A stretch of DNA of 64,000 nt, from assembly GCA_013297885.1 (NCBI GenBank), contig JAAFIR010000023.1, positions 1-64,000 on the forward strand. The letters are read 5' to 3'. Within the stretch, counting starts at the first letter, position 1. The number at the start of each line of letters is the position of its first letter. A program made the translations under genes and the position numbers. Below, one piece after another: positions 1-64,000 of this stretch. The notes under the pieces were generated by a model, which was not told where the DNA came from, did no database searches, and worked only from the letters and a program-made list of their open reading frames with translations. The DNA is from Leptospirales bacterium (GTDB taxonomy: Bacteria > Spirochaetota > Leptospiria > Leptospirales > Leptospiraceae).

Positions 1-729
1 ATACGATTCATATAGAGATGCCGCTAATCCGGTTCAACCCCGCGTATGTGGGGAATAGAAAAATATTTTCTCTTGATAATTCTTTACGTTCGGTTCAACC
101 CCGCGTATGTGGGGAATAGAATCTGCAAAAGCAATTGAAGATACAAAAAAACGGTTCAACCCCGCGTATGTGGGGAATAGGACAGAAAAAGAATTAAGAG
201 AAAAATCTTTATCGGTTCAACCCCGCGTATGTGGGGAATAGATGAAAATTTATGTAACTAAAGATACTGAAAGCGGTTCAACCCCGCGTATGTGGGGAAT
301 AGAAAGAAACTACCCATAGCAAACAGATTCCCTACGGTTCAACCCCGCGTATGTGGGGAATAGGAGCCAAGAGCAAAACCAAAATAAAAATATAGCGGTT
401 CAACCCCGCGTATGTGGGGAATAGTATAACCCGTCACAATTTTTCTCGCAATTTTCCGGTTCAACCCCGCGTATGTGGGGAATAGTTTATATTTATTTTT
501 TTTAATTCAAATTCATGCGGTTCAACCCCGCGTATGTGGGGAATAGGTCTACTGGTTCTATACCTAATGAAGTTACTCAGGTTCAACCCCGCGTATGTGG
601 GGAATAGCAACTGGTTCAGTTCTTCCAAATCTCCAAAATCGGTTCAACCCCGCGTATGTGGGGAATAGATTCGTTGTTAATTCTACCAGTCCCAAAATTA
701 CGGTTCAACCCCGCGTATGTGGGGAATAG
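1..729 (-). CRISPR. Type I-E CRISPR array, 12 repeats, continues beyond left edge
   Basis: Twelve 29-bp repeats start at 30, 91, 152, 213, 274, 335, 396, 457, 518, 579, 640 and 701, an exact 61-bp period giving 32-bp spacers. All are identical except the one at 579, whose first base is A instead of C. The plus strand begins CGGTTCAACCCC and ends GTGGGGAATAG. The reverse complement has the I-E layout: a CCCC...GGGG hairpin followed by an 8-nt 3' handle TTGAACCG, like the E. coli handle ATAAACCG. crRNA is therefore read leftward on the minus strand, the same direction as the cas operon, and the leader end is at 729. Uniform repeats suggest an array still maintained. Positions 1-29 are part of another spacer. 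No spacer matches elsewhere in this window by eye. Confidence 0.99.
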
Positions 730-738
730 GCTAAAAGT

Positions 739-768
739 ATGTTAAGTGAAATAGGTCTTTTTTGTCAA
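739..768 (-). promoter_or_regulatory. Leader promoter of the CRISPR array
   Basis: On the minus strand TTGACA (763-768) is followed after 18 bases by TAACAT (739-744). Transcription would start about 10 bases from the first repeat. The flanking leader (730 to about 800) is very AT-rich, as expected for I-E leaders. No obvious IHF site was identified. The boxes are seen directly; their use as the pre-crRNA promoter is inferred. Confidence 0.6.
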
Positions 769-796
769 TTTTTAAACTTTAATTTGGTTGAAATAA

Positions 797-1096
797 TTTT
801 TATCAATTTTTAAAGAATCAACAGTTGACGACTGGAAAAACGAGGCTTTAAGTGATTGTAAAAATACAAAAAATGATTTATATGACAATGTTTCTGAATG
901 TGCAAAGGACACTTTGCAAGAAGATCATCCAGAGTTTTGTTTGTTCGGAAGTAGGTGTATCAATGAAGCGGTTAGAAAATCAATCGACAAAGATTTTAAA
1001 AATTCAGACAAACCAAAATTTGAACAAATTCCTGATGAAGTAATAGAAATTATGATTAAAAATCAAAAAGATGAACAAGAAGAGGATGTATTTTAA
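797..1096 (+). pseudogene. 5'-truncated small gene next to the CRISPR leader
   Basis: An open frame runs from the in-frame stop at 794-796 to TAA at 1094-1096 (about 99 codons) with coding-like, charged and Cys-containing composition (CKN, SECAKD, EFCLFGSRC, CINEAV). It has no ATG or ribosome binding site near its 5' end; a TTG at 914 is the only internal start and would discard about 39 coding-like residues. The frame opens exactly where the CRISPR leader ends, so the gene start may have been lost when the locus formed. I do not recognise the family. The stop overlaps the next ATG (TAATG), so it was once translationally coupled to the 63-aa gene downstream. Confidence 0.45.
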
Positions 1097-1287
1097 TGAA
1101 TAGAAAAGAAATTGATTCGATAATAGACGAATATAAAAATACAGAAATGATTAAGAAAGCAAAGGTTTTAAATGCAGATAACAAAAACTTTACTTTAGTT
1201 ATTTCTACCGGACAAGTCGTTTCCAGTTTTTCTAAGGTTACTGAATTTAGAAAATTTATGGAAGATTTGAATAAAAAAAGTAGTTGA
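1096..1287 (+). CDS. Small hypothetical protein, 63 aa
   Basis: ATG at 1096 overlaps the TAA of the preceding frame by one base, a typical operon junction. The product is charged, with a central beta-rich stretch (FTLVISTGQVVSSFSKV) and a C-terminal helix (FRKFMEDLNKKSS). No signal peptide or known motif is visible. It is the second of a short run of overlapping small genes; its stop TGA overlaps a TTG of the next frame. Function unknown. The neighbourhood is decaying, so it may no longer be expressed. Confidence 0.5.
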   Translation: MNRKEIDSIIDEYKNTEMIKKAKVLNADNKNFTLVISTGQVVSSFSKVTEFRKFMEDLNKKSS

Positions 1288-1358
1288 AAATACTTTCAAG
1301 AAGTAGTAGAGTAGGTGAAGAGGAGAATTGTAGGGAAGAAAAAAAAGGATTAAGTTCT

Positions 1359-1529
1359 ATGTGTGAGGACAAAGAAACAAAAGAAGAAGAAGTTTCTATT
1401 GCTACAAATAAACCTTCGATTGGTCTTGGTCCAGCTCTTAGTCATTTAAGTGAGAAAGAAGCTTATAAAGAATTAGCAAAAAGAAACAAAAAATATTCGA
1501 AAGAAATTAATGAAGGGCGAATTATTTGA
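1359..1529 (+). CDS. Small hypothetical protein with SIGLG motif, 56 aa
   Basis: The frame is open from a TTG at 1284, but the ATG at 1359 has a good AAAGGA ribosome binding site 9 bases upstream and is preferred. The product is strongly charged with Glu/Lys-rich ends and a central motif KPSIGLGPALSHLSEKEA followed by a helical tail. The same S-I-G-L-G core in a similar setting occurs in the minus-strand small protein at 2215-2406, hinting at two diverged members of one family on either side of the decayed block. The stop TGA overlaps the TTG start of the pseudogene that follows. Function unknown. Confidence 0.45.
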   Translation: MCEDKETKEEEVSIATNKPSIGLGPALSHLSEKEAYKELAKRNKKYSKEINEGRII

Positions 1530-1795
1530 AATTAGTTTTGATCGATATTTATTTTTTAGTGAATTTGATAAATGAAAAAATTTCTTTGAAAGATTTTGAA
1601 TACAATGAAGTTTAAGTTTTATTTCCATTTTTTTATGTTGTTTTAAACAATTTACCAATTATAAAAAAAGAAACTCAAATTGATTTAATGGGCAAACAGT
1701 TAAAAGAATCATATAAACTATTTACTCCTGAAATGGAGGAAACTCAAAAAACCTTACACTTTATAAAAATTAAACCAGAAATGAATTGGAGATAA
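1526..1795 (+). pseudogene. Hypothetical gene with one in-frame TAA
   Basis: Starting at TTG 1526, which overlaps the previous stop, the frame reads 29 codons (ending FEYNEV), hits TAA at 1613-1615, then continues in the same frame for 60 codons (VLFPFFYVV, KKETQIDLMGKQL, LFTPEMEETQKTL) to TAA at 1793-1795. The two halves have the same composition and together give a 90-codon gene, so a single nonsense change is the simplest reading. The N-terminus is hydrophobic (LVLIDIYFLVNLI). No family recognised. Confidence 0.5.
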
Positions 1796-1805
1796 AAATG
1801 GGTTT

Positions 1806-2200
1806 TGCCACTTAAAATGAAATATCGGGATTTAGAAATCTTTACAACTAATATAGAAAGTGACTCTATGTATAAAAATGAAAATATAAAAACGATACCT
1901 TTTTTCAAATGAAAGCTACTGAAAAAAAACTAATTAATCAAGATGAAACCGTGCGTGAAATAAAAAGAATTGCACATGAGCATTTTAGAGATTTAGAAAA
2001 ATTTAAGATCTGGGATTTTTTTAAATTTTACAATCTAGTAAAATATATATTAAAGAGAATTGAATATTATCCTTTAACTAATCATTCTTTCATCTAAAAA
2101 AGTTTATGAATTTTATGAGGATCATTTGAAGCAATCATTACTAAAAAAAGCAAATATCCATTTTGGACTTTTTTTTCTTAAATATGTTTATTCAAAATAA
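1806..2200 (+). pseudogene. Multiply frameshifted gene remnant
   Basis: Three consecutive frames read as protein: 1806 to about 1910 (LPLKMKYRDLEIFTTNIES), 1909-2097 (62 codons, MKATEKKLINQDETVRE then a Lys/Phe/Tyr-rich helix), and about 2080-2200 (KKVYEFYEDHLKQSLLKKA). Each ends where the next begins, the pattern of one gene with at least two frameshifts. The 62-codon middle part could be mistaken for a gene but has no ribosome binding site. No family recognised. Confidence 0.4.
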
Positions 2201-2214
2201 AATAATGAGTTATC

Positions 2215-2406
2215 TCAGCACTCATCAGAGTCAATTATAGCTTGATTTATTCTTTCGAAGTCCTCATCTTTCAACCCAAACTTTTCTCTTAGCTCCTGAC
2301 CAATTTTTCCCAAACCAATTGAACCTTCGCTTTCTTTCCTATCTTCTTGTTTTTCTTTTTTGTTATATTTTTTTGTTAAATCACTTTTAACTTTTTTTCT
2401 AGCCAT
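2215..2406 (-). CDS. Small charged protein with SIGLG motif, 63 aa
   Basis: ATG at 2406 is preceded by GAGGG at good spacing. The N-terminal half is very basic (RKKVKSDLTKKYNKKEK), then comes GSIGLGKIGQEL and an acidic C-terminal helix (LKDEDFERINQAIIDSDEC). It lies 14 bases downstream of the pseudogene at 2421-2844 and was probably the last gene of that small operon. Size, charge and position would suit an antitoxin or DNA-binding protein, but that is a guess from context only. Confidence 0.5.
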   Translation of the reverse strand: MARKKVKSDLTKKYNKKEKQEDRKESEGSIGLGKIGQELREKFGLKDEDFERINQAIIDSDEC

Positions 2407-2420
2407 CTTTGCCCTCTAAA

Positions 2421-2844
2421 TTATTTTTTATAAATTAAGCCAAGCTCCATTGCTTTCTCTTTTGGTATTTGCGACATTATATATTTTAAAACAATTGGAA
2501 TATCTTACTTATAATAGTCAGTTATATTAACACAAAAAACTTTTTTGCATTTTCGAATAATCCATTTACGATGATGAATTGCTTTTATTTCAAAAATTTT
2601 TTCAACTTCAGTTCTTTTTCCATCAAGGTCGCATTTTACCAAATACATTTTGAATAAATAATGTCCGGGCTTTTTTCCTTTTCCAATAGAATCTTCAATA
2701 TCCCAATTTACAAAATCATAAATTCTAGATTCATCAGTTACTAATGCCTCACTATGACCTAAAATTTTATCTAAAAATATTGATAGTAGTTTTTTTAGTG
2801 AATCTTATTTGTTCCAGTGAAGCTAATTCTATTTTTGTTTTCAT
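2421..2844 (-). pseudogene. Hypothetical gene with a frameshift and an in-frame TAA
   Basis: Starting at ATG 2844 the frame reads MKTKIELASLEQI, then needs a one-base shift near 2800 to continue as DSLKKLLSIFLDKIL, ILGHSEALVTDESRIYDF and on to ITDYYK, where TAA occurs at 2505-2507. The same frame then continues DIPIVLKYIMSQIPKEK to a second TAA at 2421-2423. Restored length is about 141 residues. The ATG overlaps the TGA of the DUF2283-like fragment upstream, so it belonged to a small operon. The family is unknown to me. DUF2283 genes often sit beside small toxin-like genes, which would fit, but nothing in the sequence proves it. Confidence 0.5.
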
Positions 2845-2978
2845 TCTTGTTTCTTTAAATTTTTTTCATAGTTCATGAAAGTAATTCCAACTAATACTCC
2901 TTTACTGTTGTATCGAAATAGAATCCCTTGATCATTTGGAATTGTTTTCACTGCATTTTGTGGTTTTACAAAACTAAG
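2841..2978 (-). pseudogene. DUF2283-like gene, C-terminal fragment
   Basis: Reading leftward from an in-frame stop at 2979-2981, about 45 codons encode a stretch ending in IPNDQGILFRYNSKGVLVGI and TFMNYEK. The pattern of a short beta strand, then a Gly-turn-Gly and VGI resembles the C-terminal half of DUF2283 proteins (typical core ILDYDKDGKLVGIEIL). The N-terminal half is missing, and the copy of the dispersed repeat at 3031-3223 lies immediately upstream. Its TGA overlaps the next gene's ATG. Confidence 0.45.
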
Positions 2979-3030
2979 TTACAATATTCTGAATATTTTT
3001 TTGATTTGAATAAAAGTTTTTCAATACAAT

Positions 3031-3223
3031 GCGAAAGGGATTGAAGCGTTTCTGAATAGCCTCGGACTTTAGTCTGAGGATTCAGAAGTAGCGTAAAGCC
3101 CGGTTTTTCGAAAATGTTGAATTAAAAATGAAAAATTAAGAATGAGTTTTAATTCATTTAATTTTACATTCTTCATTTTAAATTCAACATTTTTTCTGCG
3201 AAGCAGAAAAGAAAAATTCGCCC
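3031..3223 (+). repeat. Dispersed two-hairpin repeat (Flavo-1-like), copy 1
   Basis: Left anchor GCGAAAGGGATTGAAGCG (3031-3048), a hairpin with CTGAAT/ATTCAG arms, middle anchor AGTAGCGTAAAGCCCGG, a long imperfect inverted repeat (arms near 3112-3150 and 3165-3195, GTTGAATT...AATTCAAC), right anchor TTCGCCC ending at 3223. The right end lies 6 bases beyond the stop codon of cas2. The consensus was built from the copies listed separately. Confidence 0.9.
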
Positions 3224-3229
3224 AAACTT

Positions 3230-3559
3230 TTATTTAAGCTCTTCATCATTTTTGGATTCTTCTTCATTTTTTTTAGACCTAGTTTTTTTTACTGGTCTTG
3301 CGAGTAATTGGATTCCATCAAAATTTAAAACTTCTCTATCGGGATCACCATTTGATAAAATTCCATATCCTTGTTCATTGTTTGTTTTATAAATCATAAT
3401 CGCAGACAAACACCAATCATCTGTTATCTTCTGCCAAAGTTTATCTCTCACTCTTGCATTAATGCTTGCAACAAATACTCCTGACTTCACTTCAATGGCT
3501 AACCGCGACATCTCGCCCTTCTGGGAAAGGGTAGATTTCTCCAGCATAATCACTACCAT
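3230..3559 (-). CDS. cas2: CRISPR-associated endonuclease Cas2 (type I-E)
   Basis: 109 aa. The start MVVIMLEKSTLSQKGEMSRL, then AIEVKSGVFVASINARVRDKLW, then NNEQGYGILSNGD and VLNFDGIQLL follow the Cas2e pattern throughout. The last 20 residues are a Lys/Glu-rich tail. Cas2 forms the structural core of the Cas1-Cas2 spacer integrase. The chosen start agrees with the family N-terminus and places the first 68 bases inside the 3' end of cas1 in another frame, so the two genes are strongly coupled. It is the last gene of the operon, followed within 6 bases by a copy of the dispersed repeat. Confidence 0.97.
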   Translation of the reverse strand: MVVIMLEKSTLSQKGEMSRLAIEVKSGVFVASINARVRDKLWQKITDDWCLSAIMIYKTNNEQGYGILSNGDPDREVLNFDGIQLLARPVKKTRSKKNEEESKNDEELK

Positions 3560-4391
3560 AAATTAACTCCTTCATATCTGGAATTATTTTTTTCATAATT
3601 TTCATTTCTCTAAATTTATCTCTCATTCTAAATCGAACTTCTCTTTCAATTTGGAATGTAGTTTGTTTAACTGTTTCAAATGCAAGTGGTATTGTAAGCT
3701 CTGCTTTATATAAGTCTGCAATATCATATACAAATGAAAGTTGTTTTCCAGTATGCACAAATCCAATCGCAGTTGAAAATCCACAAGCTAAAATTGCTGC
3801 ATGAACAACTCCATACAAACAAGAATTTGCTGATGACAATGCTCTGTTAATTGGATCACCATAATTCCAATCTGTTTGGTTGTAATTTCTACCAGACCAA
3901 ACTACTCCATATTTTTCAGAACACTCAGAATAAATTTTTCTTACTCTGGCTCCTTCCATTCCACGAATTTGTTCTATACTTGCATTTTCTTTTATTTCAT
4001 CTGTAAATCTTTTTTGGTACATTGCTCTTACTACTCTATCTCTTTTTTTTTCATCTGCATACATTTCAATTTGTTGTAGCAAATTTCTAGACGAATAAGT
4101 TCCTGTATATCCAGCAGAATAAAATCGCACACCCATTTCACCAGTCCATGCAAGTAAACATCTACTATCTGAAATTCTTTTGATAGCTTCATGTGTGATA
4201 CTTGTGCCAGGTCCAAGCATTAACAAAACTAATGTCTCTATTGGAATCGGAACATTTTTTTCTATTCCATCTGCTGTAAAATAATGAAACGCAACTGATT
4301 TTTGGTATTGGTCTATTGTTCCTTTTTCAAAATACAAATAAGACCAATTATCTTCAAACTTTGGTAACTCTTGTAAATCACGATTCGGCAT
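3492..4391 (-). CDS. cas1: CRISPR-associated integrase Cas1 (type I-E)
   Basis: 299 aa, normal for Cas1e. The N-terminal beta domain leads to LGPGTSITHEAI (about 59-70). The metal ligands are Glu146 in IRGMEGARVR, His213 in GFVHTGKQL, and Asp223 and Asp226 in VYDIADLYK, each shifted by five from the E. coli residues, so the enzyme looks catalytically intact. It inserts new spacers together with Cas2. Its ATG follows directly on the TAA of the RAYT gene with no base between, and its 3' end overlaps cas2 by 68 bases. Confidence 0.98.
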   Translation of the reverse strand: MPNRDLQELPKFEDNWSYLYFEKGTIDQYQKSVAFHYFTADGIEKNVPIPIETLVLLMLGPGTSITHEAIKRISDSRCLLAWTGEMGVRFYSAGYTGTYSSRNLLQQIEMYADEKKRDRVVRAMYQKRFTDEIKENASIEQIRGMEGARVRKIYSECSEKYGVVWSGRNYNQTDWNYGDPINRALSSANSCLYGVVHAAILACGFSTAIGFVHTGKQLSFVYDIADLYKAELTIPLAFETVKQTTFQIEREVRFRMRDKFREMKIMKKIIPDMKELIYGSDYAGEIYPFPEGRDVAVSH

Positions 4392-4991
4392 TTATGCAAC
4401 CTTTTTTAAAAAATGTCTTCTTGAATTTTCCTGAATATATTTTCTGATAAAATACAAAGATTTTTCATCTTTAATCACTTTATCATAATATCTTGAGACC
4501 CACTCAAACTCTTTCAATCCCTCCTTATGTATAAGAAAAGATGTTTTTGCTTTAAAGTGTCTTATGATTTTTCCAAGATGCATTTCTTTTTTCTGCATAA
4601 GTATCCATGACTTTCTATCAGTATCTGTAAGGACTTGATTAATCAAGTCCTTACGGGATGTGTCCTTAGGGGATGTGTCCATACGGGATGTGTCCATACA
4701 GGATCTGTCCCTGTTGAGATCATTATCTTTTGATTGATATCTCATCTCTAATATGAGATGTATATGATCTGGCATGATGATAAACTCATCCAGCTTTATA
4801 AAAGGGAAAGCTTGTTCAAGAGAAAACAAACATTTAAGAGCAATTTTACCAAATACGGAAAGCTGAACATTTTCAAAAAATAAATTTCCGAAAATGGGAT
4901 ATCTATCCTTTACAATTACTGTTATAAAATAGTAACCATCACTAGAATAATGATAATCTAACAATCTATTATTTTTTCTATGCCCTCCCAT
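4392..4991 (-). CDS. REP-associated tyrosine transposase (RAYT/TnpA-REP, Y1 family) inside the cas operon
   Basis: 199 aa. The N-terminus (HRKNNRLLDYHYSSDGYYFIT) and the HUH metal motif H76-I77-H78 in MPDHIHLILE are typical of Y1 transposases. C-terminal WVSRYYDKVIKDEKSL and FIRKYIQENS match the segment that carries the single catalytic tyrosine (Y168 or Y169 here). RAYTs are single-strand nucleases that process REP hairpins. The gene begins 3 bases after casE ends and stops exactly at the cas1 ATG, on the same strand, so it is a translated member of the operon and not an insertion that broke a gene. Residues about 93-122 are encoded by a tandem repeat plus a perfect palindrome and form a low-complexity loop (MDTSRMDTSPKDTSRKD). 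Family assignment is firm; any CRISPR role is inference. Confidence 0.93.
   Translation of the reverse strand: MGGHRKNNRLLDYHYSSDGYYFITVIVKDRYPIFGNLFFENVQLSVFGKIALKCLFSLEQAFPFIKLDEFIIMPDHIHLILEMRYQSKDNDLNRDRSCMDTSRMDTSPKDTSRKDLINQVLTDTDRKSWILMQKKEMHLGKIIRHFKAKTSFLIHKEGLKEFEWVSRYYDKVIKDEKSLYFIRKYIQENSRRHFLKKVA
4627..4714. repeat. 28-bp perfect palindrome plus four 15-bp tandem units inside the RAYT gene
   Basis: Positions 4627-4654 form a perfect palindrome, arms GTAAGGACTTGATT and its complement. It is followed by four 15-bp units at 4655, 4670, 4685 and 4700 (consensus GGGATGTGTCCATAC) that look derived from the palindrome's right arm. The length is a multiple of three in effect: the reading frame passes through intact. 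The ten outer bases GTAAGGACTT recur in the palindrome of the repeat copy at 28213-28332. Confidence 0.9.
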
Positions 4992-4994
4992 ACT

Positions 4995-5747
4995 TTATGC
5001 TCTTGCTAACATCAACATACCACATCCAAATGCTTTCCCAGATCCAATTCCAGTGGAATATGCTTTTTTAAACAATTCAGTATTTGTTACTCTAAGAATT
5101 CCCTGAAAATGAACTGTATGCAGTTTGATGTTGTGGGTTAGGTTTGGAGTTTTTTTGGAAATATTTTCTTCTTCCCCTTTTGAAAAATGTACGCTTTGGA
5201 TTTTAAAACCAGATTGTTCAGATTTTCGATTGAACCAATCAACTTGCTCATTATCTTTATAAATTCCAACTCGCTTAGATTTAATTTTTTCCCAATCTTC
5301 TTTTTTTAAAGAATTTGAAAGTTGTTCAATTTTATTTTTGATTTCCATTTTATCAGTTAAACCTTCTAGCTCTTTTTTAAAAAAGCTATGATGATCTTTA
5401 ATAGATTTTGTAGGATTTGCAATTAATGAAAATCGAAAAGATACTCTTTCCTCAATGAAGTTTTTAAAATTCAAATTTAAAATTTTTGGTTGCTTTTTTA
5501 AAAACTCTTCGCTGTTAAAAGCATTTTCCCATGAAGGTAAAATATTAGATAAAACTAATATTCTTGGTTTTAATTCTCCTGCTTCTTTAAATTCTTCTTC
5601 AAGCCTAAACAAAAAATCTGGATTAATTTTTTCTGTTTTTAATTTTTCAAAACCCATCCATAGTCTTTGGTGAATTTTATAAGGATTTGAAATCCAATGA
5701 ATTGCTTTTGGATTATTTGTTTCAATTTCTAAATTAGATAAATACAT
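4995..5747 (-). CDS. casE: CRISPR crRNA endoribonuclease Cas6e (CasE)
   Basis: 250 aa. His26 in NPYKIHQRLW is the expected catalytic histidine of Cas6e. The C-terminus GIGSGKAFGCGMLMLARA is the family's glycine-rich RNA-binding loop. The enzyme cuts pre-crRNA at the base of the repeat hairpin, leaving the 8-nt handle, and remains in Cascade. Its ATG abuts the TAA of casD directly, and the RAYT gene starts 3 bases after its stop. Confidence 0.97.
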   Translation of the reverse strand: MYLSNLEIETNNPKAIHWISNPYKIHQRLWMGFEKLKTEKINPDFLFRLEEEFKEAGELKPRILVLSNILPSWENAFNSEEFLKKQPKILNLNFKNFIEERVSFRFSLIANPTKSIKDHHSFFKKELEGLTDKMEIKNKIEQLSNSLKKEDWEKIKSKRVGIYKDNEQVDWFNRKSEQSGFKIQSVHFSKGEEENISKKTPNLTHNIKLHTVHFQGILRVTNTELFKKAYSTGIGSGKAFGCGMLMLARA

Positions 5748-6479
5748 TTATTTTTTCTCCATTTTGTAAAATTCTTTTCTTTCACTAAATTGCCAACGTT
5801 TGCGACTTAACACTTCATCTCGCCTAGTTCTAATTTCACTAAATTGGCTTTCTTCATCTTCCCAAATATATTCTATAGATTTTGAATTTAATTTTTTATT
5901 CTCAAAAAAATATTCTACATTTTGATTATGAAAATTTTCTTTTAATTTTTTTTCATAATCTTGAAACGCTAAAAATAAATTTTTTTCCTTTATCAAATTT
6001 GGAAATAAAGGAGAAGCCATCACAGCTGACTTTCGTCCAAGAAATAAAGAAAAAACAGGTTGATTTAGATTTTTTTGAATATTCTCCAAATCAATGGAAT
6101 CCTTTTTTTTCCAAATACAAACATCATACAAAGAATCCATTCTATAATCTCTGGAAGATAAAATTGTGTTCAATTCAAATTTATCTCTTAGTTCATCTTT
6201 TCTGGTTGAGTGTGTAAATTTACTTTTACCGGGAGTTTGAATTGTGTGATAGTCTCTTAACAAAATTCCTGAACTAAACACTTTCACTCCAAATGACAAT
6301 GAGTTTGTGAGCATTAAATGTTTATCTTCCTCTTCTCTTCTAAATCCCATTGCAGCTGAAATGAGTCCAATTACAGCTGACTTTGAAGGGTAAGAAAAAC
6401 TATTTCGATTTTCACCAACGGCAATCTCACCCCAAGATACGATTGGACCATACAACCGAAAGATTAAATATTCTTTCAT
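5748..6479 (-). CDS. casD: Cascade subunit Cas5e (CasD)
   Basis: 243 aa. The N-terminus MKEYLIFRLYGPIVSWGEIA, then NRNSFSYPSKSAVIGLISAAMG is the characteristic Cas5 RAMP start. Later SSGILLRDYHTIQTP and, near the end, TRRDEVLSRKRWQF are also family-typical. Cas5e caps the 5' handle of the crRNA in Cascade. It starts 2 bases after casC and its stop abuts the casE start. Confidence 0.97.
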   Translation of the reverse strand: MKEYLIFRLYGPIVSWGEIAVGENRNSFSYPSKSAVIGLISAAMGFRREEEDKHLMLTNSLSFGVKVFSSGILLRDYHTIQTPGKSKFTHSTRKDELRDKFELNTILSSRDYRMDSLYDVCIWKKKDSIDLENIQKNLNQPVFSLFLGRKSAVMASPLFPNLIKEKNLFLAFQDYEKKLKENFHNQNVEYFFENKKLNSKSIEYIWEDEESQFSEIRTRRDEVLSRKRWQFSERKEFYKMEKK

Positions 6480-6481
6480 AT

Positions 6482-7540
6482 CTAATCTTCCTGTACAAAT
6501 GTTGAAATTGCACTTAAACTACCTTCACCAGTTAAAACATTAAAAGAAATTTCTGAAGTATTGGTATCACCATAAACTTTAGAAAAATTATTTTTCATTT
6601 TTACAATTTCTTCAATTGATTTTGTCAAAACATCTTTGTCTTCGATTTGCTTTAGAAATGCTGCATGAAGAGATCTTGGTTGTGAGTTTCCTTTTTCTGC
6701 AAGACAATACATTGCTCTAGCACGAGATGCAAAACTATTTTGCTTTCCTGTAGGTGAAACAGTTGTGCAAGCTTCTAGTAAAGCAGATAGAGTTTGTTTG
6801 GTGAGTTCTAAATTATTATTTAAGTTTGATAAAAGTAATTCTCTATCAATACAAATATATAAATAAAATAGCCCAGCTCCAAATTCAGTATCTCCAAGAT
6901 GTCCTGCTCCAGCATCCACATCATTTTTATTCAGATCATCAATTGCCGTAAAAAAATCATCTTCCACTGCAACTTTATGAACTGTAATTGCATGTGCTAC
7001 TTGAATAGATGCTTCTTTATTAAATGCTGGAGAAGATGCCAGCATCCTTCCAAACATGGCTATATCTGCTGAAGTATTTTCCTTTTTAAGTAACTTCAAT
7101 TCTGCTTCAGATGGTGCTTTTTTTTCTAATACAAGTTTAGCGACAAGCGCATCAATTGCATTTTTTTCTTCGATACTGAAATGAGATAATTGCTCAATTT
7201 CTAAATCATTATTTGGTGAATCTTTTTTCTCAGCTTTTAATTTACCAAATACTCCTGCGATGCTTTTTGCCCAATCTCTTGCATCTTTTTCTTTAATACC
7301 TTTTTCAATCAATTGATTGTATATTTGAATCCCCATTTCTTTAGTTCTAGTTCCTATATGTCCTGAAAGTTTTTCTTTGAATGAATCAGAAGTTCTCCAA
7401 GCACGTTTTAAACTTTGAGAAGAAATTCTAAGCCGATTCACCCCTCCTAAGATTGCTGTTTTTGGTCGTCCCAAATCATCTCTGTTTAAGTTGGATGGAG
7501 GGTAAGAAGTTAGTAAGTGTAGTTGAATGAATCTATTCAT
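6482..7540 (-). CDS. casC: Cascade backbone subunit Cas7e (CasC)
   Basis: 352 aa from the ATG at 7540. The frame is open six codons further, but AAGGAG lies 7 bases before this ATG and the family begins at MNRFIQLHLLTSYPPSNLNR. Typical Cas7e segments: NRDDLGRPKTAILGGVNRLR, RISSQSLKRAWR, AHAITVHKVAVEDDFF, and GDTEFGAGLFYLY. Six copies of this protein line the crRNA in Cascade. It overlaps casB by 8 bases. Confidence 0.97.
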   Translation of the reverse strand: MNRFIQLHLLTSYPPSNLNRDDLGRPKTAILGGVNRLRISSQSLKRAWRTSDSFKEKLSGHIGTRTKEMGIQIYNQLIEKGIKEKDARDWAKSIAGVFGKLKAEKKDSPNNDLEIEQLSHFSIEEKNAIDALVAKLVLEKKAPSEAELKLLKKENTSADIAMFGRMLASSPAFNKEASIQVAHAITVHKVAVEDDFFTAIDDLNKNDVDAGAGHLGDTEFGAGLFYLYICIDRELLLSNLNNNLELTKQTLSALLEACTTVSPTGKQNSFASRARAMYCLAEKGNSQPRSLHAAFLKQIEDKDVLTKSIEEIVKMKNNFSKVYGDTNTSEISFNVLTGEGSLSAISTFVQED

Positions 7541-8087
7541 TGTTTGCTCCTTGTGCAATTGTATTTTCTAGTCCTTCATTATCATTTTCGCTTTTGCTGC
7601 TTGTTCCATAATAATCATAAGCCCATCTTTTTTTAACTGAGTCTCCCCAGAAATAAAGTGATGAAAATAGATCAATTATGTTTGCTTTGAAATCTATATG
7701 GTGAATGACTCGAATTATCTTTTGATAAAATAATTCATCATTTGCTATATTAGAATATTGTAATATTCTTCTAAACCGAATATCACTCACTAAAGCTTGT
7801 TCACTCCCAGATTTCTTAGTGGAAAGTTTTCTTGCAAAAGAAATGGTATCATTTTCTTTCACATGAGATAAAATTCCTGCTATAGCACAAATTTTATCAG
7901 AGGAAAGATTTTCACCTTCGACTTTTTTTAGTTGACTTAAAAGTATTTGACTACTTGGAATAAATACAGTTTCAGGAGGTGAAGTGCATCTTCTTAAATT
8001 TGCTTTCTGACCGTTTCTAGTATGTAAATAATTCCACCAATCCAAAATTACTTTTCTGCTTTCTGAATTCTCTTCTTTCAAATTCAT
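7533..8087 (-). CDS. casB: Cascade small subunit Cse2 (CasB, Cas11e)
   Basis: 184 aa, within the usual range. It opens with VILDWWNYLHTRNGQKANLRR followed by CTSPPETVFIP, the normal Cse2 start. LVSDIRFRRILQ and KIIRVIHHIDFKANIIDL match the C-terminal helical bundle. It stabilises the target and displaced strand in Cascade. Its ATG overlaps the casA stop (ATGA) and its end overlaps casC. Confidence 0.95.
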   Translation of the reverse strand: MNLKEENSESRKVILDWWNYLHTRNGQKANLRRCTSPPETVFIPSSQILLSQLKKVEGENLSSDKICAIAGILSHVKENDTISFARKLSTKKSGSEQALVSDIRFRRILQYSNIANDELFYQKIIRVIHHIDFKANIIDLFSSLYFWGDSVKKRWAYDYYGTSSKSENDNEGLENTIAQGANNE

Positions 8088-9787
8088 TTCTTTTTTACTC
8101 CTTTTGTTTCTTTTTTCTTTGCATTTGGTTCTACTTTGTTTTTCTTTAATTCTGTTTTTTCTTTTTCCTCACTTTTTTTTGAACTTGGTTTTTCTTTTAC
8201 GGGTAAACCAAATTCAGATTTTATTTTATCTCCTAAATTCCAGGAAATTAATCCTTTTCTTGCTTCAACAATTCGTTTTAAATTTTCAAATTCTACTGAG
8301 CCAGATTCCACATACAATTCAAAAACTTTTAATGATTCATCATTCAAATACTTCAACCATTCTTCTTTTGATTGATTTTCAAATGGAATTTCTTTTCCTA
8401 AATCATCTCGAATCTTTTCAGCAAGATTATAAAATCTAGTTTCAGTTGCTTTAAAAAAACTAATTTTTAAATAATCAAAATCACCTCTTGGTTTTGCTCC
8501 TTGATTGAACCAAGCATCTTTAACTTTTGTTTGTAAATTATTTGCAATCCCGGTTGATACTTGTAAAATTTTGGATATTATGGATTCATACTTTTCCATA
8601 AAATTTGGATCAATATTATAAATTGGAATGATGCTTTCATACCAATTTCTAGCTTTCATATTATCCATATCAAAACCAAATGCCCAAACGATTGTTTGAT
8701 CTTCTTTTAATTTTCTATTTTCAGAAAAGTAGTGCAAGACTTGTGCACTTTTATCTTTATTTTTTATACCATAAACAAATGACATCCACTGGTTATATAT
8801 AATTCCACCAGGTTGAGGATGATACGGAAACCAAGTTTCACCAAGTTCTTTATCTTTTGTAAAATAATAAGGACTCAATAGATGAATCCACCCTCCGCCT
8901 CCATAATCAAGTCCGTAACCTTTTAAAAAATATGATTTGATGTTTTCATTTGATGCTTCGCTACAAATATCACATGTAATTGGTTCATTCGTTTTTTGTA
9001 ATTGAATTCTTCTTGGATAAGACCAATAGACTGAAAATGGATTCAAATCATTAATTGTGGCTTTATTTCCTTTAGAATTTTGTTTATAATATTTGTCACT
9101 TATCCATGGAAATACATTTTCAAAATTTTTATCTTTCTTTGGTTCTTTCTGGAACGAATCAACGGGGAGTATATTCAGCCAAATATCAGACCATAGAGTA
9201 TTCAATTCTAAATCTTCTTCTTTAATTGAATTAAATTTTAAAATAGTGGTTAGTGGACCTCCTCCCCTAATCGATGTTAAATGACCCTGTCCGCCAGAGG
9301 GTGAATTTGTTTGTAAAGTAAATAATGCTGTTGCAGCACAATGTTTACAAACATTTTCAACTGTACCTCTTTTAGTAAAAAAATCTTTGTTTTCTTTGAT
9401 TGTGTTTTCACCAGGTGCTTCAATTAATAACCCAGAAATACTAGATGAATTTGCACTTGAGTCTAATCCAATATCCTGCATAAATCTAATTTTCTCACCA
9501 AACAAATCAAATGCGAATGAAACTTTATCTGTTTCTTTTTTTAGTTTTTCAGAACTTGGTGGTTCATTAAAATTATCTTCCCATTCCATTTCATTTTTTG
9601 GTGCATAAATTGTTTGGAATAATCCAATTAAAAATTGATACAATGCTCCTTTAAAATCTGCTCTAGGTGTGATGATTTCTATTATGGGATTGGAATCAAT
9701 TTGATCAGTAATTTCATAAGGAGTTATTTTTTCTACCTCGCCGTTTTTTCTTTTCACTTGAATCCATTTGTCATTTAGAAGATTCAT
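8084..9787 (-). CDS. casA: Cascade large subunit Cse1 (CasA, Cas8e)
   Basis: 567 aa. The start MNLLNDKWIQVKRKNGEVEK is standard for Cse1. Cys pairs CKHC and CDIC suit the zinc site; GGRGG-type segments (SIRGGGPLTTIL) and YGLDYGGGGWIHLLSPYY are family motifs. Cse1 recognises the PAM and recruits Cas3. The last 40 residues form an unusual Lys/Glu-rich tail (EKEKTELKKNK, KKKETKGVKKK) beyond the normal four-helix domain. ATG overlaps the cas3 stop (ATGA); RBS AAGGAG upstream. Confidence 0.96.
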   Translation of the reverse strand: MNLLNDKWIQVKRKNGEVEKITPYEITDQIDSNPIIEIITPRADFKGALYQFLIGLFQTIYAPKNEMEWEDNFNEPPSSEKLKKETDKVSFAFDLFGEKIRFMQDIGLDSSANSSSISGLLIEAPGENTIKENKDFFTKRGTVENVCKHCAATALFTLQTNSPSGGQGHLTSIRGGGPLTTILKFNSIKEEDLELNTLWSDIWLNILPVDSFQKEPKKDKNFENVFPWISDKYYKQNSKGNKATINDLNPFSVYWSYPRRIQLQKTNEPITCDICSEASNENIKSYFLKGYGLDYGGGGWIHLLSPYYFTKDKELGETWFPYHPQPGGIIYNQWMSFVYGIKNKDKSAQVLHYFSENRKLKEDQTIVWAFGFDMDNMKARNWYESIIPIYNIDPNFMEKYESIISKILQVSTGIANNLQTKVKDAWFNQGAKPRGDFDYLKISFFKATETRFYNLAEKIRDDLGKEIPFENQSKEEWLKYLNDESLKVFELYVESGSVEFENLKRIVEARKGLISWNLGDKIKSEFGLPVKEKPSSKKSEEKEKTELKKNKVEPNAKKKETKGVKKK

Positions 9788-12555
9788 ATTTCTTCTCCTT
9801 CTTTAATTTTTTTAAAACCAATTTCTGAATTATAAAAACATTTCACTTGTTCTCCTTTTTTATCTTTTGCAAAACCTATCCAGTTTCCATTTTCTAATTT
9901 TAGTGGAATTAAAACTGAATACTTCCCTTTGTTTGGAAGTTTTTCTTTACAAATTTTGATTTGATTTTTTAAAATTGAATCATAATCCTCCCACTCAGAA
10001 TTTAAAATATAGGACATCACTGATACTTCAGAATTTGCCCAAGGAAAATCTCCTTCTTTATACCAAGATGATAGTTTACCATTTTCAAATTTTGCGAGAG
10101 TGATTTTGATAGATTCTTCACCTAATCTGGTTGGAGCATTTACATCGTCCCAAATCGAATTATTACCAACAGCAGTATAACCATCTTCAAATTTAATTTG
10201 GTTAATTCCTGCTTGAGCTGCTTTCTGATTATTTTTATTATTATTTTCATTTGTTATTTCAATCAAAGCATCTGGAATTTTTTCTTTTTCACTATAAACA
10301 AATTCAATCAGATTTCTTGCCTCTTCGGGCATTTTTAATTCTCCTTTTTCAAATAAAATTTTTGTTGTTAAAAATATTTTTCCATGATCGGGATACACAA
10401 ATGAACTACCTTTTAAAAAAGCACTAAACCAATTTTTATTTGGGGAGTGTGTTATTTCAGGAGAATGGATATACAAAATTGGTTTTTCTCTTTTGTCTTT
10501 TCCATCTATACGATTTCCATTTTCATCTCTAGTATGCCTATGCAGTCGTCCAGCTCTTTGGATAATTAAATCAATTGGTGCAATATCTGAAATCATTACA
10601 TCAAAATCCAAATCGAGAGATTGTTCGATTACTTGTGTTGCTATTACAAGTTTTCCATTTCTAATTTCAGAATTGCTAATTTTTCCAAAAGTAGATAGAA
10701 TATTTTTTTCTTTATCTAATCTATCTCCCATTGCAAATCTTGCATGAAACAATATTAGATTTTCTTTAGGTAATTTATTTGAAAAATATTCATAAGAATT
10801 CATTGCGTCTGAAACAGTGTTGCGAATCCAACAAACTGATTTTTTTTCATCTAAAGATTTTTGAATTAAGGAATAAATGTCTTCTTCCTTATGCAGAAAA
10901 TTAATTTTCACTGTTCTTTTTACTTCTTCTCTAGTTTCTAATTCTTTAAAAATAATCTCAGAATTTTTATATACTTGAGTGATTAATGGAAAATGATTAT
11001 TTAATTCATTATCTTGAGAATCTTCATCATTTGGTTTTTGAAAAGCAGATATAAATTCTTTTTTTAAATTTTCAGGAAGAGTTGCACTGAGTAAAATTAC
11101 ACTTCCGCCGATTCTGGCTTGTGCTTTTAATAAAGCTTTGATAAGACCATTCATATAAGAATCGTAAGCATGAATCTCATCTAGTATCAAAACTTTATTC
11201 ATTAACCCAATTAATCGAAGAGATTGAAATTTTGATAAAAGAATCGAAATCAATGCTTGGTCTATTGTGCCAATTGCTACATCAGATAGCATTGATTTTT
11301 TACTACTATCAGCAAGCCAACTTGCACAACTTGCACTTGCAGATTCTTCATCTTTACTATAAGATTTATCTTTTGATTTTGAATCGTATAAAATAGAATT
11401 GCTAAATTCTGAAGATAAATTTTTTGCTCCATGTGCTAATACTAGTGAAGGATTTGTGTTTTGTTCATAAATCTTTTTGTAAAAACTAGCAACTCTAGAA
11501 TACATTCCATTTGAAGTGGCCATAGTTGGTAGTCCAATAAACAATCCATCATAACCATTATTCAACATTAAACGTTTTGCTAGTATTAAGGCAGCTTCTG
11601 TTTTTCCCGACCCGGTGACATCTTCCAATATAAACAACTGAGGTTCTTTTTTTAATTCGAGTGAATGGCATTCATTTTGCAAAGGCGTTGGAGTAGTTAA
11701 ATATTTGAACAAATCTGTTGGGAAAGTATAAGATGAAACTTTTGAAGGAAGAATTCCAGCTTTTTTGATAGCTTCTTCTGCTCTAGGAATTGCAAATTCT
11801 TTCCAATATGTTTCAAGTGGTATAGAATCTGATTTGTACAAAAATATATCTTTATTCGAGCCAATCCAGTCGCATAACACTGATAATCCTGCAAGCCAAA
11901 AAGAAATATCTTTTAAATTTTTTGATATTGAATCAAATTCGTATTTTTCAAAATGAATTAAATCTTCTTCTCTAAAAAATAATTTATAGGTTTCAGTTAA
12001 AAATTGAAAAGAGTCTTCTTTATTATTTTGTGTAAAATAATCATCTAGCGGAACTGTGTTGTGAGTATAGCCAGTTTTAGAGGGAGGTCTGCCGTGATGA
12101 CCTGTGGTGATTGCAATCAAAATATTTAAAAAATATTTAATTGATTCTCCTTTTTCTGAGTTGAGATTAAAAAAGTTGGACTCTTTTAATCTTCCAGAAA
12201 AACCTTTCCTTTGTTTAATAAAAAATTCTTTCTCCCAAAGAATGTATCCTAAACTATCATGTCGAATATTATAAACTTTTGAAGTTTGATTTGGATAAAG
12301 TTTGGTATATATTTCTTTTATTTGTCCTTGAAACGCATCTGAAAATTTTCCCAAATCATGAATGGATAAAAAGAAAATAAATAATTTATGAAATATTGTT
12401 TTTTCAATTCTAGTAAGGTCAGAAAATTTATTTAGTAAATTTGGATTCTCCTTAAATAACACCTCACCCACTGCTGCCACATCAAGTGAATGATAGGGGA
12501 GTAAATGATAGTTCAATTCTAAATCTGCTTTTCCCCAATAGTTGTAGTAGCTCAT
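9784..12555 (-). CDS. cas3: CRISPR helicase-nuclease Cas3 (type I-E)
   Basis: 923 aa. The HD nuclease domain is complete: His22, His66-Asp67 in IHDLGKFSDAFQ, a later HD in RHDSLGYILW, and GHHGRPP. The SF2 helicase follows: Walker A TGSGKTEAALIL (about 312-320), the DEAD-type box DEIHAYD near 459, LLSATLP, motif V QVIEQSLDLDFD and motif VI QRAGRLHRH. It degrades DNA marked by Cascade. It is first of the core cas genes, begins 3 bases after the KTSC gene and ends overlapping casA. No domain is missing. Confidence 0.97.
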   Translation of the reverse strand: MSYYNYWGKADLELNYHLLPYHSLDVAAVGEVLFKENPNLLNKFSDLTRIEKTIFHKLFIFFLSIHDLGKFSDAFQGQIKEIYTKLYPNQTSKVYNIRHDSLGYILWEKEFFIKQRKGFSGRLKESNFFNLNSEKGESIKYFLNILIAITTGHHGRPPSKTGYTHNTVPLDDYFTQNNKEDSFQFLTETYKLFFREEDLIHFEKYEFDSISKNLKDISFWLAGLSVLCDWIGSNKDIFLYKSDSIPLETYWKEFAIPRAEEAIKKAGILPSKVSSYTFPTDLFKYLTTPTPLQNECHSLELKKEPQLFILEDVTGSGKTEAALILAKRLMLNNGYDGLFIGLPTMATSNGMYSRVASFYKKIYEQNTNPSLVLAHGAKNLSSEFSNSILYDSKSKDKSYSKDEESASASCASWLADSSKKSMLSDVAIGTIDQALISILLSKFQSLRLIGLMNKVLILDEIHAYDSYMNGLIKALLKAQARIGGSVILLSATLPENLKKEFISAFQKPNDEDSQDNELNNHFPLITQVYKNSEIIFKELETREEVKRTVKINFLHKEEDIYSLIQKSLDEKKSVCWIRNTVSDAMNSYEYFSNKLPKENLILFHARFAMGDRLDKEKNILSTFGKISNSEIRNGKLVIATQVIEQSLDLDFDVMISDIAPIDLIIQRAGRLHRHTRDENGNRIDGKDKREKPILYIHSPEITHSPNKNWFSAFLKGSSFVYPDHGKIFLTTKILFEKGELKMPEEARNLIEFVYSEKEKIPDALIEITNENNNKNNQKAAQAGINQIKFEDGYTAVGNNSIWDDVNAPTRLGEESIKITLAKFENGKLSSWYKEGDFPWANSEVSVMSYILNSEWEDYDSILKNQIKICKEKLPNKGKYSVLIPLKLENGNWIGFAKDKKGEQVKCFYNSEIGFKKIKEGEEI

Positions 12556-12558
12556 AAA

Positions 12559-12867
12559 TTATCCCCTTTTTATCGCATGGTAAACTGGTTTGATATAAGA
12601 ATCTAAATATCTTCCTTTTGAACCTGAATGCAAAAGATTTTGGAATTCAGAATAAGGAACATTTAAATATTCATAGACAGAGTTATTTTTAAAATATATA
12701 CAAAGTATAGAAGTTTGGTTATCAAAACAGACTTCATCCAAATTGCTTGAAACAACATTATAACATTCCAAATTATTTCTCCTTAAAAATTTTATTCTTG
12801 CTTTTACACCTAATTCAAAATGAATTTCATTAAGTGCGAAATGAGATGTTTTCTTAGAACATCCCAT
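12559..12867 (-). CDS. KTSC-domain protein directly upstream of cas3
   Basis: 102 aa. Residues about 38-100 match the KTSC domain: VVSSNLDEVCFDNQ, LCIYFKNNSVYEYLNVPYSE, LLHSGSKGRYLDSYIKP and YHAIK. The domain is a small beta-rich module of uncertain role found alone or fused to nucleic-acid enzymes. The first 37 residues (SKKTSHFALNEIHFELGVKARI) are an extension not seen in minimal KTSC proteins. The gene ends 3 bases before the cas3 ATG, so it is probably transcribed with the cas genes. Domain call is strong; a CRISPR function is only suggested by position. Confidence 0.85.
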   Translation of the reverse strand: MGCSKKTSHFALNEIHFELGVKARIKFLRRNNLECYNVVSSNLDEVCFDNQTSILCIYFKNNSVYEYLNVPYSEFQNLLHSGSKGRYLDSYIKPVYHAIKRG

Positions 12868-12924
12868 TTCTTTTTTTCGCTTACTCTTCGAATCCCATTT
12901 CAGTTTATCTGATTTGGGATTTGC

Positions 12925-13188
12925 TTAACAATCTGGTAGAGATGAAAGATTGTTTGTTTCTTTTCCATCTTTAACAGTTTTTAAGTAAATTGGTTTGTCT
13001 TTTGGTAGAGCATGAACTTCAACTCTACTTCCATTTACATCCACATAAAACGGTGATTTTGAATTTCCGCCCTTATCTTGAATTTTCTTAATAGCATCAG
13101 ATTTTGAAAAATACCAAGCATCAGAATTGTTTCCAATTCCAAGAATTGTTCCATCATTATCTTTCTTGCTATGTGTTACTTTAAACAT
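12925..13188 (-). CDS. DUF3892 family protein, 87 aa
   Basis: The product fits DUF3892 along its length: FKVTHSKKDNDGTILGIG, WYFSKSDAIKKIQDKG, FYVDVNGSRVEVHAL and the diagnostic end TVKDGKETNNLSSLPDC. ATG at 13188 has an AGGAGG-like site (AGGAGGAACCT) upstream. The family is small, widespread and uncharacterised. It precedes the KTSC gene by 57 bases on the same strand and could be the first gene of the cas transcript. Confidence 0.85.
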   Translation of the reverse strand: MFKVTHSKKDNDGTILGIGNNSDAWYFSKSDAIKKIQDKGGNSKSPFYVDVNGSRVEVHALPKDKPIYLKTVKDGKETNNLSSLPDC

Positions 13189-13340
13189 AGGTTCCTCCTT
13201 TTATAACCATCATTTAAAGATAAATCAAGATGTCAATAAAAAAATAAATTAAAGTCTGTAATTTATCTAAATTAACTTTATTAAAATTTTATGAATCTAA
13301 AATTTATACTATCAAATCTGGTTCTAACGATAATATTATT

Positions 13341-13489
13341 AATTCCCAAAAATACTTTGGGTTGAACCGTCTGTGATTTAACTAAAAATTTACTAGATAA
13401 ACCTTCCCCACACAAGTGGGGTTTGACTATTACTTCGGGAGTTCGATTCTCCCCGAAGTAATTTTCCCCACATAACTTTGGTTCAGACC
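13341..13489 (+). CRISPR. Relict type I-E array, three decayed repeats in the opposite orientation
   Basis: Three 29-bp segments start at 13341, 13401 and 13461, exactly 60 bases apart. Against the crRNA-sense repeat of the main array they match at about 19, 19 and 18 of 29 positions. The shared cores are GGGTTGAACCG (first), TTCCCCACA and GGGGTT (second) and TTCCCCACATA (third). They read in crRNA sense on the plus strand, away from the cas operon, which starts on the other side. No further units are seen at 13281 or 13521. This explains the otherwise odd open frame at 13281-13511, which I do not call a gene. Confidence 0.75.
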
Positions 13490-13501
13490 TACAAACCATC
13501 C

Positions 13502-13846
13502 TCATACCCATTTTTCCTTATTATGTATTGCTTGTTTTAACAAACTACAATCCTCGAATAAACTAAGCATTGCATCAATTCCAAGTTCTTCAATTAATTC
13601 CCCAAGCCTAGTTAATGGATTGTTTTCTTCAATTATAGAATCTTCAAAAGATTTGCTCGCTTCCATTAAAATGTCATATAAATCCTCTTTTTCTTCTTCT
13701 GATAAATTGATCTTTTCAGCTTTTACAAGATCTCTAGAACTTTTAGAATCTCTATTAGTAGAGGAATTGACTTTAGATTCAGGGATTTCTTTTGGTCCTC
13801 TCTTAAAATTCCATTTTTTGTAAATATTATCTATATCATATTCCAA
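13502..13846 (-). CDS. Hypothetical acidic protein, 114 aa
   Basis: The start is TTG at 13846 with AAAGGAG 6 bases upstream; no in-frame ATG lies near. The N-terminal third is polar with a Ser/Arg/Lys stretch (SKVNSSTNRDSKSSRD), and the rest is predicted helical and acidic (LSEEEKEDLYDILMEASKSF, LTRLGELIEELGIDAMLSLF). No signal peptide, membrane segment or known motif. It abuts the relict CRISPR array. Function unknown. Confidence 0.6.
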   Translation of the reverse strand: MEYDIDNIYKKWNFKRGPKEIPESKVNSSTNRDSKSSRDLVKAEKINLSEEEKEDLYDILMEASKSFEDSIIEENNPLTRLGELIEELGIDAMLSLFEDCSLLKQAIHNKEKWV

Positions 13847-13861
13847 TCCAATCTCCTTTAT

Positions 13862-14300
13862 CCATAGCTTCGCCTGGTGAGTCCCATATAGTTTTTAAAC
13901 AGAAGCAAATGACTTCAATGAAATTCATTCCTATATTTGTCTAGTAATATTTTCTATTAACCTAGAATTTACTCTAATTACTAGTATAAACAATAGGATG
14001 ACAAATTAGGATTAGTTTTGGATTTTTTTTTGGAGTAAAAAAGTTTTTTTTCTTAAATATTTTTTTTAATTTCAGGGTTTGGTTTTTGGTTGAATAATAT
14101 TTTATTTCACGATTCTAGAATTAGAAAGTTCTTAAAAATTTGTTATCTAATTTGCGTTTTTTTGTAGCTCGGGTCTAATTAAAAAATATTTTCTTTTTCA
14201 TGAGACATCACCCAAATCAAAAATTAATTAAATAGAAAACAGTTTTTACAATTCATAATTTACAATTCATCATTCATAATTCATAATTCATAATTCATAA
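13862..14300. other. Non-coding stretch with simple repeats and a degenerate dispersed-repeat copy
   Basis: No gene was found. At about 14162-14213 the pieces GTAGCTCGGGTC and GACATCACCC match the middle anchor and right end of the dispersed repeat (compare the copy at 21338-21477), suggesting an eroded copy. At 14245-14302 an AATTCATAATTCAT-type tandem repeat (7-bp unit) is present. Confidence 0.45.
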
Positions 14301-14480
14301 TTACTTCGTCTCAAACGGCATACATTCGGCATGTTGTTCGCATCTTTTCTCGATTTTCTTCGAAGAAACCCCCAAAATGATGCTATAAACTTGCTGAATA
14401 AGTCGTACAAGAGTAAAAGCATCTTGGCAGTTTGTATTCAGTTGGATAAGAAGTTCTACATTATTAGAGAATTTTTTAAC
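14301..14480 (-). pseudogene. Small Cys-containing reading frame downstream of a broken toxin
   Basis: From the TAA that ends the toxin remnant, the same frame continues as about 59 coding-like codons: KKFSNNVELLIQLNTNCQDA, LVRLIQQVYSIILGVSSKKI and EKRCEQHAECMPFETK, ending TAA at 14301-14303. There is no convincing start codon or ribosome binding site. It may be a separate gene that lost its 5' end. Family not recognised. Confidence 0.35.
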
Positions 14481-14590
14481 TTATTTCAGGACTTTTGTTT
14501 TCCAATAATTTGGATGCCGGGAAGTATGGATAATTGCTAAAATGATTATTTCTTTAGCAGAATCAAAAACTGTAAAAAATTGTATTGGAA
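14481..14590 (-). pseudogene. RelE/ParE-type toxin, C-terminal remnant
   Basis: Immediately after the antitoxin stop, 35 codons read IQFFTVFDSAKEIIILAIIH, then TSRHPNYWKTKVLK and TAA at 14481. The strand ...IILAIIHTSRHPNYW is the C-terminal signature of ParE/RelE toxins (VLAVxHxxRxPxxW). The first 50-60 residues are gone and the fragment is joined directly to the antitoxin end, so a deletion removed the toxin start. Confidence 0.65.
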
Positions 14591-14848
14591 TTAATATTTA
14601 GCTAATAGTTCTTTTTGTAACTCGCTCCAATTTTTTGATTTTTCAGGATTTTGTTTATGCAATTCTAATCTTTCTTTAAGAAGTAAAATCAATTCTTCAG
14701 ATGGAATTTTTTCTTCTATGGATTTGTTTTTTTTGGCTAAAGAGTTGGAATATCTTAAAAAAATAAATTCAGCAAAATCTAAAATTTCTTTTTGTTGTTC
14801 ATGCGGAAGTGGCATAAACAAATCAGCAAGTTTTAAAATAGTATCCAT
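14591..14848 (-). CDS. Antitoxin-like protein (DUF2281/addiction-module type), orphan
   Basis: 85 aa. The start MDTILKLADLFMPLPHEQQK, then EILDFAEFIFLRYSN resembles the DNA-binding/dimer helices of DUF2281-type antitoxins, followed by a charged toxin-binding tail (LKERLELHKQNPEKSKNWSE). It precedes the remnant of a RelE/ParE toxin, which confirms the toxin-antitoxin context. With the toxin deleted it is an orphan. Confidence 0.65.
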   Translation of the reverse strand: MDTILKLADLFMPLPHEQQKEILDFAEFIFLRYSNSLAKKNKSIEEKIPSEELILLLKERLELHKQNPEKSKNWSELQKELLAKY

Positions 14849-14978
14849 AAATATAATAATTGTATAAAAAAAAATTAGTCAAGAAATATTTTTATGCTAA
14901 TTAAAATCGAATAGGAGTCGTTTGAAATGAAATTTTAATTGAGTTCATTTTTTTTCTCTTTTTCTAATTCTTCTTCCT

Positions 14979-15209
14979 CTAATCAAAATCCTTATAGCTA
15001 AGCCTAGGTTTAACAGAATTTATATCATCATATCCAAAAAATTCTGCGTCTTCATCTGGTTCAAATTGAATACCATTATCATCTGGATAAGGTTTATTGT
15101 GGATAAAATGATTTCCTAATATATCACTTGGAATATTATGATTTGGAAATGCTTTGCATGAATTTGAACCTAAATGGTGTATGCAAACTCCACACTGTCT
15201 TATATACAT
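14979..15209 (-). CDS. Conserved hypothetical Cys-rich protein, 76 aa
   Basis: The product starts MYIRQCGVCIHHLGSNSCKA, then FPNHNIPSDILGNHFIHNKP and DDNGIQFEPDEDAEFF. The CxxC...C spacing followed by FP.xIPxxIxxxxxxH and a DNGIxFE element is a pattern I know from small uncharacterised bacterial proteins; a metal-binding role is possible. Its last residues (YKDFD) and the DNA behind them are repeated at the end of the next gene upstream. Confidence 0.6.
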   Translation of the reverse strand: MYIRQCGVCIHHLGSNSCKAFPNHNIPSDILGNHFIHNKPYPDDNGIQFEPDEDAEFFGYDDINSVKPRLSYKDFD

Positions 15210-15283
15210 TCTATTCTTCCAATCCTTTGCTTTGCTTGAAGCTTTGCTTTCTTCAAACTTTACCCCTAATTTTGAACCAGCCT

Positions 15284-15538
15284 CTAATCAAAATCCTTAT
15301 ATTTACAAGGAAGTAATTTTTTTAATACATTGTCAACCCTTTCCAGATACTTCCTATTCTCTGGAGTGTCTTCCCAAGGTTCATCTACATAATCAAAATC
15401 TGCTGGGTCGTGATTTCTTTCAAATTCATCATTTTCTATGATCCAAATTTTGGCTTGTTTAATATTTTCATCTGTGATATCCATTTTATATGAATTTAAA
15501 TAACTAATAGCTCTTTCATTTTTAAATTCATTTTCCAC
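15284..15538 (-). CDS. Hypothetical acidic protein, 84 aa
   Basis: The product reads MENEFKNERAISYLNSYKMD, then ITDENIKQAKIWIIENDEFE and a Pro/Asp-rich middle (DPADFDYVDEPWEDTPENR). No signal or known motif. It shares the terminal YKDFD and 21 bp of DNA (CCTCTAATC...) with the gene at 14979-15209, located 305 bp away, so the two stop regions are a direct repeat. Function unknown. Confidence 0.5.
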   Translation of the reverse strand: MENEFKNERAISYLNSYKMDITDENIKQAKIWIIENDEFERNHDPADFDYVDEPWEDTPENRKYLERVDNVLKKLLPCKYKDFD

Positions 15539-15595
15539 GACTATTAAATTCCTTTCTATATATATCGAACATTTGAATTGATTTGGAATTCATTG

Positions 15596-15736
15596 TCAAT
15601 TAAAATCTGGCATTGAAAATTGAACCTTTTTTTTCCTATTTGCTAAATGAATTATTTCTAAATCTTTAATGCCTCTAAAATTTTCTTTAATTGAGATAAC
15701 ATCATAATTTTCATTTCTCAAAACTTTAATGAAAAA
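15596..15736 (-). pseudogene. DUF5615 (PIN-like toxin) remnant
   Basis: An open stretch of 46 codons reads FFIKVLRNENYDVISIKENF, then RGIKDLEIIHLANRKKKVQF and stops at 15596-15598. The run LRxExYDVISIKExFxGIxDxEIIxLA is the characteristic first half of DUF5615 PIN-like toxins. The N-terminal strand with the first Asp is missing, and the C-terminal acidic motif is replaced by unrelated residues. Confidence 0.55.
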
Positions 15737-15767
15737 TTATCAATATTTTAATCTGCTCTAATTTGAT

Positions 15768-15857
15768 GCGAAAGAGATTGAAACGGGGTCAATATTTTGT
15801 TTAAGCAAAATATTGACCGTAGTTGAAAGCTCGGTCTGCTCGAAGAGCAGATTCGCC
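15768..15857 (+). repeat. Dispersed two-hairpin repeat, copy 2 (short form)
   Basis: Anchors GCGAAAGAGATTGAAACGG, GTAGTTGAAAGCTCGG and TTCGCC. Hairpin one is GGTCAATATTTTG with its complement, hairpin two is TCTGCTC/GAGCAGA. It is the most compact copy and the best one for seeing the architecture. It lies 120 bases upstream of the aldolase start. Confidence 0.9.
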
Positions 15858-15977
15858 TAAATTTTTAATAAAGAAATTTTCTTTTCACCAAAAGAATTTT
15901 TTAGGCAAACAAAAAAAATCTTGTCAGTAAACTTTAAGTTTTTAAATTTAAAAAAAAGTTTTTTTAGAGAGGAAAAT

Positions 15978-17144
15978 ATGTCTTCAAAACCACCTGTATT
16001 AAATACAAATAGAAAATTTCCAGACGGAATGGTATCAGCTCATTCCATATTGCTCAAAGCAAAAAATGGTGAGAAAGGAAATGTAAAAACAAATAGATAT
16101 GCAATTCCTGCCTACAACGTTACAACATTTCAATCTATCAACGCTGCAATTTCTGCTGCTGAAATGCTCGGTGGATCTGCAATACTTGCATTTTCTAATT
16201 CAGCATTAAAATTTTTTGGAAACAACGATCAAACTTTTGGTCTTGAATTGGTTTCTTCTTATATTGAAAAATTAGCCAAGAGAACTAAAATCAAAATTGC
16301 AACTCATCTAGATCATGGAGATTATATTTCAGAAGGTGGACGTAAAGTTGTCCAAGCTGCTGTTCAAATGTTGACATCTGTTATGGCAGATAATTCTACA
16401 GACCATAAAGCTGGAAAAGCAATGGAACTAAAAGACAATATTGCATTAACTCGTGAAGTAGTGAACATGGCTCATCCTCTTGGACTTTCTGTAGAAGGGG
16501 AACTTGGAGTTCTAGCTGGTGAAGAAGACGAAGACACAAAATCTGAACACAGCACTTACACTAACCCTGATGAGTTAGAACAATTTTTAACTGAAACAGG
16601 TGTCCTCATGCTTGCTCCAACAATTGGAACAATGCACGGACCAAACAAAGGTAAACCCGGACAAAAAGTAAAACTGAACATAGATTTAGCACATGAACTT
16701 TTAAAAATTGCAGATAAAATAAATAACGAAATTTTATTTGTAGCACATGGTGCTTCTACTCTTTACCCTGAAGTAGTGGACTATACTTTAAAAAATTTAC
16801 CAAGCACTCATTCTTCTACTCAAAAATGGAAAGATTTTGTGGGAACTGACTGGGATCAAATTGAAGGTCTTATTGGAGCAGGTTTTGCAAAAATTAACAC
16901 TGATACTGAGAACAGACAAACTTTTGTTGCTGCTCTTGTTGGTGCATTAAACAAAGATGCTTCTAAAATTGATATTAGACATTATGAAAAAGTTTCTACT
17001 GAAGCTCTCACTCAAAGTTATCTCAAAAAATATATTTTAGCTGGAAATTATGGTGTTCATTTTGAGCCAAAAATTGACATCTCTAAATTCAAATTTGATT
17101 TGAGTTTAGATTTGAACGCCTCTATCGGAGTTGCAACGAAGTAA
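15978..17144 (+). CDS. fba: Class II fructose-bisphosphate aldolase
   Basis: 388 aa. The frame is open from 15921, but ATG 15978 has GAGAGG upstream and gives the expected N-terminus. It catalyses the reversible split of fructose 1,6-bisphosphate in glycolysis and gluconeogenesis. Zinc and catalytic motifs: ATHLDHGDYISEGGRKVVQA, SVEGELGVLAGEEDED, LAPTIGTMHGPNKGKP (metal His) and LFVAHGASTLYP (metal His). The fit and length indicate an intact enzyme. It stands alone; a hairpin ACCTCA...TGAGGT followed by TTTTT at 17147-17177 may end the transcript. Confidence 0.93.
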   Translation: MSSKPPVLNTNRKFPDGMVSAHSILLKAKNGEKGNVKTNRYAIPAYNVTTFQSINAAISAAEMLGGSAILAFSNSALKFFGNNDQTFGLELVSSYIEKLAKRTKIKIATHLDHGDYISEGGRKVVQAAVQMLTSVMADNSTDHKAGKAMELKDNIALTREVVNMAHPLGLSVEGELGVLAGEEDEDTKSEHSTYTNPDELEQFLTETGVLMLAPTIGTMHGPNKGKPGQKVKLNIDLAHELLKIADKINNEILFVAHGASTLYPEVVDYTLKNLPSTHSSTQKWKDFVGTDWDQIEGLIGAGFAKINTDTENRQTFVAALVGALNKDASKIDIRHYEKVSTEALTQSYLKKYILAGNYGVHFEPKIDISKFKFDLSLDLNASIGVATK

Positions 17145-17146
17145 CC

Positions 17147-17177
17147 TCACCCTAGTTCGATATAAGTTGAGGTGTTT
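17147..17177 (+). terminator. Possible terminator after fba
   Basis: Three bases after the stop, arms ACCTCA and TGAGGT enclose an 18-base loop and are followed by GTTTTTC. The stem is short, so this is tentative. The same ACCTCACCC/CCCTCTCC-type sequence recurs at 46647-46710, so it may be a repeat rather than a dedicated terminator. Confidence 0.35.
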
Positions 17178-17309
17178 TTCAGTTAAGTCCCCTCTCCAAG
17201 TTTTACAACTTAAAGAAGTGAATTGATGTTACCCTCTTTATTGCTTTAGCAATGGAGAGGGTGAGTTATATCCTATTAATCAACAAAGATAAAATTGGGT
17301 GAGGTGGAG

Positions 17310-17438
17310 GGGCGAATCGGCTTACTAAATGCTACTGTTTCGCAATAGTATTCTCAAACGATAGTAAGCCGTCACGCTTTCAGCTACTATCAAAAAATTG
17401 TTTATACAATTTTTTGATACCGCTTCAATCGTTTTCGC
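17310..17438 (-). repeat. Dispersed two-hairpin repeat, copy 3
   Basis: Read on the minus strand: GCGAAAACGATTGAAGCGG, hairpin ATCAAAAAATTG with complement, then GTAGCTGAAAGCG, hairpin GGCTTACTA...TAGTAAGCC and ATTCGCCCC. The stretch 17180-17310 between the aldolase and this copy holds a further inverted CCCTCTCC/GGAGAGGG pair and no gene. Confidence 0.85.
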
Positions 17439-17461
17439 TAGTTATGGGAAATTTATAAAAA

Positions 17462-17731
17462 ATGAAAAAATTCACTTTACATCTTTTGTATTTATCATTT
17501 TCATTTTGTTTATTGAATTGTACTTTCTTACCGCTTTGGTTATATTATTTAGGAGATGAATCTCCTCTTAGATCAAATTTGCATTGGTTTTTAACTGGAG
17601 GGTTAATTAGTCTTTTGCTAGTTGTTGGAATTCCAACTTTTTTTTTATCAACTATTATTTTGTATTTAATTGAAAAAAAGGGTTATTTTAGAATTTACCA
17701 AATACATATTTTGTTTACTTTTTTCTTCTGA
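17462..17731 (+). CDS. Small membrane (lipo)protein, 89 aa
   Basis: The N-terminus MKKFTLHLLYLSFSFCLLNC looks like a signal peptide with a possible lipobox Cys20. A second long hydrophobic segment (GGLISLLLVVGIPTFFLSTI) follows and the end is again hydrophobic. No family recognised. It has no strong ribosome binding site, so expression is uncertain. Confidence 0.45.
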   Translation: MKKFTLHLLYLSFSFCLLNCTFLPLWLYYLGDESPLRSNLHWFLTGGLISLLLVVGIPTFFLSTIILYLIEKKGYFRIYQIHILFTFFF

Positions 17732-17849
17732 TCTTGATGAGAAACTTTCTTCGCACTCACACTTGAGTATTTGTTTTTTCTTATTTATCATCAATTTTAA
17801 CTAAACTAATTTATATCAAATTAAAAAAATAATCCTATATAATTTTTTT

Positions 17850-18111
17850 TTACAAAATTTTATATACTTCTTTTCTATGTCCAATAGAAAATATTTCAAT
17901 AGTTTTTGGTTTCAGAATTTAAATTGTAAAGAATTCTATAATTGCCAACTCGAATTCTATATCCTTCAAAATTTTGTAGCTTTTTTACTTTAGGAGGGAG
18001 AGGGTTTGTTTCTAAATCTAAAATTACTTTTGTAATTTTTTCCTTAATATTTTTTTCTAGGAATTTGAATTCCTTTTCTGCAGATTTTTTTAAAACTATA
18101 GAATATTTCAT
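17850..18111 (-). pseudogene. RelE/ParE-family toxin with a one-base frameshift near its end
   Basis: From ATG 18111 the product reads MKYSIVLKKSAEKEFKFLEK, then PPKVKKLQNFEGYRIRVGNY and RILYNLNSETKNY, stopping at 17896. One base fewer in the AAAAA run near 17908 restores the family C-terminus TIEIFSIGHRKEVYKIL up to TAA at 17850. The lost strand carries the catalytic Arg/Tyr-type residues (GHRKEVY), so the product as written should be inactive. This could be real inactivation or a homopolymer error. It lies 5 bases behind its antitoxin gene. Confidence 0.8.
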
Positions 18112-18116
18112 TTATA

Positions 18117-18338
18117 TTAATCATTTAATATTTCTCTAAAAGAACGAGATGATTCTTTTTTTCTACTTTCCATGATGGAAATATCTATTAAATCTTCCAT
18201 TAATCTTTTATCCTTAGCAAGTATTGTTAAAAATTGTTTTTTTTCATTTACTGCTAAGTTTTGAAATGCCAAATAAAAAATTTGTCCGTTTATTTTATTT
18301 GAAACTTGGAGTTGTTTTTTTTTGGAATCGGTTTTCAT
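18117..18338 (-). CDS. Type II antitoxin partner of the RelE-like toxin
   Basis: 73 aa. The N-terminus is basic (KTDSKKKQLQVSNKINGQIF), then come helices (YLAFQNLAVNEKKQFLTILA) and a polar tail (MESRKKESSRSFREILND). Size, order (antitoxin first) and 5-base spacing to the toxin match relBE/parDE-like operons. DNA coding for SIMESRKKE is repeated upstream of the start codon (see the repeat at 18153-18402), which may reflect an autoregulatory site. Confidence 0.65.
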   Translation of the reverse strand: MKTDSKKKQLQVSNKINGQIFYLAFQNLAVNEKKQFLTILAKDKRLMEDLIDISIMESRKKESSRSFREILND

Positions 18339-18402
18339 AAAACTATTTTACTTTGAATATTGAAGAATCAATCTTTTTTTTCTACTTTCCATGATGGAAA
18401 TA
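18153..18402. promoter_or_regulatory. Direct repeat with internal palindrome in and before the antitoxin gene
   Basis: Positions 18153-18184 and 18372-18402 share about 30 bases, including CTACTTTCCATGATGGAAAT. Inside is the palindrome TTTCCATGATGGAAA. One copy lies 47-60 bases before the antitoxin start codon, where an operator for toxin-antitoxin autoregulation would be; the other lies within the gene. The repeat is plain; operator function is inference. Confidence 0.4.
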
Positions 18403-18556
18403 TTCTTAATTCTGAAATTTTTTTCATCTAAAAAATAAAAATTAAAAAATCTGAATTTTAAAATATTTTCACTCCAAAATAATTTCTAAATTCATATCTA
18501 AATTGATTTACAGTTTCCTTTTTTTATAAAATTAGTTATTCCATAGAGCGAAGCGA

Positions 18557-18706
18557 GCGATAGAGATTGTAGTGGTGCGAAGCAGTCTCATAGTAACATG
18601 AGATTTAAATCTCATGTTACTATGAGACCGAAGCCACGAAAAGCTCGGTTTTCGTTTTTTATAAATTTATTTTTTCGCTTAACATAGATTAAACGAAAAA
18701 TCGCCC
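18557..18706 (+). repeat. Dispersed two-hairpin repeat, copy 4
   Basis: Left end GCGATAGAGATTG, then a perfect long hairpin GTCTCATAGTAACATGAGAT with its complement (about 18592-18635), middle AAAGCTCGG, and right end TCGCCC at 18706, 12 bases before the ATG of the reductase and just before its ribosome binding site. This copy lacks GTAG. Confidence 0.8.
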
Positions 18707-18718
18707 AGAGAAGGAATT

Positions 18719-20731
18719 ATGCAATTTTCAAAAATTTTTGAACCAATCAAATTAAACACTCACACTTTACCAAATAGAATTATCATGGGCTCGATGCATC
18801 TTGGGCTTGAAGGTCTTCCTGAAACTGCAGATAGAATGATTGCTTTTTATGGAAAAAGATTTGATGGGGGAGTGGGGATGATTACCACAGGTGGAATTTC
18901 TGTAAACCATGCAGGACTTGGCTCAAATGAATTTTTTAATTTTCAAGTAGATTCTCATTGCAAAGAATTAGAAATTGTAAACAAAGCAATTGGTGAGAAA
19001 GGAATTTTTTGTGCACAATTATTTCATGCTGGGCGTTATGCATATCATCGTGAGCTAGTTGCACCTTCAGCTATCAGAGCTCCAATTAATCGTTTTGTTC
19101 CACATGCACTCACTGAAGATGAAGCTTGGCAAACAGTTGAAGATTTTGGTATTGCAGCACTCAAAGCAAAACAAGTTGGTTTTAAAGCAGTGGAAGTTAT
19201 GGGTTCGGAAGGATATTTGATCAACCAATTTTTTTCTGGGGTTACAAATACTCGTGATGATTATTTTGGCGGCTCAGCTGAAAAAAGAAAAAACATGGCT
19301 AAAGAAGTCATGAAAAGAATTCGTGAAAAAGTTGGAAAAGATTTTTTAGTTGTATATCGTATGTCTGGAATTGATTTGATTCCCGGTAATCCTGAATTTT
19401 CTGAGGTTGTGTCTCTAGCAAAAGATTTGAGAGATTTGGGAGCTGATGCTTTGAACATTGGAATTGGTTGGCATGAGTCTCGTATTCCAACAATCTCCAT
19501 GCTTGTGCCTCGTGGAGCTTGGGCTAAAATTGCAAAAAAAATTAAAGATGAAATAAAAGACATTCCAATCATCGCATCCAATCGTGTAAATGTTCCTGAA
19601 ACAATTGTAAAAATTTTAGAAGAAGGGGAAGCTGATATTGTGAGCATGGCTCGTCCAATGCTTGCTGATCCAGATTTTATAAACAAAGTAAAACAAAACG
19701 AAGCTGAACGTGTGAATACTTGTATTGCATGCAACCAAGCTTGTCTAGATCATACATTTGGTGGGAACATGGTTTCTTGTCTTGTAAATCCTGAAGCAAA
19801 TCGTGAAATTGAATTTGCAAAATTACCAAAAGGAAAAAAATCAAAAGTCATCGTAATTGGCTCAGGACCTGGTGGAATGGAATCTGCTCGTGTTGCAAAA
19901 TCTCTTGGGCATGATGTAAAAATTTATGAAAAATCTGGTCGTCTTGGTGGGCAGTTAAACATGGCTGCAAGTATTCCCGGAAAATTTGAATTTAAAGAAA
20001 CGATTCGATATTTTGAAGCAGAACTAAAACATCTTGGTGTAGAAATTTTATTTAACACTGAGTGCAGTATTGAAACTTTAGAAAAAGAAAATCCAGATGC
20101 TGTGATTTTTGCAACTGGTGTAAAACCTCGCGACTTTAAAATTCCCGGTCTTGAAAAGAAAAAAGTTGGAACTTATGTGGAATACTTAAACGGCAAATTT
20201 GAACCAGGTCAAAAAGTAGCGATCATTGGTGGTGGTGGAATTGCTTGTGACTCAGCTCACAAACTTTTGGAAGACCATGATCCTTCTATTGATGAATATT
20301 TTGCTAAGTACAATGTTGGCTCTTATACAAATGTAAAAATTCAACCACATAAACACGATCGCAAAATCAGTATTATGCGAAGATCTGGAAAAATTGGTTC
20401 TGGACTTGGAATGACTACTGGTTGGGCATTACTCCAAGAGCTTCAATCTTCTGGTGTAGAATTTTATACTTCTCTAAATTACAAAGAAGTGCGTGATGAA
20501 GGGATTGTAATTGATCTCAAATCAAGTGGTGAAAAAATTATTGAATGTGATTCTATTTTAATTTGTGCTGGACAAGAAAAAGAAAATACTCTTGCAAATC
20601 TTTACAAAGAAAAACATCCCGAAAAACAAATTTTTGTAATTGGTGGTGCAAAAGAAACTTCTGGACTAGATGCAAAAAGAGCAATGCTTGAAGGAAGTTT
20701 AGCTGCAAGAGAAATTGGGGTGAAAGTTTGA
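18719..20731 (+). CDS. fadH: NADH:flavin oxidoreductase, 2,4-dienoyl-CoA reductase (FadH-like)
   Basis: 670 aa, the normal length. Residues 1-340 form the old-yellow-enzyme barrel (PNRIIMGSMHLGLEG, AQLFHAGRYA). CIACNQACLDHTFGGNMVSC carries the 4Fe-4S cysteines. The C-terminal half is an FAD/NAD(P)H module (VIVIGSGPGGMESARVAKSL, VAIIGGGGIACDSA). The enzyme reduces 2,4-dienoyl-CoA during oxidation of unsaturated fatty acids. AAGGA precedes the ATG. The following HAD gene overlaps by 4 bases. Confidence 0.92.
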   Translation: MQFSKIFEPIKLNTHTLPNRIIMGSMHLGLEGLPETADRMIAFYGKRFDGGVGMITTGGISVNHAGLGSNEFFNFQVDSHCKELEIVNKAIGEKGIFCAQLFHAGRYAYHRELVAPSAIRAPINRFVPHALTEDEAWQTVEDFGIAALKAKQVGFKAVEVMGSEGYLINQFFSGVTNTRDDYFGGSAEKRKNMAKEVMKRIREKVGKDFLVVYRMSGIDLIPGNPEFSEVVSLAKDLRDLGADALNIGIGWHESRIPTISMLVPRGAWAKIAKKIKDEIKDIPIIASNRVNVPETIVKILEEGEADIVSMARPMLADPDFINKVKQNEAERVNTCIACNQACLDHTFGGNMVSCLVNPEANREIEFAKLPKGKKSKVIVIGSGPGGMESARVAKSLGHDVKIYEKSGRLGGQLNMAASIPGKFEFKETIRYFEAELKHLGVEILFNTECSIETLEKENPDAVIFATGVKPRDFKIPGLEKKKVGTYVEYLNGKFEPGQKVAIIGGGGIACDSAHKLLEDHDPSIDEYFAKYNVGSYTNVKIQPHKHDRKISIMRRSGKIGSGLGMTTGWALLQELQSSGVEFYTSLNYKEVRDEGIVIDLKSSGEKIIECDSILICAGQEKENTLANLYKEKHPEKQIFVIGGAKETSGLDAKRAMLEGSLAAREIGVKV

Positions 20732-21315
20732 CCCCAAAAGTTTTATTCATAGACCTAGGTGGAGTGATAGTCGAAAATAAAACTTTTGACTTTTTTAAAA
20801 CTTATTCTGTGGACTCTTTAAGCAAAGAAATTTTTAGTAAAAGATGGCTTTTGTCTAAAGCTGTAAAAGATTTTGAAACTGGTAAAATTAACGATTACGA
20901 TTTTAGCTACCGAATCATTGATGAATTCAAATTAAATACTTCCATTTATAATTTTGGTTTACATTTTCCAAACTTCATCGGCGAATTAACTAACAGCACA
21001 AAAAAAATTCTAAAAGATTTAAAATCAAAATACAAATTAGTTTTAGTGTCCAATTCCAATTTTATTCACAGAGAAATTGTCACAAAAAAATACAATATCG
21101 AAACTTATTTTGATTTTGTATTTTTTTCAGATGTGATTGGATTGTTAAAACCAGATAAAGAATTTTTTGAATATGCAATCAAAGAAACTAAATCCAAAAA
21201 AGAAGAAATTTATTTTTTTGACGATTCCAAACTGAACATTGATTCTGCAAATTCAATTGGAATTAAGTCATTTCGTGTGGATGGAGTGGTGGAGATTTCT
21301 TCATTGCTAAATTAG
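20728..21315 (+). CDS. HAD-superfamily hydrolase, subfamily IA
   Basis: 195 aa, TTG start overlapping the end of fadH. Motif I is FIDLGGVIVENK (nucleophile Asp; second Asp replaced by Gly as in some IA members), motif II LVLVSNSN, motif III Lys in LLKPDKEFFEYAI, motif IV FFDDSKLNIDSA. The cap helices are small. It is probably a phosphatase of a small metabolite such as a sugar phosphate or nucleotide; the substrate cannot be told. Coupling to fadH is by overlap only. Confidence 0.85.
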   Translation: MTPKVLFIDLGGVIVENKTFDFFKTYSVDSLSKEIFSKRWLLSKAVKDFETGKINDYDFSYRIIDEFKLNTSIYNFGLHFPNFIGELTNSTKKILKDLKSKYKLVLVSNSNFIHREIVTKKYNIETYFDFVFFSDVIGLLKPDKEFFEYAIKETKSKKEEIYFFDDSKLNIDSANSIGIKSFRVDGVVEISSLLN

Positions 21316-21337
21316 AATTGTGAATTGACAGGAATTA

Positions 21338-21477
21338 GGGCGATGTCATTTTTAAAAGATAGTTAATTTAAGTTAAACGAATGATTTTATAATATTGGAT
21401 CTTCTAAAAATGACCCGAGCTTCAAAATGGTTCCGTCACTCTGTGACTTGCTTCGCAACATTTTGAATCTCTATCGC
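21338..21477 (-). repeat. Dispersed two-hairpin repeat, copy 5
   Basis: Minus strand: GCGATAGAGATTC, hairpin CAAAATGTTGC...AACCATTTTG with inner GTCACAGAGTGAC, then GAAGCTCGGGTC, a long inverted repeat with outer arms TCATTTTTA/TAAAAATGA, and CATCGCCC. It starts 22 bases after the HAD stop codon. Confidence 0.75.
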
Positions 21478-21543
21478 TAGAATTAAAAAAAAATGAAAAA
21501 TTCTAGATTGAAACTTCTTATTATTCTTTTAATTTAAATTCAA

Positions 21544-22941
21544 ATGATGAAATTAGAAGATAAAGAAATATTTAAAAAAAGATTAAATAAAAAACTAGTA
21601 ACTATTGTTTCTAAAATAATGGAAAATTGGAAACCCCATTATAAAAAAGATGAAGATTGGTGGTTTGGAAACTCACAGCAATTTGAATCAATTCTGGATT
21701 GGAAGAATCAATTGGATGAAGTTTTAATTTATTTAGTTTTTTATGGAAAAGGAGCTTACCTTAAATGGAATATTTTAGAAGTTAAACTATTTTATCATCC
21801 AGACCCAAAATTTTGTAAAAAAATTTCTCCATTACTTGCAGAAGTTATTACAAAAACTTATTTGAATAAGGTTACAAAAAGAGATCGCCAGAATCATAAA
21901 ATTTTAAATTTAAAAAAAGGTTTTTGGCCTTGGCCAAATCATGAATTTTACTATTTAACAATTATAGAAATTTTTGTTCTTGGAAATGAATTATCTAATT
22001 TTAAAAAATTATCACTTCAAATTCTAAACTGGTTAAAAAATTTAAAATTTATAAATGAATACAATGCTGTATTTTTAAGAATTTGGGAAGTAGATTGGAA
22101 ATTGGTGAAAAATGAATTTTTAGAAATTTTAAATGGAGACGATGAATCAATTATCATTTATGCTTGTAATTCTTTTAACACTATTTACGGAAAAAATGAA
22201 TATTCTAAATTATTATCTCAATTAAATTCTGAAAATAGAAAAAGAATTCAAAAATTAGAATATGAAATTAATGATTATGAAAGCCTAAAAGTAAAATTAG
22301 ATAGAAGGCTTTTATTTCAAATATCTGGGGCTTATGTTGGAAGTTACTCTTATTTACATGATGAACATTATACACAAAATTATTCTCATTATCTTAAATG
22401 CATTTTAGATTCTGAAGAAAAGGTTTTTCAAACTGAGATTTATTTATTATATTATGGAAAGCAAGAATTCATTGGAAATTTTATTGGGGATATGGTTCGT
22501 TTTCCAAGTCCCACGAAAGAGTTTTGTTTAAAGTATACAGCTTATATTATAAAAGCTTTAGATAGAGATTTTGAAAAATATAAAAATTTTTTTCATTATA
22601 TTGTTTCTATTTTTCAAAAAACTAATTCCTTTGAAAAAAACATTCTACTGGTTTTAAAAATGTTTTATTATTCAAAAAATACTAATAAAAAAATTTATGA
22701 ATCTATTTTTTTAGATATTTTATATTTTGATTGGAAATTAGTAAAAAATGAATTACAAGAATTTATTGAAACAGGTGAAGAAGATTTGGTTATTAGAATA
22801 GCTGCAAATTATTTATGGGATAAATATGGGGATAGGAATTATAAGAAAATTAAAAACCAATTAGAGCTAAAAGAAAAAGAAAGATTAGATTCTCTTCATG
22901 AAAAAATCATTATTGAATATAAAAAATATAGACTTTTTTAA
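21544..22941 (+). CDS. Hypothetical protein with internal duplication, 465 aa
   Basis: Soluble, Trp/Tyr/Lys-rich, no signal peptide. It has two copies of a unit of about 220 residues. Compare FLRIWEVDWKLVKNEFLEIL with FLDILYFDWKLVKNELQEFI, and NTIYGKNEYSKLLSQLN with LWDKYGDRNYKKIKNQL. Each unit ends in this DWKLVKNE helix pair, suggesting a HEAT-like helical array. I do not recognise the family. It stands alone between repeats, with weak translation signals, and looks accessory. Confidence 0.6.
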   Translation: MMKLEDKEIFKKRLNKKLVTIVSKIMENWKPHYKKDEDWWFGNSQQFESILDWKNQLDEVLIYLVFYGKGAYLKWNILEVKLFYHPDPKFCKKISPLLAEVITKTYLNKVTKRDRQNHKILNLKKGFWPWPNHEFYYLTIIEIFVLGNELSNFKKLSLQILNWLKNLKFINEYNAVFLRIWEVDWKLVKNEFLEILNGDDESIIIYACNSFNTIYGKNEYSKLLSQLNSENRKRIQKLEYEINDYESLKVKLDRRLLFQISGAYVGSYSYLHDEHYTQNYSHYLKCILDSEEKVFQTEIYLLYYGKQEFIGNFIGDMVRFPSPTKEFCLKYTAYIIKALDRDFEKYKNFFHYIVSIFQKTNSFEKNILLVLKMFYYSKNTNKKIYESIFLDILYFDWKLVKNELQEFIETGEEDLVIRIAANYLWDKYGDRNYKKIKNQLELKEKERLDSLHEKIIIEYKKYRLF

Positions 22942-23033
22942 TACCAAAAAATTATTTATACTAGTTTCCAAAAGCACTTTTTTCTAGTTTTATGTTTCGA
23001 ATAAATTTACTTATCTATCTTTTGCATTATTTT

Positions 23034-23061
23034 ATATTATCTCCTAATCACCATTGGTTGA
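23034..23061. repeat. Duplicated leader of the lipoprotein gene (first of two direct repeats)
   Basis: These 28 bases recur exactly at 23632-23659, where they form the ribosome binding site region (TAGGAGATAATAT on the minus strand) of the lipoprotein gene. The copy here is followed by no intact gene. It looks like the remains of a tandem duplicate whose coding part was lost. Confidence 0.8.
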
Positions 23062-23126
23062 GGTAAACTGCTCAAAACAAAAAAACTCAGTCACTTAGTG
23101 AAAATTGTATCGAAGGGACAAGCTAT

Positions 23127-23633
23127 TCATTTACATCCACCAGACTGAGTTCTTTTGTCTTGCCAGATGAGAGTTTTTTGGGATGAATTTAAATAAAAGT
23201 TTGGACATACACCAATTTCTTTGTAAGGGGAAAAGTAAATTTGACATATTGCTTGGCAAGTCTTATTGTAAATTATTTCATCACTATTGAAAGTAAATAA
23301 AGAAAAAAATTTTTCATTATTGTAAATATAACTCAAAACATCGGGTATTGATAAAATTGGATTCAAAACAGTTTTATTTTCAATTTCATATTCTTTGTAG
23401 TATGTACGTATTACAGGAGAAGGTTTTTGATTTAAAAAATTCTTAATTTTGTCTTTAATACAATCTGGTGTATCTGATGGAACATTAATGCTAAAGCAAT
23501 AAGTATTTTTATAATTTATATCTGATTGAACTTTATACAAAGAAGAATACAAAATTAGTTTATCTTTATTTTCTTTTGAATCAGTATCTTTACAAAATAA
23601 AATTAATAGAATTAAAAAGAATATATATTTCAT
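23127..23633 (-). CDS. Putative lipoprotein, 168 aa
   Basis: The N-terminus MKYIFFLILLILFCKDTDSK gives a short signal and lipobox Cys14, typical of spirochaetal lipoproteins. The mature part has several cysteines (NTYCFSI, TPDCIKD, KTCQAICQIYFSP, GVCPNFY) and ends TQSGGCK. AGGAG lies 7 bases upstream of ATG. Likely membrane-anchored, facing the periplasm or cell surface. Family unknown. It is flanked by the 28-bp direct repeat. Confidence 0.6.
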   Translation of the reverse strand: MKYIFFLILLILFCKDTDSKENKDKLILYSSLYKVQSDINYKNTYCFSINVPSDTPDCIKDKIKNFLNQKPSPVIRTYYKEYEIENKTVLNPILSIPDVLSYIYNNEKFFSLFTFNSDEIIYNKTCQAICQIYFSPYKEIGVCPNFYLNSSQKTLIWQDKRTQSGGCK

Positions 23634-23659
23634 ATTATCTCCTAATCACCATTGGTTGA

Positions 23660-24184
23660 ATTGATCGCAATTTTTTAAAAAAAAGAAATATAAAATTAAT
23701 AAAATTTTTAACATTTTCATACAAATTCTCGAATAACCTTAGTTAAACTATTTAAAAATAAAATCAAGTATTTTTTTCTGAAAAAAGAGATTTTGGGAAG
23801 CTTTCTAGAGTGTTTGAGTGAAGGGTTATTGAAAATTCAATACTTAAACATGCAGAATTCTTTTTTCAAAAACATTTTAGGTGAAAATCTAAATCATTTA
23901 CAAAATGGGCTGATTTTCCTATGGCTTTGATTGCTAAAAGACCTTTTCAAATTGCATATAGTTTTGCTTCAGATTCAAAACGAAGAAAAGCAACAGTCCA
24001 TAAGTTTCTTCTCCTAAAATAATGTTGAATTTTAGATTTCAAAAAATTAAAGAACTAAAAGTTATTATTTTCAATTCTTAAAATTTAAACAAAACTTTTT
24101 TTTAAATTGAAATTAGTATAGAAAAATTTTAAGATTAGTTCGCTTTTCGGAAAACTTTTTTGATTCAAAATCAGTTTAATAGTT
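23660..24184. other. Gene-poor stretch with a short coding remnant
   Basis: Around 23905-24022 the plus strand reads ADFPMALIAKRPFQIAYSFA then SDSKRRKATVHKF and stops, a coding-like piece with no start. A preceding piece in another frame ends GENLNHLQNGLIFLW. Together they suggest a frameshifted gene remnant. Otherwise AT-rich with nothing recognised. Confidence 0.3.
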
Positions 24185-24694
24185 ATGAATGCAAAATTTA
24201 TTTTTACAAAAAAACAAACTGCTGAACTTATAGAAATGGAAAAAACTGTAGAAACATCTTGTACACTTTTAATTCCAGAAGAATTTTGGGAAGAACTTCA
24301 CACAAAAATTGAATCTTATGGAAGCCTAAAAATTTATTTTGCTCATCTACTGAAAAAGTATGAAATTTATTTAAAAAGTAGAATTGTTCCTTATTCAAGT
24401 CGTCTCAAAACTGAGTACCAAGAGAAAGGACAAAATTTGATTCGTAAAGATTTTGAGCCGTGGAAAAAAGATTGGTTTGTTATGAAATTGTATAGAGTAG
24501 CATTTAATTTTTCGATTAATAAACTTTTTGTGTTGTTGCTCCGCCTCGATTTGATGGACTTTGCTGAAGTTGTGGAATCCTCCATGAACCTGGACTTTCC
24601 CGTTGCAACGGGTAAAGAGTGGGTTTTCCAATACGGGGGATTTTCCGAAAACAGAAAAATCCCTCAATACGAAAGAATTTTCCAGTTCGGATAG
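24185..24694 (+). CDS. DUF1564 family protein
   Basis: 169 aa. The series CTLLIPEEFWEELHTKI, IYFAHLLKKYEIYLKSR, RLKTEYQEKGQNLIRKDFEP and WFVMKLYRVAFNFSINKLFV, then LLLRLDLMDFAE is the DUF1564 pattern, a family expanded in Leptospira and of unknown function; a ribbon-helix-helix-like DNA-binding role is sometimes suspected. It is a main pointer to the organism. The last 35 residues (VFQYGGFSENRKIPQYERIF) run into the repetitive tail DNA that follows. Confidence 0.85.
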   Translation: MNAKFIFTKKQTAELIEMEKTVETSCTLLIPEEFWEELHTKIESYGSLKIYFAHLLKKYEIYLKSRIVPYSSRLKTEYQEKGQNLIRKDFEPWKKDWFVMKLYRVAFNFSINKLFVLLLRLDLMDFAEVVESSMNLDFPVATGKEWVFQYGGFSENRKIPQYERIFQFG

Positions 24695-24850
24695 ATTTTT
24701 CAAAACTACAAAGTCAACTACACAACCAAATTTTCTAACTCAAAAAAATTTCCTCAACACAACTATACCCAAAAGTTTTTTAAGTGCAACAAAATTTTCC
24801 AATACAACTTTCCTAAGAATTTTCCAAAACAAAACTTTTTTCTAAATACA
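24625..24850 (+). repeat. Degenerate repetitive tail behind DUF1564
   Basis: Short units built on TTTTCCAATACAA, TTTCCTCAACACAA, TTTTCCGAAAACA recur at irregular 20-30 base spacing from within the DUF1564 3' end to about 24850. One frame (from 24603) reads FSNT-like peptides repeatedly but has no start signal, so I treat it as repeat DNA. Confidence 0.5.
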
Positions 24851-24856
24851 AATTAT

Positions 24857-24999
24857 GCGTTAGGGATTGAAGCGGAAATCCTTTTGCTGGAATTTGAGGA
24901 TTTTTTTTTATTTGAATTTATTTGCAAAAGATTAGAGCGAAAAGCCCGACCTATTCTGAATTAAAAATCTTCACTTTTAATACAGAACAGGGAACGCCC
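24857..24999 (+). repeat. Dispersed two-hairpin repeat, copy 6
   Basis: GCGTTAGGGATTGAAGCGG, hairpin with arms ATCCTTTTG...CAAAAGAT, GAGCGAAAAGCCCGACC, second hairpin TATTCTG...CAGAACA-like, and ACGCCC at 24999, 75 bases before folD. The AAGCCCGACC form is closest to what I remember of the flavobacterial motif. Confidence 0.85.
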
Positions 25000-25073
25000 A
25001 AACTTTAGTAATAAGCAAAGAAAAACATTTTTAAAATAGTTTAATAATTTTCCTATTTGAAATTTTTGGAATT

Positions 25074-25922
25074 ATGAAATCACCTGTAATCCTAGATGGA
25101 AAAAAACTATCCGAAAAAATCAAAGAAGACATCAAAAAAGAAATTTCTATTTTGCAAAAAAAATTTGGAAAAGTTCCAACTTTAGCAACTGTGCTAGTTG
25201 GCTCTGATCCATCCTCCAAAGTTTATGTTCAAATGAAAATCAATGCCTGTCAAAAACTCGGAATGAATTCAAAGCTTATTGAACTTCCAGAAAAAACCTC
25301 TACAGAAAAATTGCTAATCACTTTGGAAGAGTTAAACGAAGATGAAAACATTACTGGGATTTTACTTCAACATCCTGTTCCCAAAAAAATTGATGAGAGG
25401 CTTGCATTTGATACCATCTTAAATGAAAAAGATGTTGATGGAGTGAACTCTCATTCGTTTGGAAAACTTTCCATGGGTGAAAGATCTTTTAAACCATGTA
25501 CACCTGAAGGTATAATGTTGTTAATCGAAGAATACAAAATTAATTTGGAAGGAAAACTGGTTGTGGTTGTGGGTCGATCTCCCATTTTAGGAAAACCTAT
25601 GTCTATGATGATGCTTGAAAAAAATGCAACAGTGGTGATGACTCATTCCAAAACTAAAAATTTAAAATCTCTTTTGCAACAAGCTGATTTGATTGTTGGG
25701 GCAGTTGGAAAACCAGAATATATTAAATCAGAATGGATGAAAGATGGAGTGATCTTAATTGATGCAGGTTACAACAAAGGAAATGTTGGGGATATTGATT
25801 TAAAAAATGGAATTTCTAAATGCAGCCATTATACTCCTGTTCCAGGTGGAGTTGGTCCAATGACAATTGCAGTTTTATTAAAACAAACTTTGGATGCGTT
25901 TAAAATCAAATTCCCAAATTAG
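25074..25922 (+). CDS. folD: Methylenetetrahydrofolate dehydrogenase/cyclohydrolase FolD
   Basis: 282 aa. SDPSSKVYVQMKINACQKLG holds the catalytic Tyr/Lys region, then GILLQHPVPKKID, DVDGVNSHSFGKLSMGE, VVVVGRSPILGKPMSMMM (NADP site) and the C-terminal HYTPVPGGVGPMTIAVLLKQ. It interconverts methylene-, methenyl- and formyl-tetrahydrofolate in the cytosol. Full length, no anomaly. Start by first ATG after GGAATT; the next gene is 135 bases on. Confidence 0.96.
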   Translation: MKSPVILDGKKLSEKIKEDIKKEISILQKKFGKVPTLATVLVGSDPSSKVYVQMKINACQKLGMNSKLIELPEKTSTEKLLITLEELNEDENITGILLQHPVPKKIDERLAFDTILNEKDVDGVNSHSFGKLSMGERSFKPCTPEGIMLLIEEYKINLEGKLVVVVGRSPILGKPMSMMMLEKNATVVMTHSKTKNLKSLLQQADLIVGAVGKPEYIKSEWMKDGVILIDAGYNKGNVGDIDLKNGISKCSHYTPVPGGVGPMTIAVLLKQTLDAFKIKFPN

Positions 25923-26057
25923 TTCATTTTAATTTATCAGCTAATTTTAAAAACAGTTCCTTCTTTACTTTTATATGCTAAGTTTGATAAGAAATGTTTC
26001 TTAATAGTTTAAAAATATAATCATTGAGAGATTAAAAAGCTTTGAATTTATGAAAGT

Positions 26058-27464
26058 ATGGAAGTCAAATTTTATAATTCATACACGAATAAAAAAGAAA
26101 TATTTAAACCACTTAATCCTGAAAATGTAAAAATTTATTCTTGTGGTCCAACTGTTTATAATTACGCTCATATTGGAAATTTTAGATCATTTATTTTTTC
26201 AGATGTATTGAGAAGAAGTTTAAAACTTCTTGGCTATAAAGTAAATCACACTATGAACATAACTGATATTGATGATAAAATTATAAATGCTTCCATCTCT
26301 GAAAAAATTTCCATCGAAGAATTTACTTCCAAATGGACAAAAGTTTTTTTTGATGATATTGAAACCCTAAATATAGAAAAAGTAGAACAATACCCAAAAG
26401 CAACTGAATACATTGATGAAATGACAATTTTTATTGATAAGTTAAAAGAAAATAATTTGGTATATGAAAAAGATGGTTCGATTTATTATTCTATCAAAGC
26501 ATACGAAAATTATGGGAAGTTATCTAAAATTGATGTTTCTGGAATGAAAGCTGGTGCAAGATATGACTCTGATGAATACACAAAAGAAGATGCTAGAGAT
26601 TTTGTATTATGGAAACAAACCAAACTAGATGGTGAAAAGTTTTGGGACACAAAACACGGAAAAGGTCGTCCCGGTTGGCATTTAGAATGTTCAGCCATGA
26701 TCCGAAAAATTTATTCTAGTGGAATTGATATTCATACAGGTGGAATAGATTTATTATTTCCACATCATGAAAATGAAATTGCTCAAACCTGTGGAGCATA
26801 TCCTCATGAACATTTTGTAAATATGTGGATGCATTGTGAACATCTACTTGTTGAAAAACAAAAAATGTCAAAGTCACTTGGAAATTTTCACACATTAAGA
26901 TCATTGGTGGAAAAAAATATCAAACCAAGTTCTATTCGTTTTTTACTGTTATCCTCACATTATAGAACAAAATTAAATTTTACATTTCAATCTTTGGATG
27001 ATGCAGAAAAATCTGTCAGCAAAATTCAAACTACTTTGGATAGAATTTTGACTTGCTTAAATTACGATTTATCAAATCTAAAAGATTCTGGAAAAATGGA
27101 AGAGTCTATTCAAAATTTTTTAGAATCTTTGGCTGATGATTTAAACACTCCAAAAGCAATTGGAATTGTATTTGATCAACTTAAAACAATTAATTTTAGA
27201 CTAGATCAAGGAAACACCGACAAATCAGAGTTAAACGAATATCTTTTCTTTTTTCAAAAAATAAATTTGTTATTTGGATTTTTAAGTTTTGAAAAAGCAA
27301 AAGAAGAAATTTTAGACGATGAAGTTTTAAAACTCATCGAAGAAAGAAACACTGCAAAAAAAGAAAAGAACTTTGCACTTTCAGATAAAATTAGAAAAGA
27401 TCTTTTAGAAAAAGGAATTATTTTAGAAGATTCACAAGCAGGAGTAAAATGGAAAAGAAAATAA
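26058..27464 (+). CDS. cysS: Cysteinyl-tRNA synthetase
   Basis: 468 aa. Zinc and HIGH region: IYSCGPTVYNYAHIGNFRSF. GWHLECSAM, DIHTGGIDLLFPHHENEIAQ and the KMSKS loop EKQKMSKSLGNF are all present. The C-terminal helical domain ends with DLLEKGIILEDSQAGVKW. It charges tRNA-Cys. Its end overlaps rlmB by 16 bases, so the two are one transcriptional unit. Confidence 0.97.
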   Translation: MEVKFYNSYTNKKEIFKPLNPENVKIYSCGPTVYNYAHIGNFRSFIFSDVLRRSLKLLGYKVNHTMNITDIDDKIINASISEKISIEEFTSKWTKVFFDDIETLNIEKVEQYPKATEYIDEMTIFIDKLKENNLVYEKDGSIYYSIKAYENYGKLSKIDVSGMKAGARYDSDEYTKEDARDFVLWKQTKLDGEKFWDTKHGKGRPGWHLECSAMIRKIYSSGIDIHTGGIDLLFPHHENEIAQTCGAYPHEHFVNMWMHCEHLLVEKQKMSKSLGNFHTLRSLVEKNIKPSSIRFLLLSSHYRTKLNFTFQSLDDAEKSVSKIQTTLDRILTCLNYDLSNLKDSGKMEESIQNFLESLADDLNTPKAIGIVFDQLKTINFRLDQGNTDKSELNEYLFFFQKINLLFGFLSFEKAKEEILDDEVLKLIEERNTAKKEKNFALSDKIRKDLLEKGIILEDSQAGVKWKRK

Positions 27465-28207
27465 ATTTTTTATATGGCAGAAGAAGTATAGAAGAATTTA
27501 TCCAAAAAAAAATTGCTGAAGGAAGTGATGATTTTGGAATTCGGGAAGTTTATACAAAACGAAATCCATCTCTTGACATCAAAGAAATTTTATCTCAGAT
27601 TCCAAAAAAAATTAAAGTCCATGAACTTCCTCCAAAAGAACTTGACCAAAGATTTCCTACAATCAATCACCAAGGATTAATTTTTAATTTACATGAAACA
27701 AAAAAGAAAGATTACAAAAAAGATTTTCATGGTTTAAAAATTTATCTTGAAACAAATAAAACCCCAGTGCTGATTCTCGATAGAATTCAAGATGCTGGAA
27801 ATTTGGGAAACATTATTCGCACAGCAGAATGTTTTGGATTTAAAACCATATTGATTTCTGAAAAAGATTCTGTGGGAATCACTGAAGCTGTTGCACGAGT
27901 TTCTTCTGGTGCAATTCACCACACTGAAATTTTTACCATAACCAATTTATTTCAAGCAATTGAGCTTCTCAAAGAAAAAGGTTATTGGATTGTTGCCACT
28001 TCCGACAGAGGTCTCGATACATGGGACAAAGTTCCTGATGCTTCAGAATGTGCTGTGATAATGGGAAATGAAAAAGAAGGTGTAAAAAGAATTCTTTTGG
28101 AGAACGCAGATTTTGTTTGTAACATTCCCATGCATGGTTCTGTTTCTTCGCTCAATGTAGTTGTCGCAACTGGTATTGTTCTAGATAGAATTCAAAATCG
28201 TAATTAA
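27449..28207 (+). CDS. rlmB: 23S rRNA 2'-O-methyltransferase RlmB / TrmH family
   Basis: 252 aa. The N-terminal substrate-binding domain begins NFLYGRRSIEEF. SPOUT motifs: LILDRIQDAGNLGNIIRTAE (motif 1), VIMGNEKEGVKRILL (motif 2) and CNIPMHGSVSSLNVVVATGI (motif 3). It methylates ribose in rRNA using a knotted SAM site. ATG lies inside the 3' end of cysS. The stop codon is followed after 5 bases by a copy of the dispersed repeat. Confidence 0.9.
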   Translation: MEKKINFLYGRRSIEEFIQKKIAEGSDDFGIREVYTKRNPSLDIKEILSQIPKKIKVHELPPKELDQRFPTINHQGLIFNLHETKKKDYKKDFHGLKIYLETNKTPVLILDRIQDAGNLGNIIRTAECFGFKTILISEKDSVGITEAVARVSSGAIHHTEIFTITNLFQAIELLKEKGYWIVATSDRGLDTWDKVPDASECAVIMGNEKEGVKRILLENADFVCNIPMHGSVSSLNVVVATGIVLDRIQNRN

Positions 28208-28212
28208 GGCTT

Positions 28213-28332
28213 GGGCGAATTTTTTTAAGTAAGGACTTAATTAATTAAGTCCTTACTTAAAAAAACCGAGCTTTCAACTTCTATCAAAAAATTTCATATG
28301 AAATTTTTTGATACCGTCTCAATCTCTTTCGC
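28213..28332 (-). repeat. Dispersed two-hairpin repeat, copy 7, with a 36-bp perfect palindrome
   Basis: Minus strand: GCGAAAGAGATTGAGACGG, hairpin ATCAAAAAATTTC and complement, GTTGAAAGCTCGG, then a perfect palindrome at 28225-28260 with inner arms GTAAGGACTTAATT, then ATTCGCCC. The palindrome arms share GTAAGGACTT/AAGTCCTTAC with the palindrome inside the RAYT gene. Confidence 0.9.
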
Positions 28333-28391
28333 ATTGTATTGAAAAAATCTCAGCTAAAATTTTATAATTTTGCTAATTTTTAATTTAATGT

Positions 28392-29201
28392 TTAGAAAGT
28401 TCTAGAAATCCCAATTCTATATCCATAGTTTCTAAAAATAATTTTACTTTCAAAAAGATTGATAGCCGAATTGCCCAAAATGAATTTTGCTAAATCAGAC
28501 TGTCTTGCAATATTTAAGCTTGAAATGTCTCTTTTTATTTCATCTTAATATCCTTCAAAAAGAAATGAGTAATCTTCAGTTATATAAATTTTACTTCCAA
28601 GAGAAATTCCACCGTTATAGTTTCCAGCACCTCTTGAAGTAAGACCATATAATTTAATATAAGGAGAAAAATAATCAGTTTTTAAATATTCAAAATAATG
28701 AGTTAGTTCAACAGAAAAAATATTATTTTGAATTAATTTACCTTCATTAATTCCATAATAAAAAATTTCATATGGATAATTTGAATCTCTGCTTGGATTC
28801 CTTGAAACTTGGAGAGGTATAAAATTATAATTCAAATAATTCTTGATATATAAATTATATTGTTCAAGAGAAAATCCAAAAGAAGTGTTTTTCTTTCCTA
28901 AGAATTCAAAAAATAGTTTTTGATTTTCTGAATAAAAACCTGAAGGATGTGGATTAACTAATCTAGTAAGTTCAAAACTACGCCTTGCTTCATTATTAGA
29001 ATTTTGATAAAGATATAAATTTTTTTCTGGGCTATTGGAATTTGTATCATTTATTGCATCTTCTAAATCTTTTGGATTTAAAATTTTACCTTGTCCAAAT
29101 AGAATTTCAAAACTATATTTTTTTGGTTTTTTTTTTGGTTCAGAATTTTCTGAAAAAATTGAAATTTGGATAAATAAAAATATGATTATTGTTTTTTTCA
29201 T
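28392..29201 (-). pseudogene. Outer-membrane beta-barrel-like protein with in-frame TAA
   Basis: Signal peptide (KKTIIIFLFIQISIFS), then an aromatic-rich sequence of alternating strands (FGFSLEQYNLYIKNYLNYNF, FSVELTHYFEYL, GGISLGSKIYITEDYSFLF). TAA at 28545-28547 ends it at 218 residues after EGY. In the same frame it continues DEIKRDISSLNIARQSDLAK, then IIFRNYGYRIGISRTF and TAA at 28392. A C-terminal aromatic F after alternating residues is the normal end of an outer-membrane barrel, so the natural product was about 269 aa. As written, the barrel lacks its last strands. Confidence 0.65.
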
Positions 29202-29217
29202 GTTATACTCTTTGTTG

Positions 29218-30054
29218 TTATTTTATTTCTTTTACAGAATCTTTTAAAAATTGAGCGATGTCTTTTTCGAAGGACTTAGAACCGTTATTTGGAAAAAATA
29301 TTATCGAAGAAATGAAAGTCAAAACCTGATCATTTTTTTCTAGTTCCTTAACCAAATTTAATTTTTCATCGAATAAATATAAATTCGTTGAGTATGCCTT
29401 ACGAATCGTTATCGGGAAAATCCCTAAAGTGTATGTGAATAAAATTATACTTAAGATATTTGGAGAAATTCGTTTTTGATCATCTAATTTTCCAACTCCT
29501 ACTAAAATATAATCAAAATTTTTTAGTTTCAATTTGATTTGATTTCCTCTAGTATCGAGTGTTGAATTCATTTTATCTAATCCGAGCTGTTTTGTATTTT
29601 TTAAATAATTGTGAAGAAATAATTGTAAATTTTTATCATTTATATTCTTGTTAATTCCTTTTTCAAATTCAATCAGTTTACTTTCATTTAATCCAAAACT
29701 TGAGAATTCTGTTCCTTTTTTCAATACACCATCACTAATTGTTTGTTTTCTTGATCGAACTGCCTTAAGTTTTATTTTAAAGCTATTTTTAAATTTATCT
29801 AGAGAATGATAATCGTTATTTAAAAACTCAATTATCCTTAAATGATCTTTATTCGTAACAGTATCTTCTTTAAATCTTTCATCATCTGGTTTAAAATCTT
29901 CATAGCCCACATAATCAAAACCAATATATAAAATTTTTTTGGAGTTAAAAATTTGTTTTTCTTGTTCAGTTAATAAATAAGGTGTTGGATCTTTGTAAAA
30001 ATAGTAAGTGCAATTACTAAAATTTATTAAGTTTAAAATTAGAATATATCTCAT
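29218..30054 (-). CDS. Putative lipoprotein, 278 aa, paralogue of 39521-40243
   Basis: The short signal MRYILILNLINFSNCTYYFY has a lipobox at Cys15. It shares long stretches with the gene at 39521: LLTEQEKQIFNSKKILYIGF, NYLKNTKQLGLDKM and KLKNFDYILVGVG. The C-terminal part has a hydrophobic segment (ILSIILFTYTLGIFPITI) absent from the paralogue. It is probably anchored in the envelope. Both genes carry the same palindromic element just upstream of their starts. Family unknown. Confidence 0.7.
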   Translation of the reverse strand: MRYILILNLINFSNCTYYFYKDPTPYLLTEQEKQIFNSKKILYIGFDYVGYEDFKPDDERFKEDTVTNKDHLRIIEFLNNDYHSLDKFKNSFKIKLKAVRSRKQTISDGVLKKGTEFSSFGLNESKLIEFEKGINKNINDKNLQLFLHNYLKNTKQLGLDKMNSTLDTRGNQIKLKLKNFDYILVGVGKLDDQKRISPNILSIILFTYTLGIFPITIRKAYSTNLYLFDEKLNLVKELEKNDQVLTFISSIIFFPNNGSKSFEKDIAQFLKDSVKEIK

Positions 30055-30087
30055 AGTTTTATATTAGTATAACTTTATAATTTTTTC

Positions 30088-30124
30088 AATAGGTAATTTC
30101 CCTATTTAGGGGTTTCTGCCTATG
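30088..30124 (-). promoter_or_regulatory. Palindromic upstream element of paralogous lipoprotein genes, copy A
   Basis: AATAGG at 30088 pairs with CCTATG-type sequence at 30119, and between them CCCTATTTAGGGG forms an inner palindrome. It starts 34 bases upstream of the start codon. The same arrangement with ATTTAGGGGTTT and GCCTATG stands 33 bases upstream of the paralogue at 40276-40313. Confidence 0.5.
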
Positions 30125-30146
30125 GTTTCAAATTTTTTTTGATTAG

Positions 30147-30569
30147 AATAAAATTAAAAAAAAATTTATTATTTTATTCAAGTTTAAACAATTTTTTCCT
30201 TACAAAAATTTTTTACATGTGCTTGCAAAAGTTTCTTCAGACCCAACTCATCCATTTTCTCCATTTAGTAAAGAAGCTTCTGAAATAAGAAATGATGCAA
30301 TTGCAATTTTTAGAAAAGCTCTAGAAGCAAATCAAGAAAAGTACCCAAAAGGGTTTGAAGAAATTCTTCCTGAAATTTTTTGGCTCTACCAGATGAGTTC
30401 AGTATTTTATTGGCTAATAGATGAATCTGAAAATAAGAAAAAAAGTTTTAAATTAGTTTCTTTGAGTATAGATTTAATTTTTCAACTATTTAAACTTTCA
30501 AAACTTCCATTTACAAAAACTATTTTGAAAAAAATTCTTGAGGTTTATAAACTGCTTTTAGGAATTTAA
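30147..30569 (+). pseudogene. TetR-type regulator lacking its DNA-binding domain
   Basis: An open frame from 30147; the first usable start is GTG 30219, giving 116 aa. The part upstream (FFPYKNFLHVLAKVSSDPTH) looks like the end of a TetR HTH/linker, and LPEIFWLYQMSSVFYWLIDE followed by SLSIDLIFQLFKLSKLPF is like the ligand-binding domain of TetR regulators in Leptospira. The helix-turn-helix is absent, so it cannot bind DNA normally. It may once have controlled the operon that begins at 30832. Confidence 0.55.
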
Positions 30570-30831
30570 ATTTACAATTTCGGTTTCTATTTTTTTAATA
30601 AATTTTAGTTTGTATCTTATTTATTCAGAAATTCAATTCATAAAACTTTTCTATAATCATTAAATTTTTTAAAAAATTCAATTTAGAATCATAACAAATT
30701 AAAAATAATTTTTTCTGAATAGAATCTTAAAACTTATTATAAAATATTTCATTTACATTAATTAATTGAAAAGGAATGGACAAAAATTTTAGCTATATAA
30801 AATACATATAATTTCTTTTTTAGGAGAGCCT

Positions 30832-32541
30832 ATGTTTGAAGCAGTTATTATTGGTAGCGGTTTCGGTGGGAGTATCACTGCTTGCAGACTTAGTAAAAAA
30901 TGGCCAAATGGAAAAGTATTAGTTTTAGAACGTGGAAAAAGATACCCAATGTATTCTTTTGCTCGCACTCCTCATGAGATGGGAAAAAATTTTTGGTCTA
31001 TTCCATCTGAACAATCTGGAAGAAAAAAAACTGATGAAGAAACACATGGACTTTTTGATATAAGAAATTTTCATAAAATGGATGCTGTTGTTTCAGCTGG
31101 ACTTGGTGGAGGCTCTTTAATTTATGCAAATGTATTTTTAGAACCCCCCGAGTGGGTTTTTGGAGATAGATGGGCTTTTACTATTAAGAAAAAAAATTTA
31201 GAGCCATATTATAAAATTGTTAAAGAAGTTTTAGGAGCTAGACCCATTCCAAATCCTGTTGGAAAAAGAAGAATTGTTCGTACTGAAAGATTTAAAGAAG
31301 TTGCAGATACACTTGGACATAAGTCCAAACTTTTGGATATCAATGTTTTTTTTGGAAATGATTTTGAAAACCCACTACCAATTGGACAGCAAGAAAAAAA
31401 TAAATATGGAGCATTACAAACTTCTTGTACATATTGTGGTGAATGTGATGTTGGTTGTAATACTCATTCCAAAAACACACTCGACCTAAATTATTTATTT
31501 GTTGCTGAAACAATTCACAAAGCAGAAATTAAAACAGAACATTTAGTAAAAAAAATTATTCCTCTTAGTAAAGACTTAAAAGAAGAGGTAAATTCTTCAG
31601 GTGAATTTGGATATAGAGTTTATTACCTCGATCTAAATTTAGATGCAAAACAAAACAGAGAATTTTTTGTGGACACAAAAAGAGTTATTCTAAGTGCAGG
31701 CACACTCGGCACAACAGAGCTATTATTAAAATGTAAAGAAGTATATAAAACACTTCCTAGAATTTCGGAAAAACTCGGACATTATTTTTCTGGTAATGGG
31801 GATTTTTTATCCTTTGTAATTGATGGGGAAAAAGAATCCAATCCAAATTACGGACCGGTTATTACTCAAGGAATAGATTTTAATTTATTTGAAAATCCAA
31901 AAAAAGAGGAAGCTTTTATTTTAGAAGATGCAAGTTATCCAGTTTTTGCTTCTTGGGCTGCAAATGTAATTCGCAAAAATCCGTTAAAAGTTTTTTGGCA
32001 CACAATTAAAGATGTTTTTTTGAAATTGATTAAATCTGGTTCTGTCAATGGACAAGCTGGTTTTTTAGTAGAAGATATTTTACAAAATGATATTTCCCAA
32101 AACTCATCTGTTCTTTTATTTATGGGTGTGGACAATTCTCTCGGAAAAATGCTTTTAAAGTCTGGAGAATTAAATATAGATTGGTCACAAGAAAAGAGTA
32201 TGCCTTTATATAAAAAGATTTTAGATGTTACTAAAAAATTTGCAAAAATTGTAAAAGCAAAAACTTCATTTCCTTTGTTTAATTGGAATTTTTTGTTTAA
32301 AGAAAATATTACTGTTCATGCACTTGGTGGTGCAATTCTTGCTGAGTCAATAGAACAAGGTGTAACATCAGCCAATTTAGAAAATTTTGGTGAAGTGTTT
32401 AATTATAAAAATTTATATTGTGCAGATGGAAGTATAATTCCAAATGCAGTTGGAGCAAATCCAATCGCAACAATCTCTGCGTTAAGTGAAATGGTCGCAG
32501 AAGGAATTACAAAAATAAAACCAGATTCAAAATTAATTTAA
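30832..32541 (+). CDS. GMC oxidoreductase, cholesterol-oxidase-like
   Basis: 569 aa. The FAD-binding N-terminus FEAVIIGSGFGGSITACRLS, VSAGLGGGSLIYANVFLEPP, the Cys cluster TSCTYCGECDVGCNTHSKNT, and the C-terminal DGSIIPNAVGANPIATISAL place it with the ChoD-like GMC flavoproteins that oxidise hydroxyl groups of sterols or other lipids. AGGAG precedes ATG. No signal peptide, so cytosolic. It is the first gene of a four-gene operon with a P450 10 bases behind it. The substrate cannot be read from the sequence. Confidence 0.88.
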   Translation: MFEAVIIGSGFGGSITACRLSKKWPNGKVLVLERGKRYPMYSFARTPHEMGKNFWSIPSEQSGRKKTDEETHGLFDIRNFHKMDAVVSAGLGGGSLIYANVFLEPPEWVFGDRWAFTIKKKNLEPYYKIVKEVLGARPIPNPVGKRRIVRTERFKEVADTLGHKSKLLDINVFFGNDFENPLPIGQQEKNKYGALQTSCTYCGECDVGCNTHSKNTLDLNYLFVAETIHKAEIKTEHLVKKIIPLSKDLKEEVNSSGEFGYRVYYLDLNLDAKQNREFFVDTKRVILSAGTLGTTELLLKCKEVYKTLPRISEKLGHYFSGNGDFLSFVIDGEKESNPNYGPVITQGIDFNLFENPKKEEAFILEDASYPVFASWAANVIRKNPLKVFWHTIKDVFLKLIKSGSVNGQAGFLVEDILQNDISQNSSVLLFMGVDNSLGKMLLKSGELNIDWSQEKSMPLYKKILDVTKKFAKIVKAKTSFPLFNWNFLFKENITVHALGGAILAESIEQGVTSANLENFGEVFNYKNLYCADGSIIPNAVGANPIATISALSEMVAEGITKIKPDSKLI

Positions 32542-32551
32542 AGGAAATAAA

Positions 32552-33883
32552 ATGAAACAAGTTCCAGGACCAAAAGGCTTAGAAGCCTATAAATATTTGA
32601 ATATGTTTAGATTAGATCAATTTCAATTTTGGGAAAAAATGATCAAGAATTATGGTGAAATTGCATTCATGTCTGCTGCTGGTTTAAAAATTTATGTAAT
32701 TTCTAATCCAAAACATATCAAATATGTATTTTCAGAAAATGCTTCAAACTATCGAAAAAGTTTTTTGTACAATGAAATCAAACATATTTTAGGTTCTGGA
32801 CTACTTGTTAATGAAGGGGAATCTTGGAAAAGAGCTAGAAGAATTGTTCAACCTGTTTTTAAAAAATCAAACATAGCAAGTTTAGTTCCAATTATTTTAG
32901 AATCAGCAGATGAATCAATTCAGTCCATTGATTCATTTAATGGAAAAGAATTTGATGTTTCAGATGAAATGATGAAACTCACTTTTCAAATTGCAGGAAG
33001 GTCTTTTTTCGGAGTGAACACAATTTCATTATCCAAACAAATGAATGAAGCTTTGTCTGCTTCCCTTGAAGAAGTAGTGGATAGAATTCGCTCAATAATT
33101 AAAATTCCACTTTCAATTCCCACAAAAAGAAATAGAAGATTAAACTGGGCAATTAATGAATTAGATAGAATCATTTACTCGATGTTAAACGATAGAAAAA
33201 ATTCTAAAACTGAATCTGATGATTTGCTTTCAAAAATTATTCATGCTAAAGATGAAGAAACTGGTATTGGACTAACTGATAAAGAAATTAGAGATGAGAT
33301 GTTGACTTTTCTTGCTGCTGGGCATGAAACTACATCCAATGCACTTACTTGGAGTTTGTATTTACTTTCAAAAAATCCTGAATATGCAAAAAAAATAAAA
33401 TCTGAAGTTGATGCACTTAATAAATCAAAATTAGAATTTGAAGATATTGCAAAACTTCCATTAACAGGAATGGTATTTGAAGAGTCTTTGAGACTTTATT
33501 CTCCAGCCTATTCAACAGATAGAAGTCCAATTGAAGATGATGAAGTGGATGGTTATAAAATTGAAAAAGGATCAATTGTTCAAGTTTGTATTCATCATTT
33601 ACATCGCTCTGAAAAATTTTGGGATAAGGCAAATGATTTTATTCCCGAAAGATTTTCAAAAGAAAACGAATCCAAATTAATTCCATTTGCATTTATTCCG
33701 TTTGGTGCAGGACCAAGAGTTTGTATTGGAAACCAATTTGCAAATACAGAAGCTGTTTTATTACTTGCTAAACTCATTCAAAATTTTGAACCAATTTGTA
33801 ATTTTACTGCTGAACCTGAATTTGATCCAGTAATCACACTTCGCCCAAAAGGTGGAATGAAGTTAGTTATGAGGAGATGGTAG
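32552..33883 (+). CDS. Cytochrome P450
   Basis: 443 aa. I-helix oxygen-activation motif FLAAGHETTSNALTWSLYLL, ExxR motif in EESLRLYSPAYSTDR, and the heme-binding loop FIPFGAGPRVCIGNQFAN with the cysteine thiolate ligand. The pattern is that of CYP102/CYP4-like fatty-acid hydroxylases. No membrane anchor. RBS AAGGA upstream. It overlaps the next gene. With the flanking flavoprotein and hydrolase it suggests oxidative processing of a hydrophobic compound (inference). No reductase partner is in the window. Confidence 0.95.
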   Translation: MKQVPGPKGLEAYKYLNMFRLDQFQFWEKMIKNYGEIAFMSAAGLKIYVISNPKHIKYVFSENASNYRKSFLYNEIKHILGSGLLVNEGESWKRARRIVQPVFKKSNIASLVPIILESADESIQSIDSFNGKEFDVSDEMMKLTFQIAGRSFFGVNTISLSKQMNEALSASLEEVVDRIRSIIKIPLSIPTKRNRRLNWAINELDRIIYSMLNDRKNSKTESDDLLSKIIHAKDEETGIGLTDKEIRDEMLTFLAAGHETTSNALTWSLYLLSKNPEYAKKIKSEVDALNKSKLEFEDIAKLPLTGMVFEESLRLYSPAYSTDRSPIEDDEVDGYKIEKGSIVQVCIHHLHRSEKFWDKANDFIPERFSKENESKLIPFAFIPFGAGPRVCIGNQFANTEAVLLLAKLIQNFEPICNFTAEPEFDPVITLRPKGGMKLVMRRW

Positions 33884-36105
33884 TGTTAAATTTTTTTAGA
33901 GCAAGTTTTTTCTTCTTTAAATTAATTTTTAAAAGAACAAAATATTTCACAGTTTCAGATAAATCAAAAGCCAAAAAAGAACCTTGGCAAAAAGGGTTTG
34001 GTCCTGAAATTTCTCCTGTTTATGTTTTTAATGAAATAGATGTAAAAGAAAATCCTGAACAAGTTTTTGATCTTGTTACAAAAGTTTCGGAATGGAAAAA
34101 CTGGTTTGAAAATTCTGACAAAGTAATATTACCTGAAGAGCTAGAATATTTACAAATTGGTTTAAAATTCACTTGGGTAAAATTTGGCTCTTCAGTTAAT
34201 GTAGAAGTTTTGGAATTAGAAAAAAATTCTAGAGTAACTTGGAAAGTCACTGGAAAAGGATTTGATTTGATTCATCGTTGGTTTTTTACTAAAACAGAGA
34301 TTGGTTGTAAAATTGAAGTTGAAGAATGCCAAAATGGAGTTTTATCAAAATTATTTTCTGGTTTTATGAACAGAGAAGTTCATGCTTCCCATGAAGATTC
34401 TTTAATTTATATTAAAAACTATTTTGCAAAACCAGGAATTCAATTTACAGAAACTATGCGAGGTTTTGCATCAGGAGACCAGTCTCAGAATTATGAAGAT
34501 TCTTATAATTCTGGAAAAGAAAAAAAATTAAAATTAGAATTCACATTAACTATTGAATCAGATGATATTCAAACTATGTTAGTTGATCCTTCCCATAAAG
34601 CAAATATTACTGGAGAAGTGATCGCAGATATTTTGTCAAATAAACCACTAAAAGTAATTAAAGGTGAGTTTAGACTTTTCGAAATTGATAAATCCAATGT
34701 GAACACAAGAAAAATGTGGTATAGAATGCTTTTGGAAGATACTACTGGCAAACGATACTATTTTGTAGGTTTTAAAATTATTGATAACCAAAATGGTTTA
34801 GAAATATGGAAAGATACTACAACTCTTTATGTGAGCCTATATGAAGGTGAAACTGAACAAGGAAAGTTAATTTCAAATGCAAAAATAATAATTTTACCTA
34901 GCGATTTTGCAAAACAATTAACTACAATTGAAATTACAAATTCTGAAGATATAGTTTTAAAAACAAAATTGCTTTTTCAGTTTTCTGAATTTTTTTCTAA
35001 ATCATTATTTGATATTTATGGGGGACCTCTTGTCAATTTAGTTAGGCATGAACCAAGAAAAGATTCTGAAAAAAGAAAATTAAAACTTCCAAGTCCAGAA
35101 ATTTACAGGTTTCATACTGAGGATGGAGTAGAACTTCAACTTACACGTTTTAAAGGTGGAGATTCCGAACCAATTATTTTATCACATGGACTCGCTGTTT
35201 CAAGTTTAACTTTTAATATAGATACTATTGAAGAAAATTTAACTGAGTATTTAGTAAAAAATAAGTATGATGTTTGGTTGTTTGATTATAGAGGAAGTAT
35301 TTTACTTCCATCAGCTTCCACTTTATTTAGTGGTGATGAGGTTGCAAAATTTGATTATCCTGCTTGTGTAAAAAAAGTAAAAGAAGTTACAAAAAAAAAC
35401 GAAGTTCATTTTTTAGTACATTGTTTCGGTGCAACTACATTTTTTATGTCTATGTTACAAGGACTAAAAGATGTAAAATCTTTTATTGTATCTCAAATTG
35501 GACCACATGTTTTTACTCCGAAAATGACAGAAATTAAATCAGGACTTCATGTGCCATCAGTCCTCGAATCACTTGGAATCAAATCTCTTTCAGCTTATAC
35601 AGGTGAAAATCCAAATTGGAGAAATGATTTATTTGACAAGTTTCTAAAAATCTATCCAGATAGTTTAAAATCCTATTGTAATGATCCAGTTTGTCATCGA
35701 ATTACTTTTATGTTTGCAGTTCTTTATGAACATAAAAACTTAAATGAAGCAACTCATAATGCTTTGATTGAAATGTTTGGAGTTGGGAATATGAGAGCTT
35801 TTGAGCATTTGGCTTTAATTGTTAGAAACGAAAAAATTTTAGATTTTGATGGAAAAGATATTTATCTTCCTAATCTAAAAAATTTAAATTTACCAATTAC
35901 ATTTATTCATGGGTCTAAAAACAAGTGTTTCCTTCCAGAAAGTACAGAAAAAACTTATGAAGAGTTAAAAAAAATTCATGGTGAAAAAAATTATAGAAGA
36001 CAAGTAATTGAAGGTTATGGACATATTGATTGTCTGTTTGGAAAAAATGCAAATAAAGATGTTTATCCTTTTGTTATAGAACATCTAAAAAAATGGAGTA
36101 AGTAG
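33883..36105 (+). CDS. SRPBCC-domain and alpha/beta-hydrolase fusion protein
   Basis: About 740 aa. GTG 33883 lies 6 bases from GAGGAG and is preferred over ATG 33877, which would touch the GAGGAG. Residues about 50-185 look like a lipid-binding SRPBCC fold ([20 protein letters not shown]). The middle (about 185-370) starts [11 protein letters not shown], a segment that accompanies ChoD-like oxidases. The C-terminal third is an alpha/beta hydrolase: [23 protein letters not shown], nucleophile elbow [12 protein letters not shown] with Cys where Ser is usual, and end [11 protein letters not shown] with the His. It probably hydrolyses or binds the product of the two preceding enzymes. Confidence 0.75.
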
Positions 36106-39100
36106 TGAAGTATTTAATTTTAATATTCTTTTCTTTTGTTCAAATATTTTCAGAATCAAAAATAATTTTAGTAAATGATAAAACTAAATTTGAAGATTTA
36201 AATCCTTTTTTGGAATATTATGTTGATCCAACAAGGGCTGCAAAGCTTGAAGATATGTTAGTGGAAAAAAATTTTATTCAAAATAAAGAAGCTCCAATCA
36301 ATTTTGCAATTGATCCAACATCAGTTTATTGGGTCAAAGTGAATATAAAAAATGTTTCAGAAAAAGATAAAAGATACATTTTACATCAAGCAGAGCTTAC
36401 ACAAAAATTAGAAATGTATGATAAAAATGAAATAGGAGAATACGGGAAAAAATTAGCTGGTTTTAAATATTCTCTTAGTGATTGGGTGATTCCAAACAAA
36501 TCTCCTTCTTATCCAATTGTACTAAAAGCGAATGAAGAAAAAACTTTTTATTTTAGACTTTCAGGAACAGGTACAAATATTTATGATCTAAAAATTTATT
36601 CACTCGATGAATTTTATCAAGTGATGACTTCTGAATTTCATATCTCTGGATTTTTTCTTGGGATATTAGTTGCTTTGATGCTTTACAATTTATTTATTTT
36701 TATATCTTTAAAAGAAGTTTCTTATTTATTTTATTCAATTTATATTTTAACTTTTGGAACAACAATTTATAGTCTTGGAGGTTATGTACAAATTTATTTT
36801 TTACCTGAACATCCAGATGTTGTTCATAGAATGATGTTTACACTAAGTAATCTCGGTGGGATTTCAGTATCTTTGTTTTCAAGAATATTTTTACAAACAA
36901 AACAAAAAGATCCAATTATGGACAAAGCTTTAATTGGATTAATTGGCTTAATGGGTTTAAGCTTTTTATATTATATTTCTGTTAGTTTAATAACAGTTAA
37001 TGAAGGTTATGTAAGCTTGGTCAGTCTAATTCAAATTGTAGTTGTTGTAACTGCTGCAATTAGAGCAATTGGTAGAAAATTTAGACCTGCTAGATATTTT
37101 TTATTTGCTTGGAGTTTTTTATTTTTGGGAGGCTCTTTAAAAATTTTAGGTTTTTTAAATATTATTCCAATTGGCTTTTGGACACAGTATGGTTTACAAT
37201 TTGGAACTTGTTTGGAAGCAATAATGCTTTCACTTGCAATGGCTGATAAAATTGAAATTTTAAAAAGAGAACATGATTTAGCACAAAAAGAATCAATCCA
37301 AAATCAAAAACTTGCAATCGATAATTTAGAAAAAGCAGATAAGTTAAAAGATGATTTTCTTGCAAATACTTCTCATGAGTTAAGAACACCGTTAAATGGA
37401 ATTATTGGACTAGCTGAATCAATGATTGATGGAGCAACTGGTGACTTAAATCATATTGCAAAAGAGAATTTATCTTTAATTGTTTTAAGTGGAAGAAGAC
37501 TTTCTAGTTTAGTAAATGATATATTAGATTTTTCTAAAATAAAAAATCAAGACTTGATTATTCAAGCAAAACCAGTTGGGCTTCATGAAATTGCTTATGT
37601 TGTAACTCAGTTTTCCAGACCTCAAGCAAAAAATAAAAATTTAGAATTGATAAATGAAATCAGTAAAGATTTACCTTTATTACTTGGTGATGAAAATCGT
37701 TTAGTCCAAGTTTTAACAAATATAGTTGGGAATTCAATTAAATTTACTAGCAAAGGTTTTGTAAAAATTTCTGCAGTTAAAGAAAACGAATTTATTAAAG
37801 TTGTGGTCACTGACACTGGAATTGGAATTCCAAAAGATAAATTTGAAGTTATTTTTGAAGAATTTAAACAAGTTGATGCTTCCACTTCTAGAGAATTTGG
37901 TGGGACAGGGCTTGGTTTAAGTATTACAAAAAAATTGGTAGAACTTCATGGTGGAAAAGTTTGGGTAGAGTCTGAGCTTGGAAAAGGCTCTGTATTTTAT
38001 TTTACAATTCCCATTTCAAAAATCCAAGAACAAGCGGAAAAAGAAAATATTGCTGATTCAATTGCTAAAGTTAGGTATTCTGAAGAAGAGGAAAAAGAAT
38101 TTTCTACTAATCCCAAAATTAATCTTCCAGATCCAATTCCTGTTGAAACTACAATTAAGGAAAATATTTTTTCAAAAGCGACTAAAACAAATGTACTCAT
38201 TGTAGATGATGAGCCAGTAAATTTACAAGTCCTAGCAAATATTTTAAGTTTATATGATTGTGAAATTAGAAAAGCTGCAAACGGAATGGAAGCTTTGGAA
38301 TTAGTTCAAAATCATTTTATTCCAGATATAATTTTACTAGATGTGATGATGCCAAAAATGACAGGTTTTGAAGTGCTTCAAAAACTCAGAGAAACTTTTC
38401 CAGCAATCGAACTTCCTGTAATTATTTTAACTGCTAAAAATCAATCTTCGGATTTAGTACAAGGATTTGAAGTTGGAGCAAATGATTATTTAACAAAACC
38501 AGTTACAAAAAAAGAATTAATTGCAAGAATGAAAGTTCATTTACAACTATCAAAAATTTCTCAATCCTATTCACGTTTTGTTCCACATGATTTTTTAAAA
38601 TTTTTAGGCAAAGATAATATTTTGGAAGTGGAGCTTGGTAACCAAGTTGAAAAAGAAATGTCTGTTTTCTTTTCAGATATTCGTTCATTCACTCAGCTTT
38701 CAGAAAAAATGACAGCTGAAGAAAATTTTAATTTTATCAATTCCTATCTTCAACGTATTGGACCAATTATCAGAAACCAAAATGGCTTTATTGATAAATA
38801 CATTGGAGATGCGATAATGGCTTTATTCCCAACTAAAGCTGATGATGCAGTAAAGTCAGCAATTGGAATATTAAAAGAATTAAGACTAATAAATAATTCT
38901 AGATTAAAAGAAAATCTTGAACCAATAAATATTGGAATTGGAATTCACACTGGAAACTTGATGCTTGGTACAATTGGTGAGCATGAAAGAATGGAAGGAA
39001 CGGTAATTTCAGATAATGTAAACTTGGCTTCACGAATTGAAGGCTTAACTAAATATTATGGAGCAAGTCTTTTAATTTCTGAAGATACTTTAAATAAATT

Positions 39101-39425
39101 AGAAAATCCAAAAGATTATAATTATAGATTATTGGATAGAGTTATTGTAAAAGGTAAAATGAAACCTGTTTCGATTATTGAAATTTTAGATGGACAATCT
39201 GATTATGTAATTGAACTATTTTTAAATACCAAAGAAGATTTTGAAAAAGCAGTAAAAGCATATTTAGAAAAGAATTTTGACAAAGCAAATTTTCTATTTA
39301 GAAAAGTTCTTGAACAAAATGCAAATGATATTGCTGCCAAGATTTATTTAAAACGCTCAGAATATTATGGTATCCATGGAGTTCCACTCGATTGGGAAGG
39401 AGTGGAAGTGATGGAGAATAAATAG
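36105..39425 (+). CDS. 7TM-DISM sensor histidine kinase with receiver and adenylate/guanylate cyclase domains
   Basis: 1106 aa, GTG start overlapping the previous stop by one base. Signal peptide, periplasmic 7TMR-DISMED2-type domain ([20 protein letters not shown]), seven membrane segments (about 185-390), kinase H-box [20 protein letters not shown], ATPase boxes [24 protein letters not shown] and [13 protein letters not shown], receiver [14 protein letters not shown] with [15 protein letters not shown] and Lys in [13 protein letters not shown], then class III cyclase [13 protein letters not shown] and [13 protein letters not shown]. It senses an envelope signal and may make cAMP or cGMP. 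Last gene of the P450 operon. Confidence 0.92.
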
Positions 39426-39520
39426 TTTTTTTATAGTTGTTTTCATTGATTTTGTATTTGTTAATTGAATATTCTTTTTAATGTATATGATTCCTATTTC
39501 AAAACTCTAAGTATATAGAA

Positions 39521-40243
39521 TCATTTTATTTCAACTGCAAATTCTTTTAGAAATGGAACAATATGTTTATCAAATGCTTTTTTTTCATATTCTTCACCTA
39601 ATCGAACTTTTCCATAATCATGTGATTTTTTGATTAAATTTAATTTTGAATCGTAAATATATAAATTTATTTGGTAATCATCATCAGAGAAAAAAATACC
39701 AACACCAACTAAAATATAATCAAAATTTTTTAATTTTAAATTAACTGATTTTCCTTTTAATTCAAGAATAGATTCCATTTTTTCTAACCCTAAATGTTGG
39801 GTTGTTGATAAATAATTATATAAAAAAGTTTTTAAATTTTCTTTGTTAATAGAATTGTTTACTTCAGTGTACTTCTTAAAATCTTCTTGATTAAGTTCTA
39901 AACTAGAAAAATTTTTAGCTTCTTTAAAATAGCCTTCATTAATTGTATCATATCCGCTTTTACCCTTATTAATTTTATAATCAGTTTGAAAAGAATTTTT
40001 AGTTTTCCAAATTAAGTTAGAATTTATGAATTCTATAATTTTTAAATGTTTAGAATCAGTAATATTCTTTTCTTGATTTAGAATATCAATCACAGGAATT
40101 CTTTTTAAACTTACATAATCAAATCCAATATATAAAATCTTTTTGGAAATATAAATTTGTTTTTCTTCTTCAGTTAGTTTAAAATTGTTTGGGTCTTCAT
40201 GAAAATGATAAGCACAATTATTAAATAAAATTAAATAACTCAT
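39521..40243 (-). CDS. Putative lipoprotein, 240 aa, paralogue of 29218-30054
   Basis: MSYLILFNNCAYHFHEDPNN has a very short signal with Cys10, so the true start could lie slightly elsewhere; the ATG chosen matches the paralogue. Shared blocks: KLTEEEKQIYISKKILYIGF, NYLSTTQHLGLEKM and KLKNFDYILVGVG. It is shorter, without the C-terminal hydrophobic segment. Family unknown; envelope location inferred from the lipobox. Confidence 0.65.
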   Translation of the reverse strand: MSYLILFNNCAYHFHEDPNNFKLTEEEKQIYISKKILYIGFDYVSLKRIPVIDILNQEKNITDSKHLKIIEFINSNLIWKTKNSFQTDYKINKGKSGYDTINEGYFKEAKNFSSLELNQEDFKKYTEVNNSINKENLKTFLYNYLSTTQHLGLEKMESILELKGKSVNLKLKNFDYILVGVGIFFSDDDYQINLYIYDSKLNLIKKSHDYGKVRLGEEYEKKAFDKHIVPFLKEFAVEIK

Positions 40244-40275
40244 ATTATTAATATATCAAATTTTTTTGAATCTTG

Positions 40276-40313
40276 CAATAGGTAAATCCAGCATTTAGGG
40301 GTTTATGCCTATG
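40276..40313 (-). promoter_or_regulatory. Palindromic upstream element of paralogous lipoprotein genes, copy B
   Basis: CAATAGGTAAATCC, then ATTTAGGGGTTTATGCCTATG. Outer arms ATAGG/CCTAT pair. It lies 33 bases before the start codon at 40243, the same distance as copy A before 30054, while the flanking bases differ. Confidence 0.5.
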
Positions 40314-40475
40314 AAAATAGAAATTGATTGTAATCAAATTTTTAAAATTAGATTCAGTTTTTGGATAATCGAGATTTTAGTAAGAAATTTATGATTAAAC
40401 AAATAATTTAATTGAAATATATGAAAAATTTCCATTAGACAAAGGTCATATAATTGTATTCAATAGGAGTGCAGA

Positions 40476-40721
40476 ATGATAGTAACTAAAAAATTAATAA
40501 AAGAAAAAATTCTTGAATATTTATCTTTAAAGATTAGTTTAAAAATACTAGATGAATGGTGTGAAGAACAATTTCAGAGTTCTAATTTTGATGTTTTAAC
40601 GGAAGTGTTATCAAAAATTGGTGTTTCAAATGTAAAAAATTTTAGCATCGAATGGCATGAGTGGAATTATTTTTTAGAAAAATTAGGTTATAAAGTAGAA
40701 ATTAATTTAAGAGCAGTATAA
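40476..40721 (+). CDS. Hypothetical protein, 81 aa
   Basis: ATG with AGGAG 6 bases upstream. The product is MIVTKKLIKEKILEYLSLKI, then LDEWCEEQFQSSNFDVLTEV and WHEWNYFLEKLGYKVEINL: mostly helical, soluble, no motif recognised. It stands alone, followed by an eroded repeat copy. Function unknown. Confidence 0.6.
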   Translation: MIVTKKLIKEKILEYLSLKISLKILDEWCEEQFQSSNFDVLTEVLSKIGVSNVKNFSIEWHEWNYFLEKLGYKVEINLRAV

Positions 40722-40756
40722 TTAATTATACCAATACAAAATTTTTTTTAATTCTA

Positions 40757-40820
40757 GCGAAATAGGGAATTACAGCGTTTCTTAATTGCGAAGATTTTTA
40801 AACCACCGATTCAGAAGTAG
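40757..40820 (+). repeat. Dispersed repeat, copy 8 (eroded, left half only)
   Basis: GCGAAATAGGGAATTACAGC then hairpin pieces CTTAATT and GATTCAGAAGTAG match the left anchor and GTAG of copy 1. The middle anchor and right end are gone; the hypothetical gene at 40829 begins there. Confidence 0.6.
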
Positions 40821-40828
40821 AAAAAAAC

Positions 40829-41245
40829 TTAATAACAACTCTTAGACAAATAAAGTGTCCAATCCAAATAATAAACATGTTTGATTCCATAGTCAAAACA
40901 TTCAAATAACCAAATTTTTTCATCTGGTAGATTTTTTTCGATTTGTAAAAAAACTTCTTCTATGTCTTTTTGGATTTGTTTAAAAATTGGGAAATGGTTT
41001 AATTCAAGTGGGTTAAGTTCTCGATCTTGAAAAGAATACAATGCACCAAGAAAAGCAAATTCAATTCCTTTTTTTAAATTCTCAGTTTCAATTTTGGAAA
41101 TGTTTTCAAAAATTTCAGGATGAATTTTATAAAAGTTTAAACTTTTATATTTAGAAATTAATTTTTCTTGTTCAGTAAGTTTGTATTCATCTATTTTTGA
41201 TTCATTTAAACTTAGAATTAAATCTTTACTTTCAACTTGAGCCAT
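40829..41245 (-). CDS. Hypothetical protein, 138 aa
   Basis: Soluble protein starting MAQVESKDLILSLNESKIDE, with EFAFLGALYSFQDRELNPLE and EKIWLFECFDYGIKHVYYLD. No signal peptide or known motif; aromatic-rich C-terminus. Its 5' end is divergent from the permease gene at 41320 and the two share an intergenic region of 74 bases. Function unknown. Confidence 0.55.
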   Translation of the reverse strand: MAQVESKDLILSLNESKIDEYKLTEQEKLISKYKSLNFYKIHPEIFENISKIETENLKKGIEFAFLGALYSFQDRELNPLELNHFPIFKQIQKDIEEVFLQIEKNLPDEKIWLFECFDYGIKHVYYLDWTLYLSKSCY

Positions 41246-41319
41246 AAATCTATGATTTATTAAAAGAATACAAAATCAATTCTAATTGAAAAAAATCCAC
41301 TCTCAAAAAATATAATTTC

Positions 41320-42438
41320 ATGTTCCAAAAATTCAAAAATGAATATTTTCCAATTCGAATTTTAGATAAATATTTATTCTCTATGTTTTTTAGCACATTT
41401 CTTGGAACTATGATTTTGTTAATTGGACTTTTTATTTTTATCCAAGTGAACACAGACCAAAAAAATTTCATCGCATCCAAAGAATCCAATATTAATATTT
41501 ATCTTTATCTTTTGTTTAAAATTCCAAAAATTATTTCAATTGCATTTCCAATTTCGATGATGTTTTCAGTTTGTTTTATTGTGGGGCAGTTTAGTTCAAA
41601 CAAAGAATTAGTTGCGAGTATGGCTGCTGGTGTTTCATTTTATAGAACTGTTAGTCCAATTATTTTTTTTGGTATTGCTTCTTGGATTACTCTTTTTTTC
41701 TTTAATGAATTTGTTGTCAGACCAGCAAATAAACATGCTGCAATTCGGTACACCAGAATCATGAATGGAATAGGAAATAAAACTGATATGGTGTACCAAC
41801 TTCATATAAAAGGCAAAGAAGGATTTTATTATGTGTATTGGCTTGACCAACCAAACAAAACTGTAAAAGGAGGATTTTCTTATATAAAAATAAATGAAGA
41901 AAATTTTCCAGAATATATTGTTTCGGCTCAGAATGCAAAATACAATCCAACTGAAAAAAATTGGAAATTAGAAAAAATAGAAGAAATAAGTTTTGATGAA
42001 AAATTAAAAGTTAAGTCACATAAAAATTTTCCTGAAAAAATTTATGAATTTCCAGAAAGCTCAGATTATTTTTTAAAACCCGTGAAAAAACCAGAAGAGA
42101 TGAATTTTTTTGAACTTGGCGAAGAAATGCAAATTCGAAAACAAAAAGGTAGATCAGCTTATGATTTACAAATAGAGAGACATGTACTTTTTGCTGAGCC
42201 GATTTTATGTTTGATTGCAGTTCTTATTGGTTGTATAGCTGGTGGAAAAACAACTAGGCAAGCTGGAGTTCTTTCTCTTGGGGTTTCGATTGTTGTGTTG
42301 CTTGTGTATTTTGTGTTTTATTTTTCGCTTAAAGCGATTGGTGAAAATGGTGCGATTCCTTCTTTTATTGCAGTTTGGACTACACCATTAAGTTTTTTAA
42401 GCATTGCAATTTTTATGTTTAAGAATATGAAACTTTAA
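41320..42438 (+). CDS. LptF/LptG-family permease (YjgP/YjgQ)
   Basis: 372 aa. RILDKYLFSMFFSTFLGTMI opens the first membrane segment as in LptF/LptG, with two more N-terminal and three C-terminal segments (LFAEPILCLIAVLIGCIAGG, SLGVSIVVLLVYFVFYFSLK) around a periplasmic beta domain. It forms the inner-membrane part of the LPS export machine with LptB. Which of the pair it is cannot be told; the partner is not in the window. ATG preceded by a weak site. Confidence 0.85.
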   Translation: MFQKFKNEYFPIRILDKYLFSMFFSTFLGTMILLIGLFIFIQVNTDQKNFIASKESNINIYLYLLFKIPKIISIAFPISMMFSVCFIVGQFSSNKELVASMAAGVSFYRTVSPIIFFGIASWITLFFFNEFVVRPANKHAAIRYTRIMNGIGNKTDMVYQLHIKGKEGFYYVYWLDQPNKTVKGGFSYIKINEENFPEYIVSAQNAKYNPTEKNWKLEKIEEISFDEKLKVKSHKNFPEKIYEFPESSDYFLKPVKKPEEMNFFELGEEMQIRKQKGRSAYDLQIERHVLFAEPILCLIAVLIGCIAGGKTTRQAGVLSLGVSIVVLLVYFVFYFSLKAIGENGAIPSFIAVWTTPLSFLSIAIFMFKNMKL

Positions 42439-42443
42439 AGTAT

Positions 42444-42609
42444 GGGCGAATTTTTGCTAACGCCCTCAGGGCTGCAAAAACCGTGCTTTACGCTACTTCC
42501 CAAAAAAATGGGTCTTTTTTGACAGCGGGTAGCTACCCGCTGTGCAGTTGGCTGCAGCCCACTGTCTAATATAGCCCTGTTTCTTGGGAAACGCTTCAAT
42601 CACTTTCGC
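42444..42609 (-). repeat. Dispersed two-hairpin repeat, copy 9
   Basis: Minus strand: GCGAAAGTGATTGAAGCG, a composite hairpin (TTCCCAAGAAAC..., with inner GCGGGTAGCTACCCGC), GTAGCGTAAAGCACGG, hairpin TTTTTGCAGCCCTGAGGGC and ATTCGCCC. It begins 5 bases after the permease stop codon. Confidence 0.85.
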
Positions 42610-42639
42610 ATAGTATTGAAAAATTTTTTGGAGTAATAA

Positions 42640-43854
42640 ATGAATAAAATTTTTTTGATTTTAATTTTTATTTCTTGTTCTAAAACATTTCAGATCACAA
42701 TAAAACCAATTGAGGACAAAATCATTTTTCAAAATGAAACTATAAATTATAATTTCCAATATACAAAACCAGATTCTCCCATTTTTATTTTTTTTGGTGA
42801 ACTGAACTTAAAAGAATTAAATCAATTTTTATTTAAACAAAATTATTTTAATTTGGATATAAAAAATTTTGAAACTTCTAAAATTTCTGAACTTATTATA
42901 TATCTTCAAGATAAATTTGATTTTGAGAAAAAAGATTTAATTTTCATTTATAACCAAAAAGATAAATTAGATAAAAAAAATCTTATAGAATTAGAAAAAA
43001 TTTTAGGAGGAATTGTTTTTACAGATGGCGAAATGGAAACTATAGAAGCTTGTTTGTATAAAACACATTTTTATTTTATTTTAAATGAAAAATCAAAACT
43101 AAATGATTTTGCTGAAAGAAATTCTTATTGTAATTCTTTCACAAAATTAGATTATTTTAAAGAATTTCAAAATTTTGATTTTGGGAATTGGTTAAACAAA
43201 AAAAATAAAATTAATACAAATAAAATTAAAACTAAAACTTTAGATTTATTATTTTTTGGGGATTCACTTTCGATTTCATTTGTTTGGAATTTTACAAATC
43301 AATTTAATGAAGATTATCATTTTAAAGTGGATAATTTTGGAAAAGTATCTTCTGGACTAGTGATTTCTACATTTGATTGGAATAAAGAAATAGATAAATA
43401 TTTAGATAAAAATTATAATGAAGCTTTTATTTTAATTGGAGCAAATGATGACCAAAAAATCATTCACGGATTTGAAATATTTTCTCTTGGAGATGAAAAT
43501 TGGAATTTTGAATATTCTTATCGTTTAAAAAAATTAATTTCTAAATTAAAAGAAAAACAAATTGAACCAAATTTTATCCTTCTCCCAACAGTTAGAGATA
43601 AAAATCGAAATTTACGATATACAAAAATAAATTCAGTTATCAAAAAACTTTGTAATGAAGAAAAAATTTCTTGTTTTGAGATAGATGAGTTTATTGGAAT
43701 TAAAAATCAAAACTATTCAGAAACTTCTATTTACAGAGGAAAAATTTTACCGATGCGTCAAGCTGATGGAATTCATTTGATTCCAAATAGTAGCAAAAAA
43801 ATTTCTATTCCCATATTAAAAAAAATTTTTTCTAAATATGAATTCGAAGAGTGA
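42640..43854 (+). CDS. SGNH-hydrolase-like lipoprotein (DUF459-like)
   Basis: 404 aa. Lipoprotein signal MNKIFLILIFISCSKT with Cys13. From about 205 on: block I LLFFGDSLSIS (nucleophile Ser), LIGANDDQKI (block III Asn/Asp) and ADGIHLIPNSSKKIS (Asp/His of block V). The N-terminal 190 residues are unrelated and unknown. It is probably an envelope esterase or acyl-transfer enzyme acting on a polysaccharide; the substrate is unknown. GGAG-type site before ATG. Confidence 0.75.
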   Translation: MNKIFLILIFISCSKTFQITIKPIEDKIIFQNETINYNFQYTKPDSPIFIFFGELNLKELNQFLFKQNYFNLDIKNFETSKISELIIYLQDKFDFEKKDLIFIYNQKDKLDKKNLIELEKILGGIVFTDGEMETIEACLYKTHFYFILNEKSKLNDFAERNSYCNSFTKLDYFKEFQNFDFGNWLNKKNKINTNKIKTKTLDLLFFGDSLSISFVWNFTNQFNEDYHFKVDNFGKVSSGLVISTFDWNKEIDKYLDKNYNEAFILIGANDDQKIIHGFEIFSLGDENWNFEYSYRLKKLISKLKEKQIEPNFILLPTVRDKNRNLRYTKINSVIKKLCNEEKISCFEIDEFIGIKNQNYSETSIYRGKILPMRQADGIHLIPNSSKKISIPILKKIFSKYEFEE

Positions 43855-43892
43855 ATTTTTTATTTAACATGCGAAGTGAAGGTTTAACAACA

Positions 43893-43956
43893 AAATACAC
43901 GAATCACACGAAAGAAAAAAAAAATAAACCCTTTTTTTGTGTGTTTGGTGTATTTC
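43893..43956. repeat. Inverted repeat between converging genes
   Basis: Left arm 43893-43910 (AAATACACGAATCACACG) is complementary at most positions to 43939-43956, with an A-rich then T-rich loop. Such CACGAAATACAC palindromes are common short mobile or terminator-like repeats. Here it lies between the convergent stops at 43854 and 43964. Confidence 0.6.
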
Positions 43957-43963
43957 GTGGTAG

Positions 43964-44818
43964 CTACCTAGCTGCTCTATACCTTGCAATGACACCGTCA
44001 ATATCAGGACCACCACCAAAAGCACCTGCATCTTGCACAAAATTTGCTCCCGTGTCAGGATTGGTTCTATTTGTTGCAGAGGTTAATCTTAGATAAATAA
44101 ATCCATTTTGTTTGATTTGATCTCTTAATGTAGCTGTGCAACCAATTGAAAAATCATTTACAGAAGATAAATTTTCTAAATCAAATCCATCTCCCCCTGT
44201 TTTAGAAACATCGTACAAATCAGCACCAATTAAAACATTTGATTCGACATTATATTTAACTGTTGTAATTCCTGCAAATCTTGACCAAAGATTTGGATTG
44301 ATTGCATAAATACTTTCGTTCGCATTAGTATAATTAGGTGAAAATCCACAATAATTGAGATTATCAATACTCACTTCCACAATGATTTGTTCCATAAAAA
44401 CTGAATTTGGATTATTGGAATATAAAAATGGATTTTCAAATACAATAAAATCGATTCCAGAACCATTTAAAATTCTTCTATTTCTCCATTCCAAAATTAT
44501 ACTCGCCCCAGCTCCTGTTGCTGTTAAACTAAATACATCGAAACTACCAGAGCTAGTTCCAGCACCTCGAACTCCATTAATTGCTCTTGAGCTATCTCTA
44601 AATACAGAAGAATCTCCATTATGATTTGGGGCAGAAGTCACAAAATCAGCATTGTCTTCATTAGTAGTAATTGTTTGCACCGCAGGGGGAATTTGTCTAT
44701 TTTGATTTAAATAAACTAATCCTGCTACTAAAGTTAAATTTTTATTTTTTTGACTTGATTCACAATTAAACAAAACTAGAATAAGTATTAGTATTTTAGA
44801 ATATTCTAATATTCTCAT
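43964..44818 (-). CDS. LIC_13355-like lipoprotein
   Basis: 284 aa. Signal [15 protein letters not shown] with lipobox Cys19. The core ([77 protein letters not shown]) is what I recall for the LIC_13355 family of leptospiral lipoproteins, a secreted beta-sandwich of unknown role. It ends exactly where the FAD oxidase gene's operon continues (4-base overlap with 44815). Confidence 0.65.
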
Positions 44819-46239
44819 TTAATAATTCTTCTATACATATCTGATTCCAAAATTGAATTTGGATCATATTTTGCTTTTAAAGATTTTAGAGTTTGAATTG
44901 CTTTGGAGCCAAAAATTTTTTCAGCAATATTTTTTCTTAAAACTGAATCTTTTGCTAAATAAAATTTTCCATTATTTTTTAAAATGATTTCATCCATTTC
45001 ATAACATAAATTCCAAAGTTTTTCTTTATTTGATTTTGTTACTGGAAAATCCATCGCCATTGAATAACCATTTACTGAATGAGAAAATAAAAATTCATCT
45101 TTTTTGTGTCTTTTAAAAACAGCTAGATAAGATACAATTCCTTTTTTTTGGCAAAGAGATAAAATTTCTTTCATCCCTGAAATTGTATTTTCTTCGGGAA
45201 GAAAAATTTGGTATTGAATCATCGACCCAGGTTTGTAAATAAATTTCCAATTGGGAACATAGTCTAGTAAAAAAGCATATTCAGCATGACCTTGAAAATA
45301 AGGTTTTACAGAAATAAAACCCATTTTGTATTTTACAAAATTTACAAATCTCATTCCAAGATTATTGGAAAATGGAAATAGGAACAGCCACATCCAGCTT
45401 TTTGGAACAAGACCAAAAAATCTTTTTGGTAAAATTTGATTTTCTAATTTACAATTTTCAGGAAAATTTTTATCTTCATCTTTTTTTAGGTTATCTGCTT
45501 TATGGATCAAACCTCTACCGATTTCTTTTCCAGAACCAAATGCATCTACCCAACCAACTAAATAATCTGAGGATTCATAATTTTCTTTAAAATATTTTAC
45601 CATTTCTTCAATTGATTTAACTGGAACAGGAGTGACTTTCATTTTTCCAGAATAGATTTTTTTAAGTTTTAATTTTACATCTAAAAAACAACCAATAGAA
45701 CCGAATGAACTAATAAATGAATAAAACAATTCTTTGTCTTTTTCTTTGGAACAAAAAATTTTTTCTCCACTTGGCGTTAAAAAATTAAATTCAATGATAT
45801 GTTCCCCAATTGGTCCAACCCCGAAATTATTTTTTCCATGTATATTCATTCCCAACGCTCCACCAATTGTTGGAAACATGGTTCCACTTACAACAGGAAG
45901 CCAATAACCTTTTTCAATTGCAAACTCCCAAATTTGTTTTATAGTAACACCAGATTCGATATGAATAACTCCAATACTATCGTCAAACGATAGTATTTTG
46001 TTAAACTCTTTCATGTCTGCAACAATTCCCAGATTATTTGTTGCTGCATCACCATAACTACAACCACCACCTCTAAAACAAATTTTGATTTTATTTTGAT
46101 TTGCGTAATGAAATAATTCTCTAATTTCTTTTTCTGATTTTGGTTTAAAAACTTGGCTTAATGAATAATGGTTCATTCCCCAAGCTTCCACTTTTTCAGG
46201 ATTTGTTAAAGGAAAATAAATTGAAGTATTCTGGTTCAT
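44815..46239 (-). CDS. FAD-linked oxidase (VAO/DprE1/lactone-oxidase type)
   Basis: 474 aa. FAD PCMH domain: [20 protein letters not shown], then [20 protein letters not shown]. The C-terminal cap ends RRIIK after [16 protein letters not shown], typical of sugar-lactone or decaprenylphosphoryl-ribose oxidase relatives. Oxidises an alcohol of a sugar-like substrate with FAD. No signal peptide. It overlaps the lipoprotein gene behind it. A small palindrome ATACTATCG/CGATAGTAT lies in the gene at 45974-45996. Confidence 0.85.
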
Positions 46240-46375
46240 ATTTCTAATTTCCTAGTTTTAGATTAAAATTCAAATCAAATAAAGCTAATTTCGTTTGGTT
46301 TAAATTTCATTTAAACTTTTTTCTTTTTTTAAGTTTTTCAAATTTTGTTTTTTAAAATTACTCAGTTATACACAA

Positions 46376-46570
46376 GGGAAAGGGATTGAAGCGAAAATAC
46401 TTTTGCAATCCTCTTTAAATGATTTTTTGAAGAATCAGTTGCAAAAGATTGTAGCACAAAGCCCGTTTTTTTTTCACCTAACCATTTTACATCCCATGTA
46501 AGGAAAAAAAATCCAAAGTTATAATTTTTAATTTATATATAACTGGGTTAGGTGTAAAAAAAATTCCCCC
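46376..46570 (+). repeat. Dispersed two-hairpin repeat, copy 10
   Basis: GGGAAAGGGATTGAAGCG, hairpin TACTTTTGCAATC...TTGCAAAAGATT, GTAGCACAAAGCCCG, then a large stem TTCACCTAACC...GGGTTAGGTG and ATTCCCCC where other copies have TTCGCCC. The TTCACCTAACC foot is shared with copy 11. Confidence 0.8.
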
Positions 46571-46828
46571 ATTTTAAATGTAAGAAGATAGAAGCTAAAC
46601 TTTGCATTGAAAAATTTTATTATAGTAAGTCCTAATCTATTACTATATAACCTCACCCAATTTTATTTGTTTTGAGATGTTTATTAACAAAATGCCCTCT
46701 CCATTTCTAATGAAACAAAGAAGGCAACAAATTTCAAAATCTTTCGAAAAAAAACAAATCATTATTTAATTGTCAAACTCCAAAAAATTATACATTCTAT
46801 AATTCATCCTCTAACCTCTATCTGCTAT
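46571..46828. other. Intergenic region with a second, minor repeat
   Basis: No gene. TATAACCTCACCCAATTTT followed after about 45 bases by GCCCTCTCCA (46646-46710) parallels 17145-17210 behind the aldolase gene. Otherwise AT-rich. Confidence 0.4.
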
Positions 46829-46855
46829 TTAGCACTCTTGGTGACATACTGCTAA
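46829..46855. promoter_or_regulatory. Degenerate CIRCE operator
   Basis: TTAGCACTC, nine bases, TACTGCTAA. The left arm is perfect and the right arm matches GAGTGCTAA at seven of nine positions. It is 89 bases upstream of the perfect CIRCE and may be a second HrcA site. Confidence 0.55.
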
Positions 46856-46881
46856 AAGGTGAAATTTTTTCTAAAAAAAGG

Positions 46882-46944
46882 TTGACTTTTTTTTTATTTG
46901 CTGAAATTTGTAATTTATTAGCACTCTAATATGTAGAGTGCTAA
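46882..46944 (+). promoter_or_regulatory. Heat-shock operon promoter region with perfect CIRCE (46918-46944)
   Basis: TTAGCACTC, nine bases, GAGTGCTAA: the consensus HrcA-binding inverted repeat, ending 9 bases before the hrcA ATG. TTGACT at 46882 is a candidate -35 box; the -10 is unclear (TGTAAT at 46909 is 21 bases away). HrcA bound here should repress hrcA-grpE-dnaK and perhaps dnaJ. Confidence 0.95.
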
Positions 46945-46953
46945 GGAACATGC

Positions 46954-47985
46954 ATGGATTTAAGTTTAAGACATAGAAATATACTAAAGATTCTAGTTGA
47001 AGATTTTGTTTCAGAAAACAAACCAATTGGATCTAAAACTCTTTCGGAAAGATATGAACTGGGAATTTCTCCAGCAACTATTCGAAATGTTTTTAGAGAA
47101 CTAGAAGATTTAGGTTTGATAAATTCTCTACACCATTCTGGGGGACGTGTGCCAACAGAAAAAGGTTACCGTCTTTATGTTGACACTCTACTTACAATGT
47201 ATGAATTAAATCTCAAAGAAAAACAAAGAATACAAGAAGAATATTTAAAAAATGAATTGAAGTTAGATCAAATTCTTTCTGCAACTTGTAGAATATTGTC
47301 TATGCTTTCATGTAGTGCAGGAATTGTTTTAGCTCCCAAAAAAAACTTTGACACATTAAAACATATTGAACTCATTCATGTAAATGGCTCTGAAGTTTTG
47401 ATGATACTTGTTACTCGCTCAGGTGTTGTCTTAAATAATAAATTATTTTTACCTGAACATGTGTCCCAAGAATCACTTTATAAAATTTCTAGATTTCTTG
47501 GGGACAATATCAAAGGTTTTGACTTAGAAGAAATATATCATCAATTTCCATCTATGCTTGAAAATCCTGATGCTCCTGAAGATTTTTCTAAAATTGCTGG
47601 GTCACTTAAGTCTGCATTTTTATTTGATACATCAGATAATGTTGATTTGTATATAGATGGAATCCAAAACCTATTTGCAAATTTTAAATCAGACAACCAA
47701 GAAACTTTGGAATCTATTTTTTCTTTATTAGATGATAAAAGAATGTTAAAAGAATTTTTTAAACAATATGTATTTTCTGAGGGTGTTACAACATTTATCG
47801 GAGACACAAATTCTGAACAACTTAAAGGTGTAACCATCATTGCATCTAGTTATAGAATGGGTGAAAAAAGAATTGGTTCAATTGGAATTATTGGACCACA
47901 AAGAATGAATTATACTAAAGCACTTCCTTTGGTAGATTTTACATCAAAATTATTATCTGAAATGATAACAAAAATTAGTAAATAG
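46954..47985 (+). CDS. hrcA: Heat-inducible transcription repressor HrcA
   Basis: 343 aa. N-terminal winged helix (LSLRHRNILKILVEDFVSEN, ISPATIRNVFRELEDLGLIN, GGRVPTEKGYRLYVD), then the dimerisation and inserted domains, ending IGIIGPQRMNYTKALPLVDF. It binds CIRCE and is kept active by GroEL. Its own gene follows a perfect CIRCE, so it is self-regulated. AAGGA precedes the ATG; grpE starts 9 bases behind. Confidence 0.97.
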   Translation: MDLSLRHRNILKILVEDFVSENKPIGSKTLSERYELGISPATIRNVFRELEDLGLINSLHHSGGRVPTEKGYRLYVDTLLTMYELNLKEKQRIQEEYLKNELKLDQILSATCRILSMLSCSAGIVLAPKKNFDTLKHIELIHVNGSEVLMILVTRSGVVLNNKLFLPEHVSQESLYKISRFLGDNIKGFDLEEIYHQFPSMLENPDAPEDFSKIAGSLKSAFLFDTSDNVDLYIDGIQNLFANFKSDNQETLESIFSLLDDKRMLKEFFKQYVFSEGVTTFIGDTNSEQLKGVTIIASSYRMGEKRIGSIGIIGPQRMNYTKALPLVDFTSKLLSEMITKISK

Positions 47986-47994
47986 GAGGTTTAC

Positions 47995-48564
47995 ATGTCA
48001 GAAGTAATGGAAAACGAAAATTTTTCTTCAGAAGAACCAAACCAATCTGAAACAGTAGGAAATTCAGAATCAGGTGTTGTGGGTCTTTTGAAAGAAGAAT
48101 TACAAAAAGCAAAAAATGAAACAGAAAAAGCTAAACAAGATTTTTTATATGAAAGAGCTGAGTTTCAAAATTACAAAAGAAGAATGTCGAGCGATATACA
48201 AGATGTTAAACGAGAATCTGTAAAAAAAATTCTAATCTCACTTCTTGAACCTTTGGATAGTTTAGACAAAGTAATTCAATCTAACCCAAATCCTTCAACA
48301 GAAATGATTGGATTTTTGGAAGGGGTCAAACTCATTCAAAAACAAATGAGCTCAGTTTTGGAAAAAGAAAATGTTTTTAAATTAGATCCAAAAGGTGAAA
48401 GTTTTGATCCATCATCCATGGAAGCAATTGCATCTGAAGATTTAGAAGATTTAAAAGAAGAAACTGTAATCGAAGTATTTCGCCCTGGTTATATGTTTAA
48501 AGAAGGCGATAGGTCCATTGCATTAAGAACTGCAATGGTAAAAGTTGGAAGACCAAAATTTTAA
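47995..48564 (+). CDS. grpE: Nucleotide exchange factor GrpE
   Basis: 189 aa. An acidic disordered N-terminus, a long coiled coil (LKEELQKAKNETEKAKQDFL, RAEFQNYKRRMSSDIQDVKR), and the C-terminal beta domain ending in VIEVFRPGYMFKEGDRSIAL and AMVKVG. It releases ADP from DnaK. RBS AGGAGG 6 bases from ATG. It lies between hrcA and dnaK as in Leptospira. Confidence 0.97.
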   Translation: MSEVMENENFSSEEPNQSETVGNSESGVVGLLKEELQKAKNETEKAKQDFLYERAEFQNYKRRMSSDIQDVKRESVKKILISLLEPLDSLDKVIQSNPNPSTEMIGFLEGVKLIQKQMSSVLEKENVFKLDPKGESFDPSSMEAIASEDLEDLKEETVIEVFRPGYMFKEGDRSIALRTAMVKVGRPKF

Positions 48565-48579
48565 TTAAAGGAGAACAAT

Positions 48580-50508
48580 ATGTCTAAAGAAAAAATTATA
48601 GGTATAGACTTAGGAACAACAAATTCTTGTGTTGCAGTTATGGAAGGTGGAGATTTTGTTATAATACAAAATTCAGAAGGTGCTAGAACTACTCCTTCAA
48701 TCGTAGCATTCACTTCTAAAGGTGAAACACTAGTTGGACAGTTTGCAAAAAACCAAGCGATCACAAATGGAGCAAATACAATTCGCTCTTCAAAAAGATT
48801 TATTGGAAGAAGATTTAATGAAGCATCAGATGAGCTTGGAAAAGTTTCTTATAAAGTAATTCGTTCAGGAAATGATGGAATCAAATTTGAAACTGGTTCG
48901 GGAGAATTTACTCCACAAGAAATCGCAGCAAAAGTATTACAAAAAATGAAAAAAACTGCTGAAGATTTTCTTGGCACAACTGTTACAAAAGCAGTAGTAA
49001 CTGTTCCTGCTTATTTTAATGATGAGCAAAGACAAGCCACAAAAGATGCAGGAAGAATTGCAGGTCTTGAAGTAGAGCGTATTATCAATGAACCAACTGC
49101 AGCAGCTCTTGCATATGGTTTTGACAAAAAGAAAACTAATGCAAAAATCATTGTATATGATTTAGGTGGTGGAACTTTTGACGTTTCTGTTTTGGAACTT
49201 GGGGATGGTGTATTTGAAGTTAAGTCCACAAATGGTGACACTCATTTAGGTGGTGATGATTTTGACCAAGTGATTATGGATTGGTTAGTAGAAGAATTTA
49301 AAAACCAAACTGGAATTGATATTTCAAAAGATAAAAACACTTCTCAAAGATTAAAAGAAGCAGCTGAAAAAGCAAAAATTGAATTATCTGGAACAACTTC
49401 TACTCAAATCAATTTACCTTTTATCACTGCAGACCAATCTGGTCCAAAACATTTGGATATGACCCTGACAAGAGCTAAGTTTGATCAATTGACAAAAAGT
49501 TTAGTTGAAAGAACAAGAATCCCTTGCCAAAATGCACTTAAAGATGCAGGTCTTTCTAAAACTGAAATTGATGAAGTAATTCTTGTGGGTGGTTCAACTA
49601 GAATCCCAGCTGTTCAAGATTTAGTAAAAGAACTATTTGGTAAAGAACCAAATCGTTCAGTAAATCCTGATGAAGTTGTTGCTGCAGGTGCTGCTATCCA
49701 AGGTGGAGTTTTAGCTGGAGACGTAACAGATGTATTGTTACTAGATGTGACTCCACTTTCACTTGGAATTGAAACTCTTGGTGGTGTGATGACTAAGTTA
49801 ATTGATAGAAACACTACAATCCCAACAAAAAAATCTCAAGTGTTTTCAACAGCAGCAGATAACCAAAATGCAGTAAGTGTACATGTTCTTCAAGGTGAAA
49901 GAGAAATGGCACAATACAATAGAACACTTGGTAGATTTGATTTAGTGGGAATTCCACCAGCTCCAAGAGGTGTACCACAAGTTGAAGTTACATTTGATAT
50001 TGATGCAAATGGAATTGTTCATGTATCTGCAAAAGATTTAGGAACTGGCAAAGAGCAAAAAATTAGAATTGAATCTTCATCTTCACTTTCAGAAGAAGAA
50101 ATAAAAAGAATGGTGAAAGAAGCAGAAGCAAATGCTCAAAACGATAAAGTAGCTCGTGACCTTTCTGAAAATAAAAATGAAGTTGAATCAATTGTTTATC
50201 AACTTGAAAAATTGATAAAAGAATCTGGAGACAAAATTCCTGCTCCCGACAAACAACTTGCAGAAGATGAAATCAAAAGAGCAAAAGAAGCACTTGCAAC
50301 TGAAGACTTAGAAAGAATTAAATCTGTAAAAGATTCAATTAATTCTATCGCTCAAAAAATTGGTGCGAAAATGTATGAGCAAGGTGCTGCTGGAGCTGAA
50401 ACTTCTACAGGACCAAATGCAAATCCAGAACCAAATTCTGGAGGAACCAATACTGGTGAAAAAGTTGTAGATGCTGATTACACTGTTGTTGATGACGATA
50501 AAAAATAA
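48580..50508 (+). CDS. dnaK: Chaperone DnaK (Hsp70)
   Basis: 642 aa, full length. Phosphate loop [76 protein letters not shown], and [14 protein letters not shown] form the ATPase. The substrate domain follows ([20 protein letters not shown]), with a Gly/Asn/Thr-rich tail ending [20 protein letters not shown] upstream. The stop is followed after 3 bases by a dispersed repeat copy that separates it from dnaJ. Confidence 0.98.
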
Positions 50509-50511
50509 TTA

Positions 50512-50654
50512 GGGCGAATTTTTTTTCACCTTACCTCCCCTTCCATCCTAGGGAAGGGGTCGGGGGTTAGGTGAAAAAAAACCGAGCTTTACGCTACTTC
50601 TGAAACCCCGGGTTAAAACCCGTGGCTATTCAGAAACGCTTCAATCTCTTTCGC
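50512..50654 (-). repeat. Dispersed two-hairpin repeat, copy 11
   Basis: Minus strand: GCGAAAGAGATTGAAGCG, hairpin TTTCTGAATAGCC...TTCAGAA with inner GGGTTTTAACCC, GTAGCGTAAAGCTCGG, stem TTCACCTAACC... with CCCCTTCCC/GGGAAGGGG, and ATTCGCCC. It nearly repeats the first half of copy 1. It lies between dnaK and dnaJ. Confidence 0.9.
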
Positions 50655-50763
50655 TTGTGAATATCAAAAACTAACATTATTAGAAATAATTTGTTCTAAT
50701 ACAATTTGTACAAGAATTTTATTATTAAGTTGAAAAAATCACGAATCTTAAAAAGGTAATTTT

Positions 50764-51876
50764 ATGGCAGAAAAATCATACTACGATGTTTTAGGCGTAA
50801 CTAAACAATCTACAGATGAAGAAATTAAAAAAGCATATCGCACTCTTGCAATTAAATATCATCCAGACAAAAATAAAGGTGATAAAGCTGCAGAAGATAA
50901 ATTTAAAGAAGCAACAGAAGCTTATGAAGTTTTAAGAGATGCAAATAAACGTAAAGCATATGATCAGTATGGTAAACAGGGAGTAAGCGGTGGTGGTGGA
51001 TTTGGTCAAGGTGCTTACCAAGATTTTTCAGATATTTTTGGATCAGAAGGATTTGGAAGTATATTTGAAGAATTTTTTGGTGGAGGTGGAAGATCTCAGC
51101 GTAGAAGTGGACCTAAACGTGGTTCAGATTTACGATATGATTTAAAAATCTCTCTAGAAGATGCAGCTCTTGGTGGTGAATTTAAAATTGAAATTCCTAG
51201 GCTTGAAACTTGTAATGATTGTTCTGGCTCGGGTGCAACTAACGGCAGTAAGCCGCAAACTTGCCCAGATTGTGGTGGTGCTGGTCAAATTAGACATTCA
51301 AGTGGTGGATTTTTTTCTATTGCAACAACTTGTCCTCGTTGTCATGGAAAAGGTTCTGTTATTTCCAATCCTTGTAAATCGTGCCGTGGTGAAGGTAGTA
51401 TCGAGAAAAAAAGAACTATCAATATTAAAATCCCAGCAGGTGTTGAATCTGGTAGTAGACTAAAAATTTCTGGTGAAGGTGATTCTGGACCAAACTCTGG
51501 ACCTCATGGCGATTTATATGTTGTTACACATATCAAAAAACATGAAGTGTTTGAAAGAATTGGAAATGATTTAACATTAACCAAATCAATTCCTTTAGCA
51601 ATGGCTTGTCTTGGTGGGGAAATTGAAGTTCCAACTATAGAAGGCAAAACAATTAAATTAAAAGTTCCTGAAGGCACAGAGCCAAATCAAATTTTTAGAT
51701 TAAAAGGAAATGGCATTCCCTATTTAGGTGGTTACGGAAAAGGTGATCAACATGTAATTATAAAAGTGGATATACCAAAAAAATTAACTAAAAAACAAAG
51801 AGAATTATTGGAAGAATTTGCCAAAGAATCAGATGAGTCTTTTGGAAGTTATATAAAAGGGAAGTTATTCAAATGA
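50764..51876 (+). CDS. dnaJ: Chaperone DnaJ (Hsp40)
   Basis: 370 aa. J-domain with HPD ([12 protein letters not shown]), Gly/Phe-rich linker ([20 protein letters not shown]), and four zinc-binding CxxCxGxG repeats ([32 protein letters not shown]), then the C-terminal client-binding domains. It stimulates DnaK ATPase. A 255-base gap with a repeat separates it from dnaK, so it may be partly independent in transcription. The next gene overlaps by 4 bases. Confidence 0.98.
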
Positions 51877-52829
51877 ACAAAGTTAAACTAGGAATTATAG
51901 GCACTGGACACATGGGGCAATACCATGTGAATGTTTCAAAACAATTATCAGAAGCTGAATGTGTTGGAATTTATGATGCAGACACAGAAAGAGCAAAAAC
52001 TATTGCAGAAAAATATTCTACAAAAGCATATGCAACTCCAGAAGAATTATTAAAAGAAGTTGACGGAGTGGTAATTGCAGCTCCAACTTTTTTACATCAT
52101 AAATTAGCTAAACTTGCTTTACAAATGGGAAAACATGTTTTAGTCGAAAAACCAATTGCTGAAACTGTTGAACAAGCTCGTGAATTAGTTGCACTTGCAA
52201 AAACAAATAATTTAACTTTTCAAGTTGGGCATGTAGAAAGATTTAACGGTGCAGTATTAGAACTTGGAAAAATTGTTGAATCTCCTATCATTATTGAATC
52301 AAGAAGACTTGCTCCTTTTAATGCACGAATTAAAGATGTCGGTGTGGTTTTAGATATGATGATTCATGATATTGATATCGTTTTAAATTTAGTAAAATCA
52401 GAAGTTGTTTCTGTTTCAGCTGTTGGTCAAAAAGTTGTTTCTGAACACGAAGATGTTGCAATCACCAACTTGAAATTTGCAAATGGTTGTGTTGCTCATA
52501 TCACTGCATCTAGAAATACTCAAGCAAAAGTAAGAACATTAAATATCACTGATAAATCAGCTTATATCAAACTAGATTTTGCTGACCAAGAAATTGAACT
52601 TCATAGACAAGCTAGCTCCAACACACAAATGGGTCTTGATTCAATTCGTTACAAACAAGAATCTATTGTTGAAAAAATATTTGTACATAAAGACAATCCA
52701 TTAAAACAAGAACACGAACATTTTATAAAATGTATTCTTGGAAAAGTGGAGCCAAATGTGAACAATGAAAATGATATTAAAACTTTGGAAATTGCTCATA
52801 GAGTCCTAAAAGAAATTTCAAAAACTTAA
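51873..52829 (+). CDS. Gfo/Idh/MocA-family oxidoreductase
   Basis: 318 aa. Rossmann start [20 protein letters not shown], the catalytic-site motif [17 protein letters not shown] (EKP), and [17 protein letters not shown] in the C-terminal domain. A NAD(P)-dependent sugar or inositol-type dehydrogenase; in Leptospira related genes stand near lipid A or 3-amino-sugar synthesis, but no such partner is visible here. It overlaps dnaJ by 4 bases and yqgE by 1, so it is cotranscribed with the chaperone gene. Confidence 0.88.
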
Positions 52830-53371
52830 TGTCCTACAAAGGCAAAATTTTAATTTCAAATTCTAGCATCATCACAGACGAATTCAACAAGTCTGTGATT
52901 TTTGTGATAGATCATGATAAAACTGGAGCATTTGGACTGGCAGTAAATAAAAAATCAGAATTTAAAATTACAGAAATCTTAACAGGAATTCCAATAGATT
53001 ATTCAAATGTAGATATTTATTGGGGTGGTCCAGTTGACAAAACATTTATCAGCATTCTTCATGATAATAGAAATTATCCTGACCCCGGTTTAAAAGTCAT
53101 AGATGGTGTTTATCTCAGTAGAAGCTTTGAACTTCTTATGGAGTTACTCTCGTCAAACGATAGCAATTATAGAATTTACCAAGGCTATTCAGGGTGGTCT
53201 GGTGGTCAATTGGAACAAGAGTTTCAAAGAAAATCCTGGGTTTCTCACCAAGCAAATTCAGGTTTTGTATTTCCTAACGATCCAGAAAAAGTGTGGCGTG
53301 AAGCATTAAAAAGTAAAGGTGGAATTTACAAATACTTTGCTGAGCACACAAAAGATCCACTTTTGAATTAA
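52829..53371 (+). CDS. yqgE: YqgE/AlgH (UPF0301) family protein
   Basis: 180 aa. KGKILISNSSIITDEFNKSV, IDHDKTGAFGLAVNK, WGGPVDKTFISILH, and IYQGYSGWSGGQLEQEFQRK followed by W are the UPF0301 signature. Role uncertain; AlgH affects regulation in Pseudomonas. ATG overlaps the stop of the dehydrogenase gene. CGTCAAACGATAG at 53151 recurs in two other places in this window. Confidence 0.92.
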   Translation: MSYKGKILISNSSIITDEFNKSVIFVIDHDKTGAFGLAVNKKSEFKITEILTGIPIDYSNVDIYWGGPVDKTFISILHDNRNYPDPGLKVIDGVYLSRSFELLMELLSSNDSNYRIYQGYSGWSGGQLEQEFQRKSWVSHQANSGFVFPNDPEKVWREALKSKGGIYKYFAEHTKDPLLN

Positions 53372-53509
53372 GAATTATAAATTTAAAAAAAAATAAAAAG
53401 AATTTTTTAAGTAAATTAAAAATTAATCACTAAACTTTATCTTTTATTTTAATTTTAATTTCTGATTTTTTTTCTTGCAAAAAGATTAAACTCAAATAAA
53501 ATATTTCAA

Positions 53510-55095
53510 ATGTTAAAAAATTTATTTATGATTACTTTTTTTATACTTTCTTGTTCACAACCTAGAACAAATAAATTTTGTGATATAAAATCAGATTTAT
53601 TTTTTAAAGAATTGATTTTTCGATTAGCAATAAACCAAAATGAAGCTTATTGTTTTTTCCAGCTAGAACTAATTCCATGATAAATTCAAACCCTGTCCCC
53701 TCGACAACTCCTACTCCAACTCCCACAAATATGGTATCTATTAAAGTAACAGTTAAAGGTTTAGTGGAAACAAATTTAAGTTATACAGAAACTATTTCAA
53801 ACCAAAACTTAACAATTACTCAAACTGGAACTGCTGATGTAATAAGAAATATCCAACTTGAAAATGGAAAAAATTTTAATATTACTCTTACAAGACCAAA
53901 TACTCATATTTCTTGTTTGGCAACTCCTTTAACTGGAACAGTTTCCGCTACTACTGAAATTATTATTCAATGCAATCATATTTGTACACTAAATTATTCT
54001 GAAATTGCAAAAATAGAATATTCAATTCCATTCCAAGAAGAACTTCAAAAACAAGCTGCAAAAGGAAGTTCAGGACCTGAAACAATTCAAATTATAGCTG
54101 ATCGAAGTGTAACAACTGAAATGGCTTATGGCTCTGTACTTGCTCCAAATGGAAACATATACACTACACCTTTTACAAGTTTAGCAATCACAAGAACAAA
54201 CACTACAAATAATTCTTTTACAACTCTTGGCACATCTGTTAGTTCATTTAGGCATGGTGGTGTTCTTGCTCCAAGTGGTTTAATTTATATGATGAATCAA
54301 GCTGGAGCAAATGCTCAAATTTTTGATCCAACTTCGGAAACGATAACTCTAAGTTTTGCTATGCCAAGTAGTTTAACATCAGTGTCAGGAATCTATTCTC
54401 CAAACACTGATAGAATTTATGTTCCTCAATTAGGAACAACAAGTACGAATGTTTTTTCTATCAATACAAATACTAACACTTCATCAACATTAACTGGAAC
54501 AAAGAATCAACAATATTATGGTTGTGCTTTAGCTCATAAAACTGGAATGATTTATTGTGCTGCTTTATCTACTTGTAATCCTACTTGCTCAATACTGAAA
54601 ATAAATCCAATTACAAACAGTATTTCAGAATTAAGTTACAATCATACAACTGGTGCGTTTATCGGAATTGTATATGCTCCAAATGATAAAATGTATTTAA
54701 TACCTTTTGATTCTGATTCAGTTACAATTCTTGATCCAAATAATGATGCAATTGATGATACAACAATTACAGGTTTAGGATTAGGAGGGTTTAAATGGGC
54801 TGGGGGAGTTTTAGCTCCTAATGGAAAAATTTATGGAACCCCAGAAAGTAGTAACCAAGTATTAATGATAGATACAAATACAAACACTACAAATACAACT
54901 ACACTAATTAATTTGAATAATTCAAGTTTGGCAAATATTACTGCTCAAAAATTTGCAGGTGCTGGGAAAATAGCTACAAATGGTTTAATTTATTTATCAC
55001 CTAGATTTAGCCAAAGAGTCTTGGCTATAGACACAAAATCCAATGGATCATATTGCCAATCTATTAGACTTTCACCGAATTTTAATAAGTTTTGA
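53510..55095 (+). pseudogene. Beta-propeller-like lipoprotein with a frameshift in a T-tract
   Basis: ATG 53510 starts a lipoprotein signal (MLKNLFMITFFILSCSQ, Cys15) that reads to NQNEAYCFF. At the T6 run near 53651 the frame is lost (stop at 53680). One more T would join it to the 481-codon frame that follows: PARTNSMINSNPVPSTTPTP, then repeated units such as GSVLAPNGNIYTTPF, GGVLAPSGLIYMMNQ, GIVYAPNDKMYLIPF, GGVLAPNGKIYGTPE, which look like blades of a propeller. The large frame by itself has no signal peptide. It is either phase-variable, decayed or a sequence error. Confidence 0.7.
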
Positions 55096-55408
55096 ATTTA
55101 TTTTAATTAAGTTAATAAGTAAAAGTAGAAAGCATAAAAATGATTTTAAATAATATAAAACTTAAAAAAAAATAAAGAGGTTTAGAATTATTATAATTAA
55201 ATTTAAAATTTTATGAAAAAGAATAATTTTTCAATAAAGTATTCTAAATAAACTTTATTAGAAGAAGATGATAGTTTTAAAAATGAGTTCAAGATTTCCA
55301 ATAAATCAATAAATTATCACAATTTAACTTACCATTATTTACTATAGAAAAAAAGATTTACAAATTTTTGCCAAGTTCTATTAATGATTCAAAGAGAGAT
55401 TTAATTTA
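55096..55408. other. Non-coding, AT-rich stretch
   Basis: No gene, repeat copy or clear terminator was found between the propeller lipoprotein and the thioredoxin-like gene. Confidence 0.5.
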
Positions 55409-55924
55409 ATGAATCCAAAAATGAGATATATACAAAATTTTTTTTTATTAGCAAGTTTTTTACTTCTAATTGTGGAACTAAAAGCTAAAGTAGGCGAAAA
55501 AGTTTTCTCAGGTTTTATGTTGTTAGAAAATGGCCAAGAAGAGCCTAAGTTATTTTTCGATATCTTGGGTAATAAGAATACGCTTATTAATTTTTGGAGC
55601 ATAAATTGTATTCCTTGTAAAAAAGAGATTCCTGATTTACTAGCTAACTTAACAATTGATTCTACAACACAGATTTATTTTATAAATACTGACCCTGAAA
55701 CAGACAAAGAAAAAGCTATAAAAATTGCCAAAGAATTAAAGATTGAAAAAAAATTATTATTTGATTTTCAACAAGTTGCTTCTGAATTATTAATTAAGCC
55801 TAAAGTATTGATTCCCACTTCTATCATCATTAATCGTAAAGGAGTTATTAAATATGAATCTTTTGGGTATCATGAAACCACTGTTATTAATTTAAACAAA
55901 GCTATTGGAAAATTAGGTAATTAG
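55409..55924 (+). CDS. TlpA-like thioredoxin-fold protein
   Basis: 171 aa. Signal or anchor segment (IQNFFLLASFLLLIVELKA; an alternative start is the internal ATG two to four codons on). Active site NFWSINCIPCKKEIPDLLAN with CxxC, cis-Pro region KVLIPTSIIINRKGVIKYES. It probably reduces or redox-controls cysteines in the periplasm. It is followed immediately by the CsgG-like gene. Confidence 0.85.
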   Translation: MNPKMRYIQNFFLLASFLLLIVELKAKVGEKVFSGFMLLENGQEEPKLFFDILGNKNTLINFWSINCIPCKKEIPDLLANLTIDSTTQIYFINTDPETDKEKAIKIAKELKIEKKLLFDFQQVASELLIKPKVLIPTSIIINRKGVIKYESFGYHETTVINLNKAIGKLGN

Positions 55925-56962
55925 ATGAAAAAAATATTCAGTATTGTGTTCTTATCTTTATTTTTTATATTTAATTTGTTTTCTGATGAAATTAAACAAA
56001 AAAAGTCAAGGATTGCAATTTTAAATTTTAAAGCAGGTGAGGGTGTCACTTCGCAAGAAGCAGAACAAATAACTGAATTTGTGAGAATAGAGATGATAAA
56101 AAACAAATCATTTATTATTATTGATAGACAAAATATAAATAAAGTACTTCAAGAGCAAAAAAAAATTCAACAAGGGATTTGTGATACAACTGCGTGTGAG
56201 GTTCAAATTGGAAAATTACTTTCTGCGAACAAAATTCTAACTGGTAGCATTACTAGATTTAGATCAACATTTTATTTAAATGCTTCATTAACTGACGTTG
56301 AAAAAGGAACAAACGATTTTGCTGATAAAGAAAGCTCTCCTTCTCTAGATCAAATGGATGAAGCATGTAACAAATTAGTTTCAAAAATTTCTGATAATCT
56401 CAGACCAACTTACTCTAATTATCAATCAGATTCAGAAAATTCTGATTATTTAAATAGTGAAACATCTAATTATTCTTCTATTAAAAAAAATAGAGAAGCA
56501 TTAGAACTTTCTATTTTTATGCCAGGGGTTGGTCAGATTTATAAAAAAAATTATATAAAAGGGTCATTAATTACAGTTGCATTTTTTGGGTTAGCTACTT
56601 TTACTTATTCAGAGTATTCAAATTACCGCCAAGCAAGAGAAAATTTTGATTCAACAACAGCTTTAGGTACTATTTCCTTTTTTGGTGGCTTTGGTAATTT
56701 TGGATATATTGCATTTGCAAATCAAAATTATTACAGTTCTGAAATGCAGAACTCTGCTCAAAAAATACAAGGTGCCTCAGCTTTGCTAGTAGGAGTATAT
56801 ATATATAATCTTATTGATATTGTTTTTTCCAAAGACAACTCAACGGTTCAGGCAAAGTTTGAAAGACCAAGAGATTCGTTCTTTTTTAATTCAAAAGCTT
56901 TTAATTCTAATCAAGGCATGAGAGATCAAATTTATAATTTTGGATATACATTCAGTTTCTAA
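55925..56962 (+). CDS. CsgG/LpoB-like domain protein with C-terminal membrane region
   Basis: 345 aa. Signal peptide, then SRIAILNFKAGEGVTSQEAE, IEMIKNKSFIIIDRQNINKV, GKLLSANKILTGSITRF, the pattern of the CsgG-type nucleotide-like fold used in envelope assembly. The second half (FMPGVGQIYKKNYIKGSLIT, then hydrophobic segments) resembles the DUF5683-type membrane domain. Envelope protein, exact role unknown. It starts the base after the previous stop and ends 16 bases before the first Gly-Thr repeat lipoprotein. Confidence 0.75.
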   Translation: MKKIFSIVFLSLFFIFNLFSDEIKQKKSRIAILNFKAGEGVTSQEAEQITEFVRIEMIKNKSFIIIDRQNINKVLQEQKKIQQGICDTTACEVQIGKLLSANKILTGSITRFRSTFYLNASLTDVEKGTNDFADKESSPSLDQMDEACNKLVSKISDNLRPTYSNYQSDSENSDYLNSETSNYSSIKKNREALELSIFMPGVGQIYKKNYIKGSLITVAFFGLATFTYSEYSNYRQARENFDSTTALGTISFFGGFGNFGYIAFANQNYYSSEMQNSAQKIQGASALLVGVYIYNLIDIVFSKDNSTVQAKFERPRDSFFFNSKAFNSNQGMRDQIYNFGYTFSF

Positions 56963-56978
56963 TTAAAGGAGAATATTT

Positions 56979-58217
56979 ATGAAAAAGTTTATTAGTAAAT
57001 TAATTTTATTTGTTATTTTTATGTTGGTCTTTTATTGCAAACCAAATGTTTCTAGTGCGAATCCAGTTTATGTTCTTAATGGAGTAACAGATGGATTAAT
57101 CAAACGAATAGCAAGTACAAGCACAGGAACTGGTTCTGGAACTGGTTCTGGAACAGGAACTGGTTCTGGAACAGGAACAGGAACAGGAACAGGAACAGGA
57201 ACAGGAACTGGTACAACACCAGCAGCTTGTATTGCTTCTGGTGCAACAAACGCTACTTTAACTAATCTAAGTTTTTCAGTTGTTGATGCTGAATATGATC
57301 TAGTAAATGATCGAATAGTAATGATTGACTCAAATAATAAGTTTCATTATTATAATCCTACAAATAATACTGATAGTATTACCAACTTAAATTTTGCTCC
57401 ATTAAATGTAACAGTAAGTCCTGATGGAACCAAAGCCGCAGTAGGTCATGATGCTCAAGCAACATTAATTAATTTGCCAGGTACAATTGCTAGAGAAGTT
57501 ACAACTTCTATTAAAGCCTTTGATATAGCAATGAATAATACAAATGCTTATATCAGCTCTAGCGTCACATCCTGGGGCAATATTCGTTCAGTAAATTTTA
57601 ATACTGGTGTTGTTACAACTCAGACAGGTTCAACATTCTACCCTACTTCAATGGTAGTTAATCCAACTGCAAACTCCTTATATTTAGTTGACACTGGACT
57701 ATCTCCAGCTGATATGTACAGGATAAATATTTCGGTAGATCCACCAGTTTCTCAATATGACTCACCTTACCATGGGACTTATGATATGAGTCCTCCAATT
57801 TGGATTTCAAGAAATTCGACTAGATTATTTAATGGAAGACTCCCTACTTTCAGCACTTCAGGAGTACAAGCAAGTGACATTATTTATGCTGGTGCATTAA
57901 ATTCTTCCAGTGTATTTAGAATAAGGCATTTAAATACTGATAATTCAAAAATTTTATTCATACCTTCAAATTTATTTTTTGGTAGTACAACAGTAGCTGA
58001 TAATACAAAAGATACAAGTGAATATTTATACCAACATAATCTAAGCAATCTAGCTTTTGTAAATAAAATTGTTTTACCTTGTACTGTTTCAAATGGAACT
58101 CAATATAAAACACTTGGGAAATATGTATTTATATCTAATTCAGGGGCAAATCATTTTGTAATTGCTGCACCAGATGCAAGTTCGGGATTATTGACAGATG
58201 TAATTATACGTTTTTGA
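56979..58217 (+). CDS. Gly-Thr repeat lipoprotein, tandem copy 1
   Basis: 412 aa. Lipoprotein signal with Cys20 ([20 protein letters not shown]). Residues about 47-80 are Gly-Thr/Gly-Ser dipeptides encoded by GGAACT/GGAACA/GGTTCT hexamers. The rest ([40 protein letters not shown]) looks like a beta-propeller of YncE type. The sequence is very close to the next gene at both ends and diverged in the middle (about 170-270). AAGGAG upstream. Probably displayed on the outer membrane. Confidence 0.8.
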   Translation: MKKFISKLILFVIFMLVFYCKPNVSSANPVYVLNGVTDGLIKRIASTSTGTGSGTGSGTGTGSGTGTGTGTGTGTGTGTTPAACIASGATNATLTNLSFSVVDAEYDLVNDRIVMIDSNNKFHYYNPTNNTDSITNLNFAPLNVTVSPDGTKAAVGHDAQATLINLPGTIAREVTTSIKAFDIAMNNTNAYISSSVTSWGNIRSVNFNTGVVTTQTGSTFYPTSMVVNPTANSLYLVDTGLSPADMYRINISVDPPVSQYDSPYHGTYDMSPPIWISRNSTRLFNGRLPTFSTSGVQASDIIYAGALNSSSVFRIRHLNTDNSKILFIPSNLFFGSTTVADNTKDTSEYLYQHNLSNLAFVNKIVLPCTVSNGTQYKTLGKYVFISNSGANHFVIAAPDASSGLLTDVIIRF

Positions 58218-58273
58218 GTAAAAATTGGATTTATTAAATTTGAGATTAAAACTTAAGTTCTAGGAGAACATTC

Positions 58274-59542
<1,269 letters not shown>

Positions 59543-59598
59543 ATAAAAATTGGATTTATTGAATTTGAGATTAAAACTTAAGTTCTAGGAGAACATTC

Positions 59599-59661
59599 AT
59601 GGAGAATTTTTTTTATAAATCAAGAATGCTTACTTTTTTTTCTAACTTAATTGAAATGTAA
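59599..59661 (+). pseudogene. Third, truncated copy of the Gly-Thr lipoprotein
   Basis: About 60 bases of upstream sequence and the first codons (MENFFYKS) repeat those of copy 2, with the same AGGAG site, but the frame becomes unrelated after 14 codons and stops at 59661. It marks a third unit lost by recombination. Confidence 0.8.
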
Positions 59662-60017
59662 AATTTTATAATTCACATAAATTATGAAATTCGTCTTATA
59701 AGTCGATTCTTTTTTTTAAAATATATTCTTGTTAAAGTATTATTTCTTTCATAGAACAAAACCTACACTTTAAAAATATTTAACGATAAATATTTTAATT
59801 ATCTACTTGAATCATCAGAGAGAAGTTCTAAAAATCAAAATGTTCATTGGTATCGTTTTACAAGTAAACATAGTTGCTTTCTATCTATCTGAAAGATTAG
59901 CTTGATAAACTTTTTATAAATGCCAAACAAAAAAAATCGCCCAAGTTAAAAATTCTTGCCTTTTTGGGAATGTATTTTTTTAATTACTAGTTACTAGTTT
60001 GATTTAAAGGAATTTGT
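59662..60017. other. Intergenic region with a right-end fragment of the dispersed repeat
   Basis: No gene was found. AATCGCCCAAGTT at 59937-59949 matches the right end of the dispersed repeat, but no left or middle anchor is seen, so it is at most an eroded fragment. ACTAGTTACTAGTTTG near 59987 is a short tandem repeat. Confidence 0.35.
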
Positions 60018-60734
60018 ATGAATTTAATTTTGGGAATTTTAGTATTAACTGTTTCAATGACTTCTGTTTTTTCTATTGGAACTTATGCTGAAGGAAAAGT
60101 GGTTGGTAAATTAACTCAATTTGAAAGTAGGGGTTTGATTTTTGATTCTTACGAGGGAATGATTGAGATTTCAGATTTTAATAAAGAAGAAAAATGTGAT
60201 GAATCAAAAGACGAATGTTATATTGGAACAAAAAAAATTATTAATATAAGTGTCAGACCAGATAATGCGGAAGTTGTAAATATTTTAAATAAAGGACTAA
60301 ACCAAGAATTTGTTTTTGAATACAATATTCATCGCATAACAGCAATTGCCCTTTCTTCCGATTTTGAAATTTTAAAAGTAATGAGGCAAGAATCTGCACA
60401 AACTTCTGTAAATGGAAAAGATAAATTCCAAGTAAACAAGTCTGGTGGAAAAAGAAATTTTTCTGTTGCAGGAAAAATTTTAAAGTTAGATAGACAAGGT
60501 ACTTTTGTAAAAACTTATGAAGGTTTGTATATGGATGAAGTGCGAAACAAAGTTCATATCTTCTCAGTAACTGATGAAGAAATGGCTAAATTTGCTCTAG
60601 ACTCAATGAAACAAAGTGGAAAATTTTTCTTTGGAATTTCTGTGGCATATGTAGATGGATTTAGAAAATCAGATTATGATTTATTTGAAATAAATTTTAA
60701 AGAGCCAGCTGGTGGTTCTTACAAAACAAACTAG
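60018..60734 (+). CDS. Conserved hypothetical exported protein, 238 aa
   Basis: Signal peptide (LILGILVLTVSMTSVFS, cleavage after TSVFSIG region). The mature part holds two repeats of a small beta unit: YAEGKVVGKLTQFESRGLIF then DSYEGMIEI, and FSVAGKILKLDRQGTFVKTY then EGLYMDEV. Both have GK...L...G.(I/V)F..YEG, so it is an internally duplicated periplasmic protein. I believe relatives exist in Leptospira but cannot name a function. AAGGA upstream; it ends 9 bases before pdhA. Confidence 0.7.
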   Translation: MNLILGILVLTVSMTSVFSIGTYAEGKVVGKLTQFESRGLIFDSYEGMIEISDFNKEEKCDESKDECYIGTKKIINISVRPDNAEVVNILNKGLNQEFVFEYNIHRITAIALSSDFEILKVMRQESAQTSVNGKDKFQVNKSGGKRNFSVAGKILKLDRQGTFVKTYEGLYMDEVRNKVHIFSVTDEEMAKFALDSMKQSGKFFFGISVAYVDGFRKSDYDLFEINFKEPAGGSYKTN

Positions 60735-60743
60735 GAAATTAAA

Positions 60744-61718
60744 ATGGTAAAAAAATTATCTACAGAAGATATAAAAGAATTAACTGAATATTATAGAGAA
60801 ATGATTTTGATTCGTAGATTTGAAGAAGCATCCGCAAAAGCATATGGTTCAGGAAAAATTGGTGGATTTTGTCATTTGTACATCGGACAAGAAGCAGTTG
60901 GTGTTGGTGCAATTGCTGCCCTCAGATCATCTGATTATATAGTCTCAACTTATCGAGATCATGGACATGCACTTGCTCGTGGAATGACAGCAAAAGAATT
61001 GATGGCAGAATTATTCGGCAAAAAAACTGGTTGTGTAAAAGGAAACGGTGGCTCAATGCATTTTTTTAGCAAAGAGAAAAATTTTCTTGGAGGTCATGGA
61101 ATTGTAGGTGGGCATATTGCGCTTGCTGCTGGTGCTGCATATGCAGCAAAATACAAAAAAACAGATGATGTATGTATTTGTTTTTTTGGAGAGGGTGCTG
61201 CAAATATTGGTGCATTTCACGAGTCTTTGAATCTAGCTGCACTTTGGAAATTGCCACTGATTTTAATTTGTGAAAACAATCATTATGCAATGGGAACACC
61301 AGAATCAAGAAGTTACACAATCAAAGATGTTTCGATTAGAGCAACTGCATACAATATAGCTAGAGATAGAATTGAAGGTGACGAAGTTCGTAAAGTGCGT
61401 GACCATATCAAAGTTGCAGTGGAACGTGCAAGACGAGGGGAAGGTCCAACTTTAGTGGAAGTTTCCACGTATCGTTTTCGAGGTCACTCCATGTCTGATC
61501 CAGCAAAGTATCGAACCAAAGAAGAAGTGGAGGAGCATAAAAAAGATGATCCGTTATTTAGAGCAAGACATGATTTAATAGATGGTGGTGCATCAGAATC
61601 GGATATTGAAAAATTGGAATCTGAAGTGCAGGATATTGTTGATGAAGCAGTTGATTTTGCAGAAAAATCGGAAGAGCCGCCTCTTGGTTGGCTTCACAAT
61701 CATGTATATGCTGACTAG
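60744..61718 (+). CDS. pdhA: Pyruvate dehydrogenase E1 component, alpha subunit
   Basis: 324 aa. MILIRRFEEASAKAYGSGKI, GFCHLYIGQEAVGVGAIAAL, YRDHGHALARGM, and the thiamine diphosphate motif CFFGEGAANIGAFHESLNLA through ENNHYAMGTP; phosphorylation-loop-like RGHSMSDPAKYR is present. It decarboxylates pyruvate and transfers acetyl to the lipoyl of E2. First of the pdhABC cluster; 9 bases to pdhB. Confidence 0.95.
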   Translation: MVKKLSTEDIKELTEYYREMILIRRFEEASAKAYGSGKIGGFCHLYIGQEAVGVGAIAALRSSDYIVSTYRDHGHALARGMTAKELMAELFGKKTGCVKGNGGSMHFFSKEKNFLGGHGIVGGHIALAAGAAYAAKYKKTDDVCICFFGEGAANIGAFHESLNLAALWKLPLILICENNHYAMGTPESRSYTIKDVSIRATAYNIARDRIEGDEVRKVRDHIKVAVERARRGEGPTLVEVSTYRFRGHSMSDPAKYRTKEEVEEHKKDDPLFRARHDLIDGGASESDIEKLESEVQDIVDEAVDFAEKSEEPPLGWLHNHVYAD

Positions 61719-61727
61719 GAGAAATAA

Positions 61728-62702
61728 ATGGCAAAATTAACTTATAGAGAAGCATTAAATAGAGCAATGTGTGAAGAAATGGAAAAAGACCCAAATGTAT
61801 TTGTAATGGGTGAAGAAGTTGGACACTACCAAGGAGCATACAAAGTTACCCAAGGCATGCTAGATAAATTTGGTGACCAAAGGGTAATTGATACTCCAAT
61901 TTCTGAAAATGGTTTTGCGGGAATTGGGGTGGGGGCTGCAATGGTTGGACTTCGCCCGATTATTGAATTTATGACTTGGAATTTTTCTTTAGTTGCAATT
62001 GATCAAATTGTAAACGCTGCAGCAAAAATGTTGTACATGTCTGGTGGTCAATTTTCTGTCCCAATCGTTTTTCGAGGAGCAGGGGGGGCTGGTGGAAGAG
62101 TTGCAGCACAACATTCACAAGCATTTGAAAGTTGGTATGCTCATATTCCAGGATTAAAAGTTGTAGCACCTGCAACTCCAAAAGATGCACTTGGACTTTT
62201 AAAAACATCTATTCGAGATAACAACCCTGTTATATTTATGGAGAGTGAAGTTTTGTATGGCTACACTGGTGAAGTTCCAGACGAAGAATATTCTATCCCA
62301 ATTGGTAAAGGTGAAATTAAAAAAGCAGGAACAGATATTTCAATAATCACTTGGTCTAGGGCTTATCATTTTGCAATTGAAGCAGCAGAAGAATTAGAGA
62401 AAGAAGGAATTTCAGCAGAGGTAGTTGATCTAAGAACTATTCGTCCAATGGATGAAGAAATTATTTATAATTCTGTTCGCAAAACAAATCGTGCAATTGT
62501 AGTTGAAGAGGGTTGGTATCATTCAGGAGTTGGTTCCCATGTGGCATATTTAATTCAAAAAAATTGTTTTGATTATTTGGATGCACCAGTTGAAAGAATT
62601 ACTCAAGAAGATGTTCCAATGCCTTATGCAGCAAATTTGGAAAAACACTCTTTACCTTCCGTAGAAAAAGTAAAAAATAAAATCAAAGAAATGTTGTCTT
62701 AA
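61728..62702 (+). CDS. pdhB: Pyruvate dehydrogenase E1 component, beta subunit
   Basis: 324 aa. LTYREALNRAMCEEMEKDPN, VFVMGEEVGHYQGAYKVTQG, RVIDTPISENGFAGIGVGAA, and the C-terminal EVVDLRTIRPMDEEII match the E1 beta transketolase domains. It pairs with PdhA. RBS AGGAG before ATG. Full length; the E2 gene begins 9 bases after its stop. Confidence 0.96.
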   Translation: MAKLTYREALNRAMCEEMEKDPNVFVMGEEVGHYQGAYKVTQGMLDKFGDQRVIDTPISENGFAGIGVGAAMVGLRPIIEFMTWNFSLVAIDQIVNAAAKMLYMSGGQFSVPIVFRGAGGAGGRVAAQHSQAFESWYAHIPGLKVVAPATPKDALGLLKTSIRDNNPVIFMESEVLYGYTGEVPDEEYSIPIGKGEIKKAGTDISIITWSRAYHFAIEAAEELEKEGISAEVVDLRTIRPMDEEIIYNSVRKTNRAIVVEEGWYHSGVGSHVAYLIQKNCFDYLDAPVERITQEDVPMPYAANLEKHSLPSVEKVKNKIKEMLS

Positions 62703-62711
62703 GGAATTTAT

Positions 62712-64000
62712 ATGGCTAAAATTGCAGAAATGGCACAACTCTCTCCCACAATGACAGAGGGTACGATTGTAAAATGGCTTAAAAAAGTTGGAGATAAAGT
62801 TTCAGTTGGAGATATTGTAGCTGAGGTTGAAACAGACAAAGCAGTTATGGAAATGGAGTCTTATGATAATGGTGTTTTACTATCTATAATAATTGGAGAC
62901 GGTGAAAAAGTAAAAGTTGGTCTTCCTGTTGCAATTATTGGGAAAGCAGGTGAAGATATTTCAGCACTTGAATCTTCTGCAAAATCAAAATTATCATCTG
63001 TTCCAGCTGCTACAGTTGTTGTTGAAGCCCCAAAACCTCAAAAACCTCCTGAAGTAGTTGCTCCAAAACCAGTTGAATTAAAAGTAGAAGAAAAAATTCC
63101 TGAAGTTGTTTCTCCCAAAAAAGAAAAAAGAACTGATGGAAGAATTTTAGCATCTCCCCTTGCAAAATCAATTGCACTTTCAAAAGGTGTGGACATTACA
63201 AAAGTAATTGGTTCTGGACCTGAGGGTAGAATTACAAAACTAGATGTTTTGGAATTTATTGCAAATCCAAGTTCATCCTCTTCTTCATCCATGATGCAGT
63301 CTTATACTCCTGCTAAGCTTGAACGTAAATTAGAAATTTCTGGAATGAGAAAAATAATTGCTACTAGACTTCATGATGCAAAAAATAATATTCCTCATTT
63401 TTATCTAAACTTAGAATTTGATGCAGAGCCTCTTGTAAAAATGAGAGAGATGTTAAACCTAGATTTAAAATCTCAAGCTGAGCGTAAAAAAGAAAAACCA
63501 GATTTAGTTTCTTTAAATGATTTTATTGTAAAAGCTTGTTCTATTACATTATCCCGAATTCCAGAAGTAAATTCTTCGTGGAGAGGAGATCATATTTTAG
63601 AACACGGAAGAGTGGATATTGGAATTGCAGTTTCTATGGATGGTGGTTTGATTACTCCTTATGTGAGAAACGCTGACAAACTTTCTCTTGTTGAAATTCA
63701 TACTGAAATCAAATCTCTTGCTGATAAAGCAAGAAATAGAAAATTAAAACCAAATGAATTTACAGACGGAACTTTTACAATTTCTAATTTAGGTATGTTT
63801 GGAATTACAAGTTTTTCAGCAATCATCAATGAACCAGAGGCTGCTCTTATGGCTGTTGGAGGTCTTGTAGAAAAAGCAGTTGTAAAAAATGGAAATATAG
63901 TCGCTGGCAAAACAATCACAGTTACACTTTCATGTGATCATAGAGTTGTAGATGGTGCTGTTGGTGCAAAATTTTTAGGAGAATTTAAGGAAATTATAGA
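62712..64000 (+). CDS. pdhC: Pyruvate dehydrogenase E2, dihydrolipoyl acetyltransferase (cut by window end)
   Basis: At least 429 codons, still open at 64000. AAGGA precedes ATG 62712. Lipoyl domain with VETDKAVMEMESYDNG (lipoyl Lys), a Pro/Lys/Val linker, the E1/E3-binding domain ASPLAKSIALSKGVDITKVI then GSGPEGRIT, and the catalytic domain through NLGMFGITSFSAIINEPEAA to SCDHRVVDGAVGAKFLGEFK with catalytic His/Asp. Only the last residues are missing. It transfers acetyl from lipoyl to CoA. Confidence 0.96.
   Translation, partial: MAKIAEMAQLSPTMTEGTIVKWLKKVGDKVSVGDIVAEVETDKAVMEMESYDNGVLLSIIIGDGEKVKVGLPVAIIGKAGEDISALESSAKSKLSSVPAATVVVEAPKPQKPPEVVAPKPVELKVEEKIPEVVSPKKEKRTDGRILASPLAKSIALSKGVDITKVIGSGPEGRITKLDVLEFIANPSSSSSSSMMQSYTPAKLERKLEISGMRKIIATRLHDAKNNIPHFYLNLEFDAEPLVKMREMLNLDLKSQAERKKEKPDLVSLNDFIVKACSITLSRIPEVNSSWRGDHILEHGRVDIGIAVSMDGGLITPYVRNADKLSLVEIHTEIKSLADKARNRKLKPNEFTDGTFTISNLGMFGITSFSAIINEPEAALMAVGGLVEKAVVKNGNIVAGKTITVTLSCDHRVVDGAVGAKFLGEFKEII

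Follow-up and report, generated by a model that had tools for sequence, protein, structure and literature searches.

A RAYT gene between casE and cas1 of a type I-E operon, probably a mobile passenger of a defence operon

To our knowledge, RAYTs belong to the small set of bacterial transposases that have been domesticated, and we know of no settled reason for their persistence. Their group 4, to which the gene described here is assigned, reportedly comes from the classification of Bertels et al. of 2017. The gene of E. coli TnpAREP is presumably a REP-flanked REPtron outside any defence operon, and Tyr115 of this protein (PDB 4ER8) is taken here to be the catalytic residue. Subclass 2.4 of TnpAREP has been equated with RAYT group 4, and a REP in frame between the HUH motif and the tyrosine has been given as its unique trait, with no mention of CRISPR, restriction or defense in that work (Quentin et al., 2018; PMC6006769).

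The window, that is, the whole stretch of 64,000 nucleotides from a Leptospirales bacterium that was analysed, carries a type I-E locus with a gene of this kind. The features of the locus are the following (cas genes by profile match, the RAYT by its open reading frame and profiles):

25-729, minus strand: CRISPR array with 11 or more 61-nt units and with the repeat CGGTTCAACCCCGCGTATGTGGGGAATAG on the plus strand; it may extend past the window edge
3230-3559, minus strand: cas2 (I-E)
3492-4391, minus strand: cas1 (I-E), intact
4392-4991, minus strand: RAYT gene (TnpAREP-like, HUH/Y1), 199 aa, group 4/subclass 2.4 type
4995-5747, minus strand: casE/cas6e, the last effector gene, intact
5748-6479, minus strand: cas5e
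6482-7558, minus strand: cas7e
7533-8087, minus strand: cse2
8084-9787, minus strand: cse1/cas8e
9784-12555, minus strand: cas3

The type I-E operon is complete, all eight cas genes being recognised and open (cas3-cse1-cse2-cas7-cas5-casE and cas1-cas2). The strand of the array is our assumption, made via the E. coli I-E repeat. A KTSC-domain gene (12559-12867) lies immediately upstream of cas3, on the same strand and after a gap of 3 nt. Elsewhere in the same genome, a second CRISPR remnant was observed (G000:C11:274-3387, L029), in which repeats resembling an array accompany a fragment of cas1 (50% identity, 2 TAG).

The RAYT frame, as read from the sequence, starts with ATG and has no internal stop. 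It is separated by 3 nt from casE, which ends at 4995 (TAA-AGT-ATG), and by 0 nt from cas1, which starts at 4391 (TAA-ATG). The first-pass annotation had described an intact gene at these spacings, with its HUH histidines and tyrosine region and with undamaged neighbours, and this description was correct; H76, H78 and the downstream Y185 are all present in the alignment. The protein was matched by Pfam Y1_Tnp with 31.5 bits, above the cut-off of 23, and by NCBIfam REP_Tyr_transpos (NF047646) with 50.8 bits (E 1.5e-13), under the model cut-off of 80. Since many group-A relatives likewise score below 80 bits, NF047646 is tuned to other RAYTs, and the RAYT/TnpAREP assignment is based on group-4 features and the 4ER8 match, not on this cut-off. 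When a profile of the RAYT relatives was compared with solved structures, one match was obtained, TnpAREP 4ER8 (E 7.8e-06). Of the motifs W-Q and Y-I-x-x-N-P, the residues W164, Y185, I186 and N189 are kept, with Q165 replaced by V and P190 by S. In the tree, the window RAYT forms a solitary long branch. It is the sole copy in its own genome (G000), across which PF01797 matched a distant IS200 TnpA at C42 and missed the window gene, and a plasmid search gave two weak matches (25% identity). No left and right hairpin ends of the IS200/IS605 type were found around the gene, the flanks of which measure just 3 and 0 nt.

The motifs and repeats of the gene, together with a related element of the window, are located as follows:

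4437-4439, minus strand: codon of the family-conserved tyrosine Y185, aligned counterpart of Tyr 115 in E. coli TnpAREP (PDB 4ER8)
4627-4654, no strand assigned: perfect 28-nt palindrome GTAAGGACTTGATTAATCAAGTCCTTAC (REP-like, in frame; also written GTAAGGAC), from the sequence
4647-4706, minus strand: 15-nt tandem repeats (MDTSR-like peptide) beside the palindrome, in the variable HUH-Tyr linker, from the sequence
4758-4766, minus strand: HUH motif codons H76-I77-H78 (MPDHIHL), from the sequence, invariant in the family alignment
28213-28313, plus strand: dispersed element with a variant of the RAYT palindrome (2 mismatches), from a pattern search

Neither the palindrome, which lies in the linker between the HUH motif and the tyrosine, nor the tandem repeats had been mentioned in the first-pass annotation. 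The palindrome is the only stem of at least 11 bp in the first 14 kb of the window. REP-like hairpins are dispersed in the host genome, with an exact copy of the 28 nt at G000:C5:65209-65236 and variants at about ten further sites, most of them within a larger element that has GGGCGAATT at one end; the gapped-pattern control was not below the forward count, and the evidence for dispersal consists of the near-identical full palindromes. The larger element, GGGCGAATT-[variable hairpin]-CCGNGCTTT, occurs in the window at 28213-28313 and 42444-42489 and gave 21 pattern matches in G000, in which the linkers are conserved and the hairpins vary; the reversed control pattern gave 0 matches. Additionally, GGGCGAATT ends at 1515-1523 (plus strand) and 3215-3223 (minus strand) bracket the stretch from the array to cas2.

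An in-frame palindrome with a stem of at least 12 bp was found in 17 of the 29 group-A RAYTs, against 0/27 other RAYTs and 3/114 control ORFs. Both features of subclass 2.4, the REP-like palindrome in frame and the variable linker, are present in the window RAYT. Because the in-frame palindrome is given as a subclass 2.4 trait (PMC6006769), the gene appears to belong to an already described kind, that of the ordinary group-4/subclass-2.4 RAYTs. The in-frame palindrome was also considered as a novelty in itself, and this was dropped, as it is already in the same paper.

The first-pass annotation had regarded the RAYT as built into the I-E operon. Conserved presence of the gene in related I-E operons, as for a core or accessory component, was not found: none of the nearest Cas1 relatives (68-75% identity) has a RAYT before cas1. 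Among 80 I-E loci of other genomes (from the genome collection) and 20 Spirochaetota hits (genomes with a cas1 above the I-E cut-off), the casE/cas1 slot held a RAYT in one other case, L079 in G172, in which a RAYT reduced to its N- and C-terminal ends, its middle deleted, lies exactly between the two genes. A common origin of this remnant and the window RAYT was considered and rejected, as other RAYTs match the remnant with far higher scores; since it is nearer to these than to the window gene, it appears to have arrived independently. In G006, a family-mate within the Leptospiraceae, the slot is filled by a PIN-type (VapBC-like) toxin and a likely antitoxin, and in G040 by a HicB-HicA-like pair, both named from sequence. 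The proposal was thus abandoned, given the relatives without the gene, a second case that is deleted and unrelated, and toxin-antitoxin pairs in the same place; the survey of close relatives and other I-E loci that had been suggested as a check points to a lone insertion. On these comparisons, the window RAYT would be a lone insertion in its own lineage, in a slot that seems often to take cargo.

It had also been argued that junctions of this kind would seldom result from a random hop. This was not supported, as tight junctions recur for the same RAYT group in operons without CRISPR. A RAYT of this group is flanked by two ABC permeases in L043, by hsdS and hsdM in L044, and by a type III methylase and a DUF4391 protein in L238; that of L039 lies downstream of a methylase fragment, and that of L055 is found amid what look like nuo genes. 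At these junctions the genes often overlap or stand a few bases apart. Tight, harmless junctions are a habit of the group.

RAYTs were also found at other CRISPR loci. In G002, of the same genus, a type I-B locus (L299) reads cas6-cas3-cas8-cas7-cas5, a small gene taken for a nucleotidyltransferase, the RAYT, cas4-cas1 and cas2, all on one strand; a further RAYT copy of this genome lies near a CRISPR array, at about 0.4 kb from the first of its 35 repeats (L298:13324-16749), on a 16.7-kb contig in which no cas genes were recognised. In G003, of the same genus, a RAYT follows cas5c-cas8c-cas7c of a I-C locus (L296), with no adaptation genes seen on the 7.3-kb contig. In G004, a RAYT stands on the opposite strand between cas12a and cas2 of a V-A locus (L297). 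This V-A locus is decayed, with cas12a in two pieces, cas2 kept and no cas1 or cas4 seen alongside (L297:2991-7860). Outside the family, in G131, cas3 of a I-C locus is preceded at about 0.3 kb by a RAYT. Between cas7c and cas4, that is, at the effector/adaptation boundary, the same locus holds a probable toxin-antitoxin pair of the PIN type (L300:3576-4497). Within the window's family, the effector/adaptation boundary holds RAYTs in I-E, I-B and I-C loci, and a RAYT lies between cas12a and cas2 in V-A; such positions in several CRISPR subtypes of one family are not predicted by plain passenger status alone. A general link between RAYTs and CRISPR across Spirochaetota was rejected. Since no RAYT was found near cas1 in 80 of 81 further Spirochaetota cas1 loci, within a fetched stretch of at most about 7 kb per side, their presence at CRISPR loci is a local habit and no rule of CRISPR.

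The neighbours of these RAYTs were then counted more widely. An R-M or cas gene was the nearest neighbour at 14 of 43 group-A loci of Spirochaetota (the window left out), the types being HsdS, HsdM, HsdR, type III methylase, Cas7c, Cas12a, Cas2, Cas1 and Cas3. R-M or cas proteins made up 18 of 78 group-A neighbours. Among 122 proteins from random regions there were at most 5 of them (p 6e-5), and among 72 proteins next to RAYTs of the other group at most 4 (p 0.002). When each genome contributed its best locus alone, the count was 7/27 and the contrast with the other RAYT group was weaker (p 0.09). These enrichment counts were made with crude gene calling, with several loci from one genome and with statistics that ignore phylogeny. 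In Anaerolineae, a different phylum, at least 11 of the 60 neighbours at 32 group-A loci were type I R-M proteins. Homology controls, for which the query set was drawn from the RAYT neighbours themselves, detected no R-M or cas homologue in 653 control ORFs (0/123 in Spirochaetota, 0/252 in Anaerolineae, 0/278 in the same family). The enrichment of group-4 RAYTs in defence operons is strong and, seen in Spirochaetota, was replicated in Anaerolineae. The earlier idea that the placement of the window gene is meaningful was borne out in part, as to its non-random character (the boundary position in I-B and I-C, the cas12a-cas2 position, the defence enrichment), though not as to built-in I-E status. 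In the titles and opening abstracts of the searched literature, no earlier account that places a RAYT in a cas or R-M operon was found; within this literature, the placement in a cas operon is unusual and previously unreported, and the link between group-4 RAYTs and defence operons is new and testable.

The best explanation, to which we assign a probability of roughly 0.7, is that the window RAYT is a mobile passenger riding a defence operon. This reading is favoured because the gene is the sole copy in its genome and is absent from the nearest I-E loci, because toxin-antitoxin pairs (G006, G040) and a deleted, unrelated RAYT (G172) fill the same slot, and because of the hallmark palindrome of group 4, the defence enrichment and the tight nesting in unrelated operons. 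A group-4 RAYT would have inserted or recombined between the effector genes and cas1-cas2, with neither harmed. It would be transcribed from the cas promoter on a shared transcript, and the spacing suggests translation by stop-start coupling. Its activity, by analogy with TnpAREP, would be the cutting and joining of single-stranded REP-like hairpins, with the copy within its own frame and the further copies dispersed in the genome as candidate substrates. By settling at operon and module boundaries such a gene would gain transcription and coupled translation, and it would persist where hosts tolerate and share DNA, namely in defence operons; as these may accept insertions where modules meet and be transferred horizontally, group-4 RAYTs would accumulate there. 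The effect on cas1-cas2 expression is probably neutral or mildly tuning. Against passenger status, the catalytic residues are intact and there is no recent close copy, so that some selection or a recent arrival is needed. Neither RAYT ends (LE/RE) nor an empty sister site was found as proof of insertion.

Other explanations were weighed against the mobile passenger. It is doubtful that group-4 RAYTs are working parts of R-M operons and of operons of several CRISPR subtypes, each a hairpin-specific HUH nuclease, co-expressed with the effectors, by which defence genes would be moved, shuffled or diversified or ssDNA substrates provided. Pure chance, by which a member of a common transposase family landed in one cas operon with an ordinary junction, is unlikely: RAYTs are indeed abundant (NF047646 in 97 of 247 Spirochaetota genomes) and there is a single intact case in I-E, but group-4 RAYTs are enriched at R-M/cas operons in two phyla, and five CRISPR-adjacent RAYTs in one family compare with about 0.15-0.5 expected (Poisson P 1e-4 to 1e-7), an expectation that is a rough guess with CRISPR loci as about 0.6% or more of the genome.

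It is quite improbable that group-4 RAYTs are accessories which spread or diversify defence operons, for example through in-frame REP hairpins in specificity or methylase genes or through the mobilisation of modules. REP-like palindromes do occur in frame beside RAYTs in mod (two, L039:2134-3408), hsdS (L044:2-1393) and hsdR (two, L422:2-1468), which leaves room for a role that may change defence genes, and the enrichment in R-M and CRISPR operons agrees with this. However, the associations are patchy, RAYTs are also found in nuo- and ABC-transporter-like operons, and no such palindrome is present in the cas genes of the window.

A part in CRISPR adaptation, with the HUH nuclease trimming or supplying ssDNA substrates or acting on leader or repeat hairpins for Cas1-Cas2, is very improbable, and a role in spacer acquisition is unlikely: the RAYT, with HUH and Tyr intact, does lie directly upstream of cas1 in the window, as others lie before cas4-cas1-cas2 (L299, I-B) or between cas12a and cas2 (L297), but nearly all I-E loci and 80/81 other Spirochaetota cas1 loci are without it, that of L296 stands beside I-C effectors with no adaptation genes seen on its contig, that of L297 is on the opposite strand, the L079 remnant is decayed, and the role is poorly supported because the same RAYT group is equally common in R-M operons, without adaptation. 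As there is no adaptation step in R-M operons, the other half of the earlier suggestion, that the enzyme uses the cas operon for its expression, fits the data better.

The link between this RAYT group and R-M and CRISPR operons would offer a testable answer to the persistence of RAYTs, which may ride, or serve, defence operons, and it marks the effector/adaptation boundary as a slot in which small genes are carried. The toxin-antitoxin pairs lodged among cas genes (CreTA, PMC8501985, and the VapBC-like and HicAB-like pairs seen here) are likewise small extra genes between cas modules; the RAYT differs in being an HUH nuclease and not a toxin, with no antitoxin partner or CRISPR-guided control seen. 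The H-x-H and Tyr115 of E. coli TnpAREP (4ER8) align with the window RAYT, and that protein is of subclass 2.2, unlike the window gene. TnpAREP subclass 2.4 (Quentin et al., 2018; PMC6006769) shares with it the core of HUH and single Tyr with a variable linker between them, the in-frame REP palindrome in this linker and related palindromes in the host genome. In contrast to that subclass, the foot of the window palindrome is GTAA, not GT[AG]G, the conserved motifs WQ and NP read WV and NS, and the gene, without flanking REPs in its 3- and 0-nt gaps, is located in a cas operon.
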